This document shows, one piece after another, positions 1 to 64,000 of a DNA stretch of 64,000 nt. The DNA is taken from contig CM068587.1 in assembly GCA_035048485.1 (NCBI GenBank), forward strand, positions 54,820,501 through 54,884,500, read 5' to 3'. How positions within the stretch are numbered: position 1 is the stretch's first letter; every line of letters begins with the position of its first letter. The position numbers were made by a program, and so were the translations under genes. The stretch comes from Pteria penguin. Its lineage: Eukaryota; Mollusca; Bivalvia; Pterioida; Pteriidae. The notes beneath the pieces were generated by a model. The model saw only the letters and a program-made list of their open reading frames with translations, was not told the origin of the DNA and did no database searches.

Positions 1-1076
1 ATACGAGATCACCGTAAAAATAAGGATGGGAAATTCCATTGGATACATACTGTTGAAAAGAAATATTTCCAAATTTAGATAGAAGTTCTGAATAAGATTT
101 GAAGAATTTGCCGAATGTTTTTCTTAACTTGTGATATCTGTAACCCTGAGTAAAAAGTTTAGTAGTAATTAGTAAATTTCGTTTATGAAAGTCCAAAACA
201 TCGGTGCAGCCTCTGACAAATCGAACTAATTGAGATATATAGATACCATATGATGGGAGTCGAGGAACATCGCCATCCAAGTAAGGGAAATTTACAATAG
301 GAAATCCAAAATCCTCACGTTTATCATAAATATTAGTATATATTAGGTGGTTGATAATTTTGATGTTTAAATCTAAGAAAGGTGTAGATTTATCTCAAGT
401 ATTAGCTTTATTCAATGTGAGCTCTGGTGGATAAATTTCTGATATAAATTGTTCGAATTCAGGGTTGTCGATAACCAAAATATCATCCAGGTATCTACAA
501 GTATTATTGAATTTGTCAATGAGGTCAAAACGTTTTGATTTTTGAAGAGAAACCATAAAATACCTCTCATAACAATAAAGAAATAAATCTGCTATCAGAG
601 GCGCGCAGTTAGTACCCATAGAAATCCCTACTATTTGTTGATATATCTTGCCATCAAATTGCACAAAAATATTATTCATGAGATAATCTAGTGCTTTACA
701 TAATTCCTTGCAAGTCCAGTATTTATATGAAGTATATTGTTTGTTGGAAAAGAATCCGGAGTTATTGGAAGTACATATGTACGTTTTAGATTCTCTGTGA
801 AAACACCATTGTATAAGAAACAGCAACTTGCTTTTAATCAAATCATGAGGCAAAAATGTATAAAGTGTAGAAAAATCAAATGTAGAAATTTGAGTCGCTT
901 TGAAAATTAGCGAAAGAAGTTTGTCTATAACTTCATGAGAATTTTTAATCGACCAAAAGTAATTGATGTTACTATTATGAAATGCGACATCACAATATTT
1001 GATAATATGATCTTTTATAGCAGTTAGAGCAGACGTAATATGCTTCGATAGTACCGTAGTAGAGCAGTGGCTAGAA
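1..1076 (-). mobile_element. Naiad-type Penelope-like element, copy A (reverse transcriptase part)
   Basis: The minus strand encodes the reverse transcriptase of a Penelope-like retroelement. Visible motifs are FDFSTLYT (motif A), GISMGTNCAPL (motif B; P of the usual GIPMGT changed to S) and YLDDIL (catalytic Asp pair at 482-487). Its protein is nearly identical by eye to copy C at 46265-47353. The frame is open over the whole stretch except for one TGA at 395-397, and copy C has a TGA at the same codon. The 5' end is truncated at about 1076, where homology to copy C stops, and the 3' end runs off the window. Family knowledge: Penelope-like RTs are related to telomerase RT. It is a truncated copy that cannot encode the endonuclease. 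Confidence 0.88.
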
Positions 1077-1447
1077 TGTAAAAAATAACTTTTATAATTT
1101 GCAACAAACATTATATTACTGAGATGCATGTTGCACGAAATAACCTTTATCTGTGATCTGCAAGCCTAACAAAGTGTTGTTGTTTTATATAGTTTAAACC
1201 AGAATTAAAAATTCATGCGACATCACAATATTTGATAATATGATCTTTTATAGCAGTTAGAGCAGACGTAATATGCTTCGATAGTACCGTAGTAGAGCAG
1301 TGGCTAGAATGTAAAAAATAACTTTTATAATTTGCAACAAACATTATATTACTGAGATGCATGTTGCACGAAATAACCTTTATCTGTGATCTGCAAGCCT
1401 AACAAAGTGTTGTTGTTTTATATAGTTTAAACCAGAATTAAAAATTC
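982..1447. repeat. Perfect tandem duplication, 233 bp x 2
   Basis: Bases 982-1214 recur directly as 1215-1447 with no difference that I can see. The unit covers the truncated 5' end of copy A plus about 135 bp of flanking sequence, so the duplication happened after that element landed. Perfect identity suggests a recent event. Confidence 0.9.
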
Positions 1448-2785
1448 ATGGAAAGTGCACTGAAAGTGCATTATGACAATTTTAAAGATTTTACAAAAAT
1501 ACAGAAAGGTCGTACAGTAGAATCTTCAAGATTTTCAATATTTTCACTATAAATAATTCCTTTGTCTTTTTCTGACTAAAACTGCTTGTTAATGTCTTTA
1601 CGAATGGCTTATTCAATAAACTTTTCTCAGAAGTTTTTACTCTACTTTTCTCCGAACTCGGGTTCAAAATACTTAATCGCCTACGACTCAGATATTATGA
1701 GATCATCACATAGACATTAACTGTTGTGCGTACTCTGAATAACCTGATGTACTCTTTTCCTTCAGGGATGTATTTCGACTATTTCTGCGCGTTGGAAACT
1801 TAAAGACCGTCTTTGCACAACCACAGGCACTGCGTTACATGAAGAGTGCCTTTTAACTATCCACATCCCCTATATCTTCTCGTTCCCTTTCCCCTATGGT
1901 AAGAAGTCAGAGTCAGAATGCGGCCGTTTAAATCAGTATTTCCTACATGTTCCGATGATAATCAAAGAAAATAAAGCACTAGCATGTAAAAGAATGTTTT
2001 ACATTTCGATATCTGTCCTCAATTTTTCATTCAAGCATGTTTAAAAGCGCCAAGAAACGCAAATGCGAACGGCGGAACTCGCAGACAGTTTGCTTGCCAC
2101 CTTCTCGCCATGTTGATTCAACTTTGGCAGGGTATAAAGACAAGATCGGTTCAGTGACAAGACTGACATGACCGTGACAAATAAGGATAATTAAGTCATG
2201 AAATGGAATAAATATTTGAAATATATATAAACAGATTCCATCTACATTGAAATATCGTCCGGAATCTCTCTAGCGTTATCCAAGCAAACAATGTAACCTT
2301 ATTTATGTAAATAAACTTGTAACAGATTGCTGGCGAATTGTGTTGAAATGCTTTCTTATGCGCTAATTATTGTATTCTCTAAATATAGGTGGCGAATTTT
2401 CTTCAACACCTCCTTCAGAATTTTTTCTTCATTTGAAGCCAATACTGCAACTGTATTGCGATCGATTGCTTTTCTGTATCTTTTTATGTACTTATTTTTG
2501 GTTGTTCTGCATATCCTTGTAGAGATATGTCGTACAGCTGATTCAAATGACTTTCTTCTTCCTTTTGTTTCATGAAATCAAATTTAGAGAAATAAATGAT
2601 TATGCTTAAAATGACAAGAGAGTACAAATACCGAATATGAGTATTTATTCATAACATTCCAAAAACCTCGAAAACTCATACAGTTTGAGCTCATACCAAG
2701 CTGAGCAAATTAATGGTATTCAGATTTAAATTGACTGGACAGAAAATTATAGAATGTTACAAATCCATTGATTAATTGATTTTTG
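1448..2785. other. Stretch without recognised gene
   Basis: AT-rich sequence with no supported exon. An ORF at 2327-2575 has no recognisable domain; its end (about 2505-2570) resembles the 3' terminus of the Naiad tails. The missing signal-peptide exon of lectin-1 could lie here or up to 3594, but I could not pick one. Confidence 0.4.
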
Positions 2786-2789
2786 TTTT

Positions 2790-3000
2790 AAGTCATTCCA
2801 CGAATATTTCGCACAGCATAGAAATTTATAACTTTGCAACGGACCCTCCCCCCCTTCCCTAAGCACTAAGTTATCTGTTACGTGTCACGCCTACGGCGAC
2901 TTGGGACTTCGGTTTTTACTGTCTCATGCAAAAGACAGGACACCGATGCACCCAGTCTCCCGTTCAGAAGCCGAGCACTTAAGCTACTGAGACGGTTCCT
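2790..3000 (-). mobile_element. tRNA-derived SINE relic
   Basis: Degraded minus-strand copy of the SINE family seen intact at 11069-11340 and 16817-17092. It retains the body pieces 'tttgcaacggaccc' and 'tttttactgtctcatgc' and a decayed tRNA-like head near 2960-3000. No target duplication could be recognised. Confidence 0.6.
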
Positions 3001-3289
3001 TTTTATGGCTGGATAAAACGAAGAACCAGTATATTAAACGCTCTTCTAAAAAGAAGAATATATATCAGTGGAAAATGTAAAAAAAAATCTGTTATTTTGC
3101 TATTAAGAGCCAAAGGTTATGTATTTACTACTTCTCATTCTAGTCAAATTATTTTATTTTACTTCCCTCTTTTTATTCTAATATTTTTATCATATGACCA
3201 TGACTGTGATCAAATAATTTGAAAAGTCGGAGACAGGTAAATCACCACCGACAGTGTTATTGCATACAGTATAAGCGTTCTGTTGAAGG

Positions 3290-3548
3290 AAGAAAGAAAA
3301 GTTACTGACTCGGCCGTATGGCTGAAGTCACTACTGAATTATACAATATATAGTGTAATTATATGAAAAAAAAACACATAAGGACATCACAAAAATATTC
3401 GATTACAGTACAGTCACAATACCGACTTAGAAGACTTAGAAAGGTCATTTCATATGACAATAGTCAATTAATTGGTGTGATTAACCAGTTTACAGACCCA
3501 CCTTCCAACTCACCGCAACAGCAAAATAATCATAAGACCCTCATTAAA
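3290..3548 (-). mobile_element. Naiad 3' tail fragment
   Basis: Minus-strand remnant of the 3' untranslated tail of a Naiad element. It matches the tail of copy C: the terminal stretch near 3300-3340, the 'cgacttag' segment near 3425, and the conserved 'ggttaatcacacc'-type block near 3475-3515. It lies just upstream of the lectin-1 PAN exon. Confidence 0.65.
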
Positions 3549-3594
3549 AGTTTTTCTTGAACTTTTTGTTATGTTGTATGTCTTTTTGCTTCAG

Positions 3595-3849
3595 CAGAAA
3601 GTATAGACTGCGCCTCTTATAACGATGTGTTCACAAGAAAGCTGAACTTCTTGCCATCATCCAACACGTTATTCATTCAGTCCAGCGATATGGCAGATGA
3701 CGTGGTTTCATGTCTGACTGAGTGTTACAAACGGGACACTTGTCTGTCACTGCGATACGCTAATGGACATTGTTACACCTACTCGTGGTTTATGAGTTCC
3801 ATTAATTATGACGTGAACACTGTGGATGGAATATACTACGAAAAGAAAA
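3595..3849 (+). CDS. Lectin-1 exon: PAN-like domain
   Basis: The acceptor is tcag|cag (a NAGNAG pair) and the donor is GTAAGT at 3850. The length of 255 nt keeps phase 1 to phase 1. It is the only paralogue with an extra Cys (SIDCASYND) at the start of the module. Confidence 0.8.
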
Positions 3850-6800
3850 GTAAGTTACATTTCTTTTGTATCTGTGCTTGATTTATTATCACTTTCTGCT
3901 GCTTTGAAATTGATACTCGGGTGTTATTTCACTAAACTTACATTTACACACACAGTCCAATTAATGGTCCTTGTCAAAGATAAATTACTAATTATCATTG
4001 AAAATGTAAAGATTAAATGATAGAAAACACTATTTTCTTAGATTATTCATCATGTCTTATTATGTGCATTGACTGACAAATATCACCAATGATGTTTAGA
4101 AATATTTTTTCACACAAAAGGTAACAGACATTATATGTGTACAACTGAATTATTACGAGGAAAAAGCACATATAAATGTAAGTGGAGATTGACATGCATT
4201 GTTAATGCTATGCTTGTCGTGAGTGAGAGAGTCAGAGAACAATTCACTACACCAATTCAGTGCTGATAGTCACTTCAGTTGACAACCCAACATCAGTGAC
4301 GTACTGCATTGTATTCGGATATGCACTGGGTTTTTTTTTTTTCTTATGCTTTTGGCCAGCATGTCCATGACAAGACTTCTGTCATGAACCCGAGTAAAGT
4401 GGGTTTGTTTTCTTTATCTTTTCTTTTCTTTTTTTTTCCACGTCAAACTATTCAAATGATGTTCAGGAACTCTTATTTTTCTTTTAAAGCTACAATGGGT
4501 CATTATAAATAATAATTCTGAAATAACCATGTTTTTATTACATTAAAGTGAAAATCAACATAGCAAAGGGCAAGAATGCATCACAATCGTCTACATGGTA
4601 CGGTATGCTTACTGCCGATGGCGCTGTTGATGGCAAGATACGTGATTATCCAGGACATTGTATTGAACCATATGCTCATACTGATCACTATGACGGTACC
4701 CCATGGTGGTATGTTGACCTTGGAAGGACCTTTAATATAGTCCAAATAATGCTATATGGAAGACAAGGTAATTGATGAAATATATTGTCTTTTATTGACA
4801 ATGTGACTTTTATACAATATGATATTGAGATCATCACAAAGACTATAGGTCTTGTATTTGGCCCCTCTACAGCCTTATGCAGACTTTTACTTGAACGTTG
4901 CACGCTGACTAACAGGGCGGTGGGGACTGTATGACGGGCCTTGTCCAAACCTCTTTCAGAGGAGACATGGTCCTGAACCTCGTCCCCTCTGACTGTTAGT
5001 CGGGACTCCTACAGATCTAGGATCTCAACTTGCTTTCAGACTGGCAGAGCACGCTTTATCATGTTGATGTCGCATATATTTTTATACCATTATGTGTTTT
5101 ACAATACCTTTGTTTATATTTTTATGACCTCTCAATATGCGATACCTGTTGACCCTTGTTCTTTACATGGAGGATTATTTATAAATTTTTAAATGTACGT
5201 CCTTTGATTGTTCTGCTGTTACGGTGTGTGGGAAGGTGGGCACGTAAACCGGTTAACCACACCATTTGTTTGGCTTTTGTCAAATTAAATGACCGTCCTA
5301 AGTCGGTATCGTAATTGCACTACAATCAAATATTTTTGTAATATGTTATATGTTCTAGTATATTATTTATATTCATGTATTGTATAGCTTTATGGTGACT
5401 TCTGCCACATAACTGAGCCAGTAACTCCTCTTTTTTCTTCCTTGAAAATAAGCACTTGAAAAAAAAAACCTTCAAGTTTAGTTTCTCCCCAGTTTTGATT
5501 CTATTCACCTGCTAAATAAAGACTGTCTTCAATATTTTCCTCACAGAAAATAAACTTTATGTACCATAGTAGATTATTGCAAATGCGTAATATTATAATT
5601 TGTGATGTGACAATTCATGATATTTCTGAGGTTGCATTACTGTAATATTTTAAGAAAATTACTTCATCGTTCATTTCTTTTATCCTATCTACCATAGGGC
5701 ACTATTTTATTTTAATTAACCGTCATACATCTAGACGTCGATATGTCAAATTATCAAAAGAAATTTCTTATAGCCTATTGTACACGAATTCTTCTGATTG
5801 GTATGTCATGCCAACATAGGGTTGAATCGTACGTCCGAGTGCTAGGTTTATGTTCTTTCATAATTACAACTGTTTTGGTATTGCTGGTAGCGTATTATTT
5901 TTCCATGGGGATTCACTAACCAAGTTTTAGGCTAAAGTACTGACACAAAATATATGCGTCAAACGTTTCTGATATATTTCTAATTTTTACAGAGAAGTTC
6001 TTCCCATTTGAAAAGTTCTGCTCTCTTGTAAGCTCATAAATATTTGGACTTTCCTGTGCGTTGACTGCGGTAATTTTTAAGATTTCCGTTCTCAGACTTT
6101 TATCACCTCAGATTATGTATGTTACTTCTTCACTCTTTTTCACAAAGTTGTTTTGTGTTATTTTTAATCCGATATTCAAAAAGTCTTTTTACATGATATA
6201 CCAGGTTTGCCTTAGACATCAGGAATCATCACAAAACTTTTAACATAAATATAGCCTTTGATCAAATAACCTTCCTGACAACGAGTTTGATTATACAATG
6301 TAATGTTTTCAAAACTTTAACGAGGAAATTTACAACTATGATTATGAAATTTAAAAAAAAATTATATTTATTTATATATTTTTATGATTTCTCAACTTTG
6401 GATACTTGTTTTCCTTTTTTCTTTTTTTTTTTTTTTTTTTTTTTTTTTTATTTTGTTTTGTTTGTTTTTATGAGTTTTACTCAGGTTTTTGTTTTTGTTT
6501 TTTTTCTATATGGAGGATTATTTAAATGTGTGTCCTTTGATTGTACTGCATATGTCCTGAGTGAGAGGATGGGCCTGTAAACCGGTTAACCATATCAATA
6601 CATGAGTTTCCAGATACGGAACCGGACAGACTTTTTCGAATATTACGCGCTCCTCGTGTCAAAGGTGGGACATGTTTACATCCGTCTCTGTGTAGAGTCA
6701 ATAGCCCGCTAGGTTTAAACGCTGATGAATCAACAAATACATGAAGGATAATAATGTTCATATGTTGAAATAGATTTAATAAACAGAACTATTGGTTTCA

Positions 6801-7632
6801 TCAGCGACCTTTCTTTCTCTTTTTGGGATGGTTTAGATCTTCAGTAAAGCGGATCCCGTTGGAAAGTAGGCTTCTACAAAAAATTATAAAAATTATCGGG
6901 GGAAATGTAATACATGAACATCTAGGATAATTTATCTTGACAATGCTCAACAAATTAGGTTTGGTAGTTTCACTGAAAATGAAAAATTCGTTATAATTTA
7001 CAATAAACAAGATATCCTTTACTATGACGGCCAGCGGTGTCCCGCCTTTACTTTCAAATGCGTCTCAAGGAGCCCATAAAACCGAAACTTGACGGTCCCG
7101 ATTTGTATTTCGAAACTGATATTGAGTACTATTTGCTAATTAATTGACCGTCCTAGTTCGGTATCGCATCTGTCGTAAAATCAATATTTATGTAATGTCT
7201 TTGCATGTATTGTATCACCTGTTACAGAATTTTATTGTATATCTCCTTGGTGACTTCTGTCCTACAGCTAAGTCAGATGTCTTTCCTTTTCCCTTGCACA
7301 TCTCCTTGGTGACTTCTGCCCTACAGCTAAGTCAAATGTCTTTCTCTTTCCCCTTTATGATCATTATATAACATGTGATGTAATGCGCAACTCTAACATA
7401 ATTTTCTATATTCGTTTTAGTTGCCTACATGCACGATTTGAATATAACGGTTGGTAATACAGCAAATGTCGTCGTTACAAAATGTGGCTACTTCAAGGGA
7501 CCTTTGATATTTACAGATCTAGAGTTCAGTTGTCCACCAATGACCCAAGGAAATTATGTGAAAATTCAAAAATCATCTGACACTCCAGACTATTATTTAG
7601 TTTTGTGCGAAGTTGAAGTATTTGGGTTTTAG
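3595..7632 (+). CDS. Lectin-1: PAN-like plus fucolectin-type (FTP) secreted protein, 5' exon missing
   Basis: Three exons are visible: 3595-3849, 4549-4767 and 7421-7632, all joined in phase 1, ending in TAG at 7630-7632. The first exon encodes a small Cys-rich PAN/apple-like module (C-x3-C-x6-C spacing around SCLTECYKRDTC). Exons two and three make an FTP domain, the fold of eel fucolectin and tachylectin-4. Its hallmarks are ASQSST, AVDG, PWWYVDLGR and, near the C-terminus, LCEVEVFGF. Family knowledge: such domains bind carbohydrate, often fucose, in secreted innate-immune lectins. The canonical fucose-contacting RxD after the VDLG segment is not seen (GRQ then VAYM), so the ligand is uncertain. 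By analogy with lectin-2 a signal-peptide exon should lie upstream; I did not find it. An AATAAA lies near 7790. Intron 2 holds Naiad tails and a TIR element. Confidence 0.78.
4549..4767 (+). CDS. Lectin-1 exon: FTP domain, N-terminal half
   Basis: 219 nt, the same length as in lectin-2 and lectin-3. Acceptor ...taaag, donor GTAATT. Carries NASQSSTW, AVDGK and PWWYVDLGR. Confidence 0.85.
4814..5436 (+). mobile_element. Naiad 3' tail in lectin-1 intron
   Basis: 5'-truncated element that begins at the very end of the RT reading frame (the sequence around 'gatattgagatcatca' of copy C) and continues through the whole 3' untranslated tail to the terminal 'gagccagtaactcctctttt'. It is nearly identical to 47440-48050. 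Confidence 0.88.
6360..7365 (+). mobile_element. Naiad 3' tail split by another element, with duplicated terminus
   Basis: Tail sequence runs 6360-6602, is interrupted by a TIR element (6603-7119), and resumes at about 7139. The last about 66 bp are present twice in tandem (about 7234-7300 and 7301-7365; both contain 'ctccttggtgacttctg' and 'cctacagctaagtca'). A poly-T run sits near 6421-6449. Confidence 0.7.
6603..7119. mobile_element. Non-autonomous TIR DNA element
   Basis: The left end 'gagtttccagatacggaacc' and the reverse complement of the right end, 'cagtttcgaaatacaaatcg', match at most positions. Inner blocks ('gggctcctt', 'cgggacacc' type) also pair in inverted orientation. It encodes no credible transposase. 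A related fragment lies at 27830-28040 in opposite orientation. Confidence 0.6.
7421..7632 (+). CDS. Lectin-1 terminal exon: FTP domain, C-terminal half
   Basis: Acceptor ttttag at 7420; 212 nt. Encodes LNITVGN, KCGYFKGP, FSCPP, GNYVKIQ and LCEVEVFGF followed by TAG. Matches the terminal exons of lectin-2 and lectin-3. Confidence 0.85.
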
Positions 7633-8505
7633 GTTCATTGATAAGCTTTTATGTACATGGATATAACAGGGAGTCGCTATGAGAGGAGAAAGAGGTTGAA
7701 CAAGCGAAATCATGGGGTAAATGACGGTAGAAAGCGGAGGTCAAGAGGAGCAATACCCTTTGTCCAGTCCTTTGGGTATTTTGTCGAAATAAAAACTAAT
7801 TTATGGTCACCTTGTTATTGTTATTATGATTTGTTACTGACATGAAATTACATTCTTATTTTCTATCAGTCGCGCTAAGCCATTTACGAGACTTCTATAC
7901 CATGTCAAGTACATGTGTAATGTTAAATGAAGAAAAGTATGTGTGTGTTAAAGACACCCCATTTATGAATGTCTGGTCGTATTCATTTTATTAAATGCTT
8001 CATAACATATATAAGCAGAGGTTTTATTCATTATTAACAAACTGCTTTGTATTTGTATTATTGGGATGTTTATTTCAATACCATTTTTCCAATATCGTTG
8101 CCATATGTTTTACAATACAATGTTCTTTACTAGCATAGCTATAGCTTCATTACACATATTTCACGTGAACATAGAATAGTGTTCCCCGATGGTACCTGTT
8201 TCGTCTCTGATTATTCTTGTCTTCACTAATTCAGTGGGAATTCTACACTATTTTTAAATTAATTTGATTTATTTTTACACTCCTTTTCAAATTGCAGTAG
8301 TGAAGTGATCATAAGAAACAAAGAATCGCTCGAGTTCTTAAACACTTAATGTCTTAAATGTCTTTGAAGAGACTGTATGTTTTGAGTATTTAAAGTAAGT
8401 GTCCTTGTTTCTTCTTCCTCCATAACATTAGATTTTCGTAAATACAACGATGACATAGCAACACTTACTTTTGTTGTCTATAATAGATACATGTATAGAT
8501 CATAC
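7633..8505. other. Lectin-1 3' flank, no further gene seen
   Basis: A short open frame at 7651-7845 has no recognisable domain. Nothing else is supported before the dispersed repeat at 8510. Confidence 0.4.
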
Positions 8506-8509
8506 ACCT

Positions 8510-8705
8510 TTCACTTTTGTGCACCAGATGCGCATTTCGACAACTTATGTCTCTTCAGTGATGCTCGTGGCAGAATGATTGGAATTCACATAAGATGTAA
8601 ATATTTGAAGTGTTGAAACCAAAATGACCGAAAAGTGAACTAAAGAATAAATCTAAGGACAGAGCTATGCATGAGGGAGATATTCCTTAGTTTTAGAATG
8701 ATTTT
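8510..8705 (+). repeat. Dispersed bivalve-type repeat
   Basis: Contains the core 'ttttgtgcaccagatgcgca' followed by a block ending 'atgctcgtggcagaatgatt'. A second copy is at 51270-51475 and a short core-only copy near 8888. I associate this core with abundant repeats of bivalve genomes; its class is unknown to me. Confidence 0.6.
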
Positions 8706-8937
8706 CATAATTTCATGACTGAAAATTTTAAGTTTATATTACATGTCATAAAAAAGCACTGACAAGTAGAATTTCAGTACAAAAGCACTGAAAACTAGAC
8801 TTGTGAAGCCCTCGGGGACTATCGGTCCCACAGCAGTGACACCGGCCTAGTGGTTATAATGAATATAGAACTTCTATTCCATTCAATTTTGTGCACCAGA
8901 TGCGCATTTATGTCATCCCCTTGGTAGATGCATTAAC

Positions 8938-9050
8938 TGAGAAATACACATGTACAAATGATATGTGTCCTATGGTACATGCATACTGAGAAATACAAAA
9001 GATATGTGTCCTGTGGTACAAACATGTACATACTGAGAAATACCAATGAT
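8938..9050. repeat. Short imperfect tandem repeat
   Basis: About 2.3 units of roughly 50 bp, each starting 'ctgagaaatac' and containing 'gatatgtgtcct.tggtaca'. Confidence 0.6.
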
Positions 9051-9052
9051 CT

Positions 9053-9274
9053 GGGGCCAGTTGTTCAAAACTTTAACCACTGGCTAAGCAAACCGGTAGA
9101 TAAAGGTTGAGATGCAATTAATTTGTGTAAATATGTATATTACATTACAATCTGTGTTTTACATACTACAAATCACTACACAGACTATCTTTTAAAGTGT
9201 TCTCATTTCAAAGATATAGTCAGATGTAATTTAACCATTGGTTAGTTTAAGGTAAGTTTCGAACAGTTGGTCCC
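9053..9274. mobile_element. MITE with terminal inverted repeats
   Basis: 222-bp element. The left end 'ggggccagttgttcaaaact' is the imperfect inverse complement of the right end (complement reads 'gggaccaactgttcgaaact'). The interior is AT-rich and non-coding. A target duplication was not evident. Confidence 0.72.
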
Positions 9275-9744
9275 TGTATTATTAACTTGATTTGAGATTG
9301 GATTATCCACAAGATATTTTGTTCATGTTTTCTGTATACATGCGATATGATTAAATTTGATTATTGTATATAAATGTCTTTATTTGTTGTGCACGGCAAG
9401 ATAAGTTCTCTTATACATTATGGTGATTGCCTTTTATTTATGGACTTTGCGTATGTACGCTTACAGACCTGCTCACTTGTTATGATCGATAGTCCAGTCC
9501 AAATAATTCACTTGAATGTTTATTTTTTCTTTTCTGTTCTTTTCTGTTTAATGATATTTAATATGAATACTAAGTCCATCAGGGCTGTAGCAACATTCAA
9601 AAAACAAATACCTTATTATTCTATTGCAATTTTTGTTTTAATTTTCAAGATACATATTATGAAAATTAAGTAACAATCAACTCACTCCATGATGTTATTT
9701 AGTGGCATCTGTTATGCCAGAACCAAATTGTTAAATTATTTCTT

Positions 9745-10190
9745 TTTGCGAGAAATATTTTCCAGCAGACTGTTGGCATTCCAACTACAGACATATATTT
9801 GTACTCTTACGAGACAGAACTCATTCAGTCTCTACAGGAAAGAACAAGTATTTCGTCTGACTTGATTTCACAAAGATATACATTGGCAACGGTATGTCCA
9901 TAAATAGTCCAAACTTTCAGGATAAGCTCGGTCATTTGCTTATCAAGGTGGCAACAGAAATAAAGAGCAACACCTCTGTTTTATACCTAGATATTATCTT
10001 TTCTACTGGCAGGAATGGCCATTTACATATCTGCCTTTGTGACAAAGGTGACGTGACAGGGGAAGTTCAATGAGATCGATACAGTGATAGACAGTATGAA
10101 GTCCCCCTTTCCATACAGAATGTTATACGACATTCTGGAAAATAATTATGTGCAGTGACACAGATCTAACAAATTAAATATATCACTTTA
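9745..10190 (+). pseudogene. Decayed Naiad reverse transcriptase fragment
   Basis: Broken RT coding sequence resembling copy B: a remnant of QQIVGIPMGT as 'FQQTVGIPT', then YLYSYETELIQSL, then out-of-frame pieces. It is followed by material matching the stretch after motif C. Many frameshifts make it an old copy. Confidence 0.7.
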
Positions 10191-10439
10191 CATTGAATAA
10201 GAGAGGCTTCTAGGGAACATTTGCTATGGTGTAGCATGCTTAATCTTTCTAGACATATTAGCAATTAGTCTTGCTAAAACCAGCAACACTAAATTTGCTG
10301 GATTTTGAACATAATACATCCCACAGTACTCTTTCGAATTTATTACTATAGATATTTACCATGTAAACCTCTACAAATCGAAGTCCAAACACCATGACAG
10401 TATAAACATATAAACACATACATATAAATGTATATATTA

Positions 10440-10585
10440 TGTAACACAAGAAATTATGGATCCCTATTAAAGCAGAGAAGGGATCAGGTGCCATGGTGGA
10501 GTAAGCATCCCCTGCCGACCGGTCACATCCGCCGTGAGTCTGAGGGAGCAGGTGCCATGGTGGAGTAAGCATCCCTGCCAAATGT
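10440..10585 (-). repeat. Duplicated short module of Naiad-tail type
   Basis: Two direct copies of 'aggtgccatggtggagtaag' at about 10486 and 10550. They match the module (cagg-agatgcttactcc-cgggcacctg) found in several Naiad-type tails of the window, here on the opposite strand. Confidence 0.55.
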
Positions 10586-11068
10586 CACTAGTGTATGCGA
10601 ATTAGTATTATTCGCAGTCACAGAAGGAGGAAACGAGCGGCTTATGTCATGATCAGTACAAATAATACAATATGGATAATGCAAACTGGCTAACTACTTT
10701 GAAATAAGGAAGTCAACGTGCCAGACAACCATCTATTATATGAGCAAATAAGGTCTTTAAAAAGGCCATAAAATTTGCAGAATGTTGACTATCATGTTCC
10801 TATTACTGAATAACTAAACAACACCGTAAGAAACATTCGCAAAAGTTTTTCGTGAAACACGCTAATGGTCTCATTTCAGATTTATTTTTCTAGTTTCCAC
10901 GTTAGTACAATATTGTGGGTACCGGTGAAGCATCACCAGTTGCATTCTTAATATACATGTATTATAAACCCTCCACGGTAGTTCATGACTCTACGTTTTT
11001 CGAACCCGGACCGTCTGTGCCGCAAGCCAAGCGCTTAACCATAAGTCTGCCGGTAAAGTGGAGTGGGT

Positions 11069-11340
11069 TTTGATTGATTGATTATTGTTTTACGCCACGA
11101 TTATTTCACGTATATGGTGACTGCATCTGCCTGATGCATTGTATACACATTTAGACCTTTGCAATGGACCCACCCGAAGCAGTTAGGGATCTTCAACGTG
11201 CCACACCTACCGTGATACGGGAACTCGGATTTTACTGCCTCATCCGAAAGACCGAACACCGGTGTGCCCAGGGCAGGAGTCGAACCCGGGACCTCTCGGT
11301 CATGAGCCGAGCACCTTATCCACTAGACCACACCAGCTGT
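11069..11340 (-). mobile_element. tRNA-derived SINE with 12-bp target duplication
   Basis: Minus-strand SINE. The tRNA-like head at the right end carries A-box (TGGTCTAGTGG) and B-box (GGTTCGACTCC) promoter elements on the minus strand. The body is conserved and the 3' end is a 'caatcaatca'-type simple tail at 11069-11080. The perfect duplication agtggagtgggt flanks it at 11057-11068 and 11341-11352, proving retrotransposition. Confidence 0.93.
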
Positions 11341-12190
11341 AGTGGAGTGGGTAACCGAATACATGTATATTAGGCTTGTGTAGTAACAAATAATAACTGA
11401 TGATTTATAGAATAGGAAATCAGTTGTCCCATGCATCGATAGGATGCATGAGGTGTCAAACAAAATTTTATAATAGGATCTCCCGTACTGTGTCTATTCT
11501 GTGTTTTTATCTTAATATGTAGAAAAACTGAATTTTAAGATAAAGTAAGAATTTTACTCCTTGCTCACTGAAATCAATATACTGTTTGAAAAAAAAAACT
11601 AATTTCCGATACAAAAGCACGACTACACATTCCTCTTTAGTTATGCTGAAGCTGGGACGAAAATAAACCTCCAACATTGGTGAACTGAGCATCAAGTACT
11701 ATTTTATCCTGAATATATCAACAAATTTAAATAACTCACTTAATCACTGATTAGCATCACACAACAGAGCAGATTAAGACTGACAGATTTTGCATAATAT
11801 TGGAAATTAATTGTGTCACTATCTACGATTACATAACGGGTACCGATTGGTCTTTCAAAACAAAATCTATGCTCTTAACACTCTGATAATGTATTTCTTA
11901 AGTCATCCAATAAAATGATAAAGATAAATAATTTTGCGATTGAATGTTATTTATTATGTGTTACAAAAGGTTTTATTCCGAATGCTTCCTCGTCTTACTT
12001 AAAACTTTTGGTTTATGTTCTATACAGGCATTTGATTGGTGCTCGATTACAAAACTAAATGCATCTTCTCTTCCTGGTTAATTTTATATATAAAGAACTC
12101 AAAGTATATTTTGAAATATGTAAAAGCAGAGTATGGAGTTTTGGGTCCTTCCTTTCATGTGTTATACGATATTCATCTCCCGCTTTGCAG

Positions 12191-31100
<18,910 letters not shown>

Positions 31101-31444
31101 AATCCATCTTCCAAAGATGCTTATCACTGTGTTCGTATCTAACTTTGTATTTCGTTTGTTTTTTCTTTATTCTTGTTACCTTATTATTATTATTATTTAT
31201 TTATCTAATTAAGATAATTCTTTTAAGCATTGTTTTTACTTTATTATTATGTTTGTTTGTATGGTTAGCATGTTGGTGTTTTTACTTTTTCATTTTTTAC
31301 ATGTTTCTTAAAAATTAACATTTTGCAGTATTTAATGTATTGTATGATGCTAAAGTATAATACTTTAGATATTAAAATGTTTCCTTGTGAATGAAAATTC
31401 ATTCTATCTTCCTGTTTTTCTTCAATTGACGCCACCATCCTTAG

Positions 31445-31684
31445 TGGACATACATACATACATACATACATACATACATACATACATACATACATACATA
31501 CATACACAGACACATACACACATACATACATACATACATACATACATACATACATACATACATACATACACACACACACATACATACATACATACATACA
31601 TACATACATACATACATACATACATACATACATACATACATACATACATACATACATACATACATACATACATACATACATACA
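31445..31684. repeat. (CATA)n microsatellite, about 240 bp
   Basis: Long CATA/TACA array with CACA interruptions. It directly abuts a minus-strand Naiad tail. Confidence 0.95.
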
Positions 31685-31960
31685 ATATTCGACTGTACTG
31701 CAGTTACTTTACCGACTTAGGACTGTCAATTAAAGTAACAAACGTCACTCAATAGGTGTGGATAATGGCTTACGGGCGCCCACCTTCACATTCACCGTAA
31801 AAGCAGCATAATCAAAGCACACATATTTACAAATTTTTAAATAATTCTACATTCAGGGACAAGACTGGAGGTCATAAGATTATCCGCAGGAGACGCTTTA
31901 TGGAATAATATGCAAGTCTCAAAAATATGTCAGGCGATACCCTGCTGCTGGTAAATAATG
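31685..31960 (-). mobile_element. Naiad 3' tail fragment next to microsatellite
   Basis: Minus-strand tail: 'ttaccgacttaggactgtca', conserved block 31755-31797, then 'gacaagactggaggtcataa' and 'gcgatacc'. The tail end proper is replaced by the CATA array. Confidence 0.78.
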
Positions 31961-32284
31961 ATATGCACATATCTCGCAAGAAGCTTGAGAAGCTTATGTA
32001 TTTTTGAATCGTAAACATAGATTTTACATAGTTTTATACTTGTCATCTCAAACTCAAGGTTGTGAGGCCGAATATTTGGAATATAGAGTTTTTGTGTTCC
32101 TTTACTTTTTATGTACCGGACTTCCCTTAGGAGCACTTCTTCGAATCTTTATAGAAATATAGATTCTAAAGTGTACATCTTGATATCCGATATTCAAAGC
32201 CAAATTAAAACAGGTAAAATTGGATTTTACTCCCTTTAAACCTCATTAGCAGCATTTCTTGCCTTAATTGGGAAAGTTTTATTT

Positions 32285-32540
32285 CGTGTTCTGGTCTCCT
32301 TTGTGTGTTAGTGCGTGTATATTTATGTATTTACCTCCTTGACTTGAAAAGTTGTTGCAGGACTTTTGCGATGGGTGTTGCATGCAACCAGGGAACGCTT
32401 ACTCCTTCCCGGCACCTGGTCTCACCTCGATTTTATTGAGGTTCACATTTGTCTGAATATGAAACTATACATGATACTGTCGTTTTATTCCATGGACTAT
32501 GGGATATGGTTTACCCTTCGGTACTTTTTCGTTTTTACTT
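32285..32540 (+). mobile_element. Naiad-type tail, second tail type
   Basis: Same block as 29030-29290 ('gttgttgcaggacttttgcg', 'cttcccggcacctggtctca', 'cttcggtactttttcgtttt'). Confidence 0.65.
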
Positions 32541-32630
32541 AAAAACTTTCCGGACAATAGTGTTCCAAATAAATAAGAACTCCGTAAAAATTAAAAGTGC
32601 ATTTATTTTGTTTTACATGATCATTCTGCA

Positions 32631-32841
32631 ATATAATTTGTACAACGTCCTTACTAACACTTAAACATGAAATATAATTTGTACAACGTTCTTACTAACA
32701 CTTAAACATGAAATATAATTTGTACAACGTCCTTACTAACACTTAAACATGAAATATAATTTGTACAACGTCCTTACTAACACTTAAAGATGAAATGTAA
32801 TTTGTACAACGTCCTCACTAACACTTAAACATGAAATATAA
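32631..32841. repeat. Minisatellite, 41-bp unit, 5 copies
   Basis: Units start 'tacaacgtccttactaacac' at 32641, 32682, 32723, 32764 and 32805, with only scattered substitutions. Confidence 0.93.
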
Positions 32842-32870
32842 TAATCTCAATGTATGGCGCAGACATATTG

Positions 32871-33105
32871 TATAAACAAAATAATGTTACAAAATACTGT
32901 ACTATAAACAAAATAATGTCACAAAATACTGTATTGTAAACAAAATAATGTCACAAAATACTGTATTATAAACAAAATAATGTCACAAAATACTGTATTG
33001 TAAACAAAATAATGTCACAAAATACTGTATTATAAACAAAATAATGTCACAAATACTGTATTATAAACAATATGTCACAAAATACTGTATTATAAACAAA
33101 ATAAA
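32871..33105. repeat. Minisatellite, 32-bp unit, about 7 copies
   Basis: Units contain 'aaacaaaataatgtcacaaa' and 'atactgtatt'. It begins about 30 bp after the previous minisatellite but is unrelated to it. The last unit is shortened. Confidence 0.92.
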
Positions 33106-33780
33106 ATAATGGCTATAAATATTGCATTTCCGCTATGTCAAAGTATGAAAAGCGAAGATTAAGAATAATTCAAAGTCCAAAATGTTCCATTTTGATGAAA
33201 TATCAAAATGTATCAATACGACGTTAACAAAAATTAAAATTAGTACAGCTTACATTCAAAACAGCCTCCGGGTGTAGTTGTAGCAAGCGTCGCAGAGAAA
33301 AATGACAGAACAGTGAGAAAACAAGAGTTTTATAGTGACTGCTCGTAAAGGATTGTGGGTATAAAATTCTGAAATATCTCTCTTTGTCACAATATCACAA
33401 GTCAAAATTGTATTGTAAAGAAATACATTTGCCAGAGAGAAGCAAACCAAAGCATACATTAACTATCCCCGTTACTTCCTCCACCCAGTAAAGAAAGTCG
33501 TTCTCGATCTATGTAACAATGCAAGTGGAACACACACTAAGAAAACACATCACCATTAAAACAGATGTATTTGAAATCAATCCAATTATACGCTGGAATC
33601 AACAGACTGTAACAGTAAAGCCCAATACGCTCCTTGGTGAATTCAGCCGGTCACCGTCGTTGTTCTTGCGAGAAAACCGATATGCAATATGACTGATGAC
33701 GTCATGGGTAATGAAGAGATTTTTCAGAGGGCCCTAGTGATTAAATATGCCGGTAAATTTAATAACTTATATACAAAGCA
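33106..33780. other. Stretch without recognised gene
   Basis: No supported exon or repeat. A minus-strand frame at 33256-33459 shows no domain. Confidence 0.4.
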
Positions 33781-33786
33781 ATCCGA

Positions 33787-33788
<2 letters not shown>

Positions 33789-33829
<41 letters not shown>
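33789..33829. repeat. (CA)n microsatellite
   Basis: About 41 bp of CA repeat followed by 'tacacacaca'. Confidence 0.92.
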
Positions 33830-33834
<5 letters not shown>

Positions 33835-33934
33835 ACACATTATCACACGGACAATCCAAACACTGCAGTTTTTGTAATGATTATCACACTAACGTTCCCC
33901 ACATTACGTGTGTAAAGTGACCTTTGACCTCAAT

Positions 33935-34055
33935 TGGCAAAGAGAAACAGAAGACATCTGACAAAATTGTCTGACGCAAATCGCCTAGGACATGCACACA
34001 AAACATAATAGTAAAATATACATGGAAAAACGACATTACAAAAATATTAAGAACC
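33935..34055 (-). mobile_element. Naiad 3' terminus fragment
   Basis: Minus-strand terminus ('agaagacatctgacaaaatt', 'acatggaaaaacgacattac'). Confidence 0.7.
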
Positions 34056-34108
34056 ACGGTAAATAGTTAGAGGTGAACAATGCAAAATAGAAATAAAGTA
34101 TGAAAATA

Positions 34109-34344
34109 TTGCTTGGTTGATTGTTGTTTTGTTTAACGTCGCACCACGAATATTTCACGTATATGGTGACGGCATCTGCAGTGAAGCAGTGAGGGATCTT
34201 TAACGTGCCATGCATACCACGACGCGGGGCCTCAGTTTTTACTGTCTCATCCGAAAGATATGACATCGGCATGACCAGAGCGGGACTCGAACACCGGCCT
34301 CCCGATTAGGAGTCCGACGCGATACCACTAGGCCACGCCGACTT
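34109..34344 (-). mobile_element. tRNA-derived SINE, second head type, 13-bp target duplication
   Basis: Minus-strand SINE whose head carries TGGCCTAGTGG and GTTCGAGTCCCG boxes and a putative CCT anticodon loop. The head differs from the 16817 type while the body is shared. The duplication aagtatgaaaata is at 34096-34108 and 34345-34357. Confidence 0.93.
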
Positions 34345-34448
34345 AAGTATGAAAATAGTATGTAACAGATAAGAGTAAAGTAACACTCTCCAACCCATGG
34401 CTTTCTTTTTTTTTGTATTTTCTGTTGCTCAGTTACTTTGTAATTTAT

Positions 34449-34703
34449 CATACTGATTGATTGATTATTGTTTTACGTCACTCCATGATTATTTTACGTA
34501 TATGGTGACGGCATCTGCTTGATGCATTGCATAGAAATTTAGACCTTTGCAACGGACCCATCCAAAGCAGTGAAGGATCTTTTATGTGCCACGGCTTCCG
34601 TGACACGGGACCTCGGCTTATACTGTCTCATCCGAGAGACAGAACACCGGTGTGCCCATGGTGGGAGTCGAATCCAGGACCTTATCCACTAGGCCACACC
34701 GGC
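34449..34703 (-). mobile_element. tRNA-derived SINE with 11-bp target duplication
   Basis: Minus-strand SINE of the 16817 body type with part of the tRNA-like head deleted. The duplication ttgtaatttat lies at 34438-34448 and 34704-34714. Confidence 0.92.
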
Positions 34704-35214
34704 TTGTAATTTATTTAAAAATTTCAAAATATTCAATATAATGAAATTACAATGTGTTGGTAGTATAACTTAATGTAGAATAAAAAAAATGGAAAATGAA
34801 CTCAGATTCAAATTTGAAAACCAAACGGCTAACACGTTCTATGTGCGTCAAATACAAGTCACAATCAAATAGAATGACATTCACGGAATTTCAATTTGAG
34901 CTTAAGTGTCGCTGTTTAAAATTCACTTAAATTAAATGTTCAAAGTCTAAATGCAACATACATATACATATTGAAGGTTATTTTCATTTGACACAGTTCA
35001 AATTCAAGATGAAGTTGCAATTAAATTGCAATTAAGACTGAAACAAAGTTTACTGAAGTACAATAGAAAATATAATTACACTCAAATTCACTGTTCAAAC
35101 TGAAATTCAAGCAAATTTCAATGTCATTGGTTACACACTCTGACTTCACAATTGTTTTGTATGTGACAAGTGAACTGGTTTTTTACTATTTCCATGCACT
35201 TCACTGGGGGCTTC

Positions 35215-35500
35215 ATTAATTGTTACGTTGTGGGGTGCATTTGTGACCCAAATAGAACGTTCAATATGGGTGAAGAGTTCACTGCAGACGAGGTAGCAAA
35301 GCTTACGGAATATTTTCAAGCCCTGTGTACAAAACCTAGGGTTGATAGTTAAGATGATTTTAAAACATGGTTGAAGGATGTCAGAATCTGAAGGCGATAA
35401 AGATTTAAAACCTCCCAGTCCTATACCCTTCAGTGTGCATCATTTTCCGAAATTATGTCAGTTTTCGGTAGATGGGGGAAAGGAGGTGCCCAATGAAATA
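35215..35500 (+). pseudogene. Possible gag-like fragment of a retroelement
   Basis: Two pieces in related frames, 'FTADEVAKLTEYFQAL' near 35278 and 'HHFPKLCQFS' near 35443, resemble the N-terminal part of PNMA/gag-like proteins of LTR retroelements. The frame is broken by a TAA at 35350 and frameshifts, and no protease, RT or LTR is seen nearby. Tentative. Confidence 0.35.
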
Positions 35501-35699
35501 CGGCGAAATGAAGTGTTGTCCAGCAGAACAGAAGGGCATAGAGAACAATCTGTAGCACCGTGTCTTTCCCTTCCAACGGCACAATTGTTATTCCTCTACG
35601 GATACCATATCTTATCCCTCCACTGGCACGATGTCTTACCAATGTCAACCATGGTACATTGTTGTTGGTGCAGCAATGCCATAACAACAGTTATCGTTG

Positions 35700-36408
35700 A
35701 ATTTCACATTCCGTTGTGGTACTTTCATAGTCATAGTGAAAAGACTACATTGTTATGCTTTTTTTTATTATATCTATATATCTGTAATAATGCTGGGTGC
35801 ATCACATTATTAATCTGTGTTCTACATTTGATTTATTTCATATGCAAAAGTCGTTACGAAAGCGAAAACAGAAATACTTTCTCGTCGCGAGCATCTGGAT
35901 TTGCCTCTTATATTCATGTATCTATGACGGTCCCCTCAATCATCATACGTTGCATCTTGCCACATTAACATTGCATAGGTTACAAAGGAGTTTATTTTTT
36001 TATACTGGAAACGATCCAATTCATATATCTTGAGGGAATACTCGGTTATGGTTAATCGATACATTCTCATAAAGCTTATTACCTTTCCGAAGCAATTATC
36101 TTACTATCTATTAATTATTATCTATGAATTCATTGTTCCTTAAAGAGTAATTAGAATAATAACTGAAAAGTTAACGAATGACACATGTCCAAGATGGTAT
36201 AAATTATTATGTAACAGCTTTGTACTTACTTATTTATCTAATTACTACTCATAACTGTAGAGGATTCTTTTCATACAAGGAAAAGCTACCATGAATTATG
36301 CATTGCATATTTACTCCAAATAAGTATAACAATAATATTGTGATCAATAGTCAGTGTCACCGATATCTCTAATATAGAGTCGCATTGAAAAATTACAGCA
36401 AAATAAGA
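35700..36408 (+). other. Upstream region of lectin-2, duplicated at lectin-4
   Basis: Bases about 35960-36408 match 60360-60771 ('gccacattaacattgcatag', then the segment just before ATG). The likely promoter lies here, but no convincing TATA or initiator is visible. Confidence 0.55.
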
Positions 36409-36463
36409 ATGGCTTTGAATATACTTATCTTGATAATGTGTTCTTTTTATGTGCTATATCAAG
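36409..36463 (+). CDS. Lectin-2 signal-peptide exon
   Basis: 55 nt, ATG to donor GTGAGT, ending in phase 1. Encodes MALNILILIMCSFYVLYQ. Nearly identical to 60772-60826. Confidence 0.88.
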
Positions 36464-36912
36464 GTGAGTACATCTTCATGTTATTGGAACTGTTAATATA
36501 TACATGTATATGAATTCTTAAGAAGACATGAAATGAGCATGTACATGAGAATTAGATACGATGAGGATATCTTTTATGAAGTATAATTCAAGACGCTATT
36601 ATGAAGTATAATTTAAGACGCTATTATGAAGTATAATTTAAGACGCTATTATGAAGTATAATTTAAGACGCTATTATGGAGTATAATTTAAGACGCTATC
36701 ATGAAGTATAATTTAAGACGCTATTATGAAATATAATTTAAGACGCTATTAAGAAAGAGTACTAAGAAACAGAAAATAATTAGAAAATTTTCAAAATTTT
36801 CATTTTCAATTTAGCACTTCCAATGAGCGTTGTTAACGTACATTTTGTAAACTTAAACATTCAACAGACGTATCTATCTATATCCATTCATCTGTCTGAT
36901 TAAGGAGGGTAG

Positions 36913-36949
<37 letters not shown>

Positions 36950-39900
36950 GACGACGACATTGCATTTGAAACACACTGTGTCCTTCCTTCACCGATGTAT
37001 TTCTTCATACGAAGCTAAATAAGCCTGTTATTACTGTCTAATGGAAAACAATTACATTTTTAGCTGAAATACAGATCTATAGATCACTTGCTGTCAATTA
37101 ATGACTTTATATGGATTACCGTATCATATCTAACCAGAAAAAGCAACAATTCTAAAACGTGTCTAGATTACATATAGGATTATGACTTCGGTAGTCATAA
37201 ACACATCAAATCTTTTAACAAAGAAAAAAGAGGAGTTACTGGCTCAGTTATGTGGCAGAAGTCACCATGGAGCTATACAATACATGAATATAAATAATAT
37301 ACTAGAACATATAACACATTACAAAAAATTTGATTGTAGTGCAATTACGATACCGACTTAGGACGGTCATTTAATTTGACAAAAGCCAAACAAATGGTGT
37401 GGTTAACCGGTTTACGGGCCCACATTCCCACTCACCGTAACAGCAGAACAATCAAAGGACGTACATTTAAAAATCTATAAATAATCCTCCATGTAAAGAA
37501 CAAGGGTCAACAGGTATTGCATATTAAGAGGTCATAAAAATATAAACACGTAAGGTATTGTAAGAAAAAAGAGGACTTACTGGCTCAGTTATGTGGCAGA
37601 AGTCACCATGGAGCTATACAATAATAAAACACATAATGGTATAAAAATATATGCGACATCAACATGATAAACCGTGCTCTGCCAGTCTGAAAGCCAGCTA
37701 AGACCTAGATCTGTAGGAGTCCCGACTAACAGTCAGAGGAGACGAGGTTCAGGACCATGTCTCCTCTGAAAGAGGTTTGGACAAGGCCCGTCATATAGTC
37801 CCCACCGCCCTGTTAGTCAGCGTGCAACGTTCCAGTAAAAGTCTGCATAAGGCTGTTGAGGGGCCAAATACAAGACCTATAGTCTTTTTTATTATCTCAA
37901 TATCATATTGTCTATATATGTTTTCAATATCACAAACCCTGCTTGGATTAGTAGCAATATTCCATCATCGTGCGCCTTTGGCGCATTCATATCTCAATTA
38001 AATCGTTATGCCAAAATTGCAATGATTCTGTTCAGGGAGGGAATGACTTTCAGATAAATTGCTAAGCGAATGATATGTAAAAGGTAAATTTACATTGTCA
38101 TTGAGGGATTTCTGTGTTCGATATTAAGGTTTTATCATAAAATATGATATTTTGTTATCCACAGTTTTCAATTATCTTTTGAAATAACCACTTTAAACAC
38201 CGAATTGTAAACAACTGACCGACTGAATAGTTTCTACAGAAAGACATTTTATTTATACAGTACCTCAATATTTCTCTGTTTTAGATAACGTCGGCACGTA
38301 GACGATACCTCAATCTTCCTCTTTCTCAGGTAGCGTCGGCAGGTAAACAATAACTCAGTCTTCCTCTAATTCAAGTACGGTCTGTAATTAGACGGTAAAT
38401 CAATCCTCCTCTGTCTCGGGCAGCGTCCGCCCGTAGACGATACCTCAATCTTCATCTGTCTCAGCTAACGTCGGCAAGTAGACGATACCTCAGTCTTCCT
38501 CTGTCTCAGGTAACGTCGCCATGTAGATGATACCTCAATATTCCTCTGTCTCGGGTTATGTTGCCACAGTCCTCCTTTCTCTCAAGCAACATCGGCACAT
38601 AGACGATACATCAATCTTTCTCTGTTTCATGTAACATCGGCACGTAGACGATACCTCATTCCTCCTCTGTCTCAAGTAACGTCGGCACGTAGACAATACC
38701 TCAGTTTTCCTCTGTCTCAGATGTCTACATGCCGCCAATAACTCATGGTTTCCTATGTCTCAGGTAGCATCGACATGTAGACGATACCTCAATCTTCCTC
38801 TGTGTGAGGTAATGTCGGCATGTACACGTTACCTCAATCCTCCTCTGTCTCAGGTGACGTCGGCACATAGACGATACCTCATTCTTGCTCTGTCTTAGGT
38901 AAATTCGGCACGTAGACGATACTTCTGTCTTTCTTTGTCTCAGATATTGTCTACATGCTGCCGATACCTCAATTTTCCTTTGTCTCAGGTAAAGTCGGCA
39001 CGTAGACGATACCTCATTCTTCCTCTGTTACAGGTATGTTGCCGCGTAGAGGAAACCTCATTATTCCTCTGTCTCAGGTAACGTTGGCATATACACGATA
39101 CCACAATTTCCCATTGTCTCAGGTAATGTTGCCAAGTAGACGATTTTCACTCTTCCTCTGTCTGAAGTAACGTCGGCACGTTAATGATACCTCCATCTCC
39201 TTCTGTCTAAGATAGTGTCGGCACTTAGACGATACTTCAATCTTCCTCTGTATCAGATAAAGTCGGTACGTAAACAAGACCTTAATTTTCAAGTCATTGA
39301 AATTTCCAGCGGATGTCCTCAACGATTAAGTTTATATAAGTATAGATTGCACATCATAAGTAGTAAATATTATTTTTTATTTCCTATGAAATCTTGTATT
39401 GACTTATTTAAAACAATCATAAATAATAACGAACTTGATGTTTTACCTTAACCATAGCTGTTCATTGTTAGATACGTACTCGGGTAACTAGATAATTGCA
39501 CTGCGTCGATATGTTGATCAAAATATGAGATTAGGCGTCAATGGGCATGGCTTCATATAATGAATAAAAAGGATAATTTCCTACAACTGTATTAGAGGTA
39601 GGAAATTTGTCCATGCCAATGGATCAATTTAACGTAAATATGGTAGTCTATAAAAAGTACATGTCACAGAGTGTTACTGGAATCATCAGTTTTATTGAAA
39701 ACATGGAGCACAATATATTTAATCTTTTCAAACAGCTCTGTAATATTCCGACTTCTTGTGTTACATTCTGATGTTTTTTGTTTATTTTATTTATTTATTT
39801 TAGTTTTCTTTTGCAGCAGAAAGAATAGACAGCACTCAGGATATGTTCACCAGAAAGCTCAACTTCTTACTATCATTCGACGCTTCAGTCATTCTGTCCA

Positions 39901-42900
39901 GGGATAAAGTAGATGGCTTAGATTCATGTCTGATGACATGCTACAAGTGGAACACTTGTCTGTCTCTTCAATATTCTAATGAACATTGTGTCACCTACAT
40001 AAGGTTTCTGAGTTCATTTGATCAAGATGTCAACATTGTGGATGGAATGTACTACGAAAAGAAAAGTTAGTTATGTTTCGTTTGTCTTTATGTGTTGAAT
40101 TATGAAAAAGTAAATGCATTGAAAATAATCAGTTAACATTTACGGGTCCTCTTTCCCACTTACCACAAAAGCAGCAGTAGAATCAAAATTACATATTTAA
40201 AGCTATAGACATATTCAAACACAGGTGAAAAACTGAATTCTCTCTGCAAGTTGTTATCTTCCTTAATTCAAGGTAGAGAAAAAAACATAAAAATTTTCTC
40301 CAGAAAGATTAGCCATCTTAGGTGACATTTGGACCTCTTGTTCAGTTACGTGGAAGGAGATAACCAGCTTGTCAATTGAAAATTTTGATCAATAAATAAA
40401 TTATTCAATTCAATTAAATATAACAAATAGCACAATAAATTCATTACAATGTTTCCCTGTTAACAACGATGTGAATTTATTAAAAACGGACATATATATT
40501 ATTCTTGAAACATAACACATTTTACAATAAGTATTCTTCACAAGCACTGTATTTCAAAACCTGAAATCTTTACAAATTAAAATTGCTTCCACTTTGTGTC
40601 TTTACACGAAAACCGTTTACCGGAACAACATTTCAATTTATGAGATAATTAATCTGGTGGAAATGTGTTCCACAGATTGTTGCCATTCCTACAGGTACAA
40701 AATGCGTACTACTTCTGACCGACATTTTTTATACTTATACGAAGCAGAATTCAAAGTTTCTGCTTTCCGTAGGGAATAAGCTAGTAGCATATCGTATCGT
40801 TTCTGTGGTCGATATAGGGATCTAGTACAATTTCAGATTCCTCTTTCAAGAATGTTAACCGATATTTTGGGACCTGATCATAGAAACTAACCATCTTAAC
40901 TTTTTGACTATGTAAAGATGATGGATAAATCCAAACCACAAATCCAAAAATCATGAAACCATAGGACATACAAAATCAGTGAAAATGAAAAACAAATGGA
41001 AAATAACAAAATATGTCTACTTGAAGAGCATATGTGAACCCCTGTGATGGAGTGAGATCAGGTGCCCGGGGAGAGTGAGCATCTCCTGCTTGCTAGCAAC
41101 ACCCGTCACATATACCCCGTAGAATGTGTCAAATCGTGTGAATTCCATATGTATCTATATATGGAGAAGTCGAAGTAGGTAACCTTCTAGTATAGAAGGT
41201 GTCAAATCTGTGTAAAGTGATCGGAATCGGTCTCAGTCCAGAATATCATTTAAAAGTCTGGATAACGAGATATCATATGGAGTAATAAGAGTCTCGTAAC
41301 GACCGTAGAACTTCCTCAGTGACGATGCTAGTCTAGCACATATATAACCCTGGTTGAGCAGCTTAACTGAAAGTCGCCTAGCCCTCAGAACAAAGTCATT
41401 GTAATTTGAACATGCTCTGGAATAACGTATTAACTGAGATATGAATACGCCGTATGCGGGCGATGATGGAATGTTGCTACTTATGAAAGGAAAGTTTGTG
41501 ATAGCGAAATTGAAATCGTCACGTTTGTCATAGAGTGAGGTGTTCAATTGACCATTAATGTCGAAAGACAACATAATATCTAAATACGAAGTAGAATTAC
41601 TAGTTTCTGTGGTTTCTTTGACCTCCAGTTCACTTGGATAGATGATGCTAAGGTAATCCGCGAATGAAGGATTATTAATTGAAAGCAAGTCATCTATATA
41701 TCTGTAAGTAAAATTGAAGCCAAGAGTCAATTGTTTTTTTCCTTGCGAAAGCAAAGACTGAATGAACTCAGCTTCGTATGAATAAAGGAATATGTCAGCC
41801 AGAAGCGGAGCACAGTTAGTGCCCATTGGAATGCCGACAATTTGTTGAAAAACCTTACCTCCAAACACCACAAAAATGTTATCGATAAGAAAGTTCAACA
41901 TCTGAATGACAGCTGTTTCAGTGTATTTATTTTTGGAATCAGAATTTTCCCTAACAAAGTAAGTTTTATCGTGGCCTATTACTATATATTTGAATTTGCG
42001 GCTTCCGTTTTTACTAGTAAATGCATTTTGAATAATTTCCGCTAATCTGTCTTTTAATTTCTGATGAGGGATCGTTGTGTACAGAGTCGAAAAGTCAAAA
42101 GACTTGATGGAGTGAATTTTAGTAAAACTTTTTGATTTTAGATGTTCTAACAACTCTTTTGAATTTTTAAGGATCCACATTTGATTAATTCCACTTCTGG
42201 AATATACTGTTTCGCAATATCTATGAAGGCCAGATTTAATTTCTGATAATATTTTTGTGAGTAGCATCGATACAGATTTTGTGGAACACTTCGAAGAACC
42301 AGCGATAAAGCGTTGTTTGTACGGAGTTTTGTGCATTTTTGGAATACAGTACAAATATGGAAGTTCTAAATTCAATTTATTTGAGTCAATACCAAACGTA
42401 TTGAGGACAGATTTATGATTCTCGAGTACTTCCGAAACCGAAAAGTTCGTGAGAGTATAAGTAGGATTTCCTGGAGCTGAATTTAATCCTAATTCTTTCA
42501 CTAGGCTGTCAAAGTAATATTTCTTACAAGTAAATGTATAATTATTAGATGCTTTATCTGCTGGTGTAATGATATAATGTTCTTGGAGGAAGGTAAGTTC
42601 TCTGACAACATCAGGATCTTTAAAAATAGATTCGAATCTGGTGTTTACAGAACCTTGTAATTTTTTAATTTTTGATCTCAGCAGTGCTGCAATAGATTTT
42701 ATCCATTCCGAAAGAGTGTCGACTTGTACTTCCTCTCTTTTTGCCCATCGTGTGGCATATTCCTCGCAGCAGTTCATAATATTCTCAAAATTTTGGCTCC
42801 ATGTGAATGATCTGGGTTCTCTGTATTTTGGACCTTTAAGTAAAAGTTCTCTTAATTTAGTGTTTTTAACTATATCGAGATCACCAGTAATGACATGGCC

Positions 42901-45900
42901 ACAAGGAGAATATACGAAATTAGATGAGGAACATGCACACGGTTGAGAATGGCATGCAGAGTTGCTAAGATCAAGACACTGTAGAAACGTTTGTAATTAT
43001 AAATTTTGGATGCAACTGATGGCGTGTAGCTATAGGAAATACATGGAGGATCTTTGTTTTTGAAATATGGAGATATTTTCTCTAAAACAGACTTATGATT
43101 TAAAATTTGGCCGAAATTTAAATAATCAATGCCTTTATTTGCAAATTTAATTTTGATGAAAGGGCGATTAGATTTTTCCAAAGAAATATCGGACTTGACG
43201 GGACGAAAAAGTCTAGCGGTCGATATGTCCATAATAATGCCATCTAGTCTATACTCTGCAGAGCTTATATCAGTAAATATACGGTGTCTGGACGATACGT
43301 ACAACTCGTGTAATTTTCTGAGTGAAAGAGAATAAAGTTTTGTACGAATGTGATGAAGGCCCAAAGGTTTATTTATAAATGGCAAAAGGGCATCAAAGGA
43401 AATATTATGTATTTCAGGTTTGTTGTATTTGCGTGTACCATGACTTCGATGCCTCCTCTGGCTTTTGTTGAATAAACCGAGTACGTTAACTGATTGACAC
43501 GCAGGACTAGTGAGATTACCAATACTACTAATATTGTCATTGCATCCATAGGGCGAAGCAGTGCCGAGACGTCTTATCCAGTATTCTTCTCTTTCAATAT
43601 CGTTATAACCGATTTCCCTTTTTTGACTAGCAACACACCTTCCTCTCCCGCATATGGCGTCTTCATATCACAACTTATACACTATGCCATAGCATGTTAT
43701 AAGTATGAACATTTCGTTCCAGGAGCGAGCCTTTTTGCCACGAAACTACTCTCATAAGGACATATTAGGGAACGTTTGTAATTGTCATTGAGGTAGTTCT
43801 ATGGTCGATATAGGCACTCGGTGGTATTTGAGATCCCCCTTTCAAGAATGTTAACTGACATGTTCGAATCAGCCCAATAACCATTTTGAACTTGTTTAGT
43901 GGCGGATTTAGAGGGGGATGCCCCGTCCCTTTTTTTTTTTTTTTTCGCCACATGCATGAGTAAAACTTCAAATTTGGCACCATATATGGCTGAGTATTTC
44001 GGCTAATACTTGACTTTTACATATCCCCACTTTTTCGTAAATCCTTGATCCGCCAATGTTTTGACTATACGTAATTTGCCATTATATGTATACATACAGA
44101 CAACTCTCACATAGATGTACAACACTGGAATTTCAGTTCAACAGCATTTCATATCGTGAATGGAATGATTTGATTTAGTGTCCTTGTCTCTTACGTATGC
44201 CCATGTGTATATCTGTTTACTTACTGAACTTGAAAAGTTGTTGCAGGACTTTTGCTACGGGTATTGCATGCAAGCAGGGGACGCTTACTCGTTTCGGGCA
44301 CCCTATCTCACTTCAATTTAATTCGCATGACAGATGACGATATTGTCCTTTTATTCCATGGACTTCGAGATATGGTAAACCCTTCGGTACTTCTCCCCCC
44401 CCCCTTTTTCATTAAAATGGCTTCAAATATAATAAAATTAAAATACAAATCTCATAAAGTTATAATCACACCACTTAGATTGCCCTCTGTGTCCACTCTT
44501 CATATACCTGGTATTTCTTGTAGAAAATTATTCGGCACCACTAAAGTTCATATTTCTCCACTTAAAAGTAGTTTCCCTATTAAACGTTCTATCTCATTTT
44601 CAAAAACATTCACACCTATAAATTCTTACAGAGCTGTCAATTCTATACGCAGAGGGTATTCTAAGATTAATAAGTGCAACGCAACTGCAAGTCCAATATT
44701 GAATCTTCGGTTAATGGAAATACATTTAACACCAAATTAGACAAAGACATAAATTGAAATACTGCCAATGTTATATATGTCATCACTTGAGAAGCTAGAG
44801 GATGTGGGGCTCAATATGTCGGGGAAACTTCTCAAACTTTGAAACAACGTTTTCGGAATCATTCCTATAAAATTCGTAATAATTCACGACGTAAATACCA
44901 GAATTTTCTTTATAACCACTTTAATGAATACCAACATAATATTAACAATGTGAAAATAACTCCAGTAGAAAATATCTCTAAATTACCAGGTGATACGAAA
45001 TCAGATGTTAAAAAACGACTTTTGGAAACCGAGCTCTACTGGATTAAACAACTACAAACCCCATATCCTCTCGGTCTCAACGACCAAATATATCGACAAG
45101 GTAATATTTCTTCTCGTCAGAATAAGATCAATATTTTTACATTAAGACATAAAACTATTAGAAAACGTAGGTCACATGGTCGTCGCCGTAATCGTAACAT
45201 CAGAAAACGTAATCGTTTAAATTGGTCATTAAACGATCTTCTATTTATCGCAAAAAATAATGGCCGTCATGAACTTTTGCATGCACCATCCTCTATTCCG
45301 GTAAATAAATTGAAATCTATCCTTGACGAAGCTGATCTTCGAAGTTTACACAATTCTGATTGATATAAACTCAATTTGATTATTTTATTTTCATATAATA
45401 AACTCTTTCCTCGTATTCCGTCTCTTCCACCCAAGCAGCAATTTCTCAAAATTAGATTTATTAATAAAGGCTTCGATCTACTTAACATTTCTAATATTTT
45501 CCGTGATCATAGAGTCACATCTAAAATCCCCCAATATTTTGAGAATTTAGAACCTCCACTTATTTGTTACCAGTACAAAAAGCCTATAAGAAATCTTATT
45601 CTAAATTATAATAAAGTTACATCTAACCCTGATGTTTCAGACTCTATTCCTTCGTCGTGTTCTTGTGATAAATCTAAATATGTTTATAAACCGGCAGGTC
45701 ATGTTATTACTGGTGACCTAAACTGTATTTCGAACAAGAAATTGCGCACCCTTTTTGGAAAAGGACCTAAATATAGGTTACCGTCCAGGATAGATTTCAA
45801 TAAATGCCGTGACGTTATAGAAGATGCTTTAACTACATATTGTAAACGTTGGTGTAATAAAGAACAGGTAAAGGTTCATGCTCTTAATGATTGGAAATAC

Positions 45901-48900
45901 GAGATTTTAAAAATTGTTGATATCCGTATTAAGAACTTTACCGAAAATCCGCATTTATTTCAACAGCCTAATACATTGACGGCAAATTCTATTAAAAAGA
46001 AGATAGCCGACTTACATGCTAAATATGTCTTTGTTACTGCTGATAAAGCAGGTAATAACATAATAGTTGTTTGAAAACTATATTATATTGAAGTACTTAA
46101 AAACGAATTAAACTCCACTCATACATATGTTGAAAGCCCTACCTCAAAAGACAGCACCTTGCACGATCACCTCATGACCATGTCCGACTTCAAAATTAAA
46201 ACTGATAAATCTGATCTACCAACCATATATTGGCTCCCAAAACTACATAAAAGTCCATATAAATCACGTTTCATATCTAATTCTAGCCACTGCTCTACTA
46301 CGGTACTATCGAAGCATATTACGTCTGCTCTAACTGCTATAAAAGATCATATTATCAAATATTGTGATGTCGCATTTCATAATAGTAACATCAATTACTT
46401 TTGGTCGATTAAAAATTCTCATGAAGTTATAGACAAACTTCTTTCGCTAAATTTCAAAGCGACTCAAATTTCTACATTTGATTTTTCTACACTTTATACA
46501 TCTCTGCCTCATGATTTGATTAAAAGCAAGTTGCTGTCTCTTATACAATGGTGTTTTCACAGAGAATCTAAAACGTACATATGTACTTCCAATAACTCCG
46601 GATTCTTTTCCAACAAACAATATACTTCATATAAATACTGGACTTGCAAGCAATTATGTAAAGCACTAGATTATCTCATGAATAATATTTTTGTGCAATT
46701 TGATGGCAAGATATATCAACAAATAGTTGGGATTCCTATGGGTACTAACTGCGCGCCTCTGATAGCAGATTTATTTCTTTATTGTTATGAGAGGGATTTT
46801 ATGGTTTCTCTTCAATAATCAAAACGTTTTGACCTCATTAACAAATTCAATAATACTTGTAGATATCTGGATGATATTTTGGTTACCGACAACCCTGAAT
46901 TCGAACAATTTATATCAGAAATTTATCCACCAGAGCTCACATTGAATAAAGCTAATACTTGAGATAAATCTACACCTTTCTTAAATTTAAACATCAAAAT
47001 TATCAACCACCTAATATATACTAATATTTATGATAAACGTGAGGATTTTGGATTTCCTATTGTAAATTTCCCTTACTTGGATGGCGATGTTACTCGACTC
47101 CCATCATATAGTATCTATATATCTCAATTAGTTCGATTTGTCAGAGGCTGCACCGATGTTTTGGACTTTCATAAACGAAATTTACAAATTACTACTAAAC
47201 TTTTAACTCAGGGTTACAGATATCACAAGTTAAGAAAAACATTCGGCAAATTCTTCAGATCTTATTCAGAACTTCTATCTAAATTTGGAAATATTTCTTT
47301 TCAACAGTATGTATCCAATGGAATTTCCCATCCTTATTTTTACGGTGATCTCGTATATAAACTAAGGAAAGTAAAAGGCTCCGATAACGTTATTTTATCA
47401 TGTAATAAAATAATCAAACGTCTTATAAATAGACAATATGATATTGAGATCATCAAATAGACTATAGGTCTTGTATTTGGCCCCTCTACAGCCTTATGCA
47501 GACTTTTACTTGAACGTTGCACGCTGACTAACAGGGCGGTGGGGACTATATGACGGGCCTTGTCCAAACCTCTTTCAGAGGAGACATGGTCCTGAACCTC
47601 GTTCCCTCTGACTGTTAGTCGGGACTCCTACAGATCTAGGGTCGCTTTCAGACTGGCAGAGCACGCTTTATCATGTTGATGTCGCATATATTTTTATACC
47701 ATTATGTATTTTACAATACCTTACGTGTTTATATTTTTATGACCTCTCAATATGCGATACCTTTTGACCCTTGTTCTTTACATGGAGGATTATTTATAAA
47801 TTTTTAAATGTACGTCCTTTGATTGTTCTGCTGTTACGGTGAGTGGGAAGGTGGGCCCGTAAACCGGTTAACCACACCATTTGTTTGGCTTTTGTCAAAT
47901 TAAGTGACCGTCCTAAGTCGATATCGTAATTGCACTACAATCAAATATTTTTGTTATGTGATATATGTTCTAGTATATTATTTATATTCATGTATTGTAT
48001 AGCTCTATGGTGACTTCTGCCACATAACTGAGCCAGTAACTCCTCTTTTTTCTTTCTCAATTGTTTACTTACTTACTCCTCTCGGGCACCTTGTCTCACC
48101 TATATATTTTTCAGGGGTACGTGACAGTTCACTGTGGTTCATTGTTGTTAGTGTCACAGTCATGTGACAACAGTTACTTTCGAGTTTTACAAGTCATACT
48201 TAACATAAGGTATCAATACATTCTATTCATTCGCAAAATCAACAGACTTTATGAGCCTTTCCTTTATGGATTTTGTATGATATTGTCATTGAAGTGAAAA
48301 ACAACATAGCTAGGGGACAAAATGCATCCCAGTCATCTACTCATACTGGTGGTTGGACTGCTAGTTTTGCTGTTGATGGCAGAATACGTGATAACCAAGG
48401 GCATTGCTTGTCACCATACGCTCATACTGCGGGAATGGACCTTTCTCCGTGGTGGTATGTCGACTTAGGAAGGACATATGATGTAGAACAAGTAATAATA
48501 TTCGGTAGACAAGGTAAGGGATGAACTTCAATTCTATATTTCATTGAAGAAGATATTCTATTTCTTTTTCCGCATTGATTGATTATTGTATGACGTCACT
48601 CCACGCGTAATTGCACGAATATGGTGACGGCACCTGTCTGATTCACTGCATAGAAGGAGGGCTCTTTACGTCTCGCTTCTAACATAACATAGGACCTCAG
48701 TTTTTTGTGTTATTCGAAAAATAGGACACCGGTGTGCCTACGAAGGGAGTCCAACCCGTAATCTTGGGTCAGGAGCTGAATACCTCATTAACTGCACTAC
48801 ACCGGGGGTTTTTTTTATAATTGATCAAATATTTACAAACTAAGGAGTATAACTCTATTGTCTTGGAAGGACTTTGGCTTTGCCTTTAGGTCAATGTTTT

Positions 48901-49770
48901 AATTGTATACTCAGATTCTTTCTTTCATTAACTCTGTATCTGTTTTTCCCTTCATGCCTTTCAGTTTCACAATTTAGCGTCTAGTAGGCATGCGTAGGGG
49001 TATAGTTTTTCCCCAAATATATTTTACTGCATGATTCAAATTCTATTGCCAACAGATTATGATTCTAATTTTAATAGTTTTATTTCTTTGCACTGAAGCA
49101 GAGACGTCATTGATTTTTGAAAAGACTGCAATATTTGTGTGGAATCCAATATGCAAAACAAATGATCATTTGAAGCATTTACAGCGGCTGACCATGATAT
49201 TTAGATATAGATGTCAATGGGAACCGCCTATCCATCAAATTAATAAACATCAAGTAGAAACATTATATCAAGACTTTAGACGTACTATACACAATAAGAA
49301 AAGCAGATATAATTTGCAAAATGTATCATTTTCGCATGTTTCCCATTTCTCATGTGATTTTGTTTTAAGTTTTATGCTAGGTTAGTTTTATATCAGTTTA
49401 ATCTTTGATTGACAATATTAATGACGATACCATGTAAAGTTTATGAAAACTGTAATAAGGTGAACTCTAATTATTATTGTTTTCATTATATTCTTCATAG
49501 TGCATATTTTGTGATGTACATCTCTAATAATAATTTTTTATCATTTTAGCGGATTTAATGTTCAACTTGAATGTTACGGTTGGGGACACTACAAATGACA
49601 GCGTTTCAAGATGTGGCTACTTCAAAGGACCTTCAACACTTAAGGATATAGAGATAAACTGCCCTCCACTAACTCGGGGAAATTACGTAAAAATCCAGAA
49701 AATATTTGACTCGTCAAGGTCGAGTCTGTACGTTTTGATTTTGTGCGAAGTGGAAGTCTATGGATTTTAA
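36409..49770 (+). CDS. Lectin-2: secreted PAN-like plus FTP lectin, complete
   Basis: Exons: 36409-36463 (signal peptide), 39817-40065 (PAN-like), 48295-48513 and 49550-49770 (FTP domain), all joined in phase 1, TAA at 49768-49770. The protein is about 247 residues. It starts MALNILILIMCSFYVLYQ, a clear secretion signal, and continues with a four-Cys PAN-like module (CLMTCYKWNTC). The FTP lectin domain shows ASQSST, AVDGRIRD, SPWWYVDLGRTYD, CGYFKGPST, NYVKIQK and LCEVEVYGF. The fold is known for fucose-binding immune lectins, but the usual RxD after the VDLG strand reads GRQ-A-D here, so sugar specificity is open. Introns 1 and 2 hold Naiad relics, minisatellites and a retroelement cluster of about 7.5 kb. 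The start codon sits in sequence conserved with lectin-4. Confidence 0.85.
36576..36750. repeat. Minisatellite, 25-bp unit, 7 copies
   Basis: Units 'atgaagtataatttaagacg' plus 'ctatt' start at 36576, 36601, 36626, 36651, 36676, 36701 and 36726. Lectin-4 intron 1 has a single unit at about 61920. Confidence 0.94.
36911..36950. repeat. (TTG)n microsatellite
   Basis: About 13 TTG units. A shorter version with TTC units is at the equivalent place in lectin-4 (62114-62157). Confidence 0.92.
37005..38175 (+). pseudogene. Old Naiad RT relic in lectin-2 intron 1 (split)
   Basis: RT remnants at 37005-37200 (motif C region decayed to 'IDHLLSIND') and 37905-38175 ('GLVAIFHHRAP', corresponding to the SSNIPSSPAYGVF region). 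They are split by a minus-strand tail insertion. The same relic occupies lectin-3 (53690-54175) and lectin-4 (62310-62815). Confidence 0.75.
37205..37900 (-). mobile_element. Naiad 3' tail inserted in the older relic, with internal tail duplication
   Basis: Minus-strand copy-C-type tail. Its terminal about 60 bp ('agccagtaactcctcttttt' on the minus strand) occurs twice, at 37225-37285 and 37565-37625; the second lies inside the tail itself. Confidence 0.82.
38280..39290. repeat. Minisatellite, about 45-bp unit, about 22 copies
   Basis: Degenerate units of the type 'acgtcggcacgtagacgata' plus 'cctcaatcttcctctgtctc'. Because 45 is divisible by three, the minus strand shows short repetitive open frames (CRRYLRQR), which I do not take as genes. 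Lectin-3 has only a remnant unit at the matching place. Confidence 0.9.
39817..40065 (+). CDS. Lectin-2 exon: PAN-like domain
   Basis: 249 nt, acceptor ttgcag|cag (NAGNAG), donor GTTAGT, phase 1-1. FTRKLNFLLS, CLMTCYKWNTC and NIVDGMYYEKK. Confidence 0.85.
40600..40890 (+). pseudogene. Decayed Naiad RT with internal deletion
   Basis: From a motif B remnant ('QIVAIPTGTKCVLLLTDIF') it jumps to the C-terminal 'FCGRYRDLVQFQIPLSRM', omitting motif C. It lies inside the block present in lectin-2 intron 2 but absent from lectin-3. Confidence 0.7.
40913..43590 (-). mobile_element. Naiad copy B: nearly complete RT, truncated endonuclease
   Basis: Minus-strand element. From its 5' side: the C-terminal part of the GIY-YIG endonuclease (EYWIRRLGTASPYG, about 43540-43590), linker with QRRHRSHG, the CxC motif (CAC, 42931-42939), then a complete RT. 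The RT has FDFSTLYTTIP, GIPMGTNCAPL, YIDDLL (Asp pair 41689-41694) and the thumb to LSRLLNDILD, stop at 41233. The 514-codon RT frame is intact; one frameshift near 42992 separates it from the upstream frame. The 3' tail ends at about 40913. Domain order EN-linker-RT marks the Naiad clade of Penelope-like elements. Confidence 0.92.
41233..43590 (-). pseudogene. Naiad-B endonuclease/RT reading frame with one frameshift
   Basis: Coding part of copy B. Frames 42870-43385 and 41233-42990 belong to one protein broken by a single 1-base frameshift near 42992. The RT part has TGT (Cys) at 42526-42528, where copy C has TGA. The N-terminal GIY-YIG core is lost at the inverted junction near 43590. Confidence 0.88.
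43590..43890 (+). pseudogene. Naiad RT C-terminal fragment, inverted against copy B
   Basis: Begins within 'FNIVITDFPFLTSNTPSSPAYGVF' and ends 'IPLSRMLTDMF'. It meets the 5' end of copy B head-on at about 43590. A similar fragment is at 63545-63890. Confidence 0.82.
43898..44059. mobile_element. MITE with AGTGGCGGAT ends
   Basis: Sister of 15465-15623 with a poly-T run in place of other sequence. It splits the end of the preceding RT fragment: 'cttgttt' before and 'ttttgactatac' after correspond to one unbroken stretch at 63870-63890. Confidence 0.75.
44165..44400 (+). mobile_element. Naiad-type tail preceding copy C
   Basis: Tail of the 29030 type ('gttgttgcaggacttttgct', 'cttcggtacttctcc') ending in poly-C/poly-T right before the copy C start codon. 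It may be the upstream pseudo-LTR of copy C, as expected for Penelope-like elements, or a separate fragment. Confidence 0.55.
44417..47460 (+). pseudogene. Naiad-C endonuclease/RT protein with in-frame TGA codons
   Basis: Starts MASNIIKLKY at 44417. A 1-base frameshift near 44680-44688 moves it to the frame that then runs to TAG at 47458-47460. GIY-YIG core: VIYVIT (44770-44787), QYVGET (44812-44829), LYWIKQL. The CxC linker is CSC at 45658-45666. RT motifs: FDFSTLYTSLP (about 46477), GIPMGTNCAPL (about 46729), YLDDIL with the Asp pair at 46870-46875. In-frame TGA occurs at 44755, 44788, 45361, 46072 and 46960. The only other interruption is TAA at 46816, where copy A has AAA. TGA replaces conserved Cys at 44755 and 44788 (family knowledge), at 46072 (Cys in copy B) and at 46960 (Cys in copy D). 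Naiads of clams and spiders are known to encode selenocysteine, so these TGAs may be sense codons. The frameshift and TAA mean this copy itself is probably inactive. Confidence 0.85.
44417..48055 (+). mobile_element. Naiad copy C, nearly full length
   Basis: Complete domain series GIY-YIG endonuclease, CxC linker and RT, followed by a 3' tail of about 595 bp. The tail ends 'gagccagtaactcctctttt' and its parts recur all over the window. The element lies in intron 2 of lectin-2 in the same orientation as the gene. Confidence 0.93.
48070..48185 (+). repeat. Short dispersed module at the cluster edge
   Basis: Plus-strand copy of the 14765-14915 module ('cctctcgggcaccttgtctc', 'gtgtcacagtcatgtgacaa'). 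It forms the right edge of the block missing from lectin-3. Confidence 0.55.
48295..48513 (+). CDS. Lectin-2 exon: FTP domain, N-terminal half
   Basis: 219 nt, donor GTAAGG. NASQSSTHTGGW, AVDGRIRD and SPWWYVDLGRTYD. Confidence 0.87.
48575..48812 (-). mobile_element. Old SINE shared by lectin-2 and lectin-3
   Basis: Minus-strand SINE in intron 3, 61 bp after the donor. The same SINE lies 66 bp after the lectin-3 donor (55854-56125), so it predates the duplication. Confidence 0.82.
49550..49770 (+). CDS. Lectin-2 terminal exon: FTP domain, C-terminal half
   Basis: 221 nt, acceptor ttttag, TAA. LNVTVGDTTND, RCGYFKGPST, INCPPLTRGNYVKIQK and LCEVEVYGF. Confidence 0.87.
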
Positions 49771-51265
49771 ATTAATTCATGAGATCTACGGGGACTGGCG
49801 AATGTACACTAAACATATTTTTGTATCGATGGTATGCTTTGAAAATTCTTCACCGATGCGCTTTCTTATTCATCAGCCGTCTTGGTAGGAGATTGCAAAT
49901 ACCACAGTGGGTTACCACTTGTTTCGAATCATAGATAAATATCTCGTTTCAAAGAGATAGCACTGGCTACTTTTGTATCATATGTAGTCTATTCATAAAT
50001 ACATTTACTGAAACATTAAAATGGTAATATACATTCATACATATTTGAAGTTACCACGGAACACGAGAGGGTTATATGGAACATTTGCCACGGGTGTAGC
50101 ATACTAGCAGGGACACTGACTCCTTTCGGACATTTGGACTGGGTTTTTAAAAAACTTAACAATGGGTGGTTTAAGTGTGGTTACATTTTGATAGAAAATG
50201 TTAGATATGTTTAAGAATTTCATTTATTTACAGAATACCTATGTTACACATCAGTAAAGAGACCATTACTATAAGTCATTTCATTTCAATGAAATAATAT
50301 GATAGCGTTTAGTCACTACTTAGCTTAACCGCTGGTCCGCGTTTAGACATCTGACTCCCTGATCTCATCCCTTTTTGGGTTTCGCAATTGTTCCCTCTGA
50401 AACTATCACCATTTTGCAGTATTGTATCTGAAATATGAATACCGGACATCGAATGGTAATCATTCGAATGCATACTTATGTGATAAATTAATAAAAAAAT
50501 GAAACAGGACTAACCAGTGAAATTGACGAATGAAACAGGACTTACCAGTGAAATTGACGAATGAAGCAGGACTTACCAGTGAAACTGAAATGAAAAAAAA
50601 ATCTCTCACACGTTTTTTTGCGATTGCATCAGTTTTATTCTTGATGCTTCCTCGTTATAATGCAAATCTTGTCTATAATCAATACAAAACTTGGATTGGT
50701 GATTAAATTCAATATCGCCTATATAACCTCTTTCTGGTATGAAATTGTATTTTTTTCTGGGTCATTCTATATTCATTTGCTTATATTATGCAGAAGTCAA
50801 TTCTTTTTAAGACGAGGCAATCAACTGGAAGCATGTAGGCATATGTAAAATAAAATATAGATTATTTTATTTTGTACTAACATATAAAAGTCCAATTATG
50901 ATGCATTTTATAATTATGAAATCATTTCATTTGTACGGTGCTGCAATGTATGTAGATCTGTATTTTCCAGATTCATGGCGTACATGTCATTGCCTCTGTT
51001 TGCCGTGTCTACATAGTTTACTAATACATGTTCCAATAACCTTTCACATTTTACTTGGTATTCACTTCTTCTTATTTCAAATATTTTTAAAAAATTTTAT
51101 ACTTGTTATATGTGGTGAAAATATTGAATATGAATAATAATATAACGGATACTTAGATATATCCAATATTGATATGCTTGTATAATCCGTCATTTGCTTT
51201 ATCGGGTTATTAACAACGTCATTGAATAAATCACAGATATAGAATATAGAACATATATACCTTTT
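49771..51265 (+). other. Lectin-2 3' flank
   Basis: No further exon seen. Parts match the lectin-3 flank (for example 'tacggggactggcgaatgta', compare 57277). A 31-bp unit is repeated about 2.8 times at 50501-50587 ('gaaacaggacttaccagtga'). Confidence 0.55.
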
Positions 51266-51269
51266 AATT

Positions 51270-51475
51270 TTGTGCACCATATGCGCATTTCGACAATTTA
51301 TGTCTCTTAAGTGGTGCTCGTGGCCGAATGATTGGAACTCTCAAATTATACATGTATAAGATATGAGGAGCAGTGTTGAAATCAAAATGACCGAAATGTG
51401 AATCAAAGAATCTATCTAAGGATAAAGCTATGCGTGAGGTAGGTACTCCTTAGTTTTTGAGTGATTTAAGTTTTG
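51270..51475 (+). repeat. Dispersed bivalve-type repeat
   Basis: Second copy of the 8510-8705 repeat ('ttttgtgcaccatatgcgca', 'gctatgcgtgaggtaggtac'). Confidence 0.62.
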
Positions 51476-51479
51476 TTTC

Positions 51480-52220
51480 TTTCTGTATTTCTTATTATGC
51501 AGCATTGGCATTTCTGACCATTTTATTGACTGCTTTCATAGAAGGTAAGAATATTGAGCCCGCTATTCAGGTAAATTAAACAAATGTCGTTCACATGTCC
51601 ATTGACAAGACCTTCCCATGTCATTTTGCCGTGTTATCGCATATGCTTGGTGTAACATTATGTTTGTTCTCATGTTTTTGTAAAGAATTTAGAGTCTCTA
51701 ACCCTCCCCTCCCCCTTATTTATAGCCAGCCTCAATCCACTCTCTACCCTCGATGCCTGTCCATTGTATTATAATAAAATAAAGAGATTGTCGTTGTACA
51801 TATATTCATTTATATCCATGCAATGTTTTATCATATAAATTTATTATGTTAATAATTGTGAAAAAGAGAAATTTTAAAATTTCTTTCTTTCTTTCTTTGT
51901 TTATTGATTATTTGACTTATATGTTGACAACAAGCCTACCTTAAGCAGTCAACGATTTTAACATACCATTTACCGCGAAATAGGACTTTTAGGGTTAGTA
52001 AAGGATAGGACAACATGCCGTGGCTTGGGGTTCCCATCCAGGATCTTAAAACCCCGAGATATGCAAGCTACCAGCTGACTTAAGTACGCTTTAGAAGTAA
52101 GTTCTAGAAATAAATAAAAAGTACATTAACTCAGTCAGTTTCCTTTTGACGTACATCATAACAGAAAAGAAATTATGTTCATGGTGTGTAAAATATAAAA
52201 AACAAACTAATACGACAGTT
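51480..52220. other. Region where the lectin-3 signal exon is expected
   Basis: A hydrophobic stretch at 51503-51543 (ALAFLTILLTAFIE) is followed by GTAAGA and preceded by 'tgcag', but has no in-frame ATG. No copy of the MALN-type signal exon was found for lectin-3. Confidence 0.3.
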
Positions 52221-52224
52221 CATC

Positions 52225-52395
52225 TGAGACTGAATGATTATTGTTTTGCAATGATTATGCCACGTGTATGGCGACGACATTTGACTGTTACATAGCATAA
52301 CAATATATACCTTTACAACGGACCCTCCCGAAGCAGTGAGGGATCTTTTCCGTGCCATACCTACCGTGACACGGATATAAAATTTCCTTGCAATG
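52225..52395 (-). mobile_element. SINE relic
   Basis: Minus-strand body pieces 'acaacggaccctcccgaagc' and 'gcagtgagggatcttttccg'. The head is lost. Confidence 0.65.
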
Positions 52396-53319
52396 AATTA
52401 GGCAAGTTGCCGTTATCGTGTACGTGAAATGGTAGCTATAGGTATATGACAATGAAATATAAGTAAGAAATTCCTTCAAACAATGAAGATATTATAAACT
52501 TTGGGACCGACTTAGCTACAGTTCAGATAGACGCCCTAGACCGAGGTTTATCTACTGGTATAGTCTGAATTATTGTATAATTTAATATTGACCGTAATGA
52601 GCAATGTGGTTTAAAATGCAAAAGCATCTCTCAGAAATGCAAATTTTGAAAGCCGAATCCGGGTTCCTCCTTGCAATTTTTTATCTATATTTATAACATT
52701 GTCTAACAAAACCCAGTATCGGCAACATTTGTCAAGGCTGTAGTAAACGTTTATTGTATCCTCCAGCCCATTTCCCGGGAATTACAAACAAGCGTAGCAA
52801 GCACAAACCATAAATTGTTTTACCACACACAAGGCAAGTATAGATAAATTCTGGCGTTAGACGAAAAGTAAACAGCTTACGTACATACTTGCGTAGTCTT
52901 ATTTCCTTTCAGTTTGTGACCAGCTGCAAGATGGACAATAGTATTCTGCAACAAAATACTGAATGAAATGCTGAAAGCCGCAGGATTCTTTCAGTCTTGT
53001 GGTACCTTACAACAGTGGTTCTCTCTGTGACCACAATGGTTTTGTTCAGGATGGGGTTCATTCAAAAATGATCCAAAAAAGCGATTTTGCATGTACTGTG
53101 TTATACCGGTCGGGATTTATCTTTAGTTTCGAAGTAAAATCTTATTTTTTGATTTTTTTTTTTTTTTTTTTTTTGGTTTTACTATGATTATTGCCTTAAA
53201 ATAAGAAATTAATTCAGAATATTTAATGTATATATGCCTCTTCAGTGAATACAACCCGGAACGGCTCTGTGACTACTTTTTCCGGAGTTGTAGGATGGAG
53301 TCTGAGGTAAGGGTAGCTA

Positions 53320-53545
53320 CTTAATGACTTCACTTTGCATGCCGGCGACATCTATCTGATGTGACACACGTTTGGCCTTGCTACCGACCCAGCAGTAACA
53401 ATGAAGGATCTTCGGCTGACCAAGTGTTCCGTAATCCAAGGCCAACGTTTTCAACGTCTTTTTCAATGGCAGGACACCGATAAACCGCCGTGGGACTCGG
53501 ACACAGGGTCATGAACCAAGCATCTTACTGAGTGGACTGCGCTCG
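53320..53545 (-). mobile_element. SINE relic
   Basis: Degraded minus-strand SINE ('gccggcgacatctatctgat', 'agtaacaatgaaggatcttc', head remnant near 53530). Confidence 0.5.
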
Positions 53546-53567
53546 CTCTAATGATAACATTAATACC

Positions 53568-53675
53568 ACTACTACTACTAATAATAATAACAATAATATT
53601 TATAATAAAAATAATGATAATAATAATAATAATAATGACAACAACAACAACAATAATAATGATAATAATAATAAA
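53568..53675. repeat. (AAT)n-type microsatellite
   Basis: Mixed ACT, AAT and AAC trinucleotide runs; open frames across it are artefacts. Confidence 0.88.
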
Positions 53676-53689
53676 GGCCAAAAAAAAAG

Positions 53690-54175
53690 ATAGCTTGAAA
53701 TACAGGTTCATAGATTATAAATCAATGATCTTATATGAATTACCATATCATTATCTAACCGGAGAAAACAACAATTCTAATTCGTGTCTAGATTTCATAC
53801 AGGCGTATGGTATCGGTGGTCATATCACTTTACACCTTTCGATAAATACATAAAGATTTGAATTTCAGTGTCACACACTTGCTTGGATTAGTAGCAATAT
53901 TCCTTCATCGCCTGCCTTTGGCGTATTCATATCTCAATTAAAACGTTATACCAGACAATTTCGATTGGCAATGACTCTGTTCAGGAAGGGAATGACTTTC
54001 AGATAAGTTGCAAATGCAATGATATGTAAAAGGTAGATTTACGATGTCATTGAGGGATTTCTGTATTCATTACGAAGGTTTTATCATAACGTATGGTATT
54101 TTATGATTCACAGCCATCAATAATCTTCTGGACGAAGTCTTTTTCCAACCAATTTAAACACCGTTTCTGCAGAAA
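53690..54175 (+). pseudogene. Old Naiad RT relic in front of the lectin-3 PAN exon
   Basis: Decayed RT ('RFIDYKSMILYELPYHYLTG', then 'NSNSCLDFIQAY' and a SSNIPSSPAFGVF-like stretch). Orthologous by position and sequence to 37005-38175 and 62310-62815. Confidence 0.75.
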
Positions 54176-54201
54176 GTCATCTCTATCTCGCATAACGTCG
54201 T

Positions 54202-54440
54202 AACTCCTAATCGGGAGGCCGGGGTTCGATTCCCGCTCTGGTCATGCCGGTGTCCTGTCTTTCGGATGAGACAGTAAAAACCGAGGCCCCGTGTCGTGGT
54301 ATGCATGGCACGTTAAAGATCCCTCACTGCTTCGGGTGGGTCCGTTGCAAAGGTCAAAATTTAAATGCCCCGTATCAGGCAGATGCCGTCACCATATACG
54401 TGAAATATTCGTGGTATGACGTTAAACAAAAATCAATCAA
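54202..54440 (+). mobile_element. SINE, second head type, 14-bp target duplication, 5'-truncated
   Basis: Plus-strand SINE lacking the A-box half of its head (starts within 'aactcctaatcgggaggccg'). The duplication tcgcataacgtcgt is at 54188-54201 and 54441-54454. It is absent from lectin-2 and lectin-4 and interrupts the remnant of the 45-bp minisatellite. Confidence 0.94.
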
Positions 54441-54661
54441 TCGCATAACGTCGTCTCAGGTATACCTCAATCAGTGATTAATTGTCAATATCAACTGATC
54501 GATTCAACGTAACCTTAAAAAATTACAAAAAGTGCATGTTATAGAGTGTAACTGGAATCAGCAGTTTTATTGAAAACGTGGAGCACTGTACATATTAACC
54601 GTCTTAAACAGTACTTAAATCTTTTGACGCCTTGTGTTATTTCGTGAATTATGTTTTGCAG

Positions 54662-54910
54662 CAGAAAAAATAGACGACAGTCATGATATGTTCACCAGAA
54701 AGCTCAACCTCTAACCATCGTCTGACGCTTCGGTCATTCTGTCAAGCGATATAGTAAATGGCTTAGATTCATGTCTGATGATATGTTACAAGTGGAACAC
54801 TTGTCGGTCTCTTCAATATTCTTATGGACATTGTTCCATTTACACAAGGTTTATGAGTTCCTTTGATCATGACGTCAACATTGTGGATGGAATGTACTAC
54901 GAAAAGAAAA
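54662..54910 (+). pseudogene. Lectin-3 PAN-like exon with stop
   Basis: 249 nt with NAGNAG acceptor and GTTAGT donor. TAA at codon position 17 of the exon. Confidence 0.85.
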
Positions 54911-55569
54911 GTTAGTTATGTTTCATAATGTTCATTTTGTTTTAGTCTTTATGTAATGAATTAAAAAAAGTAAATGCATTGAAAATAATCAATTACCTTT
55001 TGCGGGTCTACGTTCCCACTAACCACAAAAGTAGCAGTAGAATCAACATTGCATATTCGAAACTCTAGACACAGTCATGTATAGATGGAAAAACTGACTT
55101 CTCTCTCCAAGTTTTTATCTTCCTATATCCAAAGTAGAGATGAAAGAAACAACATTTCTCCAAATAGACTGGTCATCTTATATGACATTTGGATCTCTTT
55201 TTCAGTTATATGGAAGTAGGAGATAATCAGTTTCTTTTGTCATTTGTAAACTGATAAAAATGATGAAAGTATAACTTAATGTATCTATTAAAAATGGAAA
55301 TATATAGATTCTTTTTGAAGAATAACTCATTCTAAAAGAAGCAATTTGTAACAAGCACTGGATTGAAAAACTGAAACATTTACAAATAAGAAGTATTTTG
55401 CTTTGTATCATTCCACGAAAACCATTACGTAGAATAATACTTCAATTAATAGACAATTAATTTTATAAGTCATACTGAACATAAGATTTTAATTCATTCT
55501 ACTCGTCAGCAAAATTAATAGAATTCATAAGCCTTGTATTTATATATTTGTATGGCGTTGTCATTGAAG

Positions 55570-55788
55570 TGAAAAACAACATAGCTAAGGGACAAAATGT
55601 ATCCCAGTCATCTACAAATATTGGTGTTTGGACAGCTCATCTTGCTGTTGATGGCAGAATACGTGATAGCCAAGGGCATTGCTTGTCACCATATGCTCAT
55701 ACTGCGGGAAATGACCAATCTCCATGCTGGTATGTCGACGTAGGAAGGACATATGATATAGAACAAGTAATATTATACGGGAGAGAAG
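55570..55788 (+). pseudogene. Lectin-3 FTP exon, N-terminal half
   Basis: 219 nt; NVSQSSTNIGVW, AVDGRIRDSQG and SPCWYVDVGRTYD; donor GTAAGG. Confidence 0.82.
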
Positions 55789-55853
55789 GTAAGGGATTAA
55801 TTGTAGTACTATATTTCATTGACGAAGATATTCTATTTCTTTTTCTACAATGC

Positions 55854-56125
55854 TTGATTGATTATTGTATGACGTCACATACTACTAATTGCTCGAATAT
55901 GGTGACGGCGCCTGACTGGTTCACTGCATAGAAAGTTATACGTTTGTATCGGTCCCATACGAAGCAGGGAGGGATCTTTTACGTGTCATGCCTACCATGA
56001 CATGGGACCTCGCTTTTTACAGGCTTATTCGAAAGACAGAACAACGATGTGCTCAAGAACGGAGTGGAACCCGGGATCTTTGGTTCAGAAGCTGAACACC
56101 TCATTCGCTGTACACGACCGGCTTG
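55854..56125 (-). mobile_element. Old SINE in lectin-3 intron 3
   Basis: Counterpart of 48575-48812. The head keeps a 'ggaacccgggatctttggtt' B-box remnant (minus strand). Confidence 0.82.
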
Positions 56126-57037
56126 TATGATTTATTGTATATTTACAAACTACGGAACATAACTCTATTACATATGCATTGTTTTAGAAATGTTTTGGCT
56201 TTGCCTTTAGGTCAATTTAATATTAAGTATACTTAGCCTCTTTCTTTCATTAACTCTGTTTTTCCCTACATGTCTTGCAGTGTTTCACAGTTTAACCTCT
56301 GGTGGGCATGTGTAGGGGTGTGGTTTTCCCAATATATTTTATATATTATACACATATTTTATTGCATTTATTCCAGATTCTATCTCCATTAGATTATGAT
56401 TCTGATGTTACTAATTTTATTTCTACACTGAAGCAGAGACGTCATTGATTTGTTAAAGGACGACAATAATTGTATGCAATCTAATATGATCAACAAATTG
56501 TAATAATGTTAAGCATTTACAGGGGCTGACCATGATACCGAGATGCCCTCGGGGGCCGCCTATCCATTTTGATTAACAAACATCAAGTAGAATACCTATA
56601 TCAAGACTTCCCAAGTACTGTACATCCTGCGAAAAGCAGATTTACATCATTCTCGCATGATCATGATGTTTAGATATAGATGTCCTCGGGACAGCCTATC
56701 CATCAAATTCACAAACATCAAGTAGAAAAATTATATAAAGACTTCAGACGTACAAAAAAAAAAAGAAAAGAAAAGCAGATATAATTTACAAAATGTACTA
56801 TTCTCGACCGTTTCCGAATTCTCCTGTGATTTGGTTTTTAGTTTTTTGCTATCTTAGTTTTATATCAGTTTAATCTTTTTATTTGACAACATTTATGACG
56901 ACACCATGTAAATTTTCGAATATCCTGATAAGCTGCCTTCTTGTTATTGTAAAATTTATTCTTGTTTTTAATATGATATTTTTCATATTGCATACTTTGT
57001 GATGTACGACTTTGATAATAAATTTTGTTCGTTTTAG

Positions 57038-57270
57038 CGGAGTTCCTGTTCAACTTGAACGTTACGATTGGATACACTACAAATGACAGCGTTACAAGAT
57101 GTGGCTACTTCAAAGGACCGTCAACACTTAAGGATATAGAGATAAACTGCCCTCCACTAACTCGGGGAAATTACGTAAAAATCCAGAAAAAATCGACCTT
57201 CTCAATGTCGAGTTTGTACCTTTTAATTCTGTGCGCGGTAAAAGTCTATGGGTTTGAACTTAATCCATGA
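57038..57270 (+). pseudogene. Lectin-3 FTP terminal exon
   Basis: Acceptor gttttag; LNVTIGYTTND, RCGYFKGPST and LCAVKVYGF, then ELNP and TGA. Confidence 0.82.
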
Positions 57271-57375
57271 GTTCTGCGGGGACTGAAAATTGCACAGTGA
57301 ACATATTTTGTATCGATTTAATGCTTTGAACATATATGATCAGTGTGCTTTCTTCTCATTCTAGTTTGGTATCAT

Positions 57376-57533
57376 AAATCAATATTTTGTTAGATAGAAC
57401 CGGTTACTTACGTTTTATATATAGTCCGTTCATAAATGCATTTACTGAGACATTAAATCAATATTTTGTTAGATAGAACCGGTTACTTACGTTTTATATA
57501 TAGTCCGTTCATAAATGCATTTACTGAGACATT
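57376..57533. repeat. Tandem duplication, 79 bp x 2
   Basis: Bases 57376-57454 repeat as 57455-57533 without visible difference ('aaatcaatattttgttagat'). Confidence 0.93.
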
Positions 57534-58049
57534 AAAATGGTATTCTAATGCAACATATAAGTATCAAGAAATTTCATTGGATGATGATTAATGCAAGTCT
57601 CGGATTGGTGATTTTCAATTCTGTCTATATGGCCTCTTCTGGTTATTTTACCTGGTTCCTGTTTTCGATACATAAATACTGCAAAAAAGCATTATACAAT
57701 ATGGGGTCCTGGTATTCCTTTGTCTGGGCTATGCGTTATTCATTTGCTTATATTGTGTAGACGTCTTTAGAGGTGAGACAATAAACTGGAAGCATATAGG
57801 CATAAATAAAGTAAAATATAGACCTTATGCACTAGGACACACGGGCATGCCCTGACGATGAACTGTTACCTTGTAGAGTAGCGGAGATAAAGCGACATCT
57901 GTATTTTTCTGGGACGCTCTAGTAACAAAGGTCTGTAGGCAGGGAAATCCTACGTTAGCCCCAGTCTAATCTAAAGAGCTGTACCTGTGGATAACTGGGA
58001 AGATGAATCGCGGAACCAGCAGCCGCTGTTAATTGTCTTTGGTAAGGGT

Positions 58050-58551
58050 ATAGTCCTCTAGATTTCCCATGTTTCGTTGTTCCTAGCACACGACTTTCTT
58101 CAATCTAATCCTCTATCATCAGAGTTATCAGCAACATCATTATTATCAGAGACAGTTTTCCATTCTGCCGAGATGCCATCTGCAATTCTTATGAGCTTAT
58201 TACCTTTCTGGTTTTTCCTTTGATATACTTCATACCGAAAAGACCTTCTGGATTATCTTTGAGTAAATTTTCTAATTGTTCAAAATCTTCTAAAATCTTT
58301 TCGTGAAAAGAATATTGAATACGATTTCCCTCACAAATAAATTTATTAGCGGGGTTATCCTTAAATTTCCTAGATAAGTTTATCAAATTCCACTGCTGTT
58401 CCGATAAAAGTTTTTGAGCTAAATTATTAAATTGTGAATCAAGAACGATTCTAAATAAAGAGACTGCATCCACAAAATCTGAGTTACTCCTATTTGCAGA
58501 CCTGGAACGTTTATCATCGTCCAGCAAAATTCCATCTTCTTGATCCACCAT
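58050..58551 (-). pseudogene. Retroelement ORF1/gag-like fragment
   Basis: Minus-strand frame MVDQEDGILL... of 120 codons followed, after a shift near 58190, by 'KLIRIADGISAEWKTVSDN'. The pattern CEGNRIQYSFHEKI then KLI.IAD resembles the first protein of DIRS-like or related retroelements from marine invertebrates, upstream of a zinc knuckle that is degraded here. No RT or recombinase is present. The family assignment is tentative. Confidence 0.45.
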
Positions 58552-58930
58552 GTGTTGCGTGTGTTCGAATATTGAAAGCGTGCGACTGTATTGAAATCTG
58601 AGTCTTCGAATAACATATACAGTACTTTACTTTACCATATCGACTATAGTTTACCATGCTCATATCGTAAACCAATCAAAGTAGTCATTGCATCGTATAA
58701 TTATTCACCCATAACAAATCGAACTATTAACATAACTCTATTATTAAAGACTTCGAAATATTTAATATAACACAAAAAAAAAACCACCATACCATAACCT
58801 GAACTCAGTTGTCACCAAACAGGGACATGTACATTTTCAAAATGAGAGCTCTTTCAAGCACTAATAATTGACAAGTAACAAGAGGCTTTTTTTCCCTATA
58901 TTATATTTATTACTTATTATACTACGGTGA

Positions 58931-59311
58931 GGGGCAGTCCTAACATAATATTATGTTAATGTAAAGTTTGCTTTCCTCGTGCGCTCAGGACTGCTGAGAA
59001 CATGCGTTTGCGTTCACGCAGATTTACACGTGAACTTAATTTCGAGACCACGTTAACGTGCTTCACTGCCGCGTGAACGTGTTTGATAGCCACGTTCGCT
59101 TGCTTACAACTTATATTAATATTTACATATAGAAGGATTTGAAAGAGAATCGATTTATATATTGTATATTTAAATATAAAAACATATTGATGTGTAGGCA
59201 AAATGTTAAGAATTAAATAAAACCCTTACGAGTTACGAGGGATGAATTTTTAAAATATTCAACGCAATTTCCGACCATTGACTATAATGAGATTTATTCT
59301 TATTTTAGGAA

Positions 59312-59346
<35 letters not shown>

Positions 59347-59895
59347 TATGATATTCATATATTATGAAATATGGCTAAATGACAAAAAAATAATAATACA
59401 TAAATCAAAAATAAATATATAAATAAACTAATTATAAATGAATAAACAAATAAGAAATAAAATACATGAATAAATTAAAAATAAATAAATAAAATAAAAT
59501 TACAAAGTAATCATCCTAGTTTCTTTATAGTGTAAACCAACTAAGTTTTTCATAAATCCCTTATTGCATATCTACGCGGTAATTTCCTTTGTTATATTAC
59601 ATATGAAATCCTTAATGCAGGGTGACATTTTAACATTATATTTAATACACGAATATATGGCGATATTCGCGGTAATTATATTAGATCCATTTTATTTCTC
59701 CATCCGTACCATAGCATAGAAAATTACATGTGAACGTGCGACTAGACCAAGCGCACGTGGAAATAAATCGCATTAATGTGATTTTCCTCCCGCGTTAACG
59801 CGAGGGGCGCACCCGGATCCGGCCGGCATGTGTGCTAAAGCAAACCTCGTGACCGCTTTTTGCGTTAACGTGTATATTATGTTAGGACTGCACCC
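58931..59895. mobile_element. Non-autonomous TIR DNA transposon with subterminal motif arrays
   Basis: Ends: 'ggggcagtcctaacataata' and, inverted, 'gggtgcagtcctaacataat'. Within about 180 bp of each end lie many copies of acgtgaac/gttaacgtg words ('cacgttaacgtgctt', 'gcgtgaacgtg', 'cccgcgttaacgcga'). The central part is AT-rich with an (AAT)n run (59308-59344). No transposase frame. Confidence 0.78.
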
Positions 59896-60360
59896 ATCTC
59901 TATATGTTTCTTTTTTCCAAAGTGAACACTCGTTGCGAAGTATCACGCTATTTAAATACTTCAGTTGAGTAAACAAACAGGTGTTATAAAACGAGTTATA
60001 TGAGTAGTATAAAATGTAGTGTTATCACACTTTGATACAATAGAGTTGTCTCGCGTTAATAAATCGATTTAATTTGTAGGATTAAATCTAATTAAATACA
60101 TAAATTGCAAATCGAAGACTTTTAGCGTATTACGTTTTTTTTCAATCTCAACAAAATAATGTTAACCTTGTCATGAGTTCTAAAGCAATATAGATAAAAT
60201 TAATGTATGTTTTATAATGTTCATCTCCAATAACTATTTTCTGAAATTTCATCATGTTAATATACAACTGTGTCGTCGTCACACGTCGTTGACTCCCTCG
60301 CAACATAATTGACACATCGTCAAAAACGAAGTACAATTTATGACTCTAGTTGCATTATTG
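59896..60360. other. Stretch without recognised gene
   Basis: AT-rich sequence between the TIR element and the duplicated upstream region of lectin-4; nothing supported. Confidence 0.4.
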
Positions 60361-60771
60361 CCACATTAACATTGCATAGGTTTCCTAAGGAGGTTATTTC
60401 TTTTTAATACTGGAAATGCCTCAGGTGCTCTTATTCGATACATTCCAAAAACATTTATTACGTTTCCGAAGCAATTATTTTACTATGCATGAATTATTTT
60501 CTATGAACTCATTGGTGCTTTAAAATATATTATGTGACATGTTCATCTAATTGCTATGCCTGTGGGTGGAGGGTTGTTTTCATACAGCCCAGATGATCTT
60601 TTTTCCCTCCTTCTTCTTATAAATGGCATTTTCATAGAATGGAGGGAAAATGTTTCCATGAATTATACATTTCCCTATGAACTACTTTGCAACTGGTATA
60701 TTGTGAGCAATATTCATTGTCACCAGAACCTCTAATGTACAATCTCATTGACAAATTTCAGAAAAATAAGA

Positions 60772-60826
60772 ATGGCTTTGAATACACTTATCTTGACAAT
60801 GTGTACTTTTTATGTGCTATATCAAG
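60772..60826 (+). CDS. Lectin-4 signal-peptide exon (gene continues beyond window)
   Basis: ATG to donor GTGAGT, 55 nt, encoding MALNTLILTMCTFYVLYQ. It differs from lectin-2 at three residues. The preceding 400 bp and the following intron match lectin-2, so a fourth gene starts here; its PAN and FTP exons must lie past 64000. Confidence 0.83.
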
Positions 60827-60869
60827 GTGAGTACATCTTCATGTTATTAGAACAGTTTTTATATACATG

Positions 60870-61845
60870 TACTGTAAAATCATTTATTTTCGTGGGTCAC
60901 AATTTTCGTGGATTTTTTGTAGGTGCGTGGGGACGCAATTTCTTGGATTTCTATAGATGTCTAAGATAACTCTTGCAAAAATTAGCCTTAGTAATACAAC
61001 TTACAACAAATATTCGTAACTAAATCTTTTAATTATCTTGATATGTTCCTTTTTACAGTATAGAATACGATCAAAAAGCGATAGCGATCTTTGATATCAC
61101 GCTGCACATCGCACAGAATCGCTAAAAGAAAAGCTATATTGACATAATATATTGCCTATTTATGTACCCGCCGCATCCAACCTTTAGATGTCGCTAAGAC
61201 TACAATATATGCTTAAAAGTAATTGTCATGAATGGTATTCTATTCAAGTCATTGAAAATCTAGAAAAAAAGTGCCGATACCAATGATCAGTTTGTTAACG
61301 TGGTTTTCAAAAACTTCGACACTGAAGCCAGTCCAACCGAATGGACTATTTCCAAGTTATATCCAAACTACGGACATTGCATACTTTGGGGATATTTTAT
61401 TTATGATGTAATAATCTTATCTTTGGATACATAATGTCAATGCTTCTACCCAGTATGACGTCTCAATCACTTGTCCGTAGTTTAACGTGTTAAATCTAGG
61501 TTTTAATGGTCCTTTCCGGTTATTTGAAAATAGCCCATTGGCCTATCATGCGAAAATGTTAATTAAGAGTGCTTTCCGAAAGGTCGCATTACTCTAGTAC
61601 TTGATCATATGTTTGACGACAAACAATGCAATTAACTACAATTTTGTACTTGTAACTTTCTTTATATTAGATATGTGTTCTTTGCAGGGATGTATATGAA
61701 TACTCAAAATAGTGTTTGTTTTAAAATCTATCAATAATAATAATAACGCATTTCTTTAATAAAAATCGTTTCCATCTTAATAGTTTTATTTTTCGCTAGG
61801 GATGTAATTTCGTTGATGAACGTTACCATGATATCTTCTGATTTC
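60870..61845. mobile_element. Insertion in lectin-4 intron 1 absent from lectin-2
   Basis: Lectin-2 reads straight through (36500-36520) where lectin-4 has about 975 extra bases. They begin 'aaatcatttattttcgtggg', a wording I associate with molluscan MITEs, and contain one member of an inverted-repeat pair (61336-61535). Confidence 0.6.
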
Positions 61846-63030
61846 ACAGTATGTGAATTTCGAAGAAGAAGTGAAATGAACATGTACATAAGAATAAGGT
61901 ACGATGTGGATATCTTTTACGAAGTATAATTTAAGACGCTATTAAGAAATAATAATAAGAAAATTGAAATAATAAGAAATTTTTCAAATTTATAACAAAG
62001 TTTAATCGTCATTTTATCACTTCCCGTGAGTGTCTTTAACGTATATTTTGTAAACTTGAACATTTAAGGGACGTATTTATGTATACCTTTACATCTGTAT
62101 GATTAATGAGGGTTTTGTTGTTGCTGTTATTGTTGTTGTTGTTGTTCTTCTTCTTCTTAAATTATGTCAGAACATTCATTGAGCAGAAGTCAATGAAATG
62201 TTTTTCTTTCTGATCAAATACGTTTTCTTTGGGGAGAGAGGAGCGTTTCCAAAACAGTTTTACATTCCAACTGGAACACACTGTGTCCATTCCTCGATGA
62301 TGTATGCATTTGTTCATGTGGAGCTAAGTCATTCTATTATTACTCTCTAAGGGAGAACAATAACTTTTTTATTTTAACTTCAAATACAAGTCTATAGATG
62401 ACTTGCTATCAATAAATGATCTTATATGGATCACCATATCATTATCTAACCAGGGAAAACAACAGCTCTAATTCTTATCTAGATTTCACATCGGCTTATG
62501 ACATCGGTGGTCATGTACGCTTCACATCCTTCGAGAAAAACATAACGATTTCAATTTCAGTATCACAAACCTACCTGGTTTAGTAGCAATATTCAATCAT
62601 TGCCCGCATTTGGCGTATTCATAATGTATCTCAGTTAAAACGCTATACCAAAACACTTTCAAATTGCAATGACTTTATTCAGGGAGGGAAAACTTTCAGA
62701 TAATTTTGCCAGTAATGCGTAAAAGGTAGATTTACTTTGTCATTGAGGGATTTTGTTTTCGATACAGAGGGTTTATCATAAAGTATGATATTTTGTTATC
62801 CTAAATCATCGAAAGGCTATTTTCAAGTAACCGGAAAGGACCGTTCAAAACCTAGATATAACACGTCAGACTACGGACAACTGATTGTACCATCATACTT
62901 GGTAGAAACATTGACGTTATATATCCAAAGATAAGATTTTTACGTCATAAATAAAATATCGCCAAATTATGCAATGTCCGTAATTTCGATATTACTCGGA
63001 AATAGTCCATTAAATTCCGGACTGAGTCTT
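61336..63030. repeat. Inverted repeat pair of about 200 bp
   Basis: 61336-61535 and 62820-63030 are inverse complements at well over 80% by eye ('aaggaccgttcaaaacctag' against 'ctaggttttaatggtccttt'). The second copy is inserted at a site that is empty in lectin-2 (near 38190). Confidence 0.78.
62310..62815 (+). pseudogene. Old Naiad RT relic in lectin-4 intron 1
   Basis: Counterpart of 37005-38175 and 53690-54175: 'IDDLLSINDLIWI'-like motif C remnant near 62395, then the SSNI..FGVF remnant near 62590. Confidence 0.75.
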
Positions 63031-63544
63031 GTTGCGACCATTTTAAACAATAAATTTGACACCTTTCATATGTACGGTTTACGGATGTTTCTACCAAGCA
63101 GGAGTACCTTACTAGTATAAAGTAATCCTGTTCACCAGGGGATAATTTTGAAGAGTATGATTCCTGTAAAATGCTGCAATATGAGAGATGTTAGCAGTTT
63201 GGCTGTTTAGGGAATACGTCTTCAAATTTTGACAGACGAATCCATGATTTGTTGATTTCCATACCTTTTAGAGTCTAAATAGATTTATATGATAATTATC
63301 ATGCATAATCATTCTGAACTAATTAAACATTCATTGATTTTCAAATTATCAATGTACCCTGTAAAAAATTTCAAAAGTGCAAAACAAAATTCTAGATATA
63401 TTTGGATGAGCTTATAACTATGTACAATTTTTGAAGAGTATGCTTTTCTGACGGTTCATGGAAATTGTTTTATATCAACTTAGCATTTTGTCCATTACAC
63501 CATTTGGACGTTTCATACACATACATACACACACACGCGCGCGC

Positions 63545-63890
63545 GCACATCATAGATGACAAACATGACGATTTCAATTTCATTATTACCAACTTCCTTT
63601 TTCTGAGTAGCAACATACCTTCCTCTCCCGCATATGGCGTCTTCAATTTACAACTTATACGCTATGCCAAGCATGCTCGAAATATGAAAATGTCGTCTTA
63701 AGAGCCAGGCTTCTTACCACGAAACTGCTCTCACAAGGATATATTGAGGAACGTTTGGAATTGTCACTGAGGAAGTTATATAGTCGATATAGGGATCTAG
63801 TGTAATTTCAGATCCCTCTTTCAAGAATGTTAACCGATATTTTGGGACCTGACCATACAAACTAACCATCCCAACTTTTGACTATACTTG
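63545..63890 (+). pseudogene. Naiad RT C-terminal fragment abutting a microsatellite
   Basis: Starts within DDKHDDFNFIITNF directly after an (AC)n(GC)n run (63518-63548) and continues to a frameshifted 'IPLSRMLTDILG' end. Closely related to 43590-43890 and 40600-40890. Confidence 0.82.
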
Positions 63891-64000
63891 ATTTGACAAA
63901 ATCCGGTTATATACAGACATTTGTTCACGTGCATTTCCCATGCCGGAATTTCAGTTTAACAAAATTTCATGTCTTGAATAGGATAATTTTACTTCCTTTT

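Follow-up and report, generated by a model that had tools for sequence, protein, structure and literature searches.

The present locus raises the question of whether five in-frame TGA codons in one such copy are damage or codons for selenocysteine (Sec). The window, a 64,000-nucleotide stretch of the Pteria penguin genome (contig CM068587.1, assembly GCA_035048485.1), contains at 44417-48040 of the + strand an element identified by sequence analysis as a slightly damaged member of a high-copy Naiad-type Penelope-like retrotransposon family. Naiads have an N-terminal GIY-YIG endonuclease, a CxC motif between endonuclease and reverse transcriptase (RT), and a C-terminal telomerase-like RT; further defining features are a fingers-domain insertion and pseudo-LTRs or a tandem arrangement. 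Multi-selenocysteine Naiads are already reported: the Naiad elements of clams and spiders are said to encode selenoproteins with several selenocysteines (Craig et al., Mol Biol Evol, 2021). They reportedly share with the focal family the N-terminal GIY-YIG, the CxC linker, the C-terminal RT and several in-frame UGA codons.

The focal family is very probably a selenoprotein-coding Naiad as well (probability about 0.92), in which five UGA codons would be decoded as Sec by means of a SECIS element and the frame would end at a UGA within that SECIS. Under this proposal, the family would encode a single protein of about 1,054 residues, host machinery would decode the five in-frame UGAs under the direction of a SECIS near the mRNA 3' end, and translation would stop at codon 1055, a sixth UGA in the same frame that also belongs to the AUGA core of the SECIS.

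Reading frame and family-wide stop codons

The features of the focal element are as follows.

44417..44688, +, 5' ORF part beginning at a probable ATG; in the focal copy it is frame-shifted relative to the remainder
44689..47550, +, main frame, coding from N to C terminus for GIY-YIG endonuclease, CxC linker and telomerase-like RT
44755..44757, +, UGA/putative Sec 1, residue 23, endonuclease Cys position; TGA in 29/30 copies
44788..44790, +, UGA/putative Sec 2, residue 34, endonuclease Cys position; TGA in 30/30 copies
45361..45363, +, UGA/putative Sec 3, residue 225; TGA in 30/30 copies and 4/4 older copies
46072..46074, +, UGA/putative Sec 4, residue 462, conserved Cys near the RT start; TGA in 30/30 copies and 7/7 older copies
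46816..46818, +, TAA lesion private to the focal copy (1/30)
46960..46962, +, UGA/putative Sec 5, residue 758, RT; TGA in 30/30 copies, plus the copy at 1-1096
47458..47460, +, TAG lesion private to the focal copy (1/30)
47542..47606, +, SECIS (RF00031; 32.9 bits; E 1.3e-4 for a search of 701 bases)
47551..47553, +, putative terminal UGA, in the SECIS AUGA (47550-47553); in-frame TGA in 30/30 copies
47607..48040, +, rest of the 3' tail; likeness among copies drops off at about 48030-48090

Residues (23, 34, 225, 324, 326, 462, 758 and 954) are numbered along the focal frame from 44689; counted from the family start codon, the five UGAs are residues 123, 134, 325, 562 and 858. An in-frame ATG lies 122 codons upstream of the first TGA in 18/30 family copies, and the focal copy is frame-shifted there. 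The telomerase-like RT is present in the focal element, and the CxC linker corresponds to Cys at residues 324 and 326 (79/84 and 80/83 among relatives, respectively). Pfam GIY-YIG was found in 36/53 aligned relatives; the focal sequence itself matched no Pfam family, GIY-YIG included (0 at E 0.01).

A recount of the frame 44689-47460 agreed with the earlier note on this DNA, giving TGA five times (44755, 44788, 45361, 46072 and 46960), TAA at 46816 and TAG at 47458, while each of the other five frames of the same stretch holds 44-123 stops. TGA would be expected to form about 23% of the stops arising by single-base changes of the frame's sense codons, and under that expectation the probability of at least five TGAs among seven stops is 0.008-0.011.

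The family was sampled as 30 copies, focal included, these being the best matches (97-100%) in the same 838-Mb genome, so that agreement among them partly reflects youth. Counting codons across the copies, as the earlier note had recommended, gave TGA in 29, 30, 30, 30 and 30 of 30 at the five sites, that is, in 149/150 cells. The remaining in-frame stops were 16 singletons (10 TAA, 4 TAG and 2 TGA); TGA makes up 5/5 of the fixed stops vs 2/16 of the private ones (Fisher p 0.001). Reading-frame constraint was seen between the TGAs, with non-synonymous/synonymous ratios of 0.39-0.63 in five of six segments up to 47458, those past all five TGAs included.

Residues at the five UGA sites

Other Naiad copies in the window served for comparison.

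1..1096, -, second, shortened copy of the same family, 98%-identical (1-1077); TGA at 395-397
4811..5442, +, 3' tail from a further copy, with its SECIS at 4923-4986
18612..19103, -, divergent copy, with TGT where residue 758 falls (18975-18977)
37220..37919, -, 3' tail from a further copy, with its SECIS at 37739-37802
41233..43598, -, copy B, a Cys-type Naiad used as control family; TGT at the residue-462 site (42526-42528)

Three of the sites had been assigned correctly in the earlier note. The first two TGAs do lie on conserved endonuclease cysteines, with Cys in 37/40 aligned relatives at residue 23 and in 40/41 at residue 34, and the fourth does face the TGT of copy B, at a residue (462) where 113 relatives comprise 90 Cys and 18 W. 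At residue 225, for which no Cys partner had been seen, none emerged: Cys-type relatives have other residues there. When codons at residues 225, 462 and 758 were read in older, decayed copies of the same genome, the TGA at 225 nevertheless proved old and conserved.

The claim about residue 758 held in part. A TGT does lie opposite in the divergent copy at 18612-19103, but the copy at 1-1096 has TGA, and a conserved Cys position was ruled out, as just 5 of 116 relatives have Cys there (Ser 70, Thr 24). Nine older copies have Ser (7), Phe (1) or TGA (1), and the TGA at residue 758 is thus a recent one at a mostly Ser/Thr site.

Some database proteins have W at the same sites, which we read as probable TGA, TGG being possible for each: P0013 and P0133 at residues 23 and 34, and P0001, P0013, P0121, P0133, P0143 and P0150 at residue 225. 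In P0013 it occurs at 23, 34, 225, 324 and 462. The families with W at Sec sites share 58-71% identity with the focal family. Among Sec-type families, all those seen have a site of this type at 462, several have one at 225 and some at 324, while at 758 it is confined to this young family plus one other copy. The distribution suggests a stepwise gain of Sec sites across families.

Cys-type Naiads (copy B and L001, a locus from the genome contig search) have the domain order of the focal family, with Cys at 462 and, in L001, also at 23, 34 and 324. They are without in-frame UGA at the Sec sites, and no SECIS was found beside copy B. A search of viral contigs found no relative.

SECIS element and tRNA-Sec

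The earlier note had proposed a SECIS search of the tail, and the hairpin at 47542-47606 was recovered there. Its 32.9 bits fall below the Rfam cut-off of 35 bits, which was reached at the SECIS place in 23/29 other copies; one locus (L007) gave no SECIS match, even at E 0.05. The core letters AUGA, AAAC and UGA are intact in 30/30 copies, and covariation of the SECIS pairs was no greater than in shuffles (84/500). The genome also has two tRNA-Sec genes (77.8 and 77.3 bits) with anticodon TCA, which reads as UCA. In five loci (L006, L018, L022, L028 and L009) another SECIS lies beyond the opposite end of the ORF, which suggests tandem tails.

The outcomes named beforehand as speaking against a selenoprotein were not observed, as TGA occupies all five sites, the other stops are singletons and a SECIS lies in the tail. 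The fixed TGAs and the SECIS support the family as the multi-selenocysteine candidate originally proposed; actual incorporation of Sec is what we infer from them.

Alternative explanations and the end of the frame

Random decay, by which the element would be a pseudogene and its TGAs nonsense mutations, has a negligible probability: the focal copy does have true lesions (TAA, TAG and a 5' frame shift), but these are private, whereas the TGAs are common to 29-30/30 copies, and on this ground decay was ruled out. It is also very unlikely that a non-coding master with five nonsense codons was copied in trans and its stops fixed by descent alone. The 30 copies are indeed 97-100% alike, and fixation by itself is therefore no proof of function; however, the TGAs at 462 and 225 are common to much older copies, the same sites recur as W in the 58-71% identical families, the SECIS is correctly placed, and the substitution ratios given above indicate constraint. 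Reassignment of UGA (e.g., to Trp) or plain selenium-free readthrough would account for the W in database proteins and is highly improbable. Copy B, in the same genome, terminates in TGA and carries TGT at 462, and an internal TGA is absent from 84/84 scored copies of its family (83/84 lack an internal stop of any kind), which rules out reassignment to Trp. Additionally, the sites match Cys and not Trp in the alignment, and SECIS and tRNA-Sec are present.

The position of the terminator is a separate matter. The TAG at 47458, taken in the earlier note as the end of the frame, was ruled out as the natural end because it is private and four other tails in the window read through its position; the family frame runs to the TGA at 47551. 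It is possible, though rather unlikely, that the family encodes a selenoprotein and 47551 is not its terminator, either because this codon is recoded and the end lies later or because the last 30 codons are not protein. Those codons have 14 non-synonymous vs 1 synonymous variants, which speaks against protein constraint there, a further in-frame TGA follows at 47593 in 30/30 copies, and the SECIS of fowlpox glutathione peroxidase 4 functions within coding sequence (PMC8310308). Against this, no other in-frame stop between 46963 and 47551 is shared among the 30 copies, seven sister-family ORFs finish exactly at residue 954, as does the focal family, and the Cys-type proteins P0003, P0018 and P0036 extend to about the same place.

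We lean, with some reservation, towards termination at 47551, with UGA coding for Sec at five places and also acting as the regular terminator, its meaning set by position alone and the stop locked into the SECIS AUGA. The last UGA would presumably be read as a stop because the arriving ribosome must open the SECIS hairpin. The layout may be new: in the open literature, searched by titles and abstract openings, no earlier report was found of a stop codon inside a SECIS, nor any of selenocysteine in retroelements.

Relation to known selenoproteins and implications

In fowlpox glutathione peroxidase 4 the SECIS lies within the coding sequence. It is thus, as in the focal family, not confined to the 3' UTR, the difference being that there the SECIS sits inside the reading frame and here the stop codon belongs to the SECIS core. 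Selenoprotein P (PMC5133445) likewise has several UGAs read as Sec in one mRNA; unlike the focal family, it is a host gene for an unrelated protein, with two SECIS elements in its 3' UTR.

For a mobile element, dependence of the endonuclease and RT on host selenium would be unusual, if true, and the presence of five Sec codons in a high-copy family would make activity hinge on how much selenium is available. The stop-SECIS overlap would additionally offer a natural test of the distance at which a UGA near a SECIS ceases to be recoded. For genome annotation, the Naiad element overwhelms any SECIS scan in genomes of this kind: of 85 SECIS loci, 28 that ranked best or nearly best were examined, and 26 of these contained Naiad sequence in one of two runs. 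Gene models are affected as well, since those of Pinctada (P0145-P0147) break off at the element's putative Sec codon, stopping just short of residue 462.

Focal reading frame and protein identity

The focal protein is a Naiad-type Penelope-like element, and alignments to database relatives covered nearly its full length. The features concerned are listed here, with residue numbers counting from codon 44689.

44689-47460, + strand: reading frame with in-frame TGA at 44755, 44788, 45361, 46072 and 46960, TAA at 46816 and TAG at 47458
47542-47606, + strand: SECIS (Rfam SECIS_1, 32.9 bits, below the cut-off of 35)

The earlier note had read five TGA codons, one TAA and a final TAG in this frame, and all were located as described. 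Pfam GIY-YIG was detected in 36 of 53 aligned members, with no match in the focal sequence itself, and the CxC motif corresponded to residues 324 and 326. The AlphaFold2 model (pLDDT 87.4, pTM 0.69) had telomerase RTs as its best structural matches.

Stop codons across genomic copies

The 838 Mb genome (49 contigs) was searched with the focal family, and the 40 copies scored of 3,900 candidates were all 97-100% identical. Thirty copies, the focal one included, were excised, 18 were reoriented and all were aligned. The codon count proposed in the earlier note gave TGA in 29/30 copies at 44755 and in 30/30 at each of 44788, 45361, 46072 and 46960. Other in-frame stops upstream of 47551 were singletons throughout (10 TAA, 4 TAG and 2 TGA), amongst them the focal TAA 46816 and TAG 47458. 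The TGA share was thus 5/5 for fixed stops versus 2/16 for private ones (Fisher p 0.001), with about 23% expected from single-base changes to stop, which bears out the suggestion of a TGA excess unlike random decay.

A search with P0013, a related database protein, scored 73 copies of 10,694 candidates; exactly four TGA codons, the number expected in the aligned part, were found in 64/73, and 49/73 had neither TAA nor TAG. The 48 copies scored with another relative, P0001, each carried several TGA codons. Non-synonymous/synonymous variant ratios in six segments to 47458 were 0.63, 1.62 (a segment of only 10 codons), 0.53, 0.49, 0.39 and 0.58. The last 30 codons of the family frame held 1 synonymous versus 14 non-synonymous variants, which argues against protein constraint there.

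The five sites in other species

Amongst 120 database relatives, Cys occupied residue 23 in 37/40 (W in 1) and residue 34 in 40/41 (W in 1), in agreement with the proposal that TGA 44755 and 44788 fall on conserved endonuclease cysteines. Residue 462 was Cys in 90/113 and W in 18. Conserved Cys is replaced at three sites (residues 23 and 34 of the endonuclease, and residue 462 where the RT begins), and a role of the predicted Sec might, as a guess, be structural, redox or metal-binding. Residue 225 (TGA 45361, for which the earlier note saw no Cys partner) was mainly Glu, Pro or Asp (W in 2). At residue 758 (TGA 46960), Cys was present in 5 of 116 relatives, and most had Ser (70) or Thr (24).

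P0013 has W at residues 23, 34, 225, 324 and 462. Tryptophan at Sec sites in database proteins would be TGA so translated by the source, because P0001 has W where the focal DNA has TGA within the SECIS; TGG is possible at single sites. Apparent translation of this kind was seen in P0001, P0002, P0013 and others, and can either hide or reveal selenoproteins. Five related proteins (P0122-P0125 and P0128) span from just past residue 34 to just short of residue 462, as expected if both are standard-code stops.

The Pinctada imbricata gene models P0145-P0149 join Naiad pieces to host domains. Three of them (P0145, P0146 and P0147; 80-91% identical to P0013) stop exactly before residue 462, and P0148 and P0149 stop earlier within the match. 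Since three models end exactly at a Sec codon, these fusions are probably annotation artefacts.

SECIS element and end of the frame

The search of the 3' tail suggested in the earlier note returned a match below the cut-off in the focal copy, and a SECIS above it was found at the ORF's 3' end in 23 of the 29 other copies (14/20 in a first set, 9/9 in a second). Two other tails in the window also exceeded the cut-off. Amongst the six lower-scoring copies, L019, L020 and L022 were scored in a single run and three were rescored, giving 34.7 bits for L009, 30.8 bits for L017 and no SECIS_1 match for L007 even at E 0.05. The core letters AUGA, AAAC and UGA were unchanged in 30/30 copies. In 14 SECIS sequences pairing was kept in 98% of cells, and the one pair altered on both sides was equalled by 84/500 shuffles. 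Five loci (L006, L009, L018, L022 and L028) carried a second SECIS beyond the other side of the ORF, as if in tandem copies or pseudo-LTRs.

An in-frame ATG lies 122 codons upstream of the first TGA in 18/30 copies, and the focal copy has a frame shift in that region. The TAG at 47458, taken in the earlier note as the frame end, is present but was rejected as the natural end: it is private to the focal copy, and four other tails of the window lack it and read on. The family frame continues to TGA 47551 in 30/30 copies, and the AUGA of the SECIS (47550-47553) includes this terminal codon. Amongst the matches listed (120 of 4,792), in a search whose length limits favour ORFs of about 160-516 residues, seven sister-family proteins with 67-73% identity terminate exactly at the matching residue 954: P0158, P0159, P0160, P0161, P0166, P0193 and P0229 (clusters of 116, 477, 769, 499, 232, 1 and 1 sequences). 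The codon after residue 954 was W in 13/277 database proteins; a stop in some translations and W in others indicates TGA, provided that the two groups belong to a single family. A second in-frame TGA, at 47593-47595 in the SECIS core (3' side), was present in 30/30 copies.

The fixed TGAs, the SECIS, tRNA-Sec, cross-family conservation and a stop codon within the SECIS are established here. Sec would be inserted at the five UGA sites, and termination at 47551 may occur because the ribosome opens the SECIS hairpin there. UGA near a SECIS is reported to be recoded poorly. Multi-Sec Naiads were reportedly described from spiders and clams in a 2021 paper. In the open-access listings searched, no report of a stop codon within the SECIS core was found, and that paper may describe one. 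In fowlpox, a SECIS lies within coding sequence (PMC8310308).

Older, decayed copies

Genome-wide, 85 SECIS matches were obtained at E 0.001, all above the cut-off (150 scored of 28,938 candidates), and 28 of these loci (ranks 1-25 and three lower) were examined with 3-4 kb upstream. As they were chosen by SECIS score, a good SECIS there is not independent evidence. Naiad sequence lay beside 12/12 loci in one run and 25/28 in another, the match at L045 being lost in the larger run. Well-aligned stretches of these decayed copies contain 31 TAA, 28 TGA and 15 TAG.

Sites were counted at residues 225, 324, 462 and 758 and codon 955, residues 23 and 34 being unreadable. TGA occupied residue 462 in 7/7 copies and residue 225 in 4/4, no other residue having a stop in three or more copies, and residue 324 was TGT in 4/4. 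Of nine copies counted at residue 758, seven had Ser, one Phe and one TGA; the local-identity filter excluded L034 from this count (Pro codon in the first run). Codon 955 was TGA in 20 of the 24 alignments reaching it.

Cys-type Naiads and tRNA-Sec

Copy B, the Cys-type Naiad in the window (41233-43598, - strand), has TGT at residue 462, so the Cys codon said to face TGA 46072 was found; its terminal codon is TGA, and no SECIS was detected in its flank (40300-41400). Its family is also high-copy, with zero internal stops in 83 of 84 scored copies (98-100%) and one TAG in the remaining copy. Two young Naiad families, Sec-type and Cys-type, are present in one genome. L001, a Cys-type locus 30% identical, has TGT, TGT, TGC and TGC at residues 23, 34, 324 and 462. 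This animal-type Naiad contig lies in a Flavobacteriales MAG (QIJL01000205.1), probably as contamination.

The genome holds two tRNA-Sec genes with anticodon TCA. Rfam tRNA matches within the window at 16817-16889 (+) and 11265-11337 (-) are possibly tRNA-derived repeats.
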